Source: Fidelibacterota bacterium
Lineage (GTDB): Bacteria; Fidelibacterota; Marinisomatia; Marinisomatales; SCKK01
Assembly (NCBI GenBank): GCA_004124475.1
Contig: SCKK01000009.1
Location: forward strand, 1-64,000
Direction of reading: 5' to 3'
DNA length: 64,000 nt
A program made the translations under genes and the position numbers. The notes beneath the pieces were generated by a model, which saw nothing but the letters and a program-made list of their open reading frames with translations, did no database searches and had not been told where the DNA came from. Positions 1 to 64,000 of the stretch are shown here, one piece after another (the first letter of the stretch is position 1; the number at the start of each line of letters is the position of its first letter).

Positions 1-2
1 AG

Positions 3-149
3 ATCACACGGGATCTGAAGGCATTACAGGAAATCGTTATTGAAGAAAAAGAGAAACAACTTGTTATCAGAACAGAATGTCAGGGTGTTAGTGGCAAAGT
101 GTTCAAGGCAGTAGGAGTTGCTCTACCACCAACTATTAGGGCTCAATGA
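3..149 (+). pseudogene. C-terminal end of a transposase, cut by the window edge (IS1634/IS4-like)
   Basis: An open frame enters from the left edge and ends at a TGA at 147-149, giving 48 residues. The tail contains LVIRTECQG and KVFKAVGVALPPTIR, which from memory resembles the C-terminus of IS1634-type DDE transposases. Nothing upstream is visible, so it cannot be said whether the gene is intact. The sequence after the stop (150-600) is AT-rich and has no convincing gene. The family assignment is a recollection of sequence style, not a search result. Confidence 0.45.
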
Positions 150-599
150 AAAATACGAGAAAACGTGAAAACGTGGTGCCAAGCTCTATTTGGAGTCGTG
201 TAAGTGTATTTATTACTAAAGTTAACTATTACAACTGTAAAAGATCAGTCTAAATAAAATAAGTATAAACTGAGAAAATATAAACAATGAATCCCTCATT
301 ATCCATCATAGTCCTCCAATTTAATTTTTTGCGTGTAAGAATAATTCGAACAAGCTAATAGTTTTCAAATTGTTCAGTATAGTGAATCCAAATAATTAAT
401 TAGGTTTAAAAGCGCCAGAGGATATGTTTCGTAAAATACACCATTAACAAGCCATGTTTCCGCAAGCATCCCTGCGATCCCGAACGGTAGGATTTCTCCC
501 GATAGTTATCGGGTTTCTGACCCTGGCTCCTCTCATTGCCTTTCCACGGATAAGGTAACTTAAATGCTGATCCATATACACCCCTATTATTCACGGTTT

Positions 600-1300
600 A
601 CTAATGAGTGTAGTTCTATTCTCCTCTATTATTCTCAAAGTTCTGTGTCAGTGAAAGAGGAGTAGAACCACTCGGGTGCCCAGTGCCCCTTTGTCAGCTA
701 GCTGGCGGATGTTACCTCATACAGTTTGATATCTCGTATAACATCAGAAAGCATTACCTTTCCTTTTTTGCTCTTACGGACTCATGAGCCAAACCAAATC
801 TCTCCCGCTTATTTCGTCTTCCTTATACAGGCCGGTCTTTGCAGGTTGTTATTCTACCAACTGGCGGACTGGGAGATGGCTCTTCCCGACGTTATCTCTA
901 CAGGTCTTTTGATGGATGCCCAGACCCCTAGTGGGTTACTATGGTGTATTTACCCGTTTCTTCCCACAGCATCATCGGCTTTCTCCTCGTTTCGACAAGG
1001 TCAGCTTTCCCACAAAACTATACAGCGGCTTCCGTATAGAAACTCAATTTCGTGGCTGCAGTAATTCCTTTATGTTTAAGCCTCCGTCTTTGCTCGCCAC
1101 ACTACCGCTCCTACCATTATGGTTATTACCATTTGGCAGCTGTAGCATTTACTTCCCTGCCTGACGGAAGGCAGGCGAGCAGAACATGATACGTTACCTT
1201 TCCATAAATCGGATATACTAACTGTCCGAACCGGGCAGTTGACAGTAGGGAACTTCAACTTCATTAAAGCTATAGCCTTGTCAGTACTCCCGAAACTTAA
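600..1300. other. Non-coding, structured block of unknown nature
   Basis: About 700 bp with no credible gene; the short frames here lack ribosome binding sites and overlap on both strands. A strong imperfect hairpin pairs 606-627 (GAGTGTAGTTCTATTCTCCTCT minus bulges) with 656-673. A second palindrome of the TGCCTGACGG..AGGCAGGC type lies near 1160-1182. The short frames PPSLLAT (plus) and NCPVRTVSISDLWKGNV (minus) recall hypothetical peptides that recur in many bacterial genomes, which would fit a conserved RNA or intron-like element rather than a protein. The orientation is unknown and this is weakly supported. Confidence 0.25.
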
Positions 1301-1385
1301 GTCAATAAATATGGGGAGAATTGTAGTTCTTAAACAAATTCCCTGATAACAGAAATTTCAAGAGACTCTTATGAAGTGTAGTGAT

Positions 1386-1601
1386 TCAATTGGTAAAGGT
1401 TACATAAAAAATGTAAGCTCCAATCAAAAGGAATATGGCACCCCACAGCCATCGGTTTGCAAGAATGGCAGTATCGGTAATTATTACCACTCTATTGAAT
1501 ACAGAGCCTATTCGGATCAATACTGCTGGTCTCAGCAGTAATAGAAGACCGCTCAATATTATAATACCGGCAAGGATTAATAACAGGATTATCGTCAACA
1601 T
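1386..1601 (-). CDS. Small two-helix membrane protein
   Basis: Seventy-one residues with two hydrophobic segments, roughly residues 2-28 and 50-68, and a short polar loop between. The ATG follows a GAGGG ribosome binding site. It shares its plan with the upstream 68-residue protein: N-terminal helix, a P-x-x-L-I-x-x-x-x-V-x-N-R segment and a second helix, so the two look like paralogues in tandem about 70 bp apart. They precede the first prepilin cluster on the same strand order. No function is recognised. Confidence 0.6.
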   Translation of the reverse strand: MLTIILLLILAGIIILSGLLLLLRPAVLIRIGSVFNRVVIITDTAILANRWLWGAIFLLIGAYIFYVTFTN

Positions 1602-1671
1602 AAGAGCCCTCGATTTTTTTAACTGTTTCTAAAGGAAAATCTTTGCAACATTTATGAAACCCGCTACGTTA

Positions 1672-1878
1672 CTACCCCCAAATTAAGAAATATACCATAG
1701 TCATTCCCAACACCAATAGCAGGATACCAAATGGAATACGCCTGGAAAAAATGCGCTCATTGGAGTCTATATTGCGATTTAAAACTTCACTTGATTGAAT
1801 GAGTGTTTTAGGCGAAAAGAACAATAGTATCCCCATTAAAGATGATATGGTAGCGACAATTATTAGAATTATTTTCAA
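1672..1878 (-). CDS. Small two-helix membrane protein (paralogue of its neighbour)
   Basis: Sixty-eight residues starting at a TTG that sits just after a strong AAAGGAGGTTAAAT ribosome binding site, which decides the start. Two hydrophobic helices (about 2-22 and 48-66) flank a segment with SPKTLIQSSEVLNR, closely matching the RPAVLIRIGSVFNR of the next gene. It lies about 80 bp downstream of the PilX-like gene on the same strand and may be the distal part of that transcript. The function is unknown. A role linked to the pilus is suggested only by position. Confidence 0.6.
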   Translation of the reverse strand: MKIILIIVATISSLMGILLFFSPKTLIQSSEVLNRNIDSNERIFSRRIPFGILLLVLGMTMVYFLIWG

Positions 1879-1959
1879 TTTAACCTCCTTTGGATTACTT
1901 CCTTACGTATCGGAATATTAGCAACTTATCAATTATAGGAAAAGATATTTAAGGAGCTG

Positions 1960-3249
1960 TCACAACATTTTCCATGATCCGGGAACAATAGTTGGTTTCA
2001 ATCCCCCGGTAGCTGAGCCAGGGAGTGGCGGAATAAACTCCATTTCGCTGTTCGTTATTCTGTCAAGTTTTGTAGCATTGGCCACTATAGCCCCCTGGAA
2101 AGTAGCCGACTCTATTTCTACAGTTCCAGTAGAATAACAAATCGCATATATGGTTCCTCTGAGTTGCAAGTCTCCCAAAGATTCCACATTCGCGAAAACA
2201 ACGCCGGCTGAAATATCTATATTTGTGTATGAAAATAATTCATTAACTCTGCTGGGGCGATCATTGAATGGGAGATGGCTCCAATCCAAACCATATTGAG
2301 TTCCCGTAGAGATAACAGCAATATCCCCCGATGCAATGGTAATAATATTATCTCCAACACTGCAACTGCTTTTATAATCTACTGTTCCATCAACAATAAT
2401 CCATCCCGGGTTTTGTGTTGTTTCGGATGGTATAGTTGCATCACTCCCAGTTACAGTGAGATTACCCTTAATAAATATCGTGTTATTTTCATAGGCGGAA
2501 AGATCCCATTCAGAGTCAATTGTCAAATTACCATTTATTTTGTTTCCACTCGTGGAAGTAATGGAGGATGCAATGGCAAGTAATGAATCATGAATCGTTG
2601 TATCAAAGATTGGGAACTCAGGAAAAGGTGGAGGATAGACCTGCCAGTTGTACGTGTCATCAAACGGATCGTCAGAAGTTACTACATGACCTGGAGTAAC
2701 GTATATTGTTGTCGTATCAATTCTTGACCTAGATGTTTTTACGTATACGTTCGTTCCAAAAAAGAGATGCCCCTTTAAATCATTATTTTTTCCAATTAAG
2801 ATATAGTCTTTCTTTTGGGGATCTTCGAGTTCCTTTATATACAGAGAAAATGAAAATACCTCGCCCTGAGCACTAAACTTTACCTGAATTTTCTTGATTG
2901 AACGCTCAAAAACACCCGTTGACACCACCCTTCGTATATCGGAGTTGAGCTTTGTCCCATCTTCATCAAGTGTGTCAACCTCTACAAAAAATTTACTTTT
3001 TCCGATTATTATATAGTCCGATGTGCCCGTCCAGTTGGCAAAGTTATCTACTAAATGGTAAAAAGCATATTCAACACCTGCTACGGCTGCCAGTTCAGCC
3101 TGAGTATCAAGATATAAGTTTGCTGTTTTACCATTACTGATCACTAATAAATTAGATAAAGTATATGACATCAACCCAAACAGCACCAAAACCATGATGA
3201 CAGTTCCTAAATAGATTATACCTTCATTTTTTCTAAACACTTTAATCAT
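1960..3249 (-). CDS. PilX-like minor pilus assembly protein
   Basis: 429 residues. The N-terminus MIKVFRKNEG is followed by a hydrophobic helix (about residues 11-35), then AELAAVAGVEYAFYHLVDN, the arrangement of PilX/PilX_N proteins, which resemble pilins but lack the usual GF-x5-E cleavage site. The long C-terminal part is beta-rich, with repeated hydrophobic strands (NLTIDSEW, NLTVTGSDAT), as in polymer-like or tip-exposed domains. It is last of four pilin-like genes, 18 bp after the previous one, and probably co-transcribed. In type IV pili such proteins help form the tip complex that primes assembly. PilX is the best guess; a lineage-specific pseudopilin is the alternative. Confidence 0.65.
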   Translation of the reverse strand: MIKVFRKNEGIIYLGTVIMVLVLFGLMSYTLSNLLVISNGKTANLYLDTQAELAAVAGVEYAFYHLVDNFANWTGTSDYIIIGKSKFFVEVDTLDEDGTKLNSDIRRVVSTGVFERSIKKIQVKFSAQGEVFSFSLYIKELEDPQKKDYILIGKNNDLKGHLFFGTNVYVKTSRSRIDTTTIYVTPGHVVTSDDPFDDTYNWQVYPPPFPEFPIFDTTIHDSLLAIASSITSTSGNKINGNLTIDSEWDLSAYENNTIFIKGNLTVTGSDATIPSETTQNPGWIIVDGTVDYKSSCSVGDNIITIASGDIAVISTGTQYGLDWSHLPFNDRPSRVNELFSYTNIDISAGVVFANVESLGDLQLRGTIYAICYSTGTVEIESATFQGAIVANATKLDRITNSEMEFIPPLPGSATGGLKPTIVPGSWKML

Positions 3250-3267
3250 CGTTTACGTCAAACTCTA

Positions 3268-3810
3268 TTATTTTACAACTCCATACTTTAGATTTTGAGG
3301 AAAAGTGGTCGTTCGTATCTTCATTGATTCACTGCCTTTTGTAGCATAAAGGTCCAGTCTCACCTGCCAGATGGACAATATACTGCTACTTGTGAGCGGG
3401 TCTTGATTGATGATGGAGTCGCCAACAGTGTAATAAAAAAACCTGGTTGAATCTGTTAAATATTGAGCGATAAGGTATTCTCCTTCACCACTGATGCTTC
3501 GATATAATTTCCCAGTATCGTAGCGATATTGGATCGTCTCGAGTCTTGAGTTAGTAAATGTTATTGTTGTTTTATCAGCATAGCTAATATTCTGTATATC
3601 CCTTAGACCAAATAAATCATTATTTAATCTTCTCTGGGCAAGGTAAAGATTATCCTTGATTTCCTTGCTATTGAAAATGGATTCATAAACGTTCGCTCCC
3701 GCTCCGATAATACCAACAAGTAGAATTCCTATTATTCCAAAGATCATGATGGAAATAATTGTTTCCATTAACGTAAAACCACGGTTGTTCTGTATTAATC
3801 TTACTATCAT
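3268..3810 (-). CDS. Type IV prepilin, PilW/GspJ-like
   Basis: 180 residues with a classical class III signal: short basic leader NNRG, then FTLMETIISIMIFGIIGILLV, with Glu at position +5 of the mature protein. The prepilin peptidase in this window would cleave after Gly. The size and place between a PilV-like and a PilX-like gene suggest a minor pilin of the PilW/GspJ type. It is in a tight run of four genes (24 bp or less between reading frames). The globular part has no recognised motif. Confidence 0.75.
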   Translation of the reverse strand: MIVRLIQNNRGFTLMETIISIMIFGIIGILLVGIIGAGANVYESIFNSKEIKDNLYLAQRRLNNDLFGLRDIQNISYADKTTITFTNSRLETIQYRYDTGKLYRSISGEGEYLIAQYLTDSTRFFYYTVGDSIINQDPLTSSSILSIWQVRLDLYATKGSESMKIRTTTFPQNLKYGVVK

Positions 3811-3834
3811 ATTAATATCTAAAATAACTCATGT

Positions 3835-4311
3835 TTAATAATGGCTTGACATAATAGTTTCTAAGACAACAGGATCAATACCGGCATGAGTTACCGTCAC
3901 AATGATTTTTTTCATATCCGTAGCCGTGAGGACGCTGTCATCTAAACTCGTGGGTAGTACATAAAATACCCTCACCTTTTCTGTGAAACCCGGAAAACCG
4001 GAAATAGAACTCGTTGTGAAATCAGCAAAGTCATCAACATCATCATAAGCTGCATCATTATCTTCTAAGCCAAATGAACTTGTCGGTGTCCAGGGTGGGG
4101 TTTGGTTATCATCAAATTGTTTACTAATTACTGTATTCATCAATTCTTTACCCAAAAAAATCGCCTTGGTATAGAGTTCAGATGTTACTCCTATAGATTT
4201 CTGCCCCGATAATACTCTCAACATAACCGCATAAACCAAAGCAAGGATCACCAGTGAAACAATTACCTCCACTAAACTAAATCCAGAATCTTTTTTAATT
4301 GACCGAATCAT
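3835..4311 (-). CDS. Type IV prepilin, PilV/GspI-like
   Basis: About 158 residues. The ATG at 4311 gives a leader MIRSIKKDSG before FSLVEVIVSLVILALVYAVM, with the expected Gly(-1), Phe(+1) and Glu(+5). A TTG at 4341 would add ten residues and overlap the upstream gene by 14 bp; the shorter leader fits the family better, though no clear ribosome binding site decides. FSLVEVIVSL with a small globular domain is typical of minor pilins PilV or GspI. Second gene of the four-gene cluster. Confidence 0.75.
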   Translation of the reverse strand: MIRSIKKDSGFSLVEVIVSLVILALVYAVMLRVLSGQKSIGVTSELYTKAIFLGKELMNTVISKQFDDNQTPPWTPTSSFGLEDNDAAYDDVDDFADFTTSSISGFPGFTEKVRVFYVLPTSLDDSVLTATDMKKIIVTVTHAGIDPVVLETIMSSHY

Positions 4312-4327
4312 TGAACTTTTAATGAAT

Positions 4328-4807
4328 TTACCATCCAACAATCTTAACCATACCTGTTACATTTTCCACGCTAATTGTCGTAGAATTGTTTAATATAATC
4401 TCACCGGAATTAGATGTATTGCCAAACCAGTCAAATGCAATGTTTTTATCAGAACCGATATTAAGACTGGTTATAACAACATTCTTATATTCTCCCTGAT
4501 CCAAATACTTAATGAAATCTTGTTGTTCAAATGGATCTTTAACTAATGCTCGGGTTGCCTTGTTAATTCCGGAATATATTTTATATAGATTACTCACATC
4601 ATCAAATTCTACCCATGAGCTGTCGTGTTCGTTCATGGCAATCGTCTGGGCATACCGGATATCTGCCATGATCTGCTTTGCGGCAGCCATAACCTTGATA
4701 TTGTGATAATGGTCATATAATCTGGGGACTGCAAAAACGGAAATTATCCCAATAATAACTAATACTATGATAATTTCGGTTAATGTAAATCCTTTCTGCT
4801 TACTCAT
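4328..4807 (-). CDS. Type IV prepilin, FimT/GspH-like
   Basis: 159 residues. MSKQKG precedes FTLTEIIIVLVIIGIISVFAVPRLYDH, a classical prepilin N-terminus, followed by AAKQIMADIRYAQTIAMNEH, the FimT/GspH signature helix. A GGGAGG site lies 8 bp before the ATG. It is the first gene of the minor pilin cluster, so the promoter should lie in the 480-bp gap to the right. In type II secretion or type IV pili GspH/FimT helps start the filament. Confidence 0.8.
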   Translation of the reverse strand: MSKQKGFTLTEIIIVLVIIGIISVFAVPRLYDHYHNIKVMAAAKQIMADIRYAQTIAMNEHDSSWVEFDDVSNLYKIYSGINKATRALVKDPFEQQDFIKYLDQGEYKNVVITSLNIGSDKNIAFDWFGNTSNSGEIILNNSTTISVENVTGMVKIVGW

Positions 4808-5286
4808 GTCTTAAACCTCCCAAAAATTTACTCATAACAATACTGAAAAGAAAGTATCACCTATAAAATTTCAGAACTATGTGATTCATTTCACAAATCC
4901 TTTTTGGCTCCCCACTCCTTTGTCTGCGTTACATAAACTTGATTGACCTCCAAGCATAATCATGTGTAATAGGAAACTGCCTTATCAGACATTATACTCC
5001 TCTTTTTTAACGCTACTGTCCATTTCCATCTGAACTAAAACATGGACATTTAACCGATGAAAAAATATGTGCATCTTTTAAATATAACTGATAGTTTTGA
5101 GCAAGAATCCGGTAAACTCGTTAATGTTATGAAAAAATCAGTGGCTTAATGATGGAGACCAGGACTTGCGGAATATGTAAATGAATAAACTATATTAAAT
5201 ACATGCTATTAGTAGTTACCTTATTATTGGGATGTCATTTAATTAAAACTTTTTGCAATGTGACAACTCGTCACAAGTTAACATGA
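4808..5286. other. Divergent intergenic region between pilin cluster and glycosyltransferase-like gene
   Basis: About 480 bp separate two divergent genes and should hold two promoters, neither of which could be assigned. A 30-codon frame at 5057-5149 has no ribosome binding site and is not called. Near the right end lies a palindrome described separately. No sigma-54 motif with correct GG-N10-GC spacing was found here. Confidence 0.4.
5259..5275. promoter_or_regulatory. Possible operator palindrome TGTGAC-N5-GTCACA
   Basis: A perfect six-base inverted repeat with a five-base centre lies 12 bp before the TTG (18 bp before the ATG) of the following gene. It resembles CRP/FNR half-sites, but the spacing between TGTGA and TCACA is 7 rather than 6, so it may bind another dimeric regulator. 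It could also lie in the 5' untranslated region. Confidence 0.3.
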
Positions 5287-7335
5287 TTGGGTATGATAAG
5301 TCATAAAAACGTAACCAACCATTATTCAATCGACCGATTGATATTACTCTTTGCAACAGCGCTCGTGGTTGTAGTGCCTCTAACTTATTCATCAAATGTA
5401 ACTGAAATTACACTGTTTCCGAAGTTCATGGCACTTACCATAATTGTTTTAATTCTTACTATTTTATGGGTTATCAAAGTTATTAGTTCAAAAAAAGCCC
5501 CCTCCTTTTCTACCCCTCTGACACTCCCTATTCTATTTTTTCTTATAATCAACATTGCATCTTTGAATGCAGCCATAAACGTATATGCCAGTCTGTTTCC
5601 CCTATCTCAACTTTTTACATTAAATATTTTATTTTTTATTCTATACAATAACCTAACATCAAAAGGAATTCATCTCATCCTAAAAGCCTGGGCACTGACA
5701 GGTGCCATAGTGGCAATTATTGGTATTGGACAGTACCTTGGCTGGGGCTTTTATTGGATTCCTTCCGCCGGGAATCCCAGTTCCACGTTTGCATACCGGA
5801 ATATGGCGGCTATGTTTCTGATCTTGACTCTACCCATTGCTGGATACTTGTTCTCCAAAAGTCGCAGGATCAGAGAAGAGATTATATGGGGTCTTGTGAC
5901 AACCCTATTGACCATTTACCTCATTTATACACGAACCAGAGGCGCCTGGGTGGGACTTATAGGAGCCATATTCATTTCATTCATCAGCATATTGTGGCTA
6001 CGAAGAACCAAGGGGAAACTATTCGCAGACATAGGAAAACTCGTTCGAACGAGAAGCAAGTGGATCACAACTCTGGCTTGTATTGTGGTTATTGCTTTTA
6101 TGGCATCACTGGAACCTAATATTAAATACGTTAGTTCGTTTCCTGGGCAGAAATCAGAAATGCTGACTACAGCCATCTCAATTCTCAAGGAAGGCGGCGA
6201 CTCGGGACGTCTTGGTATCTGGAGAGTATCCTGGCGTATGTTTACGGATGGATTCAATTGGCTCTCCGGCGTGGGACTCAATAACTGGCAGTTTCTTTAT
6301 CCTGCTTACTCCAAGGGCCATATTATCAGTTTTACAACAATTGTGGGTCGACCCCACAACGACTTTCTGTGGATTTTAACAGAAACAGGTATTGTCGGTT
6401 TTGCCCTCTACATCTGGCTTCTCCTCACGGTTGCATACATGGTGTTCCGAATCTTGAAATACTCGTCGGACGCAAATACTGTTCTTCTAACAATCTGCCT
6501 GACCATCAGCATCCTCGCCATTATGGGGCACGCCATGTTTAGCTTTCCCAAAGAGCGCATTGCTTCATCCATGCTGTTCTGGATGATTCTGGCGTTTTTG
6601 ACGTACATCTATAAACTATTGCCCTCAATTACCAACAGAAATAGTTTGAATCCATTTCATTTTAATTTTATAGGTTCGGAAGAGGTTACTTTTCGCCTTG
6701 GAGTTTCTACTCTTATTGGTTTCGCGATTATCTCCACCCTATCCGTAGAACTGGGGCGCCGCCACCTGGTCTCCGATTATCACTTTAAACAAGCATATTT
6801 TTATTTTGAACGTGAAGTTTATCCAGGCGCGATTCAGGAATTAAACCGGGCGGAAGAATTCTGGTTCAACAGTTGGAAGACGTCCTATTTACTTGGACTG
6901 ACCTATTTGCAATCTCAAAACCATCCTGGGGCTGTCAATGCTTTTAAACGCTGTTTGACTTATAGTCCTTATTTTTTTAATGCTCATTATAATCTGGGGG
7001 TCACTTATTTCAAGAGCAACAATTTCCGGGAAGCCATAAAACATTTCGCATTCACCATTCTCATTAATCCAGATTTTGCAAAAGGTTATTATAATTTAGG
7101 TATCTCCTGGCATAGGGTTGGCAATGTGTCTGAAGCTGAAAAAAACTATAGATTAAGTATAGCCCTTGACTCAACCCAGGCAAGGTCCCATAATAATCTG
7201 GGCTCAATTCTGATGGAAAAAAAAGATTACGGAGAGGCACTCAGTCACTTTCAAAAAGCGCTGAAAATTGATCCTGATTTCCCGGAAGCCTTGCGGAATC
7301 TTGACAGCACCCTGGTAAAAATGAATCATCCATAA
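5287..7335 (+). CDS. O-antigen ligase/Wzy_C-domain membrane protein with C-terminal TPRs
   Basis: 682 residues. About eleven hydrophobic helices fill residues 12-480, with RTRGAWVGLIGA and RPHNDFLWILTETGIVGF, the hallmark loops of the Wzy_C/O-antigen ligase family (WaaL, PglL). Residues 500-680 hold TPR-like repeats (YYNLGISWHRVGNVSEAEKNYR and NNLGSILMEKKDYGEALSHFQKAL). These enzymes transfer lipid-linked glycans to lipid A or, in pilin glycosylases, to pilins. The gene sits between two prepilin clusters, so pilin glycosylation is a reasonable inference. The start is TTG 5287 or ATG 5293; neither has a clear ribosome binding site. Confidence 0.75.
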   Translation: MGMISHKNVTNHYSIDRLILLFATALVVVVPLTYSSNVTEITLFPKFMALTIIVLILTILWVIKVISSKKAPSFSTPLTLPILFFLIINIASLNAAINVYASLFPLSQLFTLNILFFILYNNLTSKGIHLILKAWALTGAIVAIIGIGQYLGWGFYWIPSAGNPSSTFAYRNMAAMFLILTLPIAGYLFSKSRRIREEIIWGLVTTLLTIYLIYTRTRGAWVGLIGAIFISFISILWLRRTKGKLFADIGKLVRTRSKWITTLACIVVIAFMASLEPNIKYVSSFPGQKSEMLTTAISILKEGGDSGRLGIWRVSWRMFTDGFNWLSGVGLNNWQFLYPAYSKGHIISFTTIVGRPHNDFLWILTETGIVGFALYIWLLLTVAYMVFRILKYSSDANTVLLTICLTISILAIMGHAMFSFPKERIASSMLFWMILAFLTYIYKLLPSITNRNSLNPFHFNFIGSEEVTFRLGVSTLIGFAIISTLSVELGRRHLVSDYHFKQAYFYFEREVYPGAIQELNRAEEFWFNSWKTSYLLGLTYLQSQNHPGAVNAFKRCLTYSPYFFNAHYNLGVTYFKSNNFREAIKHFAFTILINPDFAKGYYNLGISWHRVGNVSEAEKNYRLSIALDSTQARSHNNLGSILMEKKDYGEALSHFQKALKIDPDFPEALRNLDSTLVKMNHP

Positions 7336-7617
7336 AGAAACGTGGAAGAAATAGGATTCCTACACTAAATTAAAATTTATTTTTAAGGTTCATCGATATA
7401 ACCCGCACCGGAGTCTTTCCAAAAATCCTCTTTGGGATGAACATGAATAACAACCGGCCCACCTGCTGCTCTCCTCCCCTTACCACTGTCATTGCGAGGG
7501 AGTTTACGACCGAAGCCTGTCTGCTGCCAGGCAGGCAATCCCTTTTTAACGCCAATCGTACAATATTACGAGATTACTCTAAAAACACAATAAAAGCAGG
7601 TTTAGGATTTGTATAAT
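7336..7617. repeat. Intergenic dispersed repeat (TCATTGCGAGGGAG..CAATCCC type)
   Basis: The gap between convergent genes carries, at about 7488-7543, a sequence starting TCATTGCGAGGGAG and ending GGCAATCCC, with an inserted CTGCCAGGCAG palindrome. It resembles the widespread intergenic repeats beginning CATTGCGAGG and ending GAAGCAATC. No gene is supported here. Confidence 0.35.
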
Positions 7618-8109
7618 CTAAGGCTGGAATTTTACAAAATTTTTAATATCGGGGTCTTTTAAGATAAAACCGCCTACCCGGCCGCCAGCATCATCTAAAA
7701 ACGAATACTCATAAGAATTCCCCATGGGATTTGTGGGAATCTTTCCTTCCGAAAAAAGAGAAGCCGGGGCACCTCCATCGAAAAGGGTTGTGGTATCTGC
7801 CCAGGTTGAGGTCATTAAACCATCTGCTGGCGGTTCCGGGAATCCCGGTTGGCCGAACAGCATACTATTGTAGTAGTGATTCACGAAGGCCGTTCGAATG
7901 GATTCAAGATCTGCCTCTGACTTTGCGATTTTTGCATTGGCACTTAACTCTGTGAATATGGGAACGGCTACCACGGCTAACATACCGATGATGGCCACAG
8001 TAACGATGAGTTCTACCAGGCTAAATCCGGTCCTGGACTTTATTTCCCAAAAGAAAAGCGCCCCCACCGTATGCTGAGAACGCTTTTTCCCATTTTTGGC
8101 AGTTGTCAT
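7618..8109 (-). CDS. Type IV prepilin / type II-like pseudopilin
   Basis: 163 residues with FSLVELIVTVAIIGMLAVVAVPIFTEL after Gly, and Glu(+5). The leader is unusually long (about 28 residues before Gly) and includes a hydrophobic patch ALFFWEI; no better in-frame start codon is available. The region after the helix (AKSEADLESIRTAFVNHYYNS) is PilE/GspG-like. It is the last of three pilin genes and lies 20 bp after its neighbour. Confidence 0.75.
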   Translation of the reverse strand: MTTAKNGKKRSQHTVGALFFWEIKSRTGFSLVELIVTVAIIGMLAVVAVPIFTELSANAKIAKSEADLESIRTAFVNHYYNSMLFGQPGFPEPPADGLMTSTWADTTTLFDGGAPASLFSEGKIPTNPMGNSYEYSFLDDAGGRVGGFILKDPDIKNFVKFQP

Positions 8110-8129
8110 ACTATTTATTTCATAGCATC

Positions 8130-8546
8130 CTAATTTGCTTCCGATGCCTGTCTCACAATAGTATAACTACCTCTTCCGGCCCCACCAGCGTCTGAAGGTG
8201 TGTAAATCCAGCTAATGGTGCTATCTTCCCGCGCATAAGTAATCGTACCTGTGGCGGTTGCATAGGTCCAGCTGCTGGGCACATCGTCCATAACTGTCGT
8301 AAGAATGTTGGTGGATCGGGCAAGATAATCCCATTGACCAGTTGTAATCAGGCCTTCGGAAGCCTCTTGCTCAAGACCTGTTTTTATCTGGTTAATCACC
8401 GCATTTTCCGTACTTATGCGGGCCTGATGTAACAGACCAGACATTTTCGGTATCGCTACCGCAGCCAAAATACCGAGGATCACAATCACCAGGATCAGCT
8501 CGATGAGCGTGAAACCCTTGTTTTCCCGCGTTATTGTTTTCATCAT
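8130..8546 (-). CDS. Type IV pilin (PilA/PilE-like prepilin)
   Basis: 138 residues. MMKTITRENKG precedes FTLIELILVIVILGILAAVAIPKMSGL, the canonical major-pilin N-terminus. CAGGAGAAAA ends five bases before the ATGATG pair. The mature domain has no visible cysteine pair. Genes on both sides are also pilins, separated by 20-25 bp, so the cluster is probably transcribed from the sigma-54 promoter upstream. It is a candidate for the major pilin or a close homologue. Confidence 0.8.
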   Translation of the reverse strand: MMKTITRENKGFTLIELILVIVILGILAAVAIPKMSGLLHQARISTENAVINQIKTGLEQEASEGLITTGQWDYLARSTNILTTVMDDVPSSWTYATATGTITYAREDSTISWIYTPSDAGGAGRGSYTIVRQASEAN

Positions 8547-8571
8547 TTTTATTTTCTCCTGTTTATTTTGT

Positions 8572-9081
8572 TTAATAGCTGAATTTAGCTAAGATTGACG
8601 TATCTTCTTGATCTCGATACGTTACTATTGCGGGTATCACACTGGTAACAACATTACCATCTACCGTTGTGTAAGCAACTTCTGCTTGCTGTTCGACTGT
8701 TGCTGTATAAGGATTATCACCAAATGGAGATACCGGTACAATGGCAATAACTTCTCCAAGTGTTAACGTTTTAGATGAAGTACCAGGATAGTCTCCACCA
8801 CCAGCCCAAGCTTTTAAAGCGATTGTAGATGTTGATAGGTTAAACGCGGCCGTACCCGAATCCGGAAAAACTTCGATTGATCCAAAGTTAGTAGCAAGCT
8901 CGTTGAATTTCTGACCGACAGCCGAACCGATATCAGACAAGTTCGCTATCGTTTTATCTGCTTTAGCTTTCAGGTTTGTTTCAATGAAGGAAGGAACAGC
9001 CACAGCGGCCAGTATTCCCATGATGGCCGTGGTGACCACCAGTTCCATTAATGTAAAGCCTTTTTTATTTTTTCTAATCAT
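8572..9081 (-). CDS. pilA: Type IV pilin (PilA-like prepilin), first gene of a sigma-54 operon
   Basis: The frame is open from 9108, but the ATG at 9081 is preferred because AAAAGGAGAAAG lies just before it; this gives 169 residues with the leader MIRKNKKG. The mature N-terminus FTLMELVVTTAIMGILAAVAVPSFIET has Glu at +5. The rest is Ala/Thr-rich and small. A sigma-54 promoter ends about 47 bp upstream, as for the major pilin genes of Pseudomonas and Myxococcus. Two more pilins follow at once. The assignment as major pilin is inference from promoter and position. Confidence 0.75.
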   Translation of the reverse strand: MIRKNKKGFTLMELVVTTAIMGILAAVAVPSFIETNLKAKADKTIANLSDIGSAVGQKFNELATNFGSIEVFPDSGTAAFNLSTSTIALKAWAGGGDYPGTSSKTLTLGEVIAIVPVSPFGDNPYTATVEQQAEVAYTTVDGNVVTSVIPAIVTYRDQEDTSILAKFSY

Positions 9082-9127
9082 TTTCTTTCTCCTTTTAAAT
9101 TGAAGCATTTATTAACGCTTTTATCAT

Positions 9128-9144
9128 TGCAAAATGAGTGCCAA
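9128..9144 (-). promoter_or_regulatory. Sigma-54 (-24/-12) promoter of the pilin cluster
   Basis: On the minus strand the sequence reads TTGGCACTCATTTTGCA, matching the TTGGCAC-N5-TTGCA consensus with the required GG-N10-GC spacing. Transcription would start near 9117, about 36 bases before the ATG of the pilin gene at 9081. A sigma-54 activator with a GAFTGA loop is encoded at 29385-30809 beside the pilus assembly genes. Confidence 0.75.
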
Positions 9145-9247
9145 ACTGTTAATACATTAGTAATCAAACAGTTATAGTTTTTTGTATTTTTATTCTGTCT
9201 TAAATAAATACAGTCACTGTTCGGAATCGTAACACTCTAATATTCAA

Positions 9248-9390
9248 TTAAGGACTTATCTTTGCCATTAACAAAACGTAAACAATAATGGCTGCAAGAC
9301 CCACAATTATCGTATAAACCCAGACAGGATACTTTTTTTAAAAAGAAAATATTTCCAATTCTTTGTTTCGGTTTCGTTAAAGATACTCAC
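9248..9390 (-). pseudogene. Frameshifted copy of the 44-residue membrane protein at 11291-11425
   Basis: The minus strand encodes NWKYFLFKK directly followed, in another frame, by YPVWVYTIIVGLAAIIVYVL. The intact paralogue at 11291-11425 reads NDWKYFLFKKKYPLWVYTIV without a break. The difference is a run of seven A here against eight there (near 9333-9340). Position 9384, where the paralogue has ATG, is ATC here; a GTG at 9390 abuts AAGGA. Both defects suggest decay, but a single sequencing indel could explain the first. Confidence 0.5.
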
Positions 9391-9787
9391 TCCTTCTTAC
9401 CTAACTCGGACAAAGCCGTGCCGCAGGCATCCCTACGGGAAACACAAAAAAGCTGCCTGTCCCATAGGGAGGGACGGCCGTATCGGGGAAAGCTGAAAGT
9501 TGAAACCATTGATTTACCGACAAGAAATGAGAATTTTCTGCCAAAAAAAGCAAGAATTTCACAACTAAGCGCCTAATTATAATATCATTACCTTTTATTT
9601 TATATAAAAGATAGTCTGCAAATATGTAAATATCAAGAAAAAACCCGGGGTGCTAGAAATCCCTCAGTGATGGGGAGGTTCAACAATTAAACGTATCTCA
9701 ATATAAGTCACCAACTACATGTTTTATATATAAATCAGTCATGTTTTCTCTCACTTTATCCATTTGAACATGTTGTAAATTAGTGTT

Positions 9788-10297
9788 ATGACTAACCTAA
9801 AAAACAAACGAGTCTTGGTCTCGCTTACTTTCTTAATTTTCATGCTCCTGACAAATATTACATTCGCTCAACGGTATGATATTAGATTCAAAAGAACACT
9901 CCTTCAAGATGTTGAGCTCAATGCCGTTAAAAATGACAGCTTGGTAATAAATCTGACTGAATATGATTTGGTAGTGAAATTACCAGTCTCTGATATTCAC
10001 ACAGTTCACTTTATTGGAGAAAGAAAGAGTGGAATAAAAGGTTTAATCATTGGGATGGTGATCGGCGGCATGTTTGGCATCGTAATTAGTCTTGTATTAA
10101 AGGGCGGTTTCAATACAGCTCTACCTTCTAAATTCTTACTAATATCATTTGTGATAACTTTTGCCATTATAGGAGGTGGAGTCGGTTTGCTAATGAGCGG
10201 TGTTCCTGAGTTAGAGGTAATTTACGAACTCTATCACATGTCCACAAAAGAGAAAATAAAGACAATTCAAGAAATCATAGCAAAGCATAAGAAATGA
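9788..10297 (+). CDS. Secreted/membrane protein of unknown function
   Basis: 169 residues. A signal peptide (about residues 1-27, ending TFAQ) leads into a short beta-rich stretch (LLQDVELNAVKNDSLVINL), then two glycine-rich transmembrane segments near residues 83-104 and 113-138. A charged C-terminal helix follows (STKEKIKTIQEIIAKHKK). No family is recognised. The neighbours are the frameshifted small membrane protein and the RDD protein, which do not indicate a function. Confidence 0.55.
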   Translation: MTNLKNKRVLVSLTFLIFMLLTNITFAQRYDIRFKRTLLQDVELNAVKNDSLVINLTEYDLVVKLPVSDIHTVHFIGERKSGIKGLIIGMVIGGMFGIVISLVLKGGFNTALPSKFLLISFVITFAIIGGGVGLLMSGVPELEVIYELYHMSTKEKIKTIQEIIAKHKK

Positions 10298-10745
10298 CTT
10301 TTGCATTCGGATATAGCATACCAGTGATTCGGGGGACTATTCCGTTTTTGTACCATTTAGTTGAATAATTCACTACCCTGCCTGATAGCGTCACGCAGGC
10401 AGGGAAGGCATTTACCCCGTGAAATAACAATAAATAAATAGACAAAATGGTTACGTATTTCATGGGGCAGGGACACAAAGATAACTGGTAATAAAGGTAT
10501 TATGATTTTTGCTATGAAAATAATAGAGTTCGCTGCGAAAAGGGGTTAAAACCCCTAAATTTTGTTTTTTTGAACTTTATCCCCGCCCTGAATGACGCCC
10601 GCCCGGCGGTCGCCAAGTCGGGCAGGGTGTATTTGTAGCTGATGAATAAATGAGGTTAGTTGAATCCAAGGTAGTATCTATTTTTGTAACATTTTTAGGA
10701 TATGGTTTGTCTTTTACTAGCACATTGTGATATAATGGGATTTCG
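10298..10745. repeat. Intergenic region with CCCTGCCTG..CAGGCAGGG palindrome
   Basis: No gene is supported in this 450-bp gap. A nine-base perfect inverted repeat with an 11-base loop occupies 10376-10404, and a looser GC-rich palindrome (GCCCGCCCGGCGGTCGCCAAGTCGGGC) lies near 10588-10615 in an otherwise AT-rich region. Both belong to the family of short palindromes scattered over the window. Confidence 0.4.
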
Positions 10746-11240
10746 ATGGTAGGAGATTTGGAAGAAAATCACTCAAAACAAGATTTAGAGTATGTAGGAT
10801 TTTGGCTGCGGGTATGGGCAGCAATTATAGATTCTATATTGATTATGATGATAATTATCCCAATTCTCATTCACCTGTATGGATGGTCTTATTTCACGAC
10901 ACCAGAACTTGTTTCAGGTCCGGTTAACTTCATAATCGCCTGGGTTTTACCTGTTATCGCAATAATTGCGTCTTGGGTGTCAAAATCCGCTACCCCTGGT
11001 AAAATGGCAATATCAGCAAAAATCGTTAATGCGCGCACCGGACAAAAGCCATCAACTGCTCAATTTATTGGAAGATATTTTGCGTATTATATATCAATAA
11101 TTCCCTTTTGCCTTGGATTAATATGGGTGGCTTTTGATAAAAAAAACAGGGTTGGCACGACAAACTGGTGGGAACTGTTGTTGTCCGACCAAGAGTTAGA
11201 GGTAAAAAGCCTGTTGAGTTTAATCAGGTTAAATCTATAA
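10746..11240 (+). CDS. RDD-family membrane protein, frameshifted near its C-terminus
   Basis: The N-terminal and middle parts match RDD proteins: GFWLRVWAAIIDSILIMMIIIP, then WVSKSATPGKMAISAKIVNARTG. The family ends with a conserved WHDKxAGTVVV motif. In the frame shown the protein instead ends NRVGTTNWWELLL, but one base over the DNA reads QGWHDKLVGTVVVRPRVR and continues to a TAG at 11243-11245. The break is a run of eight A at 11139-11146; nine would restore the frame. RDD proteins have three helices; some act in sodium/proton exchange, but most have no known role. Either a recent mutation, slippage or a base-call error. Confidence 0.7.
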   Translation: MVGDLEENHSKQDLEYVGFWLRVWAAIIDSILIMMIIIPILIHLYGWSYFTTPELVSGPVNFIIAWVLPVIAIIASWVSKSATPGKMAISAKIVNARTGQKPSTAQFIGRYFAYYISIIPFCLGLIWVAFDKKNRVGTTNWWELLLSDQELEVKSLLSLIRLNL

Positions 11241-11290
11241 GTTAGAATTGATAGTATCTTTAATACAGATCTTATTCTGACTTGATACTA

Positions 11291-11425
11291 CTATCCTATG
11301 CTTGAGCGGAACCAAACATAAAGCAATGAAACAAATACTATTAAAACAATCGTATAGACCCATAGAGGATACTTTTTTTTAAAAAGAAAATATTTCCAAT
11401 CATTTTTTATAGTGTCATCACCCAT
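11291..11425 (-). CDS. 44-residue single-helix membrane protein
   Basis: Starts at ATG 11423-11425 behind a strong AGGAGG site (AAAGTAGGAGGCTTTTT) and ends at TAG 11291. The charged N-terminus MGDDTIKNDWKYFLFKKK is followed by one hydrophobic helix from YPLWVYTIVL to about residue 38. A diverged second copy with frameshift lies at 9248-9390, and conservation of coding sequence between the two supports a real protein. Function unknown. Confidence 0.6.
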   Translation of the reverse strand: MGDDTIKNDWKYFLFKKKYPLWVYTIVLIVFVSLLYVWFRSSIG

Positions 11426-11727
11426 AAAAAGCCTCCTACTTTATTCTTTATCTTTGTTAGAACTATATATTAGTATTTAAAATATAAATAAAAATAATAT
11501 ACTAACAAAGTTTTGTTTATATTGTCGTATCATGACTCAGTTTCTGTTGGATACACACCATTTATTCATATCATTGCCTGCCTTGTAGTCAGACAGGCGA
11601 GGTTCCGCCAGCAATTAGAGATGTGGCAATCCCTTACCTGAATAAATTCTTGAATAACAGACCCATTAACCACGTTAAATATGCGCTCGCTAACTAGCAC
11701 AACGGGTAGTTAATAATGTGATTGGTC
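11426..11727. other. Intergenic, no gene seen
   Basis: About 300 bp, AT-rich at the left, with another degenerate TGCCTGCCTTG..AGACAGGCGAGG palindrome near 11575-11602. No frame with a ribosome binding site was seen. Confidence 0.4.
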
Positions 11728-12249
11728 CTATTTAGTTGACTCTTTTCGATACATTTCAGCCCACTTTGAGTCTGGATATTCCCGTATCAACTCTTCACGT
11801 AATTCCGCAGCTTTTTCCTCATCATTTAACTGCAAATAGCACTGGATAATGTAATGTTTCATCTCCATTAATTTATCATTGGCTGGTTCATTTGCTATCG
11901 TGTTCTCAAGCATATTGATTGCTTCTTTCAATTCTGCTCTACTGGGGACACGCATACTTCCTCTATAATAGAGATTTTTAGTCGCCTCAGCTTCTGCTTC
12001 CGCACCCCTTACTCCAGCCACAGTAGTTACTTTTTCTACCTCAAATGATTTCTTTGTAGTCGTTATTTCGTCAATACTTTTCCACACCGTGTTTAGCCAG
12101 ATATCTGAAACATCTACATAATTGGGTGAAGATGAATTATCCTCTTTTTTTTTGGTTTTTTTTTGTGTGGTTTGTAAAAACCCAGCCTCAATTGAGGTGG
12201 AGAATAAAAGTGCTATTAACACAACCCCTACCACTTTTACAGTAATCAT
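11728..12249 (-). CDS. Secreted protein with a TPR-like helical C-terminus
   Basis: 173 residues. The signal peptide (about residues 1-22, ending SIEAG) is followed by a Lys/Ser-rich linker (TQKKTKKKEDNSSS), an unidentified middle part, and an amphipathic helical tail AELKEAINMLENTIAN...MKHYIIQCYLQLNDEEKAAELREELIREYPDSKW, typical of TPR-like repeats. The ATG has AGGAGG eight bases upstream. It is probably periplasmic and a protein-interaction module. It lies downstream of the PorV-like TPR gene on the same strand, but 330 bp and a repeat element separate them. Confidence 0.6.
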   Translation of the reverse strand: MITVKVVGVVLIALLFSTSIEAGFLQTTQKKTKKKEDNSSSPNYVDVSDIWLNTVWKSIDEITTTKKSFEVEKVTTVAGVRGAEAEAEATKNLYYRGSMRVPSRAELKEAINMLENTIANEPANDKLMEMKHYIIQCYLQLNDEEKAAELREELIREYPDSKWAEMYRKESTK

Positions 12250-12579
12250 ACGACCTCCTAGCCATTATTTTCTTTAAAAATATGGCTTTCGCAATAGTCC
12301 CATAATTGGAACAAATCTAAATTAAGTCTAACATAAGTTGAGCGATTTGCGTAGGATAAGTTGTTAACTTGTCCTCGTGACGAGACGTAATATCTTTAGT
12401 ATTGATAACAACCCAATAAGTATATACATGTTCTTTAATATTTGGCATAAAATTACTCAATTTAGGTCTAACTAAGTTTACGCCTCCAAATAGTTAGATT
12501 CAAGTTATATGGTTGTCGCGAATATGAGATAAAAAAAGATTAGAAGTAGATTCTTTTTTCTGTTCGGCACCTGTCACAA
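12250..12579. other. Intergenic region holding a 129-bp repeat
   Basis: The 330-bp gap carries the repeat described at 12335-12463, flanked by two direct copies of GTCTAAC (12326-12332 and 12466-12472). The rest is AT-rich and shows no gene or clear terminator. Confidence 0.4.
12335..12463 (+). repeat. 129-bp repeat, copy 1
   Basis: Begins AAGTTGAGCGATTTGCGTAG and ends ATTACTCAATTT, an imperfect inverted terminal pair. Its whole length aligns, in opposite orientation, with 61367-61495: shared blocks include TTGAGCGATT, GTAGGATAA, TTGTCCTC, ATCTTTAGT, ATAACCC and ACATGTT. Conservation of the interior means it is a family of elements and not a chance hairpin. A MITE or a structured RNA/DNA element is possible. 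Confidence 0.55.
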
Positions 12580-15363
12580 TTACTCGAATCGCCTTATTTT
12601 AGGCTGTTCTACACCTCGACTTTTGATAAATCTCAACTGGAGGGTTAATTCCGGATTCTGACGGACAATCTCATCGTATTCTTCTAAGGCTTGATCATAT
12701 TGACCTAACATGTAGTGGGCAACAGCAAGATTTACCAGATATTCTGTTTCATCCGGGTTGAACTCGTAAGCTCTGCGAAAAGAAACCACTGCCTTCTCTA
12801 AATTTCCCTTTCGAACATAAATCAATCCAAGCCCGTTGATGCTTTTGGCCCTCCTGACGCTTTTGACCGGTTTTTTCTTTAACCTCTGGAGAAGCTCTAA
12901 CTTTTTCTTCGACGGTGTTACCTTTTCTTTTCCAATCTCTTTTATTCGACCTATCTTTGGCAATTTTTCCGTACCTGCGACTAATTGTTCCATTGTTTGT
13001 ATCTGCTTGCGCTCACGAAGTCCCAAAAGTATATCCAGTTCACCAGCAAAATTTGGATCCAGTTTAACCACCTCATTATATTCTTGTAGGGCAAGAATTT
13101 TGTTCCCCTGAATATAGTGGGTAAGAGCGATGTTCAACTTAAACCCAGGGTGGTTCGGAAAAAGCTCTAGCGACCGATTATAAAAATCCATTGCTTGTTC
13201 ATACTCTCCTTTCCGAGTGCGAATCACCCCAAGAGAATTAAGCGCATCGGGAAAATCCGGTTTCAATTTTAGAGCTGTATTGAACATTTCCATTGCCTCT
13301 GTAAATCGACTGAAATTTAGATAAATGGCTCCAGCATCGTAGTAGTCTTCAGCACTAGCGAGCTCACCTGTCTGTTTCAATACTATCTGTTGCAACCATA
13401 ACCCATATTGCTTTAGATCTGTTTTGAGAAGATTGTTTATCTGATTCTCCTTGGGTAGAGGAATTTCAACGGTATCAATGCTTCCAGGTCTGTAAATTTG
13501 TTGAGCTTCATGAATACTAATTTCGTTTATCGTCCCTTCACTTTTCCGCTTTCGGTACTCAAAAATGCCCTGCTGCCAAGCCGTGAAAAATGGTTCCCCC
13601 ACAAGTGTGGTTTCAACAGGGATCCAAACACGATCGTTTACAACTGCGACCTCATTCTTGTCCAGGAAAACATGAGAAACATCTTCTGGAGACACACCGC
13701 TATCAAACATCAGGAAAATGTGACCCTCACCGGGAGCAAAGACATCCAGAAACCTTGTACTAATACCCATGTTTTCAAGCAAAGACCCATAAAGGACAGT
13801 CAGGTCATCACAATCCCCAATTTTCGACTTAAGCAATTCACTAGGATACTTGACCGTGTCAAACGCACTTCGATCTTTCGATATTTGCAAGAATGGCGTC
13901 TGTAAATCGGGACTATAGGTTAGACCATAAGATCCCAAAGCGTCAAAGAGAATCATGGCCTTTCCAAGATTGGAGCGATTCAAGTCGTTTCTGATGATGG
14001 GGTCATATAATTGAATGATAGTTCTGGCAAACTGGTCAACCACAGGGTCTTCTGGTGTGACAAAAGAAGCGATCCTGTCTGGATTATCCCAGCTTATCTT
14101 TCCCCTCCCCAAAACATACGTGCGATCAATCTTCTGTACAACCACCTTTTCCCGACCCTCCTGACTGTAAATTACCTTAACCACTGGTTGAATCAGATTA
14201 TCAAAGGATGCCCGGGACGAGGTTAATATGTTTTGGTCAAAAGTTACCCCCAGAGGATAGTCATCCGTACTTTTTGCTGGGAGTATAATTTTTTCTTCGT
14301 GAGGAGTTTCCATCATAGTGGGGACAAATAGGGAAACTTTGACGGGTAAATCTCTGTCTGAAGAATTCCTGATAGTGACATCAGCAAAGCCCCGATCTTC
14401 ATAGTAAGGGTACAGAGATCGGAACAAAACTGGATGGCGAATACTGGCTGATTTTATTGTTACCAGAGCAGGACGAAACAAGAATGAAATGGATACCCGA
14501 TGTGTGGAAAAGAGTAGTGGGTGGTGCTCATAACCATAATCTATGTTGATAACCTTATATCTCAAACTGAGGCCAAATGAAGGGATAAGTGGGGACGAGG
14601 TTTTGTCAATAATCTTGCGATCCCGCTGGAGACCCGCGCGTAGCCCAAGGACTCCCGATATCCAGTACTCTGCTCCCAGATGCCACCGATCATCAACATC
14701 CACCGCAACGGTAGCACCCTCAACGGGCATCCAGGCCAAACCTCCTTTGATTTTCTGGGGGAGAATCTCTTCACTCACATTATTGTCGTAAGTCACTGAT
14801 GTCCCTGTCATGTCATACCCTACGATGCCCATTCTATAACTCGGTAATGGCGAGAATAACAATCCAAAATCCCACCCTATCCCCGAGCTCTTGCCGTAAG
14901 AGGTACCGTCGAGAGTCATATCATTGATGATGTACTTTACATTAGTGCCCACGGAAAACCAGCGGAAAGGCTGAAAGCCAAACGAAAAATTCATCTTGTT
15001 ACTCGAATACCCGAGTTCATCGTCGTTGAAGCCAAGATAGTACCAATCAACTCCGACGGAAAACTCGTCTCTGAACGGAAAAACGTAGCCAAGGTAACTA
15101 TTGATAATCCCCAGACCGTAGAGATTGCTGTAGGTCATCATAATTTCATGTCTCCGAAGCCCTGGGAGTCCCGCGGGGTTCCAGTAGATCGTATTCCCAT
15201 CGTCAGCCACAGCAACAAACGTCTCTCCCATCCCCATGGGTCTGGTACCAATAAAAACTTGTTCATTCCCCTGACCACTGATGAAACTGGGTAAGAGGAA
15301 CAGAATCGCCAGAGCAGCTATCCTCAACCTCGAACTTAGCCAATTTGTTCTCAGACTGTTCAT
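12580..15363 (-). CDS. PorV/PorQ-like outer-membrane barrel fused to a transglutaminase-like domain and TPRs
   Basis: 927 residues with a signal peptide ending near SFISGQ. Residues 30-300 match the PorV/UPF0164 barrel (RPMGMGETFVAVADDGNTIYWNPAGLPGL). A beta-sandwich follows (about 305-455). Residues 455-610 are transglutaminase-like: SKIGDCDDLTVLYGSLLENMG holds the Cys, GHIFLMFD the His, with a downstream Asp. Residues 660-925 carry two groups of TPRs (DALNSLGVIRTRKGEYEQAMDFYNRSL; NLAVAHYMLGQYDQALEEYDEIV). PorV shuttles type IX secretion cargo, but here the barrel is joined to a possible periplasmic or surface enzyme. It lies 8 bp after the FG-GAP gene and is likely co-transcribed. Confidence 0.7.
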   Translation of the reverse strand: MNSLRTNWLSSRLRIAALAILFLLPSFISGQGNEQVFIGTRPMGMGETFVAVADDGNTIYWNPAGLPGLRRHEIMMTYSNLYGLGIINSYLGYVFPFRDEFSVGVDWYYLGFNDDELGYSSNKMNFSFGFQPFRWFSVGTNVKYIINDMTLDGTSYGKSSGIGWDFGLLFSPLPSYRMGIVGYDMTGTSVTYDNNVSEEILPQKIKGGLAWMPVEGATVAVDVDDRWHLGAEYWISGVLGLRAGLQRDRKIIDKTSSPLIPSFGLSLRYKVINIDYGYEHHPLLFSTHRVSISFLFRPALVTIKSASIRHPVLFRSLYPYYEDRGFADVTIRNSSDRDLPVKVSLFVPTMMETPHEEKIILPAKSTDDYPLGVTFDQNILTSSRASFDNLIQPVVKVIYSQEGREKVVVQKIDRTYVLGRGKISWDNPDRIASFVTPEDPVVDQFARTIIQLYDPIIRNDLNRSNLGKAMILFDALGSYGLTYSPDLQTPFLQISKDRSAFDTVKYPSELLKSKIGDCDDLTVLYGSLLENMGISTRFLDVFAPGEGHIFLMFDSGVSPEDVSHVFLDKNEVAVVNDRVWIPVETTLVGEPFFTAWQQGIFEYRKRKSEGTINEISIHEAQQIYRPGSIDTVEIPLPKENQINNLLKTDLKQYGLWLQQIVLKQTGELASAEDYYDAGAIYLNFSRFTEAMEMFNTALKLKPDFPDALNSLGVIRTRKGEYEQAMDFYNRSLELFPNHPGFKLNIALTHYIQGNKILALQEYNEVVKLDPNFAGELDILLGLRERKQIQTMEQLVAGTEKLPKIGRIKEIGKEKVTPSKKKLELLQRLKKKPVKSVRRAKSINGLGLIYVRKGNLEKAVVSFRRAYEFNPDETEYLVNLAVAHYMLGQYDQALEEYDEIVRQNPELTLQLRFIKSRGVEQPKIRRFE

Positions 15364-15371
15364 TGGAGAAT

Positions 15372-18300
15372 CTATTTGTTCAGTACACCCACGGTGGTTG
15401 CTTTTGATGTTTTTGCCGCTTCAACGGTTACAATATACAAACCACTCACAACGATATTATTTCGATCATCCCTCCCATCCCAGGATACAGTGTTCTTACC
15501 TGGATTCATGATTTGACCCTCAACCAAGGTTCGCTTCAAGCGGCCAGCGGGATTGAAAATCCGGACCGTTACTTTTTCACTTTCTTGCAGGTCGAAGATA
15601 ATACTTGTCTTGGTGGCAAATGTACTGCCACGCGGTGAGAAAATGCGCGGCTGGCAGGTTAGATTGCCAAGTCTGCGAAAACCACCAACTGGGAATCCAA
15701 TATTTTCGAAGACGGCATAGTGTCCCAGCGTGTCGATAGAGGTGCTGATCCTACGGGAACCACGCGTTGTATCAATGGTTCCGCCTATCCACGTCAAGCT
15801 TGAATCGGTGTTAATGCGTCCAATGAATAGAGAATTAGGATTGAATCCCAGCAAAGCAGTGGGTGCACTGGAGGTGTCATAAAGAATGCTCAATATTGTT
15901 GGCTTTTCCAAAACTAAGGACTCTGGAGTGATCTCATAAACTGATTCTATCAAACTTGCGGTGGTGTCCACAGAAGCCAGGACAAATGATTCTACGGGAT
16001 GAATCCTTATAACGACGTCTTCCGTTACTGCGTTAGGGGATAACTGTAAGGTGACCCGTCCATCTTCACTGATGACCGTCCCTCCTTGGGATGATATTAC
16101 CTTTGATGGCGTACGAAATACCGTGAAGGGAGCCATCTCATATCCCCCTAAATCTTTCGCTCCCTGGATTGAAATCTTAATCACTTGTCCCGGAAAATCT
16201 TCTGGCAAAGTTATGACACCCGTCCACACATTACCGGAATAACTTTGCTGCATAGCGGTGTCTGCAACGATTCCATCTGGATAGAAAATTATCACCTCGG
16301 GGCTTACACTGTTGTTCATCCCATTGGCTTCCCGGAACGTGATAACAAGATTTATCTGGTTTCCGGAACCGTAGTTTGCTTCGACAGTGTCAATTTCCGG
16401 TGGAGCGATGTCGAAATAGAATGATTTTGTAATGGACCACTCTGATCGGGCAAAACCGTTATCCACAGCCTGAACCCGCCAATAGTAGATACCATCCTTG
16501 AGATTCTTCAAGATTGCCTTCTCAAGACTCCCCAGAGCGCCAAAACCATATGAAACGTTGCCAGAAACAATCTCGTGACTTCCATCATTATATCCCAATT
16601 GCAAATTATACGTGATTGCGCTCGATGGTGTAGATCCCCCATTAGGATTAATTCTATCCTCTGATTCAACCCAGTTTAAAATGACCTTGGAAGTATCTAC
16701 GATTTCCATAATTCCTGAAGGGGTATATGGAGGAAGATTTTCATTATTAATGGATTCGAGATTGTCATAGACCAACGAAAAATCATCCTCAGAAACAGAG
16801 GTACCAGCCACCAACAAATCCAGATCTCCATCTGAGTTATAGTCTCCCCATAAGACTGTGCTCGTCCCAGCCCCCAATATAAAGAGAGAATCGTCTTTCA
16901 TAAAACTCCCACTACCAGTATTACGATATACACGGGTAATGGGGTCAGTTCCAACATCACCTGAAATTGTGGAATTCCCCGACATCACCAAATCCAGATC
17001 ACCGTCGTTATCATAATCACCCCAATTAAGGTTACCGTAATAGATCCCTGGAAATTCTTCAATAAAATTCAGGGTCATACCGCTACTATTTTTAAATATC
17101 TTGAGTTTGAGACCAATATTTTCATAAAAGCCTGTGATAGCCAAATCTGGATAACCATCGCTATTATAATCACCCCACTCAGCTGACCCGGCAGCTACTC
17201 CCTCACCTGATAAAGAAAGTGAATCAATCAACAATCCAGAATTATTATTAAGATAAATTTTTAGATGGAACTCTCCAAGAGAGTCTACACCTGATGTAAA
17301 CAGATCTATGTAACCATCCTGATTAAAATCTACCCAAATAATGATACAGGGCCACATGGGTGTAATGAATTGTAAGGTGTCTTCAATAAATATATTCTGT
17401 CCATTGTTTTTATAAATTTTCAGCTCTCGTTCCCCAAGAACGTTAATACCCCCAATTACAAGGTCTAAATCTCCATCATTATCATAATCACCCCAATCTG
17501 CGGCTTGACTTCCCCCCCAAACCTGAACCAATGCTTGATCATCATCTAATTCAAACTTTTCAGTAGTCACATTCCAACGATATAAATAAGTTACATAGGT
17601 TAATGGATCTACACTTTTAACACCTGATAGAATAAAATCGAGATAACCATCGTTGTTGTAATCACCCCAAATCATGGAGCCTCCAACCACCGATTCGATG
17701 TTCTGTTCAAGATCTTGGGTCAACAGTCCCAATGGTTTATTCTTAAATATCCGGGTCACAGTATCACCAAGAGCAAAAGAAATGCCTGTCAAGGCGAGAT
17801 CAAGAGTGCCATCATTGTTGTAGTCATTCCAGACTGCTGTATTGAATCGTACTCCAGACAGGGACTGGATAGATTCCACCAAACGGGGGATAATGAGTGT
17901 ATCTTCTTTCGACCATTCTGATGCAATCAACCCTTGATCAATCGTTTGAACTCTCCAGACGTACGTCCCGGGGGATATATCTTGAAAAACCTTAATAAGA
18001 CTCTGTCCATTGTTACCGACCCCAAGGGGGACAACCCCAGAGAGAATCTGGTTTTTATTTCCCTCCGTGCCCATTTGCAAGTTATAGATAAGAGCTGGGT
18101 TAGATGTCTCAATATCAGAACCCTCACTCCAGGTAAGTATTACCTGATTCCCCACTGCAAAAGAGGATAACGAATTGGATGCCAATGGTGGATTATTACT
18201 TACAGTACCTGTATTCTTGAACACTTTTGTATACACCGAACCTAAATCCTGAGGATTGCTATTACTATACCCATTCAAAAATAGGTCGAGATCACCGTCA

Positions 18301-19493
18301 CCATCATAATCGCTAAAAGATGCACTAATACCTCCAGGGATAGTCTGTATCAAGTGAAATACACCTGAACCATTGTTACTAAAAATCTTTGCGTTGGATT
18401 CCAACAAAATTTCGGCATCTGCACTAACGAATTCGGCGCCAGCTATAACCATATCCAAGTCACCGTCATTATCAAAATCTCCGAAATCGATTGAACCGTA
18501 ACTGACTCCAAAAGAGATATGAGTTGTATCGGATAATGTGCCCACAGGTTCATTCTTGTAAATGATAGTTAAAGATATTCCAGTTGTATCCCCATTCCAC
18601 CCGGTGGTAATCAGGTCTAGATCCCCATCGTTATCATAATCTTTCCAGGCAACACTAGCTGCCTTTAATCCTTCGAGTTGTTGGTTCGTATCTTCTATCA
18701 ATCGACCGGTGGGCTCGTTCTTATATACCTTGGTTACGTGAGACTCTGTCTCCGCACTTTGTCCCGATACCACTAAGTCCAAATCACCATCATTGTCGTA
18801 ATCACCCCAAGCTGCATCACCATTTGCAATGTTGGCAAGGATCTGGGTTTCATCAAAAGTCAGGGTACCCAGCGGATCGTTGATGTAGATGCGCGTAATC
18901 AATCGAAATTCAGGGACTTGCAGTCCCATCAGAAAGAGATCCAAATCGCCATCATTATCCAAATCCCCCCACGCGGCTTTGCTGTACAAGAGGGCAGGGA
19001 AAGTGTTCTCTGTGTCCATCTCAAATTCACTATCGGAATACTTGAAAATAACTGATATACCTCCACCCGTAACAAATATGTCTAAATCTCCATCATTATC
19101 ATAGTCACCTAATGCAATCCCACCATAGGCACCATATGGACCATATAGGAAACCACCGTCAAGTATTTGTACTTGATGCAGTTTGCCCTCTCCATCATTA
19201 TCATAAATACTTATAAAATTACTTCCAATTGTAGGGGAGTATCCGCTGAGTACCAGATCTATATCCCCATCATCGTCGATATCACCCCATACACTCTCAC
19301 CACCGGCAAATTGAATAAGACTTTCCGTTAATGTACTGTCTTCGACAAAGATGTTGTCTTGAGAAAACCTAATCGGTAACGACCATACCAAACTACACAA
19401 TACTCCTTGGAGCAGAATAATATACTTGATCATAACTATGAGTGAAATGACTGAATATGGTGAAAATCTTGCCAAGGTTTTCCTATCGATCAA
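15372..19493 (-). CDS. Giant secreted FG-GAP/VCBS repeat protein with FlgD-like sorting tail
   Basis: 1373 residues. More than a dozen repeats of the form WGDYDNDGDLDLVLSG fill residues 60-440 and 545-930; the DxDxDGD-like loops bind calcium and the repeats build a beta-propeller. Fibronectin-III-like domains follow each block (about 440-540 and 945-1040), then a region with GGTVISEDGRVTLQLSPNAV and a C-terminal VRIFNPAGRLKRTLVEG...SWDGRDDRNNIVVSGLYIVTVEA, the FlgD-like/type-IX tail. The probable signal peptide begins at internal Met 21 (19433; MIKYIILLQGVLCSLVWS), so the true start may be there. Probably a surface adhesin or matrix protein. It is upstream of the PorV-like gene. Confidence 0.75.
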   Translation of the reverse strand: MIDRKTLARFSPYSVISLIVMIKYIILLQGVLCSLVWSLPIRFSQDNIFVEDSTLTESLIQFAGGESVWGDIDDDGDIDLVLSGYSPTIGSNFISIYDNDGEGKLHQVQILDGGFLYGPYGAYGGIALGDYDNDGDLDIFVTGGGISVIFKYSDSEFEMDTENTFPALLYSKAAWGDLDNDGDLDLFLMGLQVPEFRLITRIYINDPLGTLTFDETQILANIANGDAAWGDYDNDGDLDLVVSGQSAETESHVTKVYKNEPTGRLIEDTNQQLEGLKAASVAWKDYDNDGDLDLITTGWNGDTTGISLTIIYKNEPVGTLSDTTHISFGVSYGSIDFGDFDNDGDLDMVIAGAEFVSADAEILLESNAKIFSNNGSGVFHLIQTIPGGISASFSDYDGDGDLDLFLNGYSNSNPQDLGSVYTKVFKNTGTVSNNPPLASNSLSSFAVGNQVILTWSEGSDIETSNPALIYNLQMGTEGNKNQILSGVVPLGVGNNGQSLIKVFQDISPGTYVWRVQTIDQGLIASEWSKEDTLIIPRLVESIQSLSGVRFNTAVWNDYNNDGTLDLALTGISFALGDTVTRIFKNKPLGLLTQDLEQNIESVVGGSMIWGDYNNDGYLDFILSGVKSVDPLTYVTYLYRWNVTTEKFELDDDQALVQVWGGSQAADWGDYDNDGDLDLVIGGINVLGERELKIYKNNGQNIFIEDTLQFITPMWPCIIIWVDFNQDGYIDLFTSGVDSLGEFHLKIYLNNNSGLLIDSLSLSGEGVAAGSAEWGDYNSDGYPDLAITGFYENIGLKLKIFKNSSGMTLNFIEEFPGIYYGNLNWGDYDNDGDLDLVMSGNSTISGDVGTDPITRVYRNTGSGSFMKDDSLFILGAGTSTVLWGDYNSDGDLDLLVAGTSVSEDDFSLVYDNLESINNENLPPYTPSGIMEIVDTSKVILNWVESEDRINPNGGSTPSSAITYNLQLGYNDGSHEIVSGNVSYGFGALGSLEKAILKNLKDGIYYWRVQAVDNGFARSEWSITKSFYFDIAPPEIDTVEANYGSGNQINLVITFREANGMNNSVSPEVIIFYPDGIVADTAMQQSYSGNVWTGVITLPEDFPGQVIKISIQGAKDLGGYEMAPFTVFRTPSKVISSQGGTVISEDGRVTLQLSPNAVTEDVVIRIHPVESFVLASVDTTASLIESVYEITPESLVLEKPTILSILYDTSSAPTALLGFNPNSLFIGRINTDSSLTWIGGTIDTTRGSRRISTSIDTLGHYAVFENIGFPVGGFRRLGNLTCQPRIFSPRGSTFATKTSIIFDLQESEKVTVRIFNPAGRLKRTLVEGQIMNPGKNTVSWDGRDDRNNIVVSGLYIVTVEAAKTSKATTVGVLNK

Positions 19494-19606
19494 AAAAGGA
19501 TAAATCTATTGAAAAACAACGATCACTTTACACTGATATGCCCTGTTATCCATTGAACCAGGTAGCTTGTCTCCCGTAAATGTTTACGCTTCTGAGCCAC
19601 AAACTT

Positions 19607-22378
19607 CTATTTTGAGGTGGCTGTGTACACACCATCCCAATCATCACCAGGAGGAGAGATTAAATACTTTTCACACCTATTCACAAATACACTTGAAGGT
19701 GTGGTCTTAACAAAAACGTGGTTGCCATAGGGTTCCAAAAGGATAGATTTTTTAAATAATTTGAGGGCTCGGTTCCAATTCCCTTTGAAATAAAAATCTT
19801 GAGCTTCGTTAAAAATATCCTGGAGTTGAATATATTTAGAGTCAAGTTCCCCTTCAAACCCCAGAAGCTCGTACATGTTTACAGGCTCCGTTTTCCCAAC
19901 TACTCTGATACTATCGATAAGTCTTGTCTTAATTGTATTATCCCCAATAAGCTCTAAAGTTTCCCCGCTGCAAACCGTAAAAACACCATATTGTTTAGCA
20001 ATAGATTCCAACCTTGATGCCACATTCACCGCATCACCCATCATGGTATAATTCATTCTCGTTGCAGATCCCATATTCCCCGTCACTATAGGACCGGAGT
20101 TGATTCCTATCCGCATGAGCATGTCCGTCACAATCAGGGGCCACTTCTCTCCCTCAGATTTCCATTTATTACGAAGTTCCACTAACTTTTTTTGCATAGC
20201 TAATCCTGTATGACAGGCCTGGTCTGCATGGTTTTCCTGAGGCATGGGGGCTCCGAAGAATGCGATAATAGCATCCCCCTCATATTTATCAAGAGTACCT
20301 CGATATTCAAGTAAAATGTCGGTCATAGCTGTCAAATATTCATTCAACAATTCAACTAATTTTGAGGGGTTCCCAAGTTTTTCGGCAATTGTGGAAAAAC
20401 CCTGAATATCTGTGAAAAACGCTGTACGAACTCCTTCCTCCCCTCCCAGTTGTGGGGTCTGTTTTTTCTCATACATTTCATCAATTAATTCCGGAGATAG
20501 ATAAGTTTTAAAAGTTTCGTGGAGGAATTTCTTGTCTTTTTCTTGTGTGATATAATTATAGACGGTAATACTGATATACCCAATTAGGAAGATCAGTGAG
20601 GGCCCGATCATGTCTACCCACATCCCCATCCTCGTAAAGCTGAAAAAGTTTGCCACTCCATAAACGCCCCATAGTCCTAAACTCAGACCCGCCCCTAAAA
20701 CTGGATGAAAGCGCGGAATAAGTAATCCCAAGACGATTCCAAAGCCTAACATGATAATGATTTCGAAAACTTTTGGTATTCGCTTAATGTAAATCTGAGA
20801 GAGAATCGTATTCAAGACATTGGCGTGAAGACCTAACATAGGGTAGCGTGGACTAAAAGGCATGGGATTCAGATCGTGGGTACCTGCCGCGGTCAGACCG
20901 TAGAAAAGCATCTTGTTACGGAACTCGAAAGGTACAATGTCTCTCCCTTTAAGAGTGAACTCTGATTGAGATGGATAAAAGTAAAGGGGATGTTGGGTTT
21001 CTACGGTACCCTCAGTTTTCAAAAGATTTTTGATGATGATAAAATTTCTCTTATGCTTTGGGCTGTCATTCAAGTCTAATTGGACATTCAGCATATCATA
21101 GCTAATCTCTGGGTGTTCCATTAGACCCCGTTCAATGGCTACATTATCCCTAATTTCTAAGAAAAACTCAATCATCCCCGGTGGCACTTTTTCAAATGGG
21201 AGCCCTTGTGACTTGAAAAATGCTTCGGGTCCCTTTTGGAAATCTTGCATTACAAATGACTCAACCTGGTAAGCCAGTAGTACTTTGGAGAACGCGTCCT
21301 GAACAATTTCCACCGGCTCCAACCCGAGGGAAATGACCTTGTGTTGAAAAGTACGAACATCCCCGATCAGGTCAGGTTCTTCGTGGAAGAGTGCCTTTAT
21401 TTCGGATAGAATGTAATTCGGGTGTTCATTTTCATAGAATTCTTTTACTAAACTATAGGGGTAATGTTCGAAATTCTCTTCCCAATCGCCGGCCCAATTG
21501 ACCATCATATAACCTTCCTTGGAGATAGGAATACGGATGACTTGGTCGCGACTGGCTATGTCCGCTCCAAAAGGAATAATAACGTGCTCACCAGGGATAA
21601 CCTTCACATTCTTAAAAGGAACACCAAAATAATCACAAGCCATCAACAGCGCTATGGAAGGAAACAACCGCCCATCGTATACCGCTACAAGAGGATACCG
21701 ACGGATTACCCCGTCACCATCCGCCACGGCCTGGGCATAGGCAACCCCCCTGCTAGCGGTGATAAGATCCTTGATTGGTGGTTCAATATCGTAGAACAAA
21801 TACAAGGAAGTGGAACGCAAGTCCGGGGCCTCCTGATAGAATCGTTTAGAAAGTTTTAACGCCTCTTCTTGAAGTGGGGACCGTTTCTTCACTGCTGTTT
21901 CTGATTCGTCCATTGGCTTGAAGCTCTCAGCCAGATAGACGTTCCCTGCTTCAACCATCGCCTCCCTCATGGTCCGATCGTAGTCCCGAATGAGAGCTTG
22001 AACGGATTCGCTATTGATATCCTGCTCAGGCAGAAATTCCAAATCACTGACAAGAATGTGAGGAACACTTGGCTCTGGAAAGTAAATATCAAAGGCAAGC
22101 ATTCTCACGCCATGCTCATGCCCAAATCTGATGATTCGCTCGTGCTTGTCCCGGGTCCAATCCTGGAATCGACCTTCCTCCTGTAGAGCTCGTACGTCAA
22201 TATCAATGGTGCCAATATCAGCTCTGATGGGAATGGGGCCTCTGATCCTGAACCTCGCATCCAATAGTTTTAACTCAATATTCTTATAGAACGGGAAAAA
22301 CGATAGGACAATAGTGATAATCGAAATACTAGTAGAAATCAACAAATAGAAGATGAAGTTTTGTCTGTTCTTAGCCAA
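19607..22378 (-). CDS. CHASE2-domain class III adenylate/guanylate cyclase
   Basis: 923 residues. An N-terminal helix (12-32) leads into a large extracytoplasmic CHASE2 sensor (about 40-500; GTIDIDVRALQEEGRFQDW, RMLAFDIYFPEP), then three helices near 520-610, and a class III cyclase domain (about 645-845) with FTDIQGFSTIAEKL and EGDAIIAFFGAPMP supplying the two metal-binding Asp, and MMGDAVNVASRLE near the end. A short TPR-like tail follows. It makes a cyclic nucleotide in response to an outside signal. It starts at TTG (no clear ribosome binding site). An IS30 copy lies under 80 bp upstream and may have altered its promoter. Confidence 0.8.
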   Translation of the reverse strand: MAKNRQNFIFYLLISTSISIITIVLSFFPFYKNIELKLLDARFRIRGPIPIRADIGTIDIDVRALQEEGRFQDWTRDKHERIIRFGHEHGVRMLAFDIYFPEPSVPHILVSDLEFLPEQDINSESVQALIRDYDRTMREAMVEAGNVYLAESFKPMDESETAVKKRSPLQEEALKLSKRFYQEAPDLRSTSLYLFYDIEPPIKDLITASRGVAYAQAVADGDGVIRRYPLVAVYDGRLFPSIALLMACDYFGVPFKNVKVIPGEHVIIPFGADIASRDQVIRIPISKEGYMMVNWAGDWEENFEHYPYSLVKEFYENEHPNYILSEIKALFHEEPDLIGDVRTFQHKVISLGLEPVEIVQDAFSKVLLAYQVESFVMQDFQKGPEAFFKSQGLPFEKVPPGMIEFFLEIRDNVAIERGLMEHPEISYDMLNVQLDLNDSPKHKRNFIIIKNLLKTEGTVETQHPLYFYPSQSEFTLKGRDIVPFEFRNKMLFYGLTAAGTHDLNPMPFSPRYPMLGLHANVLNTILSQIYIKRIPKVFEIIIMLGFGIVLGLLIPRFHPVLGAGLSLGLWGVYGVANFFSFTRMGMWVDMIGPSLIFLIGYISITVYNYITQEKDKKFLHETFKTYLSPELIDEMYEKKQTPQLGGEEGVRTAFFTDIQGFSTIAEKLGNPSKLVELLNEYLTAMTDILLEYRGTLDKYEGDAIIAFFGAPMPQENHADQACHTGLAMQKKLVELRNKWKSEGEKWPLIVTDMLMRIGINSGPIVTGNMGSATRMNYTMMGDAVNVASRLESIAKQYGVFTVCSGETLELIGDNTIKTRLIDSIRVVGKTEPVNMYELLGFEGELDSKYIQLQDIFNEAQDFYFKGNWNRALKLFKKSILLEPYGNHVFVKTTPSSVFVNRCEKYLISPPGDDWDGVYTATSK

Positions 22379-22454
22379 CGTTATTTCATTAGATTATTTT
22401 GAGAATTAATATCTATATTAGTAATTGCTAATATTTCATTCTCAATATTATTTG

Positions 22455-23529
22455 CTGGATTCAAGTAGTAAGTGCAACAGTTAATTCTTCTTCAAAAAAT
22501 ACTTGGTTAAGTGTTTTGAATCCAAGTCTTTTTATAGGTCGGTTGTTAAGTCGTTTCATAGTACGGATTAATTCTTCAACGGATACTGTTCTAAAGTCTC
22601 TGCTTTTTGGAAAGTATTGGCGGATTAGGCCATTGGTATTTTCATTGGTTCTTCTTTCCCAAGCGGAATACGCGTGAGCAAAATAAAAGACACAATCCAA
22701 TGCTTTTGAGATTGGCTCGTTATTTGCAAATTCTTTTCCATTATCAGACGTAATTGTATGTACTTTATCTTTGATGAGATACAGCAACTTTCGAATTGCC
22801 TTTTCTGTCTCATCTTTAGTTTTCCGCTCCAATTTAAAAAGAAGTGCAAATCCGGATTTTCTCTCTGTAAGAGACACAATAACCTGTTTATGCCATTTAC
22901 CAATAATGGTATCCGCTTCCCGGTCTCCAATTCTACTTCGCGTTTCTACTATGGAAGGACGTTCATCAATACTGACCCTATTCTTGATCTGTCCCCATCG
23001 GTCATTCGATCCATTCCGTTTCTTACGGTTCCGTTTATAGCGTAAAGGAGTATAAAGGTCTCCACCTGTGTGTTTATCCTGAAGGATATAGTGGTAAATC
23101 CATTCATGGTTCACAGAAACACCCAGGTTCTCTTTCATCCAACCATGTATCTGTTCGGGAGACCAGTCGTTCCAGATCGACGTCTCAATAAAAGCCCAGG
23201 TACTTCCATCTATAGGTGGTTTGATTTTGCCTTTTCTTCTATCCAAGGCTAATACATGTGCTTGCTTATATCGATAGCCACGTTTTCCATGGTTCCACCT
23301 CAATTCCCGGCCTATCGTCGATTTATGAACCCCAATCGTTAAAGCAATTTCTGATTGATCATGACCGGTTTTAAGCAATGTATTTATTCCGTACCTTTGT
23401 TCCAGCGTGAGCTGGCTGTAGTTTCTCATTTGTGCTCCTCATTTTTGTATGAAAGAGAGGAAGAGATGCTACAACTGCTCCGCTTTCTCTACAAATAGTG
23501 TTTGAGTTGCAATTAAGAGTTGAATTCAA
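22455..23529 (-). mobile_element. IS30-family insertion sequence
   Basis: The transposase gene is bracketed by imperfect inverted ends: left TGGATTCAAGTAGTAAGTGC (from 22456) and, as reverse complement of the right end, TGAATTCAACTCTTAATTGC (to 23528), matching in about 15 of 20 positions and both followed by AAC. The exact ends are uncertain by a few bases and no clean 2-3 bp target duplication could be confirmed. Confidence 0.65.
22461..23429 (-). CDS. IS30-family transposase
   Basis: 322 residues. The N-terminal helix-turn-helix (QLTLEQRYGINTLLKTGHDQSEIALTIGVHKSTIGREL) is typical of IS30. The DDE catalytic residues can be read: D173 in GDREADTIIGK, D229 in TSDNGKEF and E263 in RTNENTNGLIR. 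The length is normal for the family and the frame is intact, so the element may be active. It begins with ATG near the right end of the element. Confidence 0.9.
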   Translation of the reverse strand: MRNYSQLTLEQRYGINTLLKTGHDQSEIALTIGVHKSTIGRELRWNHGKRGYRYKQAHVLALDRRKGKIKPPIDGSTWAFIETSIWNDWSPEQIHGWMKENLGVSVNHEWIYHYILQDKHTGGDLYTPLRYKRNRKKRNGSNDRWGQIKNRVSIDERPSIVETRSRIGDREADTIIGKWHKQVIVSLTERKSGFALLFKLERKTKDETEKAIRKLLYLIKDKVHTITSDNGKEFANNEPISKALDCVFYFAHAYSAWERRTNENTNGLIRQYFPKSRDFRTVSVEELIRTMKRLNNRPIKRLGFKTLNQVFFEEELTVALTT

Positions 23530-23573
23530 GGTATTGTTATTACAGAATTTTAACATAATTAACAGGAAACTTT

Positions 23574-23702
23574 AAGGAAATACAAGACAATCTGCAACCT
23601 GAATTTGTTCCTGACTCAGACCTGAAACTCATGTATCTGGTACGTCAAGTATTAAGGTATCATCATTACTCTTATCGCACCGAACAAGCCTACTGCATTT
23701 GA
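23574..23702 (+). pseudogene. Remnant of an integron-integrase-like tyrosine recombinase (N-terminal piece)
   Basis: The plus strand reads LKLMYLVRQVLRYHHYSYRT then EQAYCI and a TGA. This matches the N-terminal SAM-like domain of tyrosine recombinases of the IntI group (compare RLRHYSxRTExAYxxWIxRFI). There is no catalytic part downstream. The piece lies just outside the right end of the IS30 copy, so the insertion may have accompanied its loss. The remaining 400 bp to the next gene (23703-24111) hold no clear gene; a frame at about 23945-24031 is too short to judge. Confidence 0.5.
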
Positions 23703-24111
23703 CAGTAAGATTCATTAAGTACCTTACTTCTACCCTCCGATTATAGTAATATCTGAAAATTGAGGTCAGTTGTCATGTTGAGAACCTCACCCCTTTATTC
23801 TAAGTGAGCCTCTAATTCCGTAATTATACCCCCTAATTGACACGTGGAGCCGTTTTCTTTCCTACATTGATTATGACACCCACTCGTATATTTAAAAAAG
23901 GGTGGCTTAATTAACACCTTTTTATTCCGTATCCGTCAAAAGCGTACCGTTGTACCGTATTAAAACGGTCAAATATGGTAATCTGATTGTTGTTAGTGAG
24001 GTAGGAAATCTCAAAACTCTATCTTCCTAGGGGGCCTGGAGCATCGATTTTTGGAGGTCTGTCAAGATGCTGATACTTTGAACGAATGGAATCCTGTGAA
24101 AAAAAGAATTC

Positions 24112-24324
24112 TCAGAAATGCTCTATCCTATATGGTAGCCATAAAGCAGATAGCGCCTGATACACTTGCTTAAACCCAATCTGTGTAATATCCTGCAGAG
24201 TCCCATCATGAAGCACACGACTGATATACCAGAGGACAAAACTCTCATTCTCAAAATCTTCCTCCGTACAATTGTAGTCCCAGATCAGCCTTGGGTTGAC
24301 ATCTTTTAGTTTGAGCTTTACCAT
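24112..24324 (-). CDS. Small DUF6922-like protein
   Basis: 70 residues. NPRLIWDYNCTEEDFENES, then VLWYISRVLHDGTLQDITQI and ALSALWLPYRIEHF, resemble the DUF6922 family (a WDxD start and an xxVLxxGTLED middle), whose members often sit beside AbiEii-type nucleotidyltransferase toxins. No such partner is visible here, so it may be an orphan. Start at ATG; no strong ribosome binding site. The family call is from memory of the motif. Confidence 0.45.
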   Translation of the reverse strand: MVKLKLKDVNPRLIWDYNCTEEDFENESFVLWYISRVLHDGTLQDITQIGFKQVYQALSALWLPYRIEHF

Positions 24325-24504
24325 GATGACTGAAATTTAGACTTTGACGCCTCGGCAGACGACAACAAATTGATTTTCAAGGCTAAGTCCCAAAGATTCG
24401 GGGCTCAATTTAGGTGGAAGTAAATAAGAGGGAGAACAAAGATGAAAAGGCAGTCATAACCACGATTTTTAAAGCAAATAACCGTGTATCATAAATAGCG
24501 TAAG

Positions 24505-25389
24505 TTATAAATTCTCCGAAATCTCTATCGCAAGCATTTCAGAATAAATTTTAAACATCTCTTTTGTCCAATAAACAAATTCCTCCAGGTCGAAGGTTCC
24601 AGGTTTTGCGGTAATTGATTCATAGGAAACCACGGCTTTATCAAGTAAGAAAGAACAATGACCTTTATATTTATAGAAATGTTCTTCATCATAAGACGTC
24701 ATATATTTCTCACCCAAAATAGAAATTCTTGAATAGCCTATAAAAATATCTACTTTTGTTGAGGAGGAAATATCTTTTAGAGAAGGAACAATAACTACGC
24801 GTCCAGTTTCTCCTTTCCGAATATAATTAATAATAGTATGAACTTTCAGCGCTGCTGCTGCAGAAATATCTTCAAGAAGGGCGGGTTCTTGAAATCTCCT
24901 ATCAAAACCATTATATAAAATGCTTTGTATTTCCTGTTCTGTTGGGGAAAAAATTCCTAATCCTGAGGTAGGGTATGTAATGGAAGCTGTTTTATCCTTA
25001 CCCTTTCCAGCTACGTTTCTCTTAATTAAATTTTTCCTCAAGTCACTAAAAACACTACTTTTGATTACTTCGTTTTTGCCAATAACATTCCAATCTGTGC
25101 TGGTTCGTATAGAATTCACGAATATTTTATACAGTTCATCTGTCACTTTAATGTAAAGGGAATCTGGCATATTAACCAAATATTCTACGTTGAACTCAAT
25201 TATAGCCACTTTTTTGAAATCATACGCATTGAGATTTTCAACTCCTTTTGACAAAATATATTTAGATGCTACTTTGCTGGGAACGGTCTCATAACTATTA
25301 ATATTAAACGGTTTTGTCTTCCCGCCACATCCATGGAAGATAAGTAGTCCTAAATACAGGAAAAGCAGTAATAGATTAGAGCTCTTCAC
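24505..25389 (-). CDS. Putative lipoprotein of unknown function
   Basis: The frame is open from 25422, but a GTG at 25389 lies six bases after AAGGAG and gives MKSSNLLLLFLYLGLLIFHGC, a textbook lipoprotein signal with the lipobox ending in Cys; this start is preferred (294 residues). The mature part has mixed alpha/beta character (VAIIEFNVEYLVNMPDSLYIK) and a region GRVVIVPSLKDISSSTKVDIFIGYSRISIL that recalls FlgO/CsgG-like lipoproteins. Downstream of pilC by about 140 bp on the same strand. A role in pilus or outer-membrane assembly is possible but unproven. Confidence 0.55.
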   Translation of the reverse strand: MKSSNLLLLFLYLGLLIFHGCGGKTKPFNINSYETVPSKVASKYILSKGVENLNAYDFKKVAIIEFNVEYLVNMPDSLYIKVTDELYKIFVNSIRTSTDWNVIGKNEVIKSSVFSDLRKNLIKRNVAGKGKDKTASITYPTSGLGIFSPTEQEIQSILYNGFDRRFQEPALLEDISAAAALKVHTIINYIRKGETGRVVIVPSLKDISSSTKVDIFIGYSRISILGEKYMTSYDEEHFYKYKGHCSFLLDKAVVSYESITAKPGTFDLEEFVYWTKEMFKIYSEMLAIEISENL

Positions 25390-25524
25390 CCCTTTCTCCT
25401 TTTCTATCATATTTAAAAACACAGTCTTTAGAACTTCAACAATATTTGAAAAAACCTCTACCTTCTAATTACGTAACGAGAAATGAAAAGGTAGGACTGT
25501 TGGTCATTTCATTATACACTCTCC

Positions 25525-26733
25525 CTAAAAAACCTCATACATTCTCCACATGGGTAGGAATATGCCCAATGCTATTAATAAGATAAATGCTCCCATAATT
25601 ACCGTCATCATCGGTTCGATCATAGTGGAAAGTCTTTTTATGAGGTGGTCAACTTCAATATCATACTGCTTAGCGATATTACTCAACATTTCGTCCAAAG
25701 CACCTGATTGTTCACCCACGCTAATCATTTTTAGTGTCATTGGTGGAAAATGTTTACTGGTTCCCAACGCTTCTGCCAATGACATCCCTTCCGCGACTTT
25801 TTCTCGAGCTGCAGCAATTTCGTTTCCAATAACCTGATTTCCAACCGTTTTTTCAACTGTCTCCAATGCAGAGATTATTTGAATACCCCCATGACTCAGA
25901 GTTTCAAGCATGTGAGCAAAGCGGGCAATAGTACTTTTCAACACTATTAATTTGAAAATTGGAAATTTCAATTTTATCACATCAGAAACGTATTTTCCTC
26001 TTGGCGTACGGAGAAACATTATTAAAGAAGTAACTACAACAATAACGGCGACCAACGTGTAAGCCCAATATTGTGTAACAGCTGTATTTATTCCAATTAA
26101 AATTCTAGTGGGCATGGGTAATTCGATACCTTGTGATTTAAACATGGTAGCAAACTTTGGTATGACAAAGAGAATGGCACCGGTAAAAGCAAGGATAAGT
26201 GCACAAAATATAATTATGGGATACCGCATAGCAGATTTAACACTTGCTCTTACCTGGATATCATGACCGATGAATTGGGACAGCCGTTTTAAAATTACAT
26301 CCATGACACCCGCCTTTTCACCCGCTTCTATCATATTTGTATACATAAGGGTAAAGATCTGAGGATATTTTCTCATTGCTTGAGATAAGGACGAGCCACT
26401 ATTCAAATGTTCAGCCAATGATTTAACTACATTCTTCATTTTTTCAGTCTCTGACTGTTCTGTTATTGCTTCAAGAGCTGAAAGGAGAGGTACTCCTGCA
26501 TCTAACATAATTCCCAATTGTGTCGTGAAATGTTCGATCTCTTGAGGTTTAACTTTTTGAAGGTTATCAAACCAGGCTTGAAAATCAAACCGTTCTTTAT
26601 GTTCTTTAACAGATAGAATCAGCTCATTTCTCTGTTCCACCTGTTCATAGACTTCATATTTTGACGAGGCTTCTATAGTAGTCTCAAGAACATTCCCCTC
26701 TTCTGTAACTAATTTGCAAATAAATTCTGGCAT
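25525..26733 (-). CDS. pilC: Type IV pilus inner-membrane platform protein PilC/GspF
   Basis: 402 residues with two T2SSF domains. The first (about 65-190) has FTTQLGIMLDAGVPLLSALEAI and the second (about 270-390) has FAHMLETLSHGGIQIISALE and VGEQSGALDEMLSNIAKQYD. Three transmembrane helices lie near 170-190, 215-235 and 375-395. The cytoplasmic domains contact the PilB and PilT motors. The gene is separated from the rest of the assembly operon by an IS1380, a MITE and a pseudogene, so it now needs its own promoter. Confidence 0.92.
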   Translation of the reverse strand: MPEFICKLVTEEGNVLETTIEASSKYEVYEQVEQRNELILSVKEHKERFDFQAWFDNLQKVKPQEIEHFTTQLGIMLDAGVPLLSALEAITEQSETEKMKNVVKSLAEHLNSGSSLSQAMRKYPQIFTLMYTNMIEAGEKAGVMDVILKRLSQFIGHDIQVRASVKSAMRYPIIIFCALILAFTGAILFVIPKFATMFKSQGIELPMPTRILIGINTAVTQYWAYTLVAVIVVVTSLIMFLRTPRGKYVSDVIKLKFPIFKLIVLKSTIARFAHMLETLSHGGIQIISALETVEKTVGNQVIGNEIAAAREKVAEGMSLAEALGTSKHFPPMTLKMISVGEQSGALDEMLSNIAKQYDIEVDHLIKRLSTMIEPMMTVIMGAFILLIALGIFLPMWRMYEVF

Positions 26734-26805
26734 TGCTTCACCTATTAGTAGCAGCCTGCCCCGTAGCGACGAAGGAGTGTATTGAGGTGGCAGTCACACT
26801 ATCCA

Positions 26806-27320
26806 TTATTCGAAATCGTCTCCATAACTATTTATTGTATCCGAAATTTTGTATGTTTTTGGAATGAAACATTCCAGGTGATCAGCCATACTTCCCAACA
26901 TTCACCCAACTTCCTTGTATCTTTCCGAAAATGATTTATAATTATCCTCGTTAATATATCCACAATCTTTAGCGAAATCCAACCAAACTTGTGTTTCACT
27001 AGCCTCCCCATCAGCGTCAGTAATCTTGGAGGTAAAATGCCTAGGTTATCTTCGTTTTCTATATGCCTCAGCCTCGACTTGTCGGGGAACACACGGATCT
27101 CGAGGAGTCCCTAATCTGACTGATCTGCTCTTTTAAATAATAAACACACTCGCTAATATCTGCTATTCTATTTTTATCTTTACCATTTAACTCAAATAGC
27201 CATAATAGATTTTCAACTATTTAACAGGGTAAAAGTATTTTCTTCTTGCAGAAAAGATTTAGAAAGGAGATAAATCTCCATAGTCAGTTTATATGCCATC
27301 CTGTAAACCTTTAAATCTTT
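26806..27320 (-). pseudogene. Decayed four-helix-bundle protein (23S intervening-sequence type)
   Basis: Fragments can be read on the minus strand in more than one frame. N-terminal part: KDLKVYRMAYKLTMEIYLLS then KSF, as in the start of the S23/four-helix-bundle family. C-terminal part: SETQVWLDFAKDCGYINED then ERYKEVG, a TGA, and MLGSM, matching the family's ETQVWLDFALDCGYI and GKMLGSM. The middle is disrupted by stops and a palindrome (CCTCGACTTGTCGGGG). The protein can no longer be made. Confidence 0.6.
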
Positions 27321-27403
27321 TCCCGAAAGGATCCCTCTGGAAAAAGCTTACACTCATTCTGAAATCCTATTTTATGATGCTCCTGCTAATGCAACTGCTA
27401 CTT

Positions 27404-27568
27404 AGTGTCTGAACGAAAAGTCCAGTTTGGGAAAAAGATGTCATCTTTCCTGCCTGTCGGCAGACAATTGTTCGACGAATATCTTATAAACTTTCAAACT
27501 ATCCAAAGGATCCCTCGGAAAAGATGACATCTTTCTTCATTCGGTTTTTTGTTTTTCGGTCAAGCACT
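27404..27568. mobile_element. MITE, copy 1 (165 bp)
   Basis: Ends are inverted: left AGTGTCTGAACGAAAAGTCC, right (reverse complement) AGTGCTTGACCGAAAAACAA. Inside each end lies AAAGATG(T/A)CATCTTT. The element is flanked by ACTT on both sides (27400-27403 and 27569-27572), a 4-bp target duplication. A second copy is at 53202-53345. No coding capacity. Inside it has a small insert with CCAAAGGATCCCTCGG that the other copy lacks. Confidence 0.75.
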
Positions 27569-27574
27569 ACTTAG

Positions 27575-29372
27575 CCTGATTAATTCACCAGCCCAACAAT
27601 TTGATTCAAATTTACATTTTTTAGTCATATTGGCAGGAATAAATGACCTGTTACAGTTTGAGTTGTAGCGGTTGTAACAATTCAAGCCTCTATACAGGTA
27701 TAAACAATATGATTTTGGTGTCTATTTCCATGAGGAATGAGGCAAAATATTTGTTCTGAGCACACCTCTCTCCTTCAGTAGATAATCACCGTGTTGATTT
27801 TTCGAATAACCGGATTGTGGAAGAAATCCTGTCAGCATAATAAAACAGGTGAAACAGGGTGGCTATTTGACTGATAGAGATATTTTAGTATATCCAGACA
27901 CTTTTTCAGTAGACGCTTCAAGGGATAGGCAGTGGGTAAATGTATCTTTATTTTGGTCTTCATCTCCACAACCCTGGCACCAATCTTCAATAGTTTCAGA
28001 CGAAGAGTATCCAAGGTAGCATTCGCAAGTTCCGTCCCTTTCAACAGTTGAGTCCTCAGAGCATGTAAAAGGACATACGCCGCAGAATGAAGAAATAGAC
28101 GGAATTGATTGGCTTTGAAACTGTGACAGGATGTGCGATCACTTTTCGTGTAGGTTTTATGATCTTTGATACGCAGTTCCATACTTCCCCGTCCGCAATA
28201 AATCATCTCATACAGTGCCTTGGTTTTTGCATAGACCATATCCGTACTGATAAACCGAACATTCAACCCATAGTCGCTCATCTCTACCTTTACCACAACC
28301 TTTCTGGCGTGAGACCAACTGCCAGCCTGATAGTAAAAAGAATGATACAGTTTCACTTTAGCTTGACGGTGATCATATAATTTTTTGGCGCTGTTAATGG
28401 TGGTCTGTGCTTGATTAAGCAGTTTTTTGTTGCTGGTGAGTCCAGCTATGGAATACATATTTTCCTGAGTCGCAATATAATCAAACACCTCCGGCGATGA
28501 AAAGTGACCATCTCCCCGAAATACAATGATGGTGTTTTCCCAGTGTGTACGGATTCGCTCCACGATAGACTTGAGATATCCCACTGTTTCTTTTCCACTG
28601 GAACGCTTCCCGGGACGTAATATGGCTGTAATGAAGTTTCCACTCATCCCCTCATAGACATGCAGAGGCATATAACAGGTCTCGTGATAATAACTGTTGA
28701 ATAAAGCCATCTGCTGATGTCCGTGAACTACATGATGCGTATCATCAAAATCGAGAACGATTACTTCAGGTTCCTCATCATATGAAGCAATAAAATGATC
28801 CATAAAGACATCCTTCATCTTTTCCAGTTCCGAATCAGTAATCCGGTTCTCCAAACGACTGATAGTCGGTTGTGATGCTAAATCATCCCCCTGAATGGGT
28901 AGATGCCCTACAGCCATCTTTATCGCAGGGTCTTTTCGTAAACTGTCACTGTCATTGGCATCCTCATATCCGCAGGAAATCTGATATACACGCTGTGCCA
29001 ATATCTCCTCTGTGGAATGATCAATCGAATACGTTCGACGCGTATCATCAATACAGGATGAAAGAGACTTGATTATACCACAATTCCTTTCTATTTCACT
29101 TAATATAAGTACACCTGCATCACTGGTCATACTTCCGCCGTTAAAATCAAGGTCAACCTTTTTCCCACACACAGGAGATGTATTCATAGGCGTTGAGATA
29201 AGTTCTGAATTCGGTGAGGAAAATAGTTGGTGTTTGTCATTATGGCAGTCTAAATTTTGCTCGAATGTTTGCATGGGTTCTCCTGGCTATCTTGGGTTTT
29301 TAATTACCTTAATATAAGATAGTTACGGGGAACTCTGCGAACATTTATTGGGTTACTGATGAATTATTCAGG
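27575..29372 (-). mobile_element. IS1380-family insertion sequence with 4-bp target duplication
   Basis: The ends are inverted repeats: left CCTGATTAATTCA (from 27575) and right TGAATTATTCAGG (to 29372). TTAG flanks both sides (27571-27574 and 29373-29376), the 4-bp duplication expected for this family. The 1.8-kb length and single transposase gene are normal. It inserted two bases beyond the end of the MITE and separates the sigma-54 activator from pilC. Confidence 0.85.
27832..29274 (-). CDS. IS1380-family transposase
   Basis: 480 residues, intact. The N-terminal part VDLDFNGGSMTSDAGVLILSEIE and SCIDDTRRTYSIDHSTEEILAQR, and VIVLDFDDTHHVVHGHQQ with its Asp residues, are the usual IS1380 signatures; the C-terminus carries the YEMIYCGRGSMELRIKDHK segment with the catalytic Glu. 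It lies about 260 bp inside the left end and 98 bp inside the right end of the element. It may be functional. Confidence 0.88.
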   Translation of the reverse strand: MQTFEQNLDCHNDKHQLFSSPNSELISTPMNTSPVCGKKVDLDFNGGSMTSDAGVLILSEIERNCGIIKSLSSCIDDTRRTYSIDHSTEEILAQRVYQISCGYEDANDSDSLRKDPAIKMAVGHLPIQGDDLASQPTISRLENRITDSELEKMKDVFMDHFIASYDEEPEVIVLDFDDTHHVVHGHQQMALFNSYYHETCYMPLHVYEGMSGNFITAILRPGKRSSGKETVGYLKSIVERIRTHWENTIIVFRGDGHFSSPEVFDYIATQENMYSIAGLTSNKKLLNQAQTTINSAKKLYDHRQAKVKLYHSFYYQAGSWSHARKVVVKVEMSDYGLNVRFISTDMVYAKTKALYEMIYCGRGSMELRIKDHKTYTKSDRTSCHSFKANQFRLFLHSAAYVLLHALRTQLLKGTELANATLDTLRLKLLKIGARVVEMKTKIKIHLPTAYPLKRLLKKCLDILKYLYQSNSHPVSPVLLC

Positions 29373-29384
29373 TTAGAAAGAGAA

Positions 29385-30809
29385 TCACGAATTTCTCTCA
29401 TCATCCAATTCATACTTCTTAATTTTCCGGTACAATGCTGTTCTCGATATTTCAAGGGAATTGGCTGCTTTACTGATATTGCCTTCAACTATTTTTAGAG
29501 CATCCTGTATAGCCATCTTTTCTGTATACCATAGAGGTGCTATACCATCTTCTTGCAAGGATCCTTCGTCAGAAGGACCCTGTGGGGAAAATCCAGACGA
29601 TTCTTTTTTCTTAGGAATTACATCAGATGATTGTATAACACCACGAAGCATTTTCTTATTTAGAACTGAAGCGTCTGAATTGAACAACATACGAGTTAAT
29701 AAATTCTCCAATTCCCTGACATTTCCTGACAATTCAAGTTGCTTAAGTTCTTCGATCAAAGTCCAATCGATAAATCGAGATGACTTTCGATCCTTTCCTG
29801 TAAGTTTTCCGAGAACATGCAGAGTGAGAAGCAAAATATCCTCACTTCTATTTCTTAATGGTGATAAATTAATAGGAATAACGTTAAGTCTATAAAGAAG
29901 ATCAGATCTGAATTTTCTTTCGGAAATAAGCTCTTGGAGATTCTGATTCGTGGCTGAAATCAACCTAACGTCAATTTTCTTGTATGTGGTACTCCCCAAG
30001 CGTTCAATGATATGATCCTCTAATACACGTAACAATTTTGCTTGAAGGCTAACCGGCATATCCCCGATTTCATCTAAGAACAGGTTTCCCTTGTCTGCCA
30101 GTTCAAATTTCCCTGGTTTGGGTTTATCCGCTCCTGTGAACGCCCCTTTTTCGAATCCGAATAACTCACTCTCCAACAAATTTTCGGGTATTGCTGCACA
30201 GTTCAGGGAAATAAACCGGTGATTTTTTCTGAAAGAAAGTTCGTGAATGGTTCTTGCGACCAATTCCTTCCCGCTACCACTCTCCCCAAAAATCAAAACC
30301 GTGAAATCCGTCTGAGCAACCTTAATGATTTGCTTATATATTTCCAGCATGCCTATCGAATTCCCAATAAAAGGACCTAATCCATTTGGCCTTAAATGGT
30401 GTTTTGTTTTTTCAGGCATACTAGCCATAAGATCTTCAAAGAGTTTTAACTGTTTCAAAAGGTTTCCCACTTTCTTTGGAATCTCTTTATACCAAACAAT
30501 CGAGAAAAGAAGCTGCATACTAATACTTATTTGACAGTCAATTTTAGAATCAGATGTAAATATGATCAAAGGAATCTGTTTTCTTAACTTGTATAATCTC
30601 CTGTGAAAATCGGAATAGTTTCTTTTAATTAAACTCCAATCCATCCAGATGGCAGAATAATTGTCTATGGCAACATAGCTTAATGTGGAGATCCAGTCAT
30701 AAACTACTAAAATATCTTTTGACGTATCTTTAACACCAGCTTGCAGCTCATTTAAAAGAAGCTTTTTGCCTTCTTTATTGGAAGAATCTACGCCTATTAA
30801 AAATTTCAT
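29385..30809 (-). CDS. pilR: Sigma-54-dependent transcriptional activator (PilR-like)
   Basis: 474 residues. Residues 1-125 look like a diverged receiver: a D57 in AIWMDWS could be a phosphorylation site, but the acidic pocket is poor. The AAA+ domain carries Walker A GESGSGKE (175-182), the sigma-54 contact loop GAFTGA (222-227) and Walker B LFLDEIGD (243-250). A Fis-type helix-turn-helix ends it (VEGNISKAANSLEISRTALYRKIKKY). It opens sigma-54 promoters by ATP hydrolysis. The pilin promoter at 9128 is a likely target. It starts 7 bp after pilB ends. No PilS-like kinase is visible in the window. Confidence 0.85.
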   Translation of the reverse strand: MKFLIGVDSSNKEGKKLLLNELQAGVKDTSKDILVVYDWISTLSYVAIDNYSAIWMDWSLIKRNYSDFHRRLYKLRKQIPLIIFTSDSKIDCQISISMQLLFSIVWYKEIPKKVGNLLKQLKLFEDLMASMPEKTKHHLRPNGLGPFIGNSIGMLEIYKQIIKVAQTDFTVLIFGESGSGKELVARTIHELSFRKNHRFISLNCAAIPENLLESELFGFEKGAFTGADKPKPGKFELADKGNLFLDEIGDMPVSLQAKLLRVLEDHIIERLGSTTYKKIDVRLISATNQNLQELISERKFRSDLLYRLNVIPINLSPLRNRSEDILLLTLHVLGKLTGKDRKSSRFIDWTLIEELKQLELSGNVRELENLLTRMLFNSDASVLNKKMLRGVIQSSDVIPKKKESSGFSPQGPSDEGSLQEDGIAPLWYTEKMAIQDALKIVEGNISKAANSLEISRTALYRKIKKYELDDERNS

Positions 30810-30816
30810 AAATTTT

Positions 30817-32478
30817 TCAATCTATCGTTATCCTGACCATTTCATCTACAGATGTTCTACCGGAAACCACATAATCAAGTGCTGCTTCTTTCAAAGTAGT
30901 CATACCGTTTTTGACAGCAATTTCTTTTATATCATTGACGGTAGAGTGTTTGTTGACCAACTCAACAATATCATCATTAGGTAATAATAGCTCATAAACT
31001 CCAGCTCGTCCGAAATAACCGGAATTTTTACAATGAATACATCCAACAGGAGAAAATAAAGTTCCGGAAAATTCTCCGTCGATTCTCAGTGAATTTAATA
31101 CACTTTCATTCGGTTCTATTTCTACTTTACAGCGAGGACAAAGCAAACGAATTAAACGTTGAGCCAGGATTGCACGAACCGTAGAACTTACAAGGTAAGC
31201 ATCTAATCCCATGTCAAGCATTCTGGTAAAACTTGAAGCGGCATCATTCGTATGGATAGTACTAAACACTAAGTGTCCCGTTAAGGCAGCTCGAATGGCA
31301 AGTTCTATGGTATCTACATCTCTCATCTCACCCACCATTATAATGTCCGGGTCTTGGCGCATCATTGATCGTAAAGCCGTGGAAAACGAAAGACCTGCTT
31401 TTTCATTTACTTGTCCTTGAACAATATTACCCAACTTATACTCGATAGGATCCTCAATGGTCATAATATTGACTTCTACTGTATTGATAATATTCAATGT
31501 TGCGTACAAAGTTGTTGTTTTTCCGCTTCCGGTTGGACCCGAAACAAGGACGATTCCATTGGGATAATGGATGACTTTTCGCCATATTTCCAATGTCTTT
31601 TCCGCAAATCCCAATTTATATAACTCTATCTTACTTTTTCTCTCGTCTAAAATACGTAAAACAGCTTTTTCACCATGGGATGCTGGAAAAGTTGAGGCAC
31701 GCATATCTACTTTAACTTTCCCATTTTCATAACTGAATCGTCCATCTTGTGGCCTTCGAGTTTCAGCAATATCCATATCGGCAAGAATTTTTACACGGGA
31801 AATCAGAGGTGCGGTAGATGATTTCGGTATTGTATAATATTGTTGTAATACTCCATCCACTCGAAACCGTATTCGCAGATCATGTTCGCGAGGTTCTATG
31901 TGAATATCACTGGCACCAATCTTTATTGCCTCGTCAAAAAGCATATTAACTGCAGAAATTATTTCAGTATCTTCTGCTATTTCTTTGGATATCACCCGGG
32001 CTTCAGGTTTCCCCCCTTTATCTTTGATGGATTTTTCATATTTTGCTGCACCATAAAAGAGATCAATTGCTTGCTCGATGTCATACTCTGTTGCTAAAAC
32101 CAGGTCGATATCTTTCCCAGTTTTCTGGTTTAAATTGTCGATTACTTCAACACTATATGGATCGGATATGGCAACGGTGAGTGAATTACCAATAATAAAC
32201 AGCGGCATTATTTTCTTTTCTTTCGCAAATTTTTCGTCAACCAAACTGAGCGCTTCTTTTTGGACTTCATACCTCAGAAGACGTAAATATGGAATCTCCA
32301 TTTGACCACTTAAGGACTCCATGAGTTCATCTTCCGTAAGAAGACCCATAGCCACAACCGCTCTACCCAAATAAGTATCGTGCATACGACCATATTGTAG
32401 AGCATCTTCTAACTGTTTCTGATCAATTTTCCCAGAATCAATTAGAATTTCACCAAGTCTCTTTTTTTGAGTAGCCAC
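30817..32478 (-). CDS. pilB: Type IV pilus extension ATPase PilB
   Basis: 553 residues. An N-terminal MshEN/GspE_N domain (about 1-140) precedes the T2SSE ATPase: Walker A GPTGSGKTT (314-322), Asp box IEDPIEY (341-347), Walker B IIMVGEMRD (379-387), and His boxes around STIHT. Four cysteines (C447, C450, C480, C483) form the zinc site found in PilB and GspE. It drives pilus extension. It follows prepilin peptidase by 12 bp in the same transcript. Confidence 0.93.
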   Translation of the reverse strand: MATQKKRLGEILIDSGKIDQKQLEDALQYGRMHDTYLGRAVVAMGLLTEDELMESLSGQMEIPYLRLLRYEVQKEALSLVDEKFAKEKKIMPLFIIGNSLTVAISDPYSVEVIDNLNQKTGKDIDLVLATEYDIEQAIDLFYGAAKYEKSIKDKGGKPEARVISKEIAEDTEIISAVNMLFDEAIKIGASDIHIEPREHDLRIRFRVDGVLQQYYTIPKSSTAPLISRVKILADMDIAETRRPQDGRFSYENGKVKVDMRASTFPASHGEKAVLRILDERKSKIELYKLGFAEKTLEIWRKVIHYPNGIVLVSGPTGSGKTTTLYATLNIINTVEVNIMTIEDPIEYKLGNIVQGQVNEKAGLSFSTALRSMMRQDPDIIMVGEMRDVDTIELAIRAALTGHLVFSTIHTNDAASSFTRMLDMGLDAYLVSSTVRAILAQRLIRLLCPRCKVEIEPNESVLNSLRIDGEFSGTLFSPVGCIHCKNSGYFGRAGVYELLLPNDDIVELVNKHSTVNDIKEIAVKNGMTTLKEAALDYVVSGRTSVDEMVRITID

Positions 32479-32490
32479 GTTTTTAACCTT

Positions 32491-33270
32491 CTAATTCAAA
32501 AACTTCGAATACCAATCAATGATATTTGACCCCCATAAAATAGATACAAACACCCCTAGGCTCAAAAAAGGACCAAAAGGAATTCTCTGACCCATGGATA
32601 CTTTACCCAAAAGTAAAAATAGAATTAATAAAATTGCCGCCGAAAAAAAAGCGATTGCAGATGCTACCAGTCCTTCCTGCCACCCGAGGATAAGTCCTAT
32701 TAATGCCGCATATTTCACATCACCCATTCCCATACTTTCTTTTTTAAAAATAAATTCACCAAAAAGGCCGATAAATAGAAAACCTAAACCCAATCCTAAA
32801 GCGCCCCAAATGTGGCTCAATATTCCTGAAAAAATACCAGGTCCCTTTAAACTATCCAATATCAGAATATAAGCTGTAGGAATCAGACAAACGAGGAGCA
32901 GTTTATTTGGGATTATCTGGTGATCTAAATCGATAAAAGTTATAATCACTATCAGAGATAATAAGAAAACTGAAACTACAAACTCCCCAGTCAATCCAAA
33001 TCGGTCATACATGAGTATAAAGATCAGAGCTGTTAAAACTTCTACAATTATATACCGATAGGAGATTCTTGTATTACAGGAATTGCATCGACCTCCAAGA
33101 AGTATAAAACTTAACACGGGAATATTTTCCCATGCCTTGATTTGATGATTACATTTTGGACAATGAGAACGTGGAAAAACGATAGATTCTCCACGAGGTA
33201 TCCGGTAAATACAGACATTAAGAAAACTACCTACCATCAATCCAAAACCAATTATAAAGACGAGACCCAT
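32491..33270 (-). CDS. pilD: Prepilin peptidase / N-methyltransferase PilD
   Basis: 259 residues, eight or so membrane helices. The two CxxC pairs (C37-C40 and C62-C65) of the methylase domain are present, and the catalytic aspartates sit in FIDLDHQIIPN (D114/D116) and GMGD (D184). It removes the leader from all the prepilins in this window and methylates the new N-terminus. Placed between the receiver gene and pilB. Confidence 0.92.
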   Translation of the reverse strand: MGLVFIIGFGLMVGSFLNVCIYRIPRGESIVFPRSHCPKCNHQIKAWENIPVLSFILLGGRCNSCNTRISYRYIIVEVLTALIFILMYDRFGLTGEFVVSVFLLSLIVIITFIDLDHQIIPNKLLLVCLIPTAYILILDSLKGPGIFSGILSHIWGALGLGLGFLFIGLFGEFIFKKESMGMGDVKYAALIGLILGWQEGLVASAIAFFSAAILLILFLLLGKVSMGQRIPFGPFLSLGVFVSILWGSNIIDWYSKFLN

Positions 33271-33595
33271 TGATAGAGTCCTATAGCTCAGTTCTAAATA
33301 CTGACTGATCCGTCAGTTGACGGATGATCATTATGAGGAGTTAAGACGTGAAACATAATGCGCCTGCCCTGTAGCGAAGCGTATCGGGGTGATCCGTAAT
33401 TAGTGCCTGTCCCGCCAGTCTGCCCCACTCCGTGGGTGGCTGGCAGGCGGAGTGGGCAGGGCAGGCATTCTTCATTCTTAATTCTGCATTCTTCATTCTA
33501 TTTCCCTTCGCCCTTACTCTGTGGAATTCCTAATCCCGAAACTTCGGGATATTCCACAGGGTAAACCTTAGCCTAAGTTATACAAATCCTCTATC
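33271..33595. repeat. Intergenic palindromes inside the pilus operon
   Basis: No gene. ATCCGTCAGTTGACGGAT at 33308-33325 is a near-perfect palindrome. TGCCCTGTAGCGAAGCG and GGCTGGCAGGCGGAGTGG segments follow. At 33519-33559 CTGTGGAAT and ATTCCACAG enclose ATCCCGAA-AC-TTCGGGAT, a nested hairpin. These could act as a terminator or attenuator between the receiver gene and pilD, or simply be mobile palindromes. Confidence 0.45.
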
Positions 33596-33964
33596 TTACG
33601 CCAATATAGCATTGATTTTTTCTACCAATGTCTTCGGATTTACCGGTTTGGTAATATACATATCAGAGCCACTAATTTTACCAAGTTCTTTATCTTTATC
33701 AGTATCTTTTGCAGATACAATAATTATGGGAATATGTTTGTATTTATCATCAAATTTCAGTAAACGACATACCTGAAACCCATTTAACTTGGGTAACATT
33801 AAATCAAGGATAATCAAATCTGGCATTTCTTTTCTGGCGGAAATTATACCACTAAATCCATCATTGGCTGTTATTGTTTCAAAATCATTCTTGTCCAGAA
33901 ACCGTTTTATTGGTTCAATAAAAAATTCCTCATCATCTACTATCAGTATTTTCTTTTTTGCCAT
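33596..33964 (-). CDS. Single-domain response regulator (CheY/PilG-like)
   Basis: The open frame reaches 34102, but the first 46 residues come from a GC palindrome; the ATG at 33964 follows AAAAAGGATTAAGA and gives MAKKKILIVDDEEFF, a standard receiver start (122 residues). The phosphoacceptor is in DLIILDLMLPK and the conserved Lys in YITKPVN. No output domain. Such CheY-like proteins control pilus motors in twitching bacteria. It lies between pilT2 and pilD. Confidence 0.85.
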   Translation of the reverse strand: MAKKKILIVDDEEFFIEPIKRFLDKNDFETITANDGFSGIISARKEMPDLIILDLMLPKLNGFQVCRLLKFDDKYKHIPIIIVSAKDTDKDKELGKISGSDMYITKPVNPKTLVEKINAILA

Positions 33965-33987
33965 TCTTAATCCTTTTTCAAGTTTCT

Positions 33988-34037
33988 CCCGACCCCCCCG
34001 ACCCCCCCGACAAGTCGGGGTCGGGGGGGTCGGGGGG
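33988..34037. repeat. G/C-run palindrome, about 50 bp
   Basis: The sequence has CCCGACCCCCCCGACC-type blocks on the left and GGTCGGGGGGGTCGGG blocks on the right around GACAAGTC. The arms can pair along their length, giving a very stable hairpin between pilT2 and the receiver gene. A shorter version is at 38779-38812. Confidence 0.6.
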
Positions 34038-34105
34038 ACAAGTTTCTTGCAGAGTCTCCAACGGAGTCGGTGACCTGTCCGTAGGACACTGTGTGCGGAC
34101 AAGAT

Positions 34106-35209
34106 TTATTCTTCAAAGGACAATTCAATCTTTTGAGTAAAAATCTGTTCTTCTTTCGACCTGATTTCCAATTTTAAATCAGTCGGTCTGTCCGAACATC
34201 GTATCGCTGTCTCCTGATCAATTATTCCCTCTTTAAAAAGTTTATATAAAGACTGGTCAAATAACTGCATTCCCTCGACAGTTGAGGATTCAATAGTATG
34301 TCGTAACAGTTCGATTTCACCCTTATGTATCAAATCTCTTACTCGTGCGGAAGCGAGTAAAATTTCAAGAGCAGCGATTCTCTTTCCATCCATTGTAGGT
34401 ACCAATCGTTGTGCGATTACTGCACGAAGATTTTGACTTAATTGAAGTTTTATCATTTCATGCTGAGATGATTCATAAAAACTCATAATTCTTTCAATCG
34501 TCTGATAAGCATTATTGGCATGCAAGGTACTCAGGACAAGATGCCCAGTTTCAGAAAAACCTAAGGCAGCACTCATGGTAATCTGATCTCTAATCTCCCC
34601 AATCAATAACATTGATGGCGCTTCTCGTAGTGCGCTCCTTAAAGCTGCATGGAAAGTCTTGGTATCCTCTCCAATTTCCCGTTGATTAACAATTCCCTTT
34701 TTATGGTTGTGTAAGAACTCAACAGGATCTTCCAATGTTAAAATATGACCTGAAATAGATGAGTTACGATGATCCACCATTGCAGCCAAGGTGGTTGATT
34801 TACCTGATCCGGTGGCGCCAACAACCAATACCAATCCTATCTCATTTAACGCTAAATCCCCGAGTATCTGTGGCAGATTCAAATCTTCTAATGTTTGAAT
34901 ATTTGAAAGAATTCTCCGAATTACAAATGCATCGGAATTTCTTTGCCTGAAAAAATTGACTCTAAAACGACCCACACCTGGGAGACTGTACGTAAAATCA
35001 AGTTCATATTCCTCCATGAAGATTTTTAATTGCTTTTTGGTCAACAAGTTCTCCTTTAAACCTTTGATAATTTCTGGTGTAATCTTTTCCTTTTCCAGGG
35101 GGAGTATGTTTCCAGAAATCTTTAACATGGGATATGTTCCAATACTTATGAACAAGTCAGAAGCATCAGCTTCTATCATAACGTTTAGTAGGTCTTTAAT
35201 TGTATACAT
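34106..35209 (-). CDS. pilU: PilT/PilU-like retraction ATPase
   Basis: The ATG at 35209 starts MYTIKDLLNVMIEADASDLF, the typical PilT beginning; an upstream TTG at 35254 is less likely. About 367 residues with Walker A GATGSGKST (131-139), Asp box LEDPVEF, Walker B MLLIGEIRD and the C-terminal GEIELLRHTIES region. It differs from the second PilT next to it, as PilU does from PilT. Both are expected to power pilus retraction. Confidence 0.82.
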   Translation of the reverse strand: MYTIKDLLNVMIEADASDLFISIGTYPMLKISGNILPLEKEKITPEIIKGLKENLLTKKQLKIFMEEYELDFTYSLPGVGRFRVNFFRQRNSDAFVIRRILSNIQTLEDLNLPQILGDLALNEIGLVLVVGATGSGKSTTLAAMVDHRNSSISGHILTLEDPVEFLHNHKKGIVNQREIGEDTKTFHAALRSALREAPSMLLIGEIRDQITMSAALGFSETGHLVLSTLHANNAYQTIERIMSFYESSQHEMIKLQLSQNLRAVIAQRLVPTMDGKRIAALEILLASARVRDLIHKGEIELLRHTIESSTVEGMQLFDQSLYKLFKEGIIDQETAIRCSDRPTDLKLEIRSKEEQIFTQKIELSFEE

Positions 35210-35467
35210 TGTTAATCGTCTTGTAATTTCTTCACCGGAGTTCCTTGGGAACAATTTTTACCGACGGTATTCGTGATGCGTGATAATTGGTAACTGGTAA
35301 CTGGTTATTGGTACTACCACTCCACCTCTCACTACTCTACCACTCACCAGTTACCACTCACTACTCAACATTTCCTCAGCCTTTACCTTAATCTCAGCCT
35401 TTTTCCGAGGATCCTTTGGATAATTAATTCGCTCCAAAAGAGACCCTCTAGGTTGTAGCTATGTTCT

Positions 35468-36523
35468 TTAATTGAATTTTTTCATGAATTCATCGGGATT
35501 TGGTACGGCAGACAAAGCCTCGTCTTTCTCTATTAATCCTTGATCGTAGATTTTCATCAACGATTGTTCCATAGTGACCATTCCGATATTACTACTCGTT
35601 TGAAGAATAGAAGGCAATTGAAAAGTCTTATTCTCACGAATAAGATTCGAAACAGCTGGGGTTCCGATCATAATTTCAAATACCGCTATTCTGCCTCCAC
35701 CTTTTTTCTTTAAAAGGTTTTGAGAGACCACCCCTATAATCGATTCACTTAGCATCACCCGGATTTGACTCTGCCTCTCTGCAGGAAATTGATCTATAAT
35801 ACGGTCTACTGTTTTTGTGGCATTTACGGTGTGTAAAGTGCCAAATACAAGATGTCCCGTCTCAGCTGCTGTGATTGCTAAAGCGGTTGTTTCCAAATCC
35901 CGCATCTCACCTACCACAATCACATCCGGGTCTTCCCTGAGTGCACTTCTCAATGCCCTGGCAAAAGAATGTGTATTGGTACCAACTTCTCGATGGTTAA
36001 TCAAAGATTTTTTACTCATATGGATGAACTCAACCGGGTCTTCAATCGTGATAATATGTCTTCGCTGGTGGCTGTTGATATAGTCAATAATTGTGTTTAA
36101 GGTGGTGGATTTCCCACTTCCGGTTGGACCTGTAACCAGAATCAATCCTTTTTCACGCATAGCGAGATCTTTTAAAACCTCAGGTAAACCCAATTCTTCA
36201 AAAGTAAAAGAACGTTCGGAAATGGCTCTCAATACTGCTGTATCCCCATGTAACCCTTTGAATACATTGACACGAAACCTACCAATTCCATGGAAATCAC
36301 AGGAAAAATCAATCTCAAATTCCTCTTCGTATACCCGTCGCTGTTCATCATTCATGATATCATACACCATAATATGTACTTCTTCAGGTTGCAATGGATT
36401 GAGTTTTGCCCGGTGAATCTCACCATTTATACGCACAATAGGTGGAGAATAAGGACTCAGATGAAGGTCTGAAGCATCTTCTCCACGCATAAAATTCAAT
36501 AACTCATGTATTTCCACAATCAT
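35468..36523 (-). CDS. pilT: Type IV pilus retraction ATPase PilT
   Basis: 351 residues. MIVEIHELLNFMRGEDASDLHLS is the usual PilT N-terminus; Walker A GPTGSGKST (132-140), Asp box IEDPVEF, Walker B VIVVGEMRD (201-209) and His box TLHTVNATKT all agree. It is 8 bp upstream-adjacent to pilQ. The 258-bp gap to the next PilT-like gene is filled with ACTGGTAACTGG-type low-complexity repeats and no gene. Confidence 0.93.
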   Translation of the reverse strand: MIVEIHELLNFMRGEDASDLHLSPYSPPIVRINGEIHRAKLNPLQPEEVHIMVYDIMNDEQRRVYEEEFEIDFSCDFHGIGRFRVNVFKGLHGDTAVLRAISERSFTFEELGLPEVLKDLAMREKGLILVTGPTGSGKSTTLNTIIDYINSHQRRHIITIEDPVEFIHMSKKSLINHREVGTNTHSFARALRSALREDPDVIVVGEMRDLETTALAITAAETGHLVFGTLHTVNATKTVDRIIDQFPAERQSQIRVMLSESIIGVVSQNLLKKKGGGRIAVFEIMIGTPAVSNLIRENKTFQLPSILQTSSNIGMVTMEQSLMKIYDQGLIEKDEALSAVPNPDEFMKKFN

Positions 36524-36530
36524 ACTCAGT

Positions 36531-38270
36531 TTACATCAATCTAACAATATTTGGAGTAATAAATATGAGTAATTCCCGCTGTTCAGACGTGGTAACTTTA
36601 TGGGTAAATAATTTTTTAATTAATGGAATACTCCCCAAAATTGGTACTTTAGATATAGTCTCAAAATTTTGATCAAAAATCATCCCGCCAATAATAAGAG
36701 TTTCTCCATTTGCAACCATAACTTGTGTTTGTGTAAACTGCTGTGAGACGATAGGTCTATCAGCCTGTGGCCCTGTAAATCCCACCAAAGACTGGACAAT
36801 TGCCGTGACCGTCATTGAAATAAACCGATCTTCATTAATTCGAGGCAGAACATTCAAGGTAACGTTTATTTCTTGATCTTCGAATGTTAATGGTTGAGCG
36901 ACCAACCCTCCTTCAGCTTGGGGTACAGCAACAGGGATTGTTGTACCTACAGTAATAGTAGCAAGTGTATTATCAAATGTGGTAATCTGGGGCTCTTGTA
37001 TTAGACGTGTATCAGTGTCTGTTGTAAGGATATTTATTATTGTTGTAAATAGAGGTAAACTCAAAGTCGCTATTCGAAGACTATTCCATCTACCTAAACC
37101 AATCCCAATCAAAGTATCAATTGCAGTTTCAAATGTAGGCCCACTTAAATTAGCTCTTAAGTTCCAATCAATTCCCATCCTTTCATCAACACCAAGTTTT
37201 GTCTCTATAAATTTAACAGCAATATTAATCTGAGGAATCCGTTTATCTAACTTAAAAATAACTTCTTCAATCCGGTCAAAATTATAGTGTATATCCGTCA
37301 CTAAGAGATGGTCAATGGCCCCACCTGCGCCAACGCCACCAACTCCACCAACCCCACCTACACCTGCCGCTCCGCCGACAGCGCCCAATAGACCACCACC
37401 CGCGCCAGCGCCTCCAACCCGGGCACCACGTATTCCAACACCACCTACTCCGCCACCTATACCGCCAAGACCTCCTGTCTGTACCGGAGAAAAAACCTGA
37501 ACTTTACCTTTATCAGTTAAAACGTTCGTCAATGCAATGCTTAATGCAGTTGCATCTACATATTCCAATTTGTATACCCGCGTCTCCAATTCACCGGTCA
37601 TCTCTTCTTCGGAAGGTTTTATCACAACAATGTTATCTTGAATAAACCAATCAAAACCATTTACTTTTAATATGGCATCTAATGCAGTGCCCAGGTTTAC
37701 ATCATTTAAAGATACGGTAACTTTACCTTCGATATCCTGCCCCGTTATAATGTTTATATTATTCTGAATAGCTAAGAGTCGAAGCATATCAATTAATGGA
37801 GCATTTTTAAAATGTAAGGAAACAGTGGTCTGGAACATTGAAATACGCCTTGCTCTCTTTCTCTTTTCAATATCTTCAACACTGGGTCTCCATGAAATTC
37901 TAATAATATTACCCCCCTCTGTTTCAAAATGATATTGAGGTAACGTAGAAAAGTGCAAAATCACTTCAGTAAAATTCTTTTTCATCCTCTTTTCGAGCGC
38001 ATCAATTCGATATAAAGGAGGTAAACTAATCTGTTTTGAGTACGTTTTTTGAAGAAACTTTGTCTTTGGAAATATTAATCTTACCATTGGGGGTGACTGA
38101 GTGACAACTTCTTCAAACTCAACCATCTCAGAGAGTACGATGGAAACACCCATCTCATTTTCAGTCTCGAAAGTGGAAATTAATTTCACCTCCTGTCCGT
38201 TTATCCTGTGGCATCCTATGATAATTAGTACAAATAATATGAATACTTTTAGCAAATGAACTTTATTCAT
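36531..38270 (-). CDS. pilQ: Type IV pilus secretin PilQ with glycine-rich linker
   Basis: 579 residues. N-terminal signal (lipobox-like LIIIGC), an AMIN-like region, an N0/STN-type domain (LHFKNAPLIDMLRLLAIQNN, about 150-220), an N1 piece (RVYKLEYVDATALSIAL), then a glycine/valine/alanine-rich stretch of about 60 residues (265-320) and the secretin domain (about 340-579; VPILGSIPLIKKLF near the end). It forms the outer-membrane pore. It overlaps the upstream gene by 8 bp, indicating coupling. The long glycine linker is unusual. Confidence 0.9.
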   Translation of the reverse strand: MNKVHLLKVFILFVLIIIGCHRINGQEVKLISTFETENEMGVSIVLSEMVEFEEVVTQSPPMVRLIFPKTKFLQKTYSKQISLPPLYRIDALEKRMKKNFTEVILHFSTLPQYHFETEGGNIIRISWRPSVEDIEKRKRARRISMFQTTVSLHFKNAPLIDMLRLLAIQNNINIITGQDIEGKVTVSLNDVNLGTALDAILKVNGFDWFIQDNIVVIKPSEEEMTGELETRVYKLEYVDATALSIALTNVLTDKGKVQVFSPVQTGGLGGIGGGVGGVGIRGARVGGAGAGGGLLGAVGGAAGVGGVGGVGGVGAGGAIDHLLVTDIHYNFDRIEEVIFKLDKRIPQINIAVKFIETKLGVDERMGIDWNLRANLSGPTFETAIDTLIGIGLGRWNSLRIATLSLPLFTTIINILTTDTDTRLIQEPQITTFDNTLATITVGTTIPVAVPQAEGGLVAQPLTFEDQEINVTLNVLPRINEDRFISMTVTAIVQSLVGFTGPQADRPIVSQQFTQTQVMVANGETLIIGGMIFDQNFETISKVPILGSIPLIKKLFTHKVTTSEQRELLIFITPNIVRLM

Positions 38271-38763
38271 TTATAGACAACCTTATTGCTTGCGCACCCT
38301 TTTTCAAGATTACATAATTGGATGCAATTTTATCTACCTTAAAACCTCCAATAGCGTCACCCTCTTTTACGATGCTTTCATTAATTAAAGCATACCCGGC
38401 ATTACCATGCCATGATATACCGGTTAGACTTAAACCTTTCGCTTTGCCACCTCCTGAACGACCGAATATTCCGTCGATTATTCCTTCTTTTGATGAGCCT
38501 TCAATGGTATCTACAGAGACATAGAAAAATGGATCAGAATTCCATGAACCGGACCAATTCAATTCAGGTATAGGATTCAAATATGCTAAAAAGACATCAT
38601 CCTCAGTATCTGACAAGCTTAAAATTTCATCTTGAATACCGGCTTTTATTCCCTTTGCTATTTCTTTTCCGGTTGTTAATAAACCTCTATCTATCACGGC
38701 GTAAATAATTAGAATACCAATTATTCCAATTAAGATCTTTTGTCGCTTGTTTAATTTATTCAT
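38263..38763 (-). CDS. PilP-like periplasmic/inner-membrane pilus protein
   Basis: 166 residues: one N-terminal transmembrane helix (about 9-28), a linker, then a C-terminal domain GLSLTGISWHGNAGYALINESIVKEGDAIGGFKVDKIASNYVILKKG, which resembles the PilP/GspC HR domain that binds the secretin (compare xVxGIxxxxxxxxAlI and xxGDxIxxxxVxxIxxxxVxLxxxG). Position between pilO and pilQ supports this. The name is an inference from fold and neighbours. Confidence 0.7.
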   Translation of the reverse strand: MNKLNKRQKILIGIIGILIIYAVIDRGLLTTGKEIAKGIKAGIQDEILSLSDTEDDVFLAYLNPIPELNWSGSWNSDPFFYVSVDTIEGSSKEGIIDGIFGRSGGGKAKGLSLTGISWHGNAGYALINESIVKEGDAIGGFKVDKIASNYVILKKGAQAIRLSINE

Positions 38764-38778
38764 ATTTCAATTTTCCCC

Positions 38779-38850
38779 AACGACCCCGACTTGTCGGGGG
38801 GGGGGGTCGGGACTACGAGGCAGGAAAGTTTCATCCCGAAACCTCGGGAC
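38779..38850. repeat. Palindromes between pilO and the PilP-like gene
   Basis: GACCCCGACTTGTCGGGG with an extended G run lies at 38782-38812, and ATCCCGAAACCTCGGGAC at 38833-38850. They belong to the TCCCGA-n-TCGGGA family. Confidence 0.55.
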
Positions 38851-38861
38851 AAGTATCAAGA

Positions 38862-39437
38862 TTATGTGCTCTCTTCATCGAAAAATATGTACGCATATAA
38901 AACTAATTCACAAGCTAATACACCTTCAGTGTCTAATTCTGTACCGAGACTAATCCTACCAATATTCAGGATGGTAGGTAAAGATAGAATTTCTTCCAAA
39001 AAAATCCCTATCGTCAGGAATTCTCCTTGAATCTGAATTTGAACAGGATACCTTTCAATATGCTTTTTCGTAAGTTTAAGTTTATGTTTAATACCCGGGT
39101 ATGAATCTTCAAGATTAGGCGAAAGTGACTTTATTATGATATTTTGTCTCTTTGCAATCCGCCTAATCTCTTCAAATACTTTCAAAAACGAATCTCTATT
39201 AGGAATCTCACTTTTTAAAGAATCTAATTTCGCTAATTCATTATGATACCGTTCTAGTATCATTGGAAAGCTTTCATTTATCTCTAACATTTGATTATAC
39301 TTTGTCTCTAGTTTCTTCAATTCCGATTTTTTTTCTCGAATCTTTCCCCCATTATTCCAAATACCTGTCCATAACCACCATCCGGTAGCTACCAATAAAA
39401 TTGAAATAAGTGCAGAAAATATTAACTTATTTCTCAT
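38862..39437 (-). CDS. pilO: PilO-like pilus alignment protein
   Basis: 191 residues: a transmembrane helix at about 7-27, a coiled-coil (residues 35-85, KKSELKKLETKYNQMLEINE), then a ferredoxin-like domain with YPVQIQIQGEFLTIGIFLEEILSLPTILNIG, the PilO signature. It links the PilM-PilN unit to the PilP-like protein and secretin. It follows the PilMN gene by 6 bp. Confidence 0.82.
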   Translation of the reverse strand: MRNKLIFSALISILLVATGWWLWTGIWNNGGKIREKKSELKKLETKYNQMLEINESFPMILERYHNELAKLDSLKSEIPNRDSFLKVFEEIRRIAKRQNIIIKSLSPNLEDSYPGIKHKLKLTKKHIERYPVQIQIQGEFLTIGIFLEEILSLPTILNIGRISLGTELDTEGVLACELVLYAYIFFDEEST

Positions 39438-39443
39438 TCTCTG

Positions 39444-41687
39444 TTAAAGCCTTAATGTAAGAGTAAAAAATAGTTTGCCTTCTTGGAGGTCACTATGTTC
39501 TTCAAGATTGTAGTCAACTTTTGTAAATACATTACTCTCTTGCAGTCGGATTAAAAAATTTGTGAAATGAATATCTGCTACAGAGGCGACAGCTTGAACA
39601 AACCCGTTTACCAATATTGCATCTTTTATTTCCTGAGGTCCATTTTCTGATTCTTCCTTTTTTATTTTAACAACCTCTTTCTTAAAAGTTATAGAAGTGA
39701 ATTTAACGTCGGATGGTACAACTGAAGAAAATAGTTTAAGTATTTTAATTTGATTTTTTGAATGAATGCGATCATTTGATAAAAATTTTCGAAATCCAGA
39801 AACCATCTCTATTTCGTCTAAAATGATAAAATATTCCTGCGCCGTAGATGAAAGTTTTCCCCATTCATCTGTTTTAACCTTAATCTGCCCTCCCAATTCA
39901 TCAACTTTTTGATTTGAAAAAAATGTGTTTATAACAAAAAACGGGATTAAAAAAATCCCCACTAATACAGCTATTTTAGTAAGTAATAAGTATTTATAGT
40001 TGGATCGAATCTTATTAGGAAGAATGTTGATTTTCCCAGCTTCATCATCAGCAAGTGCAAAATTTATTGTGTAATAGGGAAGCATTTTTTCCGGAAGAAT
40101 CTTTCCATCTGAAAAACTGAAAGATCCATTTCGGAGTGGATTCAAGATACCTACTTTTAAATCTAAATTCTGTCCAATGGTTTTGAGAAGATTCGGAAAA
40201 GTGGCTCCAATTCCGTCAAATAAAAGCCACTTCCATTCTAATTCAGGATTCTGTTTTTTAAAATAGCTGAGAGAACGGCTTAACTCACTTGTCAATCTTT
40301 CTAACACTGGACGAAGGAAAATAGAGATTTTGTATAAGCTGATCTTTATTCCTTGAATCACACCATTAGTTTCTTTTGGAAATCCGTAATCTCCCAATAT
40401 CTGTCTTGCTTGCAAATGATCAATTTTAACCGTCTCATTCCCTACAACAATACGTTGCATAATTGCAGTATAAAAATCTTCAGCACCCACAGATACTTCC
40501 CTGGAAAACAATAACTTATGCTCTTCCACAACTACAATAGTAGTACTTGTTTCCCCAATATGTACCAATATATAACACCCTTCCTTCATGTCAGGATAAT
40601 TTTTAATAAATAGCTTCCATAACAGTATAGGAAGCGTAGTAAATAATCTGAGTTTAAGGTTGTGGTTATTAAATTGAGTAATTATCTCCTCAATGGAGTT
40701 TCTTTCAACGATTCCGATTACAATATTCTGCTTGTTTGGATTTCCTACTGCATCCGTAGTTTCCCAGTTGGTTTCAGCATTTTCCGCATTAAAAGGTAAA
40801 TTCTTTTTTGCATTCCACTGTATTAAATCGACCAACTCCTTCTGTTTCAGTTTAGGTGTCTGGATAATATGCGTTTTTGTTAACAATTTGGAATCATAGT
40901 AACTCCCAAATGCAGTTTTTTTCTCTTTACTTTTTAATTCATTTTCTAAAACAAAGGACAACAACTGATCCATATTTGAAATAGTTTGTCCATTTGTTTT
41001 ATAGGGTAATGTGTAGGTCCCAAATTTTTCAATGGTTGTTCCTTTAATCCCTTTTACCACTTGAAGAAGTCTTAAAAAATTTTTCCCCCTATGGATACAT
41101 ACTTGTCTTTGAGACTCATTCAATCGATTTACAACTGCACCTATATAATTACTAATGTCAATTTTGTGGTTCTGCTCAATCATAGTTGATAAAAGAGTCG
41201 AATCAAATTCTTCCGGCTTAACAACGTTTTCCTTTTCTTCGGTTTTAGAAATATCTTTCTGAATCTGTTGCAGTATATCTGTTGTCGATCTTTCGTCAGG
41301 TTTCTTTTCATCTAAGATAGTCTCGATTCTATCATCAGGAACTTTAGATACAACAGCTTCTTCAACAACAGGAATTTCCTCCTTTACTTCATCATGAGAT
41401 ATGGTTTTTTTTAGACTCTCAAGAAGAGATTTTCCGGATTCTTTAGTCTTTTGCTCTATTTCAGAGTCAATTTCTTCTTCAGTCATTTCTTGTCCTAAGG
41501 ATCCTACAGATGTTTCCGGCACGGGTTTTCCGGGATCAGGCACCAATATAGAAGCTCCCTTTTCACTTATCTCCTTAACAGTTTCCGGTTTCTTTTCTAC
41601 CGGTTCATCCTTTGCCTGTTGCGCACGTAAAAGATCTAAGAGCCGGTTTGTGGCTAAGTCTTGTCTTTCTTTACCTTCTTCAGACAT
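39444..41687 (-). CDS. pilM: PilM-PilN fusion with acidic N-terminal extension
   Basis: 747 residues. Residues 1-180 are charged and low in complexity (many Glu, Lys, Pro), likely disordered. Residues 190-560 are an actin-like PilM/FtsA-type ATPase (GCYILVHIGETSTTIVVVE; LLFSREVSVGAEDFYTAIMQ). A single helix follows near 580-600 and then a PilN-type domain with a coiled-coil and ferredoxin-like fold. In most bacteria PilM and PilN are separate, with the N-terminus of PilN bound to PilM. Here they are one chain. It overlaps the ExeA-like gene by 8 bp. Confidence 0.78.
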   Translation of the reverse strand: MSEEGKERQDLATNRLLDLLRAQQAKDEPVEKKPETVKEISEKGASILVPDPGKPVPETSVGSLGQEMTEEEIDSEIEQKTKESGKSLLESLKKTISHDEVKEEIPVVEEAVVSKVPDDRIETILDEKKPDERSTTDILQQIQKDISKTEEKENVVKPEEFDSTLLSTMIEQNHKIDISNYIGAVVNRLNESQRQVCIHRGKNFLRLLQVVKGIKGTTIEKFGTYTLPYKTNGQTISNMDQLLSFVLENELKSKEKKTAFGSYYDSKLLTKTHIIQTPKLKQKELVDLIQWNAKKNLPFNAENAETNWETTDAVGNPNKQNIVIGIVERNSIEEIITQFNNHNLKLRLFTTLPILLWKLFIKNYPDMKEGCYILVHIGETSTTIVVVEEHKLLFSREVSVGAEDFYTAIMQRIVVGNETVKIDHLQARQILGDYGFPKETNGVIQGIKISLYKISIFLRPVLERLTSELSRSLSYFKKQNPELEWKWLLFDGIGATFPNLLKTIGQNLDLKVGILNPLRNGSFSFSDGKILPEKMLPYYTINFALADDEAGKINILPNKIRSNYKYLLLTKIAVLVGIFLIPFFVINTFFSNQKVDELGGQIKVKTDEWGKLSSTAQEYFIILDEIEMVSGFRKFLSNDRIHSKNQIKILKLFSSVVPSDVKFTSITFKKEVVKIKKEESENGPQEIKDAILVNGFVQAVASVADIHFTNFLIRLQESNVFTKVDYNLEEHSDLQEGKLFFTLTLRL

Positions 41688-42507
41688 AAAATGGATCCGA
41701 TTTTCTTAATCGAGTTAGCGCGATGTCGCTGTCTATCTTCTTTTTATCAAATGTTAACATATCGATGATTAAATTATGACAAGTCACAACAACTTTCCTC
41801 GGGTATCCCTGGGTCATCTCATATACCAGTTCTTTCGCGTGAGAGGTAAAAATTGCCTCCCCATCTTGCATACCTGCAATCTTTAATCTGTGATCAATAA
41901 AACGTTTTGTATCATCAATATCCATGGGACTTAAAGAATATCCAAAGGAGATTCTATCTTTAAAATTTGGATGTTTGTCTAATAGCTCTTTAAACTCCGG
42001 TTGGGCAAATATAATTACCTGAATCAACTTTGTATCGTTTGTTTCAAAATTTAAAAGAGTTCTAATAATTTCTACCTGTTCAGAACCCATCTTCTGTCCT
42101 TCATCAATAATCAAAACAATTCTCTTTTTTAATTTTATAGCAGTATCGATTAAATAATGTTCTATCTGATTCATCATGTCTATTAGCAAACTAACTTTGT
42201 CTGAAATTCCAAACATTCTTTTCAGGTAAATGAGAAATTCAACATTATCTTTCCATGTGGGATCTAATATCAAATGAAAATTATAATCTCTGCCAAATTC
42301 AACAAAACGACCCAATAAAAGTCGTGACATAATTGTCTTCCCAGTTCCAATTCCCCCGATCACTACATTTAATCCTCGATTAAGGCGTAATGAAATTTCT
42401 AATCTATTAAGACATTCCCCATGACCCTTGGATTGATAAAAAAATTCGGGATCAGGCGCCATTGAAAATGGTTCCTTGACAAGCCCTGCTAATTCAAAAT
42501 ATTCCAT
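41680..42507 (-). CDS. ExeA/GspA-like AAA ATPase
   Basis: 275 residues. Starts MEYFELAGLVKEPFSMAPDPEFFYQSKGHGECL, the typical ExeA/MshM N-terminus. Walker A GGIGTGKTIMSRLL, Walker B VLIIDEGQKMGSEQ, then a sensor LIQVIIFAQPEF. In type II secretion and MSHA pili these ATPases help place the secretin through the cell wall; here it lacks a peptidoglycan-binding domain. First enzyme gene of the pilM-pilQ run. Confidence 0.85.
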   Translation of the reverse strand: MEYFELAGLVKEPFSMAPDPEFFYQSKGHGECLNRLEISLRLNRGLNVVIGGIGTGKTIMSRLLLGRFVEFGRDYNFHLILDPTWKDNVEFLIYLKRMFGISDKVSLLIDMMNQIEHYLIDTAIKLKKRIVLIIDEGQKMGSEQVEIIRTLLNFETNDTKLIQVIIFAQPEFKELLDKHPNFKDRISFGYSLSPMDIDDTKRFIDHRLKIAGMQDGEAIFTSHAKELVYEMTQGYPRKVVVTCHNLIIDMLTFDKKKIDSDIALTRLRKSDPFYV

Positions 42508-42621
42508 TTTTACATCTCAAATCATTGTTGCAAGGTAACTGTTCAACGTATTTTTGGAACAAGACTAAGTCCCGAAGTTTCGGAATAAGGATAAGATTCC
42601 GTTGCTATACCGGTATTCCTT

Positions 42622-42637
42622 TCCGTTAGTTAACGGA
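42622..42637. repeat. Palindrome TCCGTTAGTTAACGGA
   Basis: The same unit, followed by TAGCCCA and a CTTTTCCTTC tract, recurs beside pyrF at 54541-54556; a relative is at 33308-33325. It falls in the 174-bp gap between the regulator gene and the ExeA-like gene. Confidence 0.55.
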
Positions 42638-42681
42638 TAGCCCATCTCACTTTTCCTTCACCAGCACCTTTGCCTAAATAA

Positions 42682-43299
42682 TTACATCGCATTTTCAAAA
42701 TATGGGTCACATTTCTCTTTAAGATCACTTTTATTCAGCGGTCTGAATAATACTCCATCAACACCAATTTCATTTAACTCCTCTAAAACACCATCTTCAA
42801 GATAATCTGAAATGACCAATACTTTCGTATATAATGTCTCTTTATGAGATCGAAGTACCTTTAAAAGTTCCAGCCCAGTCAATCTTGGCAATCTAAGGTC
42901 AAGGATCACTAATTTGGGTTTATGTTGACTAATCTTTAAATATCCTTCAAACCCGTCTGGAACCATCTCGATCCGGACATCCTTATAGAGATCATTGATC
43001 AAATAAGTCAATGTTTCTGCTTGATCCCGGTTATTTTCAATAATCAGAAAGTCGGTTAATTGATCATTTTCTCCAAAATAAGCAGGTTCATATGTAAATC
43101 CTTGTTTTTTAATAAAAGAAATGAAATCACTCCTTGCGACACGATAGTGACCGGATGGGGTCGTAAATGCTTGGATGTCGTTATTTCGTATCCAGCTTTT
43201 AACCGTATTGATATCAACTTCGCAATAACGAGCAATGTCACCCGTGGTAAAAAACCTTTTCACTTTATTCCCAATCATTACACAGTTAGTAGAAATCAA
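42682..43299 (-). CDS. Helix-turn-helix plus degenerate receiver regulator
   Basis: 205 residues. Residues 13-65 are a MerR/BldC-like winged helix (FFTTGDIARYCEVDINTVKSWIRNNDIQAFTTPSGHYRV). Residues 84-205 are a receiver fold: ILDLRLPRLTG contains the phosphoacceptor Asp, but the N-terminal acidic pocket reads IENNRDQ and the conserved Lys of the KP motif is Arg (FRPLN). So the output may not depend on normal phosphorylation. It sits first in the pilus operon and probably regulates it. DNA binding in front of a receiver is the reverse of the usual order. Confidence 0.75.
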   Translation of the reverse strand: MISTNCVMIGNKVKRFFTTGDIARYCEVDINTVKSWIRNNDIQAFTTPSGHYRVARSDFISFIKKQGFTYEPAYFGENDQLTDFLIIENNRDQAETLTYLINDLYKDVRIEMVPDGFEGYLKISQHKPKLVILDLRLPRLTGLELLKVLRSHKETLYTKVLVISDYLEDGVLEELNEIGVDGVLFRPLNKSDLKEKCDPYFENAM

Positions 43300-43704
43300 T
43301 GTAATTCACGATATTCATGATATTATTAGTCTCTATAATAATAACAATTTTTATAAATAATGTCAATGATTATTTAGTATCACTTTGTAAGGTAAAAATA
43401 TAATACACAAATAGGGTTACATGACCTTATAACTACAGATGCTTTCTCAGAAATATTGTAACTCACTATTTATTGGCAGTTACGGAGATATTGACCTATC
43501 GACTTTATGCAACATCTTTAATAATTGAAAGTTATGTTTCGTTTTAAGACAAAATCTATGTAAACATTCAGTGAACCCGTTTCGGTAAGATTGAATATTG
43601 TGACTTGGAACAGATCTATTTGAATATAGCCTGATTAATTCATGAGTCCATGAATTATTCAGGTTAGAAATACGAAAGAAAAACTACTGTATAGAAATAA
43701 ATTC
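43300..43704. other. Promoter-side gap of the pilus operon with a solo IS-end palindrome
   Basis: About 400 bp, AT-rich, no gene. The promoter of the HTH-receiver/pilus operon should lie at its left side, but no clear motif was found. The palindrome at 43630-43663 is listed separately. Confidence 0.4.
43630..43663. repeat. Solo paired ends of an IS1380 element (34 bp)
   Basis: Reads CCTGATTAATTCA, eight bases, then TGAATTATTCAGG: exactly the two terminal repeats of the IS1380 at 27575-29372, with nothing between. Followed by TTAG and preceded by ATAG, almost the same 4-bp flank. Either a scar of internal deletion or a minimal non-autonomous derivative. Confidence 0.65.
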
Positions 43705-45102
43705 TTAGCGATTCTCAATTGGAATAAAAAGGGATCCTCCACGACGTTTAATCAATAATAATACTGTATCATTTACAGATTCGTTATCTAATGCTATTCT
43801 AAACTCGTTTACCCCATCTATTTTTATGCTTCCGATACGTTTAATAATGTCCCCTGTCTGGATACCAGCTTTGGCTGCTTTGCTTTTGCGGTGAACTTCA
43901 ACAACCACAACGCCCATCTCGTCTCTATCAATACCTAACCGCCTGGCAATTTTAGAATCTGTGGATTCTACTCGTAGTCCGAGTTTAGGTGTTGCCTTAC
44001 GAGGAACGAAAGCGATTTTATCATCTTCCGGTAATTCGGACAGGTGAACTCTCAATGTCTTCTTCTTCTTACCGCGAACTACATCGACTGTTGTCCTGGT
44101 GCCGGGCCTCATGCTGGAAACCATATTCTTTAGATTTGCGGTATCCCTGACCTTTTTGTCATTAAACATTACAATAACGTCCTGTATTTTGATGCTGGCT
44201 TTATCAGCCGGACTTCCATCGACGACTTGTGTGACTACCGCCCCTTCACGATCCTCAAGACCTAAAGATTTAGCAAGCAGATCATCCACATCCTGAATAT
44301 ATACACCCAGCCAGGCACGAATAACCCGCCCTTCGTTTATCAGGTCTTCCATGATTTGTTTTGCCAGATTGATGGGAATAGCAAATCCCACACCAACATT
44401 TCCGCGATTGAACCCTCCAGTCGCAATTGCTGTATTAATCCCCACCAATTTTCCATCAAGATTGATCAATGCACCGCCACTGTTCCCTGGATTTATGGCA
44501 GCATCGGTCTGGATAAAATCTTCGTACCCAATCCCACCAATGATATGGCTGCGCCCTTTCGCACTGACAATTCCAGCAGTAACCGTGTGACTTAAATTTT
44601 TACGAAATGGACTTCCTATTGCCAGAACCCATTCTCCCACCTCTAATTCATCTGAATCCCCCAATTTTGCTGCTGTGAGGTCGTCCGCATCAATTTTTAA
44701 AACAGCCAAATCACTTTTGGCATCTCTCCCTACAACCTCCGCTTTATATTCGCGCTTATCCATTAATAAAACAGTAATCTCGTCAGCATTTTCAACAACA
44801 TGATTATTGGTGAGGATATATCCTTTCTCAGCATCTATGATAACTCCCGAACCTAAAGCTGTACTTTTTAAATCCTGTTCCGGAAAATCAAAATACCGCC
44901 AGAAGAACTCATCTCCAAATGGATGTCTAAAAGGGGCATCTTCCATACTGATAAGCTTCTCACTGGTAATCGTTACAACTGAGGAGTTAACTATCTTGAC
45001 AGCTTTGATAAATGTGTCGCTTAACTCTTTGGCTCCCGGCAATTTTGCTTGTACTATTACCGCAAACAGTGGAATTAAAACCATTAGAATATATTTTTTC
45101 AT
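43705..45102 (-). CDS. degP: Periplasmic serine protease/chaperone of the HtrA/DegP family
   Basis: 465 residues with a signal peptide (about 1-19). The triad is readable: H101 in NNHVVEN, D131 in KSDLAVL, S208 in NPGNSGG. Two PDZ domains follow (about 250-350 and 375-465; GAVVTQVVDGSPADKASIK, GVVVVEVHRKSKAAKAGIQTGD). GGAGG lies before the ATG. It degrades or refolds damaged envelope proteins. Confidence 0.93.
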   Translation of the reverse strand: MKKYILMVLIPLFAVIVQAKLPGAKELSDTFIKAVKIVNSSVVTITSEKLISMEDAPFRHPFGDEFFWRYFDFPEQDLKSTALGSGVIIDAEKGYILTNNHVVENADEITVLLMDKREYKAEVVGRDAKSDLAVLKIDADDLTAAKLGDSDELEVGEWVLAIGSPFRKNLSHTVTAGIVSAKGRSHIIGGIGYEDFIQTDAAINPGNSGGALINLDGKLVGINTAIATGGFNRGNVGVGFAIPINLAKQIMEDLINEGRVIRAWLGVYIQDVDDLLAKSLGLEDREGAVVTQVVDGSPADKASIKIQDVIVMFNDKKVRDTANLKNMVSSMRPGTRTTVDVVRGKKKKTLRVHLSELPEDDKIAFVPRKATPKLGLRVESTDSKIARRLGIDRDEMGVVVVEVHRKSKAAKAGIQTGDIIKRIGSIKIDGVNEFRIALDNESVNDTVLLLIKRRGGSLFIPIENR

Positions 45103-45153
45103 TTTTCCTCCATTTAAATCACATTCTTCTATGTCTTCAATCCTCTAAATGTT

Positions 45154-45396
45154 TCAAAATAAATTAGCCTTTTCCTGTGAATTAAAAATCACTTTAGATA
45201 AAGTAGTTTCCCTTTCCAAGTTTTTGACTAGACCCAGATCGTCATCACAATTCAAGTCAGCAAAAGCAGGTGCCATATTACTTCCAAGGAGTCCCGAAAT
45301 TTCGGGACAATTGTTTAATCGTTGAAGGTTATCCTGGAATTTCGGAATTACCTTAAACACTCCGTCAGAAGTCCCTGCGGGAAAAGACAAAAACAT
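45154..45396 (-). pseudogene. Fragment of an FG-GAP repeat gene
   Basis: An 80-residue frame contains LLGSNMAPAFADLNCDDDLG, recognisable as the start of an FG-GAP unit (compare NxAPAFADLDGDGDLDL), but no signal peptide, no full repeat and no further units. A TCCCGAAATTTCGGGAC palindrome lies inside (45290-45307) and a second, GTCCCTGCGGGA, at its start. Likely debris of a larger surface-protein gene. Confidence 0.45.
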
Positions 45397-45435
45397 CTCA
45401 CTACTCTTTGAATTCTCTCCACAGATAAGAGGACT

Positions 45436-48408
45436 TCATAGCCCCGTATCAAACCCGATCACAAATCTTGAAAAATCCAATCGAGACATACTTCCTGGGG
45501 TATAACTTAAATACCATGGAAAATCCAATCGAAGTTTTACATTCGCTCCAAATAATTTTTTCTGAAAACTGAGCCCAAAACCTAAGTCCATCAACCATTT
45601 TCCCTCCAGATCATCAGCCTCGCTCCAAATAAACCCTCCATCGATAAAAGTACGAAAGGCTACCCTGGCAAATTCAACGGGTAGCTTTTTCATTCCTTCA
45701 ACGGTAGTAGTAAAAACACTTTCAGCTCCTTCAAGTCCATGGTTGTAATATCCACGCAGATTGGCGTCCCCATAAAGATGTATCTGGTTGCGGAAGTATT
45801 TATCTCCAACTTTCACATTATAAAAAGATGATTCATGCCGCAAGTATGGCTTGGAAAAATAATCTCCGGCTCCTGCTGATTGGATCGTAAACTTTTCCTG
45901 AACAGGAACTCCTAAAATGTCACTCTCCATGTGTCCTCCGATTAACCGTAGAGCCATATCAATCCCTTTAAGCGGCATATTTAGTTTTACTTCTCCAATC
46001 AATCGAGTGAAACTCCAATCACTAAATCCACCAGGCGAAGTGGAAAGCTCAAGGTTAAGTCCACCACCTTTACCTTCCATGTTAGCGCTGACGCCATACT
46101 TCCCATAAAACACCACAACCTTCCCCGGTTCATATAGATCGGTATATCCTGAGCTATCAGCGTCTGTAACATAGAACCCTACATTTAAAGCTTGCGTTGG
46201 AGGAAAATTATAATAATTGTACCAACGATAATTAAGATTGACCCCTGTTCCCTCTACCCCTTCAAGAGAGTAATACCAGGTTGATGTCTTTAATAATGGA
46301 GATAGAGATTGGAAAGTGGTGTTGTAATAAGCTTCCCCAAATACTTTTTCAGATACTGATCCCATCGTAACGGAGACACTAAGTTTACTCAGTGATCCAT
46401 AGGTACGACTCAGAGAAATTCCAGGCTTGATTCCATCTTTTACATGATACCAAAGGATTGGATTCCACTTTACCACATATGCACCTCTCGGCTGATAATT
46501 CATTCCAGGCAAGTTAAAAACAAATTTATGAGGGAAAATACCGGATGTATTATTTCGCAAGTCAACATCGTGAGTCCAATTGTCTGGATCAAGTACAATC
46601 TTTTTGGGTTCACTTGGAACGGTAAAAGTAAACTCGTCTTTCCATCGGTACAGATGATTTGTCCATCGAACCCTCGAAGTATCTCCATTAGTAAGATATA
46701 CATCAATGTCCAACGGGGAAAAGATATTACTCTTATTTACTATATTCAAGGTGACTTCAAAACCACCATCATCGTTACGCTTCTTTTCCCACCTCTTCAG
46801 AGCATAATCCACATAGGAGGAAGAATGTAACCATTGATCAAAAAACCAGTCCAGCTCCTGACCACTTATCTCTTCTATTACCGAGCGAAAACGATCTTCA
46901 TTAGGATGTTTCAGCATCCATCGTTGGTAATAGGTTTTCATCGCACGATCAAATACGTCATCTCCTAAAAGGTATCTCAATGAATAAAGCATGAGTGCAG
47001 GTTTACTGTAGGCATTCATGCGATAACTGCCATACCCACCAAATGATGATGAAGGCTTGGCTATGGGCTCATTGTATTTGCTGGTTATATATCGGTTGAT
47101 CTGCCACTGCGTACTTTCAAACCTTGATGTAAACTTCCACCATTTTTTCTCAAAATCTCCGTAACGTGTTGAATTTTCGAAATCAATGCCAAAGGGAGGA
47201 TACCGGGTATTCATGTACCATGCTGTCTGGAATGTAGTAAAACCTTCATCCAACCAAGCCTCGTCCACCTCGTTATTTCCAAGAATCCCGAAAAACCAGA
47301 TATGCCCTATCTCATGAACGATGAGTCCCTCACTCTCTCTTGCGTTCATCACCAACATAGGATATTCCATCCCTCCTCCCAAAAGACCATGCGTGACTGT
47401 TACTTGAGGATATGGATAAGAACCGAATTGTGTACTTAGCCATTCTACCGCCCGTTCTGATCTTTCCCGCACAACCTTTGTCCATTTTTCGCCAACAGAT
47501 TTGTTGTAGAGGACATGGACATCAATGCCATTCCATGATCCATATTCATAAACAAATGTAGGGGATGTAATCCATGCAAAGTCGTGAACGTTCTCTGCGT
47601 GAAAAGACACAATCCGTCTGGCAGCAGAATCGACTACGGTAGAATCTAATCCATCAACCCACTTAGAAAAATCCAAACTGGTGTCAACCGTCACTGCTTC
47701 CCAGCCAGGGTCTCCTTCAACCACCACACCGGTAGCTCCTACGATGAAATGCTCAGGGATATCAATAGTAACGTCAAAAGTACCGAACTCACCATAAAAT
47801 TCTCCCATGGCATGAAAGGGTACATTATGCCATCCCTTTTCATCGTAAACTACCAGCTTTGGATACCACTGAGCAAAATCGTATTGATCACCCTTGTAAC
47901 CTGCCCTGCCTTCATGTTCCCTAACCTTGTGTTCCCAATTCAGATGAAAAAACAGTGTATCCTCCGGTAGTAAAGGCGATAATAAATCCGCAGATAAGAT
48001 GGTGTCATCCACCTTGAATTCCAGTGAATCTTTTATATCACTCTTGCCAACATAAAAATCCTTAACTTTTATATAACTTGGATTATCTTCAGATATCCCA
48101 CCTGAATAATAAACCGTTTCATATTCTCTATGTTTCACCGATCCCTCTTGGAACGCATTGGGATAAAGATGCATGTAAATTCGATCCAATGTATCTGGGG
48201 AGTTATTCACATAGGTTATAGATGTCTTGCCTGAAAGAAGATGTTCTTCTGGGTCTAGTGAAACGTTCATTTGATAGTGAACCCACTGCTGCCAGTAGTC
48301 ATTGTCACCAGCAAAAAGGAAGAGTGAAGCTAAGATAGTGGTTATAAATATGGATTTATAGGATAAATTGGATTTATTATACATAACTGTCATCACCCTC
48401 ATAATCAT
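45436..48408 (-). CDS. M1-like zinc metallopeptidase with C-terminal barrel-like region
   Basis: 990 residues. After a signal peptide (the true start may be the Met at residue 9) comes an M1-type fold: GGGMEYP (345-350, equivalent of the GAMEN exopeptidase loop), HEIGH (365-369) and E388 in WLDEGF, the zinc ligands. Residues 640-990 are rich in amphipathic strands with aromatic ends and finish FDTGL, suggesting an outer-membrane barrel or surface domain. It may trim exported proteins at the cell surface. The barrel is inferred from pattern only. Confidence 0.8.
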   Translation of the reverse strand: MIMRVMTVMYNKSNLSYKSIFITTILASLFLFAGDNDYWQQWVHYQMNVSLDPEEHLLSGKTSITYVNNSPDTLDRIYMHLYPNAFQEGSVKHREYETVYYSGGISEDNPSYIKVKDFYVGKSDIKDSLEFKVDDTILSADLLSPLLPEDTLFFHLNWEHKVREHEGRAGYKGDQYDFAQWYPKLVVYDEKGWHNVPFHAMGEFYGEFGTFDVTIDIPEHFIVGATGVVVEGDPGWEAVTVDTSLDFSKWVDGLDSTVVDSAARRIVSFHAENVHDFAWITSPTFVYEYGSWNGIDVHVLYNKSVGEKWTKVVRERSERAVEWLSTQFGSYPYPQVTVTHGLLGGGMEYPMLVMNARESEGLIVHEIGHIWFFGILGNNEVDEAWLDEGFTTFQTAWYMNTRYPPFGIDFENSTRYGDFEKKWWKFTSRFESTQWQINRYITSKYNEPIAKPSSSFGGYGSYRMNAYSKPALMLYSLRYLLGDDVFDRAMKTYYQRWMLKHPNEDRFRSVIEEISGQELDWFFDQWLHSSSYVDYALKRWEKKRNDDGGFEVTLNIVNKSNIFSPLDIDVYLTNGDTSRVRWTNHLYRWKDEFTFTVPSEPKKIVLDPDNWTHDVDLRNNTSGIFPHKFVFNLPGMNYQPRGAYVVKWNPILWYHVKDGIKPGISLSRTYGSLSKLSVSVTMGSVSEKVFGEAYYNTTFQSLSPLLKTSTWYYSLEGVEGTGVNLNYRWYNYYNFPPTQALNVGFYVTDADSSGYTDLYEPGKVVVFYGKYGVSANMEGKGGGLNLELSTSPGGFSDWSFTRLIGEVKLNMPLKGIDMALRLIGGHMESDILGVPVQEKFTIQSAGAGDYFSKPYLRHESSFYNVKVGDKYFRNQIHLYGDANLRGYYNHGLEGAESVFTTTVEGMKKLPVEFARVAFRTFIDGGFIWSEADDLEGKWLMDLGFGLSFQKKLFGANVKLRLDFPWYLSYTPGSMSRLDFSRFVIGFDTGL

Positions 48409-48479
48409 GTTCCCACAGATAATCCTGTTATATTAGCTAAGGAATTAGAGAGTACACATTCGCCTGGATGTGAAACCCG

Positions 48480-49016
48480 TTATATGAATTCTTCTATGTC
48501 TTTCTTAAACAATTCATCTGAACGGTACCCTATATATTTCCTTTGAATAACCAAATTTCGATCAATCACAAATGTGGTTGGAATACCCTGGATTCCCCCA
48601 TAATCCCGTATCACTTTCGAATCACCGTACAATATTGGATAGTTGATACCAAATCTCTCTATAAACGGAAGTACCACATTTTCTCCCCGTTGGTCAAGCG
48701 AAATACCAATAATGACGAGGTCATCTTTATATTTTTTTTGAAGTTTAACAAATCCCGGAATCTCCATTTTGCAGGGTCCGCACCAGGTTGCCCAGAAGTT
48801 GAGGATGATGACTTTCCCCTTAAAATCAGAAAGGTTTACCAACTCCTCTTCAGTATTCAACAGGGAAAAGTCAGGTGCCGTAGGCGCATTTTCTTCAGTA
48901 GTGGATGGATAATTTGATTTGGATTTGGTAGATGAAACTACATTACTAAAAATAGTACCTGCGATAAGCAATATCACCACACCAAAAGCAATAAATAAGG
49001 TACGTTTTGTCAACAC
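48480..49016 (-). CDS. TlpA/ResA-like membrane-anchored thioredoxin
   Basis: 178 residues with one N-terminal helix (7-28) as anchor. NFWATWCGPCKMEIP holds the redox pair C79-C82; GIPTTFVIDR has the cis-proline. Such proteins reduce disulfides in apocytochromes or other exported proteins. It lies 15 bp after the short thioredoxin-like fragment and the dsbD gene, so it probably works with DsbD as electron source. Confidence 0.88.
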   Translation of the reverse strand: MLTKRTLFIAFGVVILLIAGTIFSNVVSSTKSKSNYPSTTEENAPTAPDFSLLNTEEELVNLSDFKGKVIILNFWATWCGPCKMEIPGFVKLQKKYKDDLVIIGISLDQRGENVVLPFIERFGINYPILYGDSKVIRDYGGIQGIPTTFVIDRNLVIQRKYIGYRSDELFKKDIEEFI

Positions 49017-49031
49017 AATATTCTTTCCATA

Positions 49032-49307
49032 TTATTTATTCATTGAAAAACTTGGTAAGTCAGTCAAACCTCTGTCCAAAAATTTAGTAAATTTTTCTGT
49101 ATTTCGACTCAGCCCAGGGAATCTGGCAATTTCCTGGTCAATCGGTGATAAAATGACATAAAAAGGTAATTCAGCCGTACTAAACCGGTCAATTTCCATC
49201 TGCTGATTTGCATCTTTATTTGGACCTCCATCCATAAACAATTCAATAAGGATATATTGATTCCGACGAGAAACTACTTCCGGAATAGGGAAAATATTGG
49301 CTTCCAT
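49032..49307 (-). CDS. Orphan thioredoxin-like C-terminal half without CxxC
   Basis: 91 residues, starting 7 bp after the dsbD stop. MEANIFPIPEVVSRRNQYILIELFMDGG ... RFSTAELPFYVILSPIDQEIARFPGLSRNTEKFTKFLDRGL matches the latter part of the thioredoxin domain in DsbD-like proteins (compare CRWMEANVFxxPEV). The CxxC would lie just before the first Met and is missing: upstream codons read YHLFNPK. Either a remnant of a second dsbD or a small protein with lost redox function. Confidence 0.5.
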   Translation of the reverse strand: MEANIFPIPEVVSRRNQYILIELFMDGGPNKDANQQMEIDRFSTAELPFYVILSPIDQEIARFPGLSRNTEKFTKFLDRGLTDLPSFSMNK

Positions 49308-49314
49308 CTTCGGG

Positions 49315-51624
49315 TTAAAGAGATGATACTTCGATAAGAGGTTTCATCCGTTCCAGGAATTCCTCTGGCGGAAGATATCCCACCACCCGAGTCCCGAGTA
49401 CTTCATTTCCGTCGGGTCCCAAAAAAACAATTGTGGGTACACCGGAAATGTTAAATTTTTTCCGAAGCTCTTCCACAGCGGGCGCATCATAGTGAGTGAG
49501 GTCCACCTTCAGTTTTACAAAATCTTCCGTCGCCTTAAGGACTTTGGAATCGGTAAAGGTTAGCCGGTCGAGCTCGAGACACGGTATACACCAATCTGCA
49601 TAAAAGTCCATGATCAAAGGCTTACTTGCTATTCGCGCTTCCTCAAGTTTTTGGGGACTATATGGCTCCCAATCCATACCCTCTTTTTGAAGTCCACGGA
49701 GAGAAATGAGACCGAACACTAATGCAACAATTCCAACGGTCCACTGGACTCTTCTAAATGTTCGTCTCTCTTTAGCAGATTGCTGTAAAATCCCAAGATA
49801 GATTCCACCCAAGATGAGGGTGATTGGCACAACGTAGGCGGTGAGTTTAGGGAAGAAAGCAAGTCCGACATAAAACAATGCCACCCCGATCAACACCACC
49901 CCGAAAACCTTTTTTACCCACACCATCCAAATGCCCGATTTCGGAACTTTTTTCAAAAGGCCTGCAAAAGTTCCTAAAATAAGGTAGGGTGAACCGAGAC
50001 CCAAGGAAAGTATAAAAAAGGCCCAGAACCCAAAAACCGGATCTCCTTTTGTTCCAACGTATGCAAGCAAGGCAATGATTGGGGGGCCTATACAAGGAGC
50101 AGCAAATACTCCCACAATTAAACCTGAAAGATAGATCCCTATTATTCCCGTTGTATTTGTACCACCTATTTTACTCGTCAGCCAGTAAGGCATTCGCAAT
50201 TCATAAAGACCAAACATACTGAGGGCAAGCCCAAACAGGAGCAACCCAATTCCTGACAAAACCCACGGGCTTTGCATAATTCCTCCAAACAGCCCGCCGC
50301 CCAAGGCCGCGGCTACACCAAGAACACTGTACATGGACGCAATGCCCAAGACGTAGATGACTGCTTTAAGGAACACTCGAAACGTGTTTGTGTCTGTTTG
50401 CCCACCAAACAACGAGACTGTTACTGAAAGCATGGGATAAACACAAGGGGTCAGATTTAGCGCTAGTCCTATAAAGAAAATCCCAAGGAATGCAAGCAGT
50501 GCCCCTTCTCTCTCAAATACAGCCGCTATCTCATTATCCTGCGTCAACTGGGTTGAGCTACCAGAAATACCGCCGGTTTGTCCACTTACACTTGAAAAGA
50601 GTTGAGTATTTATTGGAAAAACGGACTGGTTCAATCCAACAACTTCAAACGGAATCACAACATCGATGGTAGATGGGGCAAGACAAACTTGGTCGTCACA
50701 TGCTTGAACACGTAGTTTCCCTTTAATCAGACCTTCACCCATCGATATACCTTTTGTGATCTTCAAGACGATAAAGATGGGTGAATGCCCTTCATACACG
50801 TCTAAAGCATCTTCAGCAAAATCAAACTTCACCTTTTTCGATTCAGGGTAACGAATGTCAATAACCCGAACGCCTTTTGGTAAGATAAGATTCAACTCCG
50901 TTCCAATCAGGTAATCGAATGACGGAACATGTGCGTTGACGTGCCAGCGATCTCTGATATCAAGTACGACAGCAGACTGGAATTGGGTTCCCGGATGGAC
51001 TTTATCCACAGAAAGTAAAGTGGAAATATTCACCTTGGATGCACTGGTGTTCGTTGAAGGGAACACATCACTAAACTGATTTTCAATCTCCTTTAGTTGA
51101 ACTTGGCTCCCTTCCACAACAAAAGATAGGGGTAATGTCACCGTTTTGGGTGGGTAACATATGGAGGGATCACATGCCTGGTACAACAAGCCGACTTGGA
51201 TAGAGTAATTCCCAGGTTGAAGTGTCGAAGCGAGTTTTACCGGCGTTTCAAATGTGACCCTTCCCTCATGGAAATGAGTTTCGGTCTGAAATCCCTCATC
51301 AAACTTTGTGATGGGATTGGGCTCCCACGTTATACCGACGGACTCTATTACATCTCCCCCATCGATAATTACTTTTGAAGCAATGGGACCTTCACTTTTT
51401 TTATTAATAGCATATATGTGAAATTTAGGGGTAATAGAGGCGGTGGTTTTAACAGTGAGAACTTCACCAGCCCTCAATACCTTTGGTTCAACTTCAGCTG
51501 AAACGGTAACGACGGATTCGATCTGTCCGGAAGCATTTACTGTGAATAGAAAAATTCCCAGAAGAACTTTTATCAACAGATGAATGTTATTTTTAATCAG
51601 TTTTATAGTGATTTCCATATCCAT
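49315..51624 (-). CDS. dsbD: Thiol:disulfide interchange protein DsbD
   Basis: 769 residues with signal peptide (about 13-33). Two tandem N-terminal alpha-type domains (about 35-180 and 195-335), each with an ACD-x-CxxP-like site (YQACDPSICYPP; VQACDDQVCLAPS). A membrane core of about eight helices (375-620) has LTPCVYPM and AAPCIGPP with the paired cysteines. The C-terminal thioredoxin carries DWCIPC. It moves electrons from the cytoplasm to the periplasm. Two alpha domains instead of one are less common. Confidence 0.9.
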   Translation of the reverse strand: MDMEITIKLIKNNIHLLIKVLLGIFLFTVNASGQIESVVTVSAEVEPKVLRAGEVLTVKTTASITPKFHIYAINKKSEGPIASKVIIDGGDVIESVGITWEPNPITKFDEGFQTETHFHEGRVTFETPVKLASTLQPGNYSIQVGLLYQACDPSICYPPKTVTLPLSFVVEGSQVQLKEIENQFSDVFPSTNTSASKVNISTLLSVDKVHPGTQFQSAVVLDIRDRWHVNAHVPSFDYLIGTELNLILPKGVRVIDIRYPESKKVKFDFAEDALDVYEGHSPIFIVLKITKGISMGEGLIKGKLRVQACDDQVCLAPSTIDVVIPFEVVGLNQSVFPINTQLFSSVSGQTGGISGSSTQLTQDNEIAAVFEREGALLAFLGIFFIGLALNLTPCVYPMLSVTVSLFGGQTDTNTFRVFLKAVIYVLGIASMYSVLGVAAALGGGLFGGIMQSPWVLSGIGLLLFGLALSMFGLYELRMPYWLTSKIGGTNTTGIIGIYLSGLIVGVFAAPCIGPPIIALLAYVGTKGDPVFGFWAFFILSLGLGSPYLILGTFAGLLKKVPKSGIWMVWVKKVFGVVLIGVALFYVGLAFFPKLTAYVVPITLILGGIYLGILQQSAKERRTFRRVQWTVGIVALVFGLISLRGLQKEGMDWEPYSPQKLEEARIASKPLIMDFYADWCIPCLELDRLTFTDSKVLKATEDFVKLKVDLTHYDAPAVEELRKKFNISGVPTIVFLGPDGNEVLGTRVVGYLPPEEFLERMKPLIEVSSL

Positions 51625-52523
51625 TGTTTCAAACGGTATCCTATTTTTTTACGATCGGATAATTCTTTCTTGATTTCTACGATATTATTTTCAGCTGCCT
51701 TTATTCCGTTTTCTAAAAATTCCTGAACTCGATTAAATTCAGACCAGTGTGCACCTCCAACATCAGGAGAAATTACAAAATCTGCTTTTTTTGCCAGTTC
51801 ATCCGTCAATTTGACAATTGTCAAATGTTCAGACCTTGTAAGAAGTTCCATAATATTATAGTCATCAAGAATCTCCATATCCCGTCTGGCAATGTCGACA
51901 GCTATTGTAAAATTAATCTCAGAATTTGACAAGCAATTTATCGGAAGGGGTGAAGTTACCGACCCATCCACAACAATTTGTCCATTATTATCATAGGGTG
52001 CCACATATCCTGGAATTGAAGAACTTAGAGTAACTGCTTCCACAAGATCACCCGAATCATAACTCATTTCCTCGCCTGAATTCAAGTCCGACGCTATTAC
52101 CTTTAGAGGAATTTTGAGCTCAGAAAAATCTCTCACCGGAAGAAGGTATTTCACAGCTCGAATCAACTTTCCCCTATCAATTACACCCTTTCGACTTAAT
52201 GCTATATTTATCACAATCCTGTCCTTGACCAATCGACCGAGCTGACCTATGACTGAACTTGAGACCTGTTTTTCTCTATTGATATGCTTAACTCCAATCG
52301 CTCTGAAAAGATCACTTTTTAAAAAGTCAAAATACCGCTTTTCTATCCATTGAGGATCAAGTGTGGCAGCATACATAGCACCTATGATCGCACCTGCTGA
52401 TGTCCCCGATATAACGTGGATGGGTATTTTTTCCCTATGAAGCACCTGGAGCACACCAATATGCGCCGTTCCTCGCGCACCACCCCCTCCTAAGGCTAAT
52501 CCTATTTTCAACTTTCCTTTCAT
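51603..52523 (-). CDS. Patatin-like phospholipase (RssA-like)
   Basis: 306 residues. GLALGGGGARGTAHIGVLQ gives the oxyanion loop, GTSAG (40-44) the nucleophile Ser42, and VVDGSVTSPLP the catalytic Asp. It lacks a signal peptide, so acts in the cytoplasm. Its 3' end overlaps the start of dsbD by 22 bp, and its ATG overlaps the cyclophilin stop codon (TAATG), so translation is coupled. Confidence 0.88.
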   Translation of the reverse strand: MKGKLKIGLALGGGGARGTAHIGVLQVLHREKIPIHVISGTSAGAIIGAMYAATLDPQWIEKRYFDFLKSDLFRAIGVKHINREKQVSSSVIGQLGRLVKDRIVINIALSRKGVIDRGKLIRAVKYLLPVRDFSELKIPLKVIASDLNSGEEMSYDSGDLVEAVTLSSSIPGYVAPYDNNGQIVVDGSVTSPLPINCLSNSEINFTIAVDIARRDMEILDDYNIMELLTRSEHLTIVKLTDELAKKADFVISPDVGGAHWSEFNRVQEFLENGIKAAENNIVEIKKELSDRKKIGYRLKQWIWKSL

Positions 52524-53254
52524 TATTCAGGAAGTGTAATGTTTAATTCCTTTGCTGTGGTCAACCAGACTTTCATCTTTACCGGATTATTCGGATTGTC
52601 GGCGTCATTCCCCATATACTTTGGATTCAACTTTTTTGGTGTGTCAAGATTAACAATCTTATCGGCCACATCTAACCCTTCAACGACTTCACCAAAGATA
52701 GAATATTTTCTATCCAATCGAAAGGCGTTCTCAACACAGATAAAAAACTGACTGCTGGCGCTGTTTGGATCTTGAGATCGTGCCATAGAGACAGCGCCTC
52801 GTTTATGAGTTAACTCGTTGAATTCAGCGGGCAATAACCAGCTATCTGGGTTAGACTGTGCAGATTTCCACGTGTCGGTAACTTTCACATCCCAGACACC
52901 ATAAAATTTGCCTGCTCGCCCTCCGTTCCCATCGTTAGACCGGTCATCATCCTTCGAATTGGGGTCGCCACCTTGAATCACAAAGCCAGGAACTACACGG
53001 TGAAAGGTAGTGCCATCAAAGTATCCATCCTTTGCAAGAATCTTAAAACTTTCTACATGCTTGGGGGCTTCTTCTGCAAAAAATCGAATTACAATTCTAC
53101 CAAATTCAGTTTCAATCACTGCTAATTCTTCCGACTCCTGGCCACATCCAAAAAATAACGTCATGGTAATCGCAATAAATGGTATTATGTGTTTTCTAAT
53201 TAGTGTCTGTACGAAAAGTCCAGTTTTGGAAAAAGATGTCATCTTTATCGCCAA
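52523..53254 (-). CDS. Cyclophilin-type peptidyl-prolyl isomerase, lipoprotein, 5' end altered by a MITE
   Basis: 243 residues. The cyclophilin domain (from about 45) has FHRVVPGFVIQGGDP, SQFFIC and FGEVVEGLDVADKI. A lipoprotein signal TLIRKHIIPFIAITMTLFFGC precedes it. The first 17 residues are encoded by the end of a MITE (53202-53345), so the original start was displaced. No normal start exists between the MITE and the hydrophobic segment except ATG at MTLFFGC, so use of the MITE-derived start, or loss of function, is likely. Activity would fold periplasmic proteins. Confidence 0.8.
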   Translation of the reverse strand: MAIKMTSFSKTGLFVQTLIRKHIIPFIAITMTLFFGCGQESEELAVIETEFGRIVIRFFAEEAPKHVESFKILAKDGYFDGTTFHRVVPGFVIQGGDPNSKDDDRSNDGNGGRAGKFYGVWDVKVTDTWKSAQSNPDSWLLPAEFNELTHKRGAVSMARSQDPNSASSQFFICVENAFRLDRKYSIFGEVVEGLDVADKIVNLDTPKKLNPKYMGNDADNPNNPVKMKVWLTTAKELNITLPE

Positions 53255-53345
53255 TTTTCCAATTGTTCGACGAAGATCTTATGAACATTCAAACTAAAAG
53301 ATGACATCTTTCTTCATCCGGTTTTTTGTTTTCCGGTCAAGCACT
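53202..53345. mobile_element. MITE, copy 2 (144 bp)
   Basis: Left end AGTGTCTGTACGAAAAGTCC, right end (reverse complement) AGTGCTTGACCGGAAAACAA, with AAAGATGTCATCTTT blocks inside and AATT on both sides (53198-53201 and 53346-53349). It aligns with copy 1 through its whole length. It lies across the 5' end of the cyclophilin gene. Confidence 0.75.
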
Positions 53346-53586
53346 AATTAACGTCTCGCCTGCCTGCCGTCAGGCAGGGAATTTCTACAATTCACCGACG
53401 TGAAAGGAATGATGGATGTTGCCTGTATGTCCATTCTTCGTAGTACTACGAAAGGTGAATCAGCAGACAGAGAATATTGCATATGCAATCGACCCACTGT
53501 TCCTCCGAAGGAGTGCCTCTGGCACAATAACCCAAAACCCATTATTCCATTATTCCAAATACGTAGCGCAGCGGAGCTATGTTCTT
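53346..53586. other. Palindrome-rich gap before pyrE, no gene
   Basis: Contains CCTGCCTGCCGTCAGGCAGG (53361-53382 region), CTTCGTAGTACTACGAAAG and TTGCATATGCAA. No reading frame with a start signal is seen. It separates pyrE from the cyclophilin gene. Confidence 0.4.
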
Positions 53587-54159
53587 TCATACCTTTCCTG
53601 TCCTCCCTCTCGACATTAACTTTTTCCCACTTTTACATAAGGGGCAATCCTCCGGATTCCATGAAACAGATGGTAATCTGGTAAGCGCTACCGTCTTTTC
53701 ACCGAAATCGACTCCTGATTTACTTCTATCTACGATGCAAACAACTCCAGCTGATTCAGCGCCTGCATTTTTCACAATTCCTAATAGCTCACTAACGGAA
53801 CCACCCGTTGTGACAATATCTTCCACAACGACGACCCTCTCATGACTCTTTAATGAAAATCCCCGTCGAAGCTCCAATGTGCCGTCGACTCTTTCGGCAA
53901 AAATACCGGGAGTACCTAATACTTTTGCCGTTGCAGAACTCAATAATATACCGCCTATTGCTGCCCCAAGCACCACATTAACATTGGATTCCGCAAACGG
54001 TTCAGCCATTAACTCTCCCAACCTCGACAAAACTTCAGGGTCTTCCAGGAGCCGAAACTTTTCCACATAAACATCGCTATGAAGTCCGGAAGTCAACTGG
54101 AAATGTCCCTCAAGTACAGCGCCGGTCGAGGTTAATAATTGTCGCACTTCATCCATCAA
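53587..54159 (-). CDS. pyrE: Orotate phosphoribosyltransferase
   Basis: 190 residues. VVVVEDIVTTGGSV (109-122) is the PRPP-binding motif of OPRTases, and GHFQLTSGLHSDVYVEK is the usual N-terminal part. It adds orotate to PRPP to form OMP, the step before PyrF. The C-terminus has a CPLCKSGKKL tail with two cysteines, as in many bacterial forms. Downstream of pyrF on the same strand, with 385 bp of palindromic sequence between. Confidence 0.92.
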   Translation of the reverse strand: MMDEVRQLLTSTGAVLEGHFQLTSGLHSDVYVEKFRLLEDPEVLSRLGELMAEPFAESNVNVVLGAAIGGILLSSATAKVLGTPGIFAERVDGTLELRRGFSLKSHERVVVVEDIVTTGGSVSELLGIVKNAGAESAGVVCIVDRSKSGVDFGEKTVALTRLPSVSWNPEDCPLCKSGKKLMSRGRTGKV

Positions 54160-54544
54160 CAGTCATATCCATATTTTGCAATATACTTTTGATTTTATGT
54201 AATTATTCAGCCTATTGGGTAGAATAAGGCTAAGGCTCCCCCTCGATCGGAGACCCTTCGAGTCACAGGTCACGAAGGACTCCCACGGAGAGTCTCTTTG
54301 GGACAACGAATGAATAAGAGAATTTCCAAAGGATCCTGCGGACAGGACGTTGTGTGTGGATATATCTTCAATAAGATTTCTTCCAAATTCAACCAAAATA
54401 TCTTTTGTTTTTTCGTACGTATTCCATTCAACCTTGAAAAGGTTGGCAACCTTTTCAAGAATTTTCAGTCTCGAAGTTTCAGGACCAATCTCAAGATCCT
54501 TTGGATAATTCGAAGGATTGTTGCCATACGGGCATTTCTGTCCG
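54160..54544. repeat. Palindromic gap between pyrF and pyrE
   Basis: No gene is supported; a frame on the minus strand overlaps pyrF and lacks family resemblance. Short inverted units include GGAGTCCTTCGTGACC-like and TCCAAAGGATCC pieces, and TCCGTTAACTAACGGA at 54541-54556. They break what is probably a pyrF-pyrE transcript. Confidence 0.45.
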
Positions 54545-55402
54545 TTAACTAACGGATAGCCCAACGCTCTTTTCCTTCGCCTTCGCCTGTGCCTTAGCCT
54601 GAATAGTAGCGATTTTATTTTGATAATCCCTTGCGGCGTCTCCAATTGATTTTTCTGTCTGATCCCCTGCATAGAGGACGCTTCTCGATACATTGATGAG
54701 GGCAATGCCTCCTTCATTTCCTTCACGAACGGATGATTCCAGATCTCCTCCCTGAGCGCCTATACCCGGAATAAGTAATGGCATATCCCCAGCAGCCTGT
54801 CGGATATGAGATAGTTCAGTAGGCTGAGTCGCCCCCACGACTAATCCACAATTGTCATATTCATTCAAATCTTTCACCATTTCTACAACTTTTTGGTACA
54901 ATGGATGATCATTTACAGGTTGCAATTGTAAGTCTAATGCGCTCTTATTGGATGTCAGACAGATGACAAAAACCCCTTTTTGAGGGTTGGACAGAAATGG
55001 GAGTATGGCATCCCTTCCCATGTAGGGATTGACCGTTACCGCATCGAACCCCATCCGGTCGAAGATAGACATGGCGTAATGTTTGGCGGAATTGGAGATG
55101 TCTCCCCGCTTGGCATCTGCAATGGTAAACCGCCTTTTATCAATATATTCCACTACTTCTTCGATCCACCGAAATCCTTCCCACCCGTAATGCTCAAAAA
55201 ACGCAAAATTAAGTTTATAGGCAGCTACCGAATCCATCGTGCAATCGATCACCATTCGAGTGAAATCTTTCAGTTGTTGAAAGGTTGGTGAAGAAGCTGT
55301 GGTCATTCTTGCAGCATCAATATCCAATCCGACACAAAGGAGGGAATTAGAAGAATTCACGTGGTTTAAAAGTATTTCTTTAAAGGAATTCAAGACCCGC
55401 AA
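54545..55402 (-). CDS. pyrF: Orotidine 5'-phosphate decarboxylase (long type)
   Basis: 285 residues. CVGLDID at the start, KLNFAFFEHYG, DAKRGD (96-101) with the catalytic Lys, and PGIGAQGGD are the OMP decarboxylase signatures; the length fits the type 2 subfamily. Translation probably starts at TTG 55402, as an in-frame stop lies just upstream. The first 31 codons plus 39 bp of leader are duplicated at 57765-57897. Confidence 0.9.
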   Translation of the reverse strand: MRVLNSFKEILLNHVNSSNSLLCVGLDIDAARMTTASSPTFQQLKDFTRMVIDCTMDSVAAYKLNFAFFEHYGWEGFRWIEEVVEYIDKRRFTIADAKRGDISNSAKHYAMSIFDRMGFDAVTVNPYMGRDAILPFLSNPQKGVFVICLTSNKSALDLQLQPVNDHPLYQKVVEMVKDLNEYDNCGLVVGATQPTELSHIRQAAGDMPLLIPGIGAQGGDLESSVREGNEGGIALINVSRSVLYAGDQTEKSIGDAARDYQNKIATIQAKAQAKAKEKSVGLSVS

Positions 55403-55441
55403 AGTTACAGTGACTCATATGGAGAAACAACCAGAGAACCC
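55309..55441. repeat. 133-bp direct repeat, copy A (5' end of pyrF)
   Basis: Identical to 57765-57897 except for six single-base changes. Covers the first 31 codons of pyrF and 39 bp before it. Confidence 0.85.
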
Positions 55442-55593
55442 TGACAATTTTAGTAAGAAATTGGTTTAGCTTCATCAAAAAGTATTGATTTTTAAATTTT
55501 AGTTACTTATTATTCATACATAAGCATGAAAAATTAAATATACTAATAAGAACGCAGAGTAGGGTAATCTTTAGTAGAGAAATATACGGAATA

Positions 55594-57744
55594 TTGAATA
55601 AGTCTGGTTTTATACTGTTAACCACGGTAAGCTTCACTTTTTCAGCAGGAGCCCAGACTCAGTGGACCTTTATGGATGGACCCTATTTCGGGCGTGTTCG
55701 CGCGTTAACTATTGACTCTCAACATCCCGATACACTCTATGTAGGATTAGTAGATATGGGAGATGGTGGTCTGTTTAAAACGAATAACGGGGGTGAACAG
55801 TGGAACTATTTACCACCTTTTCAGAGTACCTATGCTATTGTAATCGATCCCCAGAACTCAGATAGAGTTTATGCAGGAATGTGGAGAAGTACAGACAGTG
55901 GCGTTAGTTGGGTAAATATGGAAGGTATAGGATCTGGAATAGGAATTAGATCATTTGCCGTTGATCCGATCAATACTAATTTTATCTACGCAGGTGGATC
56001 GGCTCAGGGAATCTGGAAGAGTATTGATTATGGTGAAAATTGGGAAGCAATCAATAATGGTATCCCCATTGAATCGATTCACGGTACAATCACATCGATT
56101 GCAATTAATCCTCTCAATTCCTCTACATTAATTATCGGCACCTATCGTGATGGTATGTATAAAAGTTACAATGGGGGTGAGAATTGGGACTATATTGGGT
56201 TTACCCGTGTCAAGGATGTTGTGTTTGACGGGAACGATACTACAATTGTTTATGCCGTAGAAGGAAGTTCGGGATCGATTTTAAAATCCATAGATAGTGG
56301 TGATAATTGGTTTTCTACAGGATTAAGTGGTATGGAAAAAATAAAAATTGATCCATCGAATTCCCAAATCCTTTATGCCGCAGGTTATGGTATTTACAAA
56401 AGCTCTAATGGTGGATCAAGTTGGTCAGATGTAGGAAATGGATTTTTCGGGTGGTCAAAATATATTTGGGCAATTGAAATAAATCCCAAAAATCCCAATG
56501 AGGTTTATATTGGCACAGAAGTAGGTGTTTATAAAAGTGAAGATGAAGCTAATCAATGGATACAAAGATTTAAAGGTTTGGGTAAAACCCTTAATTTTGA
56601 TTTTAGCATATCCGGAGGAGAATTTTACACTGCAGCAGGTTTTGGCGTGTTTCAATATACCAATGAAGAATGGATACATCGGGGTCTTTATTACCCAATT
56701 GAAGTTGAATATTCAAATGGATCATCCAACGTTTTATTTGCTACAACAGACACACAAATAATGCAAATTTTTTTTTATCGTAGTTTTAATAATGGATTAA
56801 CGTGGGAAAACACAGGATTATTTGGTATTGGTAGTTTACCTATTACAGTTTCTCCAAGTGATCCTAACACTGTGTATGTTGCCGGCTGGAGAAGTACGAA
56901 TCAGGGAGATACTTGGGAACAAATGTCTACCCAATTAGATTACGGTCCTATTGCAGTGCACCCGGAACAAAGTGAAACTTTATATATGGGAAGTTATAAC
57001 GGAGTGTACAAAAGTACTGATAGTGGAACTACCTGGGACACGTTAGCTTTCCTGAATAGTTCCAATCATAAAACAGTGACTGTGGATCCCTTAAATGGAG
57101 AGGTAGTCTATGTTGGCATTTATGATGAAGGAATATTCAAAAGCATAAATGGTGGCGTAGAATGGACACCTATTAATGCAGGCTTAACAAACTTCGAAAT
57201 TACAGCTTTAGGTATTCATCCTGTAAATGCTCAACATCTTTACGCAGGCACTTATGGAGGAGGTATTTTCCAAAGTAAAAACGGAGGGTTAGAATGGGCA
57301 GCGATTAATGAAGGACTTCCAAGCCTTCAGGTTACTGCATTAGCCGTAGACACGCATAAAGTTTACGTTGGCTTCAGTGAATGGGAAGGTATTTATCAGA
57401 GAGATTTTGTAATTTCTGTTCAATACCATCAAGAAAACGATCAACCTAACGCATTCGTTCTATTCCCTAATTATCCAAATCCATTTAATGCTCAAACGAC
57501 CCTTCAATTTCAAATCTCAAACCCAGGCCATATCACATTGAAAATCTATAACGTTTTAGGAGAAGAAATTATTACGATTGTGGATAAATATCTGAACGCC
57601 GGTTACTATACTGTCAATTGGGATGGGAAAGATAATAATTACAGTGTTGCTTCATCAGGAATGTACATATATAGTTTTACAGTAATTTCTATGGAAAATG
57701 ATATGAAGTTTCAGCAAACCAGGAAGATGGTATTTCTTCGCTAA
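55594..57744 (+). CDS. Secreted BNR/sortilin-like beta-propeller protein with type-IX-like sorting tail
   Basis: 716 residues from a TTG. Signal peptide about 1-20. Ten or more units of the type IWKSIDYGENWEAINNG / YKSTDSGTTWDTL are BNR/Asp-box repeats, as in sialidases and VPS10 propellers. The last 85 residues contain LFPNYPNPFNAQTTLQF and VLGEEI...GYYTVNWDGKDN...SSGMYIYSF, the T9SS type A sorting domain. It is likely exported and attached to the surface. It is the only plus-strand gene in this part, and lies between the two pyrF-derived repeats, so it looks like an inserted module. Confidence 0.8.
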   Translation: MNKSGFILLTTVSFTFSAGAQTQWTFMDGPYFGRVRALTIDSQHPDTLYVGLVDMGDGGLFKTNNGGEQWNYLPPFQSTYAIVIDPQNSDRVYAGMWRSTDSGVSWVNMEGIGSGIGIRSFAVDPINTNFIYAGGSAQGIWKSIDYGENWEAINNGIPIESIHGTITSIAINPLNSSTLIIGTYRDGMYKSYNGGENWDYIGFTRVKDVVFDGNDTTIVYAVEGSSGSILKSIDSGDNWFSTGLSGMEKIKIDPSNSQILYAAGYGIYKSSNGGSSWSDVGNGFFGWSKYIWAIEINPKNPNEVYIGTEVGVYKSEDEANQWIQRFKGLGKTLNFDFSISGGEFYTAAGFGVFQYTNEEWIHRGLYYPIEVEYSNGSSNVLFATTDTQIMQIFFYRSFNNGLTWENTGLFGIGSLPITVSPSDPNTVYVAGWRSTNQGDTWEQMSTQLDYGPIAVHPEQSETLYMGSYNGVYKSTDSGTTWDTLAFLNSSNHKTVTVDPLNGEVVYVGIYDEGIFKSINGGVEWTPINAGLTNFEITALGIHPVNAQHLYAGTYGGGIFQSKNGGLEWAAINEGLPSLQVTALAVDTHKVYVGFSEWEGIYQRDFVISVQYHQENDQPNAFVLFPNYPNPFNAQTTLQFQISNPGHITLKIYNVLGEEIITIVDKYLNAGYYTVNWDGKDNNYSVASSGMYIYSFTVISMENDMKFQQTRKMVFLR

Positions 57745-57764
57745 AAGATAGTTATACCAACTAA

Positions 57765-57897
57765 TTGCAGCATCAATATCCAATCCGACGCAAAGGAGGG
57801 AATTAGATGAATTCACGTGGTTTAATAGTATTTCTTTAAAAGAATTCAAGACCCGCAAAGTTACAGTGACTCTTATGGAGAAACAACCGGAGAACCC
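57765..57897. repeat. 133-bp direct repeat, copy B (truncated pyrF 5' end)
   Basis: A second copy of the pyrF beginning, in the same orientation, stopping after codon 31. Any translation would read into unrelated sequence. The junction with the GIY-YIG gene is 15 bp away. Confidence 0.85.
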
Positions 57898-57911
57898 CAC
57901 TAAGGACGGTA

Positions 57912-58244
57912 TTATCCATACCAAACTGTATACCCTTTTTTTCTCAACTCTTTTGCCAACCATGCCTCAATTTCTTCAGCATCTTTGCGAGTTGGAATGG
58001 GATTATACTTATCATATAGTTCAGGCTTTAGTGCAATTCCATATTCCTTGGCATACTTGTTACTTCTATACCCCTCCTTATGCTGCTCAAATCTAATCTC
58101 TGGTGGATAATAGCTTTGCCCAATATATACACATGGTTTATTGGACAGTCTTTGTGGATTAGCCTGACGAATCTTTCTAAACGATTTGACTTTTTTATCT
58201 AATTCAATTGCGTATACATAGTATTTCTTCTTCGCTCTGGCCAT
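57912..58244 (-). CDS. GIY-YIG nuclease domain protein
   Basis: 110 residues. YYVYAIELD and CVYIGQSYYPPEIRFEQHKEG fit the GIY-YIG fold (the paired Tyr strands, then the helix with Arg and the HKxG), and a C-terminal Glu in AEEIEAWLAKEL. Such single-domain nucleases cut DNA in repair or mobile elements. It is downstream of an attC-like site and so is probably the third cassette of an integron array. Its own attC seems lost at the junction with repeat B. Confidence 0.65.
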   Translation of the reverse strand: MARAKKKYYVYAIELDKKVKSFRKIRQANPQRLSNKPCVYIGQSYYPPEIRFEQHKEGYRSNKYAKEYGIALKPELYDKYNPIPTRKDAEEIEAWLAKELRKKGYTVWYG

Positions 58245-58302
58245 TTGCTTCTATATAATGACTTTCCCCAAAAATCACCCAAATATCAAATCAGGGTCCG
58301 CA

Positions 58303-58499
58303 ACCTAACCCACTGCCAGTGTTTGTGTTATATGCTCAAGATTTGTTATAAAGAATATAAATCCACTATGTCAATATCTTTGTCGGGACATTACTTGTTC
58401 TTTTGCTTCACCCACCACCAATAGACTCCTTTTAAAAACCCGGAAGATTGGTTTATTTACGCTGCTAGCGTTTGGCGTCCATAGCAGCGAGTGTTAGGT
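58303..58499 (-). other. Candidate integron attC site 1
   Basis: On the minus strand it starts ACCTAACACTCGCTGC and ends GCAGTGGGTTAGGT: the outer R boxes ACCTAAC/GTTAGGT pair fully and CTGC/GCAG pair after a mismatched spacer. Within the left arm is a second hairpin (CGCTGC..GCAGCG). It begins 7 bp after the stop codon of the cassette gene. The length (197 bp) is longer than usual attC, so confidence is moderate. Confidence 0.45.
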
Positions 58500-58505
58500 A
58501 GATCA

Positions 58506-59483
58506 TTATTCAACCATGTAGTGCTTATCATAGAGTTGTGTTATTTCTTCTTTGCTTATATCCCGAATATCTGATTTCTTCACTTCAATGTTCATGGTAA
58601 ATCCAAGTGTCCCTGTGGTATTTCGTAAATCAAATTCAAAATCCTCAAGATTTTCAGGCCATGCATATTGTGCTGTTTCGGGATCTTGATTATGATATAG
58701 CTTCAAGAAGGAAATTATGTTTGATAAACTTAAGCGTATTAAACCAATTTGATACCAAATATTCTTTGGAAGCCAATTAATAGTTTTTTCGTGAAGCCTA
58801 ATATTATGATTACTGTTTGTAGGAAACTCTTCAAAGAAATAAGTAGCTCCATATTCACTGCCGCCTAGTGATTTCATATCATTGGGTGTAGCTGGCTTTC
58901 CATGTGTCTTTTCAAGTCCAAATGATATAAAAACACCACCAGGTCTGGCTCGGTAACCATGCTTTATACTATTATAAATGTTTTCAAAATCCTTACTGCG
59001 ATACTCACTAGATAATCGTTGCCAAAAATCTGCGAAATGCCGTTTGATTTTATTGTTTTTTTCTTGATCCTCAAGCTCAAATTGGTGAATAGTGTTCGAT
59101 AATGATTCCCAATCGACATAAGACAACCTGAGTTTATTCCGGATTCTAGCACCTTTTGAGATATTGTCAATCAGAGAGTTAAGATCACTATTTCGATACT
59201 TAAATAACCACCCATAAATGCAATCTGGAGCTTGTAGGGTAGCTCCTAAAAGTGCAAAAAGACTCTCAGCAGCATGTGACAGGTATGAGCGCAATGCAAA
59301 GGAGATATATTGCTTTTGTTTCTTTGTTGTTTTTTCATCTTCTAAGTGATGATGCAACATGCTTGCTATAGTGTCGAAGTATAATGGGTCATATTCTGAA
59401 ATAAATTCTTCGTTCTTCTTCTTAATATTCCAATCCCAGAAGCAAAACGGTTTATTGTTGATCATAATAATAACGAATTGCAT
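58506..59483 (-). CDS. Cassette gene of unknown function
   Basis: 325 residues (possibly from the Met at position 7). Mostly helical; FALRSYLSHAAESLFALLGATLQAP and FENIYNSIKHGYRARPGG recall HEPN-like or abortive-infection proteins (the conserved helical K/N-x-x-K-H-G) but no HEPN RxxxxH motif was found. It has no signal peptide. It sits between two attC-like sites and starts 25 bp after the upstream one, as integron cassettes do. No function is claimed. Confidence 0.6.
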   Translation of the reverse strand: MQFVIIMINNKPFCFWDWNIKKKNEEFISEYDPLYFDTIASMLHHHLEDEKTTKKQKQYISFALRSYLSHAAESLFALLGATLQAPDCIYGWLFKYRNSDLNSLIDNISKGARIRNKLRLSYVDWESLSNTIHQFELEDQEKNNKIKRHFADFWQRLSSEYRSKDFENIYNSIKHGYRARPGGVFISFGLEKTHGKPATPNDMKSLGGSEYGATYFFEEFPTNSNHNIRLHEKTINWLPKNIWYQIGLIRLSLSNIISFLKLYHNQDPETAQYAWPENLEDFEFDLRNTTGTLGFTMNIEVKKSDIRDISKEEITQLYDKHYMVE

Positions 59484-59508
59484 TTTTTACTTATTTATTT
59501 TTAGGTCA

Positions 59509-59637
59509 ATCTAACGAAAATAACCTGCGTGAAACTTTCTACCACAGGACTTTCCCGATACAAATTTACGTTTGTTAAACCACAAAACCTGAAATTCACC
59601 GCAAAGCTTTTCACTTCAGGTTGATTTGGAGTTAGAT
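59509..59637 (-). other. Integron attC site 2 (129 bp)
   Basis: Read from the minus strand: ATCTAAC (R'') ... GTTAGAT (R'), exactly complementary. Next to the R boxes is a mismatched spacer, then AACCTG, GTGAAA and CTTT blocks that pair with only single unpaired bases between (left arm AACCTG-AA-GTGAAA-AG-CTTT; right arm AACCTG-C-GTGAAA-CTTT). Unpaired spacer plus extra bases is the hallmark of attC. It overlaps the last codons of the serine-protease cassette, and the next gene starts 25 bp further on. Confidence 0.75.
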
Positions 59638-60389
59638 ATAGTTTGATTATCAAATAGATTATAGTTCTTCTCAAACTCGTTAATCAAAAAACGAATATTT
59701 GTGCACTTTAGATAATTTGCATTATCCGATGCAGTTAGTATTGCAATTACCTTTGCATTTCCAGTATGCCATAATTTTTCTAATTCAAATCCGTGAACTT
59801 TAAAAATAAATGAGCCGCTTAGACCCCCAGATTCAGGAAGTTGACCAGAAGGATGAGTGGTTATTATTTCATTGATTTTTTTTGGATATGAGCAATAGAG
59901 GTATTTATCGTTACTTATTTTATCTTGATATAAAGTTGTTAGAATACTCAAAGGTTGTATTGTTCTTTTTTTAGGTTTTACTTCAACATACTCAGCTACT
60001 ACACCGCATAAATAAAAATCTTCCTTTTCAAATGGATAAATAGAAAAATCATTTATTACTTCAAAATCTTCGATAAGAAATGTGCTTTCACTGCAATATT
60101 GTGTTATTTCAATCAAAGCTAAATCAATTGCATTATTGGAATTCCATACATATTTCAAATCATTCTTAAATAATTTTTCTTTATTTACTGTCACTAATAC
60201 TGCCTCTTTTGAATCAAAGAATTTTTCGGCTACGTGTTTACAGGTAACTACATAGGACTTTCCATTTACATTAAGAAAGTTTCCCGTAGCCACAATTTCA
60301 TTTCTCAAGGATTTATAAAAAAACGCACAAATATTTTTACTATATCTTTCTTTAAGAATATTCTGAACTATAGCTGATAATTCATTCAC
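59616..60389 (-). CDS. Trypsin-like serine protease (cassette gene)
   Basis: 257 residues, GTG start, no signal peptide. The chymotrypsin-fold triad can be placed: H52 in VVTCKHVAE, D89 in NAIDLALIEI, S191 in SGGLSGSF. Cytoplasmic proteases of this kind occur in antiphage systems and other signalling modules, but a link here is not established. It lies between an attC R'-like box (60400-60406, 11 bp upstream) and attC 2, so it looks like the first visible cassette. Confidence 0.72.
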   Translation of the reverse strand: MNELSAIVQNILKERYSKNICAFFYKSLRNEIVATGNFLNVNGKSYVVTCKHVAEKFFDSKEAVLVTVNKEKLFKNDLKYVWNSNNAIDLALIEITQYCSESTFLIEDFEVINDFSIYPFEKEDFYLCGVVAEYVEVKPKKRTIQPLSILTTLYQDKISNDKYLYCSYPKKINEIITTHPSGQLPESGGLSGSFIFKVHGFELEKLWHTGNAKVIAILTASDNANYLKCTNIRFLINEFEKNYNLFDNQTISNSKST

Positions 60390-60399
60390 TTTTAACTAC

Positions 60400-60406
60400 A
60401 CCTAAC
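60400..60406 (-). other. attC R'-box (GTTAGGT), partner missing
   Basis: The minus strand reads CGTTAGGTGTAG just before the protease gene. A matching RYYYAAC box is not seen within 140 bp to the right, where an IS110 remnant lies instead. The attC may have been broken by that insertion. Confidence 0.4.
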
Positions 60407-60450
60407 GATATCTATGTTCCCCTTTGCTAGGAAGAGTAATTTATGATGAA

Positions 60451-60473
60451 AAACCTGATGGGGTATCAGGTTT
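60451..60473. terminator. Hairpin AAACCTGAT-N5-ATCAGGTTT
   Basis: A perfect nine-base stem followed by AATCCTTTT. It may be a terminator or a sub-terminal repeat of the IS110-family remnant just after it. Confidence 0.45.
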
Positions 60474-60499
60474 AATCCTTTTACCAACAAAGAGTAACT

Positions 60500-60604
60500 A
60501 TGATGAATAAACATATACAATCATTAATTGAAAAGCGTCAATTTATACAGGGGAAAATAATCATAGGGATCGATCCTGCCAAGGATAAACACCAGGCAAG
60601 GTAA
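60500..60604 (+). pseudogene. IS110/IS1111-family transposase remnant (N-terminus)
   Basis: ATG at 60500 or 60503, then KGKIIIGIDPAKDKHQAR and a stop. GIDPAKxKH is the N-terminal DEDD motif of IS110 transposases. Only 34 residues remain of about 320-400. IS1111-type members are known to insert in attC sites, which would explain the broken site nearby. Confidence 0.55.
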
Positions 60605-60710
60605 CCCCACTAATTTGTCTAACAAATTGGTTGCTTATTAACCACCCCACGTCTTATTCTAAACAGACAGTTTTCAGCAATTTTTCATCATTAACACACT
60701 GAAAGATACA

Positions 60711-61361
60711 TTGAACAAGACTAATAAGTTTAGAACCAAGCCGGAACAATTGACCTTAGAGATCGCTGAGACAACAAGGTCAAGAGTGATCGCATCCACA
60801 AATATGAACTTTTCTATTGAGTTGATTGAACGTGTAGGCGAAGAGGATATTTCCAAGCTTATTTTAATTTCCGAACACTTAGTTGAAGAATTCACGGAAT
60901 TAGTCAGGCTCAATAAATCTTCCATCAGGAAATATTTTAACTATCCCCAAACCCTACCCTTTGTAGCCCGCCATCATGGTGAAATCATTGGGTATATCAT
61001 TGGCGTCCCATTGGAGTATTTCTCCAACGATCCTTCTTTTCAATGTGATGAAAATATCGGAAAAAAGAACACCCTGTATACCTATGCCTTTGTTGTGATG
61101 AAAAAATATAAAGGGAATGGGTACGCCAAAACGTTAAAACGTGTTTTCTTGAGCTGGGCAAAGAAAAAGGGCTTTAATTATGTTACGGGTCATGTGAGAG
61201 AGGGTATTTCACAGAGGTTTTCCGGGGAAATAAGAATATTGAAACGCTTTGAAAATTGGCACGGTACCACCAATACATTCGAATACTACCGCCGGATACT
61301 AAACCCTGATGAAAGCAGTCAATTTAGTCAAATCAATCCTCCTTTTGTTGCAAAAGTGTAA
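60711..61361 (+). CDS. GNAT-family N-acetyltransferase
   Basis: 216 residues. GEIIGYIIGVPLEY (motif D/A strand), TYAFVVMKKYKGNGYAKTLKRVFL (acetyl-CoA loop with the R/K-x-x-G-x-G/A pattern) and FEYYRRIL near the end are GNAT features. The start is uncertain: TTG at 60711 or ATG at 60804 (Met 32), the latter removing a tail with no family match. Substrate not known. Confidence 0.7.
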   Translation: MNKTNKFRTKPEQLTLEIAETTRSRVIASTNMNFSIELIERVGEEDISKLILISEHLVEEFTELVRLNKSSIRKYFNYPQTLPFVARHHGEIIGYIIGVPLEYFSNDPSFQCDENIGKKNTLYTYAFVVMKKYKGNGYAKTLKRVFLSWAKKKGFNYVTGHVREGISQRFSGEIRILKRFENWHGTTNTFEYYRRILNPDESSQFSQINPPFVAKV

Positions 61362-61366
61362 AACTC

Positions 61367-61495
61367 AAATTGAGCGATTCTATCCATATAATCTATGATA
61401 ACATGTTAACTCAACGGGTTATTATAAAAACTAAAGATTATATGAAAAATGATGAGGACAAACTGGCAGTTTATCCTACAAGAATCGCTCAATTT
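61367..61495 (-). repeat. 129-bp repeat, copy 2
   Basis: Terminal pair AAATTGAGCGATTCT / AGAATCGCTCAATTT (15 bases, perfect). Aligns along its length in reverse with 12335-12463. It starts 6 bp after the GNAT stop codon and ends 20 bp before chorismate mutase. Confidence 0.6.
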
Positions 61496-61515
61496 AGTTA
61501 AAAGTCTTTTTAGTT

Positions 61516-61842
61516 ATGGAAAACCGCTTAAAGAAAATTCGACAAGAAATTGATAAAGTTGATGATGAATTAATAGCTCGTCTCACCCATCGTATGCAAC
61601 TTGCCAGAAAATTAGGAAAATTAAAAGCAGAAAATCACCTCCCAATTCATGATCCGGAAAGAGAAGAGTTTATTATAAACCGTCTCTCAAAAGCCGCTGG
61701 AGATTATCTGACAAAGGATCATTTAAGGAAAATCTATAAAACAATTTTCACAATTGCCCAAGATATTGAATACCAAGAAAGTAATGCTTCAGTTATAGGT
61801 GTAGAAAATAGTTCAAAAGACCCAAGACCCAAGACCCAATAA
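61516..61842 (+). CDS. aroQ: Chorismate mutase (AroQ class)
   Basis: 108 residues. The all-helical AroQ pattern is clear: RLKKIRQEIDKVDDELIARLTHRMQLARKLGKLK, then DPEREEFIINRL and the last helix. The Arg and Lys residues of the active site are in these positions. It converts chorismate to prephenate, for Phe and Tyr. The trp attenuator and trpE follow, so chorismate use for both branches is encoded together. Confidence 0.88.
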   Translation: MENRLKKIRQEIDKVDDELIARLTHRMQLARKLGKLKAENHLPIHDPEREEFIINRLSKAAGDYLTKDHLRKIYKTIFTIAQDIEYQESNASVIGVENSSKDPRPKTQ

Positions 61843-62099
61843 CCAATCCCGACCCCGACTCATCGGGGGGATGGTAATCAGTAAGTTCCCTGCTTGCCCG
61901 CCTGTACAACAAAGTCGGGCTGGCGTGACGCATTCAGGCAGGTGTTCTTTGGTTCTTGCTCCACAGGAGTCCCTTTGGGAGAGTTTGCCTGCCTGTCGGA
62001 AGACAGGGAACTTGGTTCTTCAAATATATCCCTGTCACAAAGGGGTTACCCAAGAAAAATGGTTGCAATAGGACAAAAGGAGACCTAAATTAAAAAGAC
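61843..62099. repeat. Intergenic low-complexity and palindromes
   Basis: AAGACCCAAGACCCAAGACCC direct repeats, the CCCGACCCCGACTCATCGGGG palindrome (61849-61868), and GGAGTCCCTTTGGGAG and CTGCCTGTCGGAAGACAGG units. No gene. The trp leader starts at the end. Confidence 0.5.
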
Positions 62100-62174
62100 A
62101 TGAGGAACGGTAACGAAAAATTCAACTGCTATTACTGGTGGTTTTTTTATGGAGGGTTGAGACGGCAACCATAA
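62100..62174 (+). CDS. trpL: trp leader peptide (24 residues) with an aromatic run
   Basis: ATG 62100-62102 to TAA 62172-62174. The peptide contains CYYWWFFYGG: two Tyr, two Trp, two Phe and one Tyr in a row. Tandem Trp codons (62136-62141) are followed by RNA segments that can form either an antiterminator or a terminator. AAAGGAG lies about 17 bases upstream of the ATG, longer than usual. Leader control of trpE by ribosome stalling is the expected role. Confidence 0.7.
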   Translation: MRNGNEKFNCYYWWFFYGGLRRQP

Positions 62175-62206
62175 GGTAAACCTATAATGTGAACGTCTCA
62201 AACCCC
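62154..62206 (+). promoter_or_regulatory. Antiterminator hairpin of the trp attenuator
   Basis: GGGTTGAGACG (62154-62164), inside the end of the leader frame, pairs with CGTCTCAAACCC (62194-62205) with one bulge. Its right arm shares AACCC with the terminator stem, so the two cannot form together. A ribosome at the leader stop codon would cover 62154-62164 and favour termination; one stalled at the Trp codons would leave it free. Confidence 0.65.
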
Positions 62207-62228
62207 GCAAATTTATGTGGGGTTTTTT
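62201..62228 (+). terminator. Rho-independent terminator of the trp attenuator
   Basis: AACCCCGC / GTGGGGTT stem (one G-T pair) with an AAATTTAT loop, followed by a run of T (62223-62228). Confidence 0.8.
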
Positions 62229-62394
62229 GTATCCTGATGTGATGAATAAGAAAACACAGCTGCGTCCCGATGCATTGGGAATTAAAAAGGCTGGGGCTAA
62301 GAGACTTGTGAGTGGTGACTGGTAACTGGTAGAATAGTGGAGTGCCTCGCCTGTTTACTACCCTGCCTCACGAATCACGTATCACGAATCACGC

Positions 62395-63867
62395 ATGATG
62401 ACCTTTGAAGAATTCAAATATTTAGCGAAATCGCATAAAGTAGTGCCTGTCTACCAAAGAGTATTAGCTGACTTGCTGACTCCTGTTTCCGCTTTTATGC
62501 GCGTTGCTAAAGATACATCCTACAATTTCCTGATGGAATCGGTAGAAAAAGGGAATCGGTTCGGTCGGTATTCCTTCATCGGAATAAATCCTAAACTCAT
62601 CCTCTCTCACTGCAATGGAAAAACGACCGTTTTAAAGGGTGATCCCAATACCTCTATTGATCAACCTTTTCCTGATATACTAAGAAATATATTAAACCAA
62701 TACAAAGTCCCACATTTACCCGGTCTGCCTTCATTTTCAGGAGGTCTCGTCGGATATCTGAGCTACGAAACTGCAAGATGGACTGAAAACATTCCTATTC
62801 ATTTTAATGGTGGTCTGGGAACCCCGGACGCCATTTTTATGCTCTACGATGAAGTCTTAGCTTTTGACCATTTTAAAAACCAGGTAATTGTATTCACCCA
62901 TGTAGAAATCAAAAGAGACACAGATTTAAAAGAACTTTACCGTTTGGCGCAAATTCGAATAGACAAATTAGGGAAAGCGTTGCACACCGATATCGACTAC
63001 CAATCCCCAAAAACAACCCATCGAAGTAAGCAAACGTGTGACATATCCCGGGAAGAATTCGAACAATCCGTTTTAAAAGCGAAAGAATATATTAAGTCAG
63101 GTGATATCTTCCAGGTGGTGCTGAGTCAAAGATTCCATAGAAGTACCCAGGTTGATTCATTTACTATTTACCGTGCTTTACGTACCATCAACCCTTCCAT
63201 GTATATGTTCTACCTGAAATTGAACGATTTTGACATTATTGGTGCATCACCCGAACTCCTTGTAAAGGTTGAAAATGGTAATGTGGAAATACGACCCATC
63301 GCCGGGACACGTCCCAGAGGTAAAACAGAACTGGAAGACAATCAATTGGCAGAAGAGCTATTGTGCGACGAGAAAGAGAAGGCAGAACATCTCATGCTCC
63401 TTGACCTGGCGAGGAATGATGTGGGACGGGTCGTCGAAAAAGGATCTGTTCAGGTTAAAGATTATATGATCATCGAGAGGTATTCTCATGTCATGCACAT
63501 TGTTTCTGATGTTCGAGGCAAGTTGGAGAAAAACAAAGACATTTTTGATGCACTGTTCAGCGGATTCCCGGCAGGAACCACCACCGGCGCTCCCAAAATC
63601 CGTGCCATGGAAATCATTCACGAACTTGAAACTCACCGTCGAGATATCTATTCGGGGGCTGTCGGCTATATTGATTTAACAGGAAATTTGAATACTTGCA
63701 TTGCCATTCGTGTTTTGGTGATGAAAGATGGCGAAGTATATTTTCAGTCAGGAGCAGGAATCGTTTATGATTCTCAACCTGACCGTGAATACCAGGAAAC
63801 CATTAACAAAGCAAAAGCCATCATGCAAGCCATAGATTTGGCGGAAGATGGTTTGGTCTCAACGTGA
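62395..63867 (+). CDS. trpE: Anthranilate synthase component I
   Basis: 490 residues. YSFIGINPKLIL and GGLVGYLSYETARW in the N-terminal part, then IRPIAGTRPRGKTELEDN, LLDLARNDVGRV, and SGFPAGTTTGAPKIRAMEII, the conserved chorismate-binding core. Feedback Trp-binding residues are in the N-terminal region. Makes anthranilate from chorismate with TrpG. No strong ribosome binding site is seen before ATGATG; the 160 bp before it carry ACTGGTAACTGG repeats. Confidence 0.94.
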   Translation: MMTFEEFKYLAKSHKVVPVYQRVLADLLTPVSAFMRVAKDTSYNFLMESVEKGNRFGRYSFIGINPKLILSHCNGKTTVLKGDPNTSIDQPFPDILRNILNQYKVPHLPGLPSFSGGLVGYLSYETARWTENIPIHFNGGLGTPDAIFMLYDEVLAFDHFKNQVIVFTHVEIKRDTDLKELYRLAQIRIDKLGKALHTDIDYQSPKTTHRSKQTCDISREEFEQSVLKAKEYIKSGDIFQVVLSQRFHRSTQVDSFTIYRALRTINPSMYMFYLKLNDFDIIGASPELLVKVENGNVEIRPIAGTRPRGKTELEDNQLAEELLCDEKEKAEHLMLLDLARNDVGRVVEKGSVQVKDYMIIERYSHVMHIVSDVRGKLEKNKDIFDALFSGFPAGTTTGAPKIRAMEIIHELETHRRDIYSGAVGYIDLTGNLNTCIAIRVLVMKDGEVYFQSGAGIVYDSQPDREYQETINKAKAIMQAIDLAEDGLVST

Positions 63868-63885
63868 TGTAGATTGGGTGAAAAC

Positions 63886-64000
63886 ATGGTAATTATCCTT
63901 GACAACTACGATTCATTTACCTACAATCTGGTACAATATGTCGGTTCGTTAGGATTTGAGACTCTAACAATCCGGAATGATGTAGCTACTCCTCAGGAAA
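63886..64000 (+). CDS. trpG: Anthranilate synthase component II (glutamine amidotransferase), partial
   Basis: ATG at 63886, 18 bases after the trpE stop, starting [20 protein letters not shown], the invariant beginning of TrpG/PabA. It is cut by the window edge after about 38 residues, so the catalytic Cys-His-Glu cannot be seen. Confidence 0.92.

Follow-up and report, generated by a model that had tools for sequence, protein, structure and literature searches.

Two Probable Integron Gene Cassettes Stranded beside a GIY-YIG Gene and pyrF in a Neomarinimicrobiota Genome with Numerous Dispersed attC Sites

We analyzed a 64-kb stretch (the window) of contig C1 (81.8 kb), which belongs to a draft genome assembly of a marine bacterium (Candidatus Neomarinimicrobiota), 3.15 Mb in 77 contigs with an estimated contamination of 0.03% (G000). 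A sister species (G001) was used for comparison, the phylum survey covered 245 genomes, and 61 relatives were surveyed for attC sites and intI; contigs and loci are designated by C and L numbers, respectively. Three same-strand open reading frames were located exactly where a previous sequence-only reading had placed them, and they encode a GIY-YIG nuclease-domain protein, a 325-amino-acid (aa) protein, and a 257-aa candidate serine protease (Table 1). That reading had regarded all three as members of an integrase-less array of integron cassettes (CALIN-like), spaced by attC-like sites and defence-like in content.

Table 1. Features at the cassette locus (positions in the window)
Feature	Coordinates	Strand	Basis
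GIY-YIG nuclease-domain gene, resident	57912..58244	-	weak Pfam PF01541 match
Lipoprotein gene 3' tail and intergenic DNA, host, fused to broken attC	58303..58380	-	alignment to G001:C151 (L073:1321-1438)
Cassette 2 attC, 5' half (R''-L'' side)	58421..58499	-	homology to type-2 attC sites
Cassette gene 2, 325-aa protein	58506..59483	-	ORF
Cassette 1 attC	59509..59637	-	structural scan, fold, covariation, covariance model
Cassette gene 1, 257-aa trypsin-like serine protease candidate	59616..60389	-	sequence motifs
GTTAGGT, R' half-site of lost preceding attC (or attI), protease cassette 5' boundary	60400..60406	-	sequence; same junction at other IS copies
IS110-family element, truncated 5' end, abuts R' box	60407..60596	+	92-94% identity to copies in G000 and G001

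A structural scan of the whole 64 kb for attC features gave a sole match above threshold, the site at 59509-59637 on the minus strand, and no match in three Markov controls. The R boxes of this site (R'' at 59631-59637 and R' at 59509-59515) are complementary at 7 of 7 positions (ATCTAAC/GTTAGAT) with AAC and GTT cores, the L''/L' stem (AAATcAACCTG/CAGGTTATTT) has one extrahelical base, and an unpaired spacer is present; as in an integron cassette, the site lies on the same strand as its gene. Besides, a leave-one-out covariance model, built from attC-like sites on integrase-bearing contigs with this site left out, gave it a score of 106.8 bits (E = 3.5e-19); no other place in the window was significant. 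The sites on the integrase contigs of G000 align with it end to end. Covariation was evident in that 13 of the 22 pairs were altered on both sides, a number reached by none of 500 shuffles, and a 12-sequence alignment of the R and L stems contained 33 cells altered on both sides compared to 13.0 in shuffles, with 83% of cells paired compared to at most 39% when partners were slid. The bottom strand folds as previously described, with fully paired R boxes, at a stability only moderately greater than that of shuffles (z = -1.91; top strand, z = -2.59). A search of Rfam returned no relevant match. We regard 59509-59637 as an established, genuine attC site, as the sequence-only reading had proposed, and it belongs to the same attC family as the sites beside the IntI genes of G000.

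The attC site overlaps the 3' end of the protease gene, whose stop codon (59616-59618) sits within it, and the next gene begins 25 bp further on, just as had been read. Both boundaries of this cassette, GTTAGGT upstream and GTTAGAT downstream, conform to G/TTRRRY, and the gene and its attC form a complete cassette. The 257-aa protein contains the motifs TCKHV, NAIDLALI, and GLSGS and has catalytic residues ordered H52-D89-S191 as read from its sequence. It is probably a protease of the trypsin-like kind and may have a role in defence. Its match to the LmuA (Lamassu) profile (E = 3.6e-6) was not counted as evidence of a Lamassu system, because a control protein encoded at another place in the window matches that profile better (E = 2.6e-7). 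No LmuB gene lies beside the protease gene, and the combination of an LmuA match with LmuB/LmuC neighbours that would mark a Lamassu system is not present.

The 325-aa protein had no significant match in Pfam, NCBIfam, PADLOC, or PDB and no homologue in the genome contigs searched; a plasmid of Deinococcus radiophilus encodes, in the neighbourhood of a DNA methyltransferase, a full-length homologue with 28% identity. Homologues of neither protein were found in the viral contigs searched, and AlphaFold models made without an alignment (pLDDT of about 33 for both) were unusable. Within the phylum, the protease has a match in 3 of the 245 genomes, G000 included, and the 325-aa protein occurs in G000 alone. 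Such sporadic presence is as expected for cassettes, whereas the flanking GIY-YIG gene is widespread.

A second attC-like site had been proposed at 58303-58499, and this proposal holds for one half of it. The region carries matching R boxes, the stop codon of the 325-aa gene lies 6 bp before its R'' box, and homology to the 5' half of the type-2 attC sites at L026:11421-11574, L150, and L023:17624-17784 covers positions 58421-58499. However, the site is not intact. Its other part (58303 to about 58380), ended by a GTTAGGT box at 58303-58309 on the minus strand, is host derived and aligns with the 3' end of the lipoprotein gene that precedes a GIY-YIG copy in G001 (C151). Moreover, the region folds no better than shuffles (z = -0.79) and scores about 11.6 bits unfiltered, whereas intact sites of the same subtype score 39 to 48 bits. 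The site 58303-58499 is a broken hybrid, in which half an attC is fused to host DNA and the remainder of the attC is lost; cassette 2 retains its upstream boundary, while its own R' box is uncertain. No attC follows the GIY-YIG gene. IntegronFinder 2 defines a CALIN by at least 2 attC sites (PMC9024848), and the label does not apply in this strict sense because covariance models R1 and R2 find just one intact attC in the window. Since the attC of cassette 2 is broken, the pair seems to be largely fossil, although one of the full-length IntI of G000 might even now excise the protease cassette in trans.

The GTTAGGT box reported ahead of the protease gene was indeed present. The 190 bp beyond it recur in G000 and G001 and, from the transposase start that they contain, are assigned to an element of the IS110 family; in the window copy, the transposase starts at 60500, about 30 codons remain, and the element is truncated at 60596. 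In several copies of the element, the left end abuts the GTTA of R' boxes. At L058 (2553 to about 4430) and L023 (around 17743), the element has inserted into an attC directly 5' to the GTT of the R' box, with its right end next to the attC end that precedes this box. Deletion derivatives of the element were observed at L059. Because GTTAGGT adjoins an IS that inserts at R' boxes, another attC or attI must at one time have been present upstream of the protease cassette. An IS1111-attC group within the IS110/IS1111 family was reportedly described by Tetu and Holmes in 2008 and by Post and Hall in 2009. Elements of this group are known to insert just before the attC R' box (PMC11187229), and the insertion point, at one attC end 5' of the R' GTT, fits at several copies of the element, as does the IS110-family transposase start. 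The window copy is a fragment, and its membership, suggested by insertion point and protein start, is putative.

The GIY-YIG gene, which the sequence-only reading had counted among the cassettes, was ruled out as one. Relatives of this gene occur in 64 of the 245 phylum genomes, nearly always as a single copy, and in G001 the gene (97.4% identical) is contiguous with pyrF and lacks an attC. Because it is widespread and adjoins pyrF in the sister species, we consider it a resident, vertically inherited neighbour, and the interpretation as integrase-less integron cassettes stands for the protease and 325-aa genes but not for the nuclease gene. A truncated second GIY-YIG copy is present in G001 at L073 (C151, positions 4-1675), where an intI C-terminal fragment, the lipoprotein gene, and this copy follow in a row. 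As a separate observation on the pyrF region, window positions 55309-55441 and 57765-57897 form a 133-bp direct repeat (95.5%) of the pyrF 5' end, flanking a 2.3-kb insert; at 55594-57744 this insert encodes a sortilin/BNR protein whose C-terminal tail is type IX-like. G001 has a single copy of the repeat and no such insert.

In agreement with the integrase-less reading, no TIGR02249 match was found on contig C1, but the genome as a whole carries 4 full-length IntI above the TIGR02249 cut-off, 2 frameshifted ones, and many fragments. Contig C1 does contain a decayed intI stub (23533-23697, plus strand), comprising an upstream region and about 25 codons with 81% identity to the C13 intI region; an IS30-type transposase (22461-23429) adjoins it. 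Other intI N-terminal/attI stubs were noted at L030 (2804-3003, 7226-7422, and 9228-9667), L034 (6803-7375), and L038 (4937-5020 and 6213-6297), and across the genome N-terminal stubs are seemingly commoner than C-terminal ones. A strict-consensus scan of the intI contigs gave almost no further sites because the R boxes there deviate, and homology and a covariance model were then used. In G000, the attC model detected 50 sites with E ≤ 0.1. They are spread over 27 contigs and form 32 clusters, the majority of which consist of one site and lie far away from intI. At 36 of the 48 sites checked, an ORF (at least 60 aa) on the same strand has its end in the interval from -40 to +60 bp around R'', compared with 11.5% of random points (binomial p = 2.6e-24). 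Among the 61 relatives, the presence of attC tracks that of intI (9/12 with intI versus 13/49 without; p = 0.005), and none equals G000 in attC count.

Besides, one and the same cassette was found at different loci, on C63 of G000 and C180 of G001, with 99.3% identity and different flanks. The identity begins and stops at R' boxes within different attC surroundings, and this comparison is strong evidence that cassettes have moved site specifically within the genus. On C29, C27, C16, and C32, the first cassette is preceded by decayed attI/intI pieces whose divergent orientation is that of a functional integron, so a number at least of the integrase-less loci are decayed integrons. The window locus lacks the adjoining intI and attI of a complete integron, and no decayed remnant of either was found directly beside the protease/325-aa pair. 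The IntI encoded on C57 is 86% identical to one on a 7,153-bp contig (JADFPG010000145.1) of the Candidatus Neomarinimicrobiota MAG B71T3L11. The next-closest IntI relatives come from Scalindua, Syntrophobacterales, Auribacterota, and KSB1, a distribution suggestive of horizontal transfer.

With respect to defence-like content, the cassette genes elsewhere in G000 include TIR, Trypsin_2, SLFN/AlbA, GmrSD, SIR2, BrnT, and HicB genes, as well as genes for a MjaI-type restriction enzyme and a pPIWI-associated nuclease. At L027 (2388-6050, minus strand), a cassette right beside a frameshifted intI holds a full ABC-3C/Lamassu-like trio of Cap4-CTD7, MC3, and DUF3732 (LmuB, E = 1.1e-131). We grade the enrichment of defence genes among the cassettes as a tendency because 40 control proteins of the window also drew PADLOC matches, chiefly to generic domains. 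The defence-like content that had been suggested is supported, and plausible, as this genome-wide tendency; for the two window genes it is not supported and stays unproven. Integron cassettes have already been reported as reservoirs of defence genes (Kieffer 2025 and others, as far as they are cited in PMC12444791).

We consider it highly probable (a probability of about 0.88) that 58421-60406 comprises two integron gene cassettes, the protease gene with its attC and the 325-aa gene with half an attC, stranded on the chromosome beside the GIY-YIG gene and pyrF. The cassettes would have been recombined in by IntI through the folded bottom strand of attC. They may have entered an integron that afterwards lost its integrase and attI to decay, as is visible at four other loci, or an attC-like or non-classical genomic site (attG) may have received them in trans. 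The IS110-family element, which inserts at R' boxes, interrupted the attC or attI on the upstream side and was itself truncated afterwards, and the downstream attC of cassette 2 is fused to the lipoprotein gene tail. An empty-site allele spanning both ends of the pair was not found, since the sister contigs break there; the same applies to C63 and C6.

A narrower version of this history, in which an IntI encoded elsewhere inserted the cassettes directly at a non-classical attG and no integron platform was ever present, strikes us as possible but rather unlikely. Cassettes are known to insert at attG (Loot 2024, described in PMC12901181), and the mostly single attC clusters far from intI, the lack of an attI or intI remnant next to the pair, and the resident nature of the flanking chromosome all accord with it. 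On the other hand, the upstream GTTAGGT was the R' half of something that an attC-targeting IS entered, implying an earlier cassette or attI, four sibling loci keep decayed platforms, and in G001 an intI fragment is separated by 1.2 kb from a GIY-YIG copy that likewise has the lipoprotein gene beside it.

A further possibility is an error of assembly or binning that attached cassettes to this contig, whether they came from elsewhere in the genome or from a contaminant. A 77-contig draft with repeated attC sites and IS copies invites this suspicion, as such repeats mislead integron assembly (PMC9024848), but the lipoprotein-tail/GIY-YIG junction has a parallel in the sister species, the segment is internal to its contig, the attC family is G000's own, and the estimated contamination is 0.03%; an artefact is very improbable. 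We give still less credence to a two-gene defence operon with a palindrome that is merely a terminator or regulatory hairpin. The genes do lie on the same strand, 132 bp apart, the protease has its weak LmuA match, and the 325-aa homologue on the Deinococcus plasmid neighbours a methyltransferase. Nevertheless, dozens of sites that follow other genes show homology to the entire palindrome, the two genes co-occur in no other genome searched, and the LmuA profile is reached by the control protein as well. Most likely, then, the window array is a remnant integron or a set of trans-inserted cassettes, trimmed by an attC-targeting IS110-family element.

The usual description of an integron is that of a single array next to a single integrase. 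G000, with its 4 full-length and further decayed integrases and about 50 attC sites at 32 loci, displays array fragmentation, persistence of orphan cassettes, and movement between loci. We tentatively entertain the idea, which we rate as rather doubtful at present, of a dispersed integron in this genus, where several IntI platforms would form and later decay, attC cassettes would stay behind at more than 30 loci, and the remaining full-length IntI would act on these scattered sites in trans. If so, the whole chromosome instead of one array would serve as a cassette reservoir, enriched in defence genes. The genome also widens the range of hosts whose cassettes carry such genes (TIR, SIR2, GmrSD, a restriction enzyme, and a complete ABC-3C/Lamassu-like set). 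Among the papers covered by a literature text search, none had both "integron integrase" and "Marinimicrobia," which is weak evidence of little prior description.

Compared with known systems, the window pair shares with integron cassettes a gene with a 3' attC, R''/R' and L''/L' stems, an extrahelical base, G/TTRRRY boundaries, and related attC sites beside IntI genes in the same genome, but it is chromosomal, away from attI and intI, and its second attC is broken. Insertion at attG (Loot et al. 2024, in the account cited above) would explain single cassettes dispersed over a chromosome, whereas at the window locus no attG target was identified and sibling loci show decayed platforms. With CALINs, the locus has in common attC cassettes without a nearby intI in a genome with IntI elsewhere; it differs in having one intact attC, under the default of two, and about 20 further loci of this kind occur in G000, many of them having just one attC. 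A stranded cassette pair is a known kind of object, and what is unusual is how many such loci a single Neomarinimicrobiota genome has and how widely they are dispersed.
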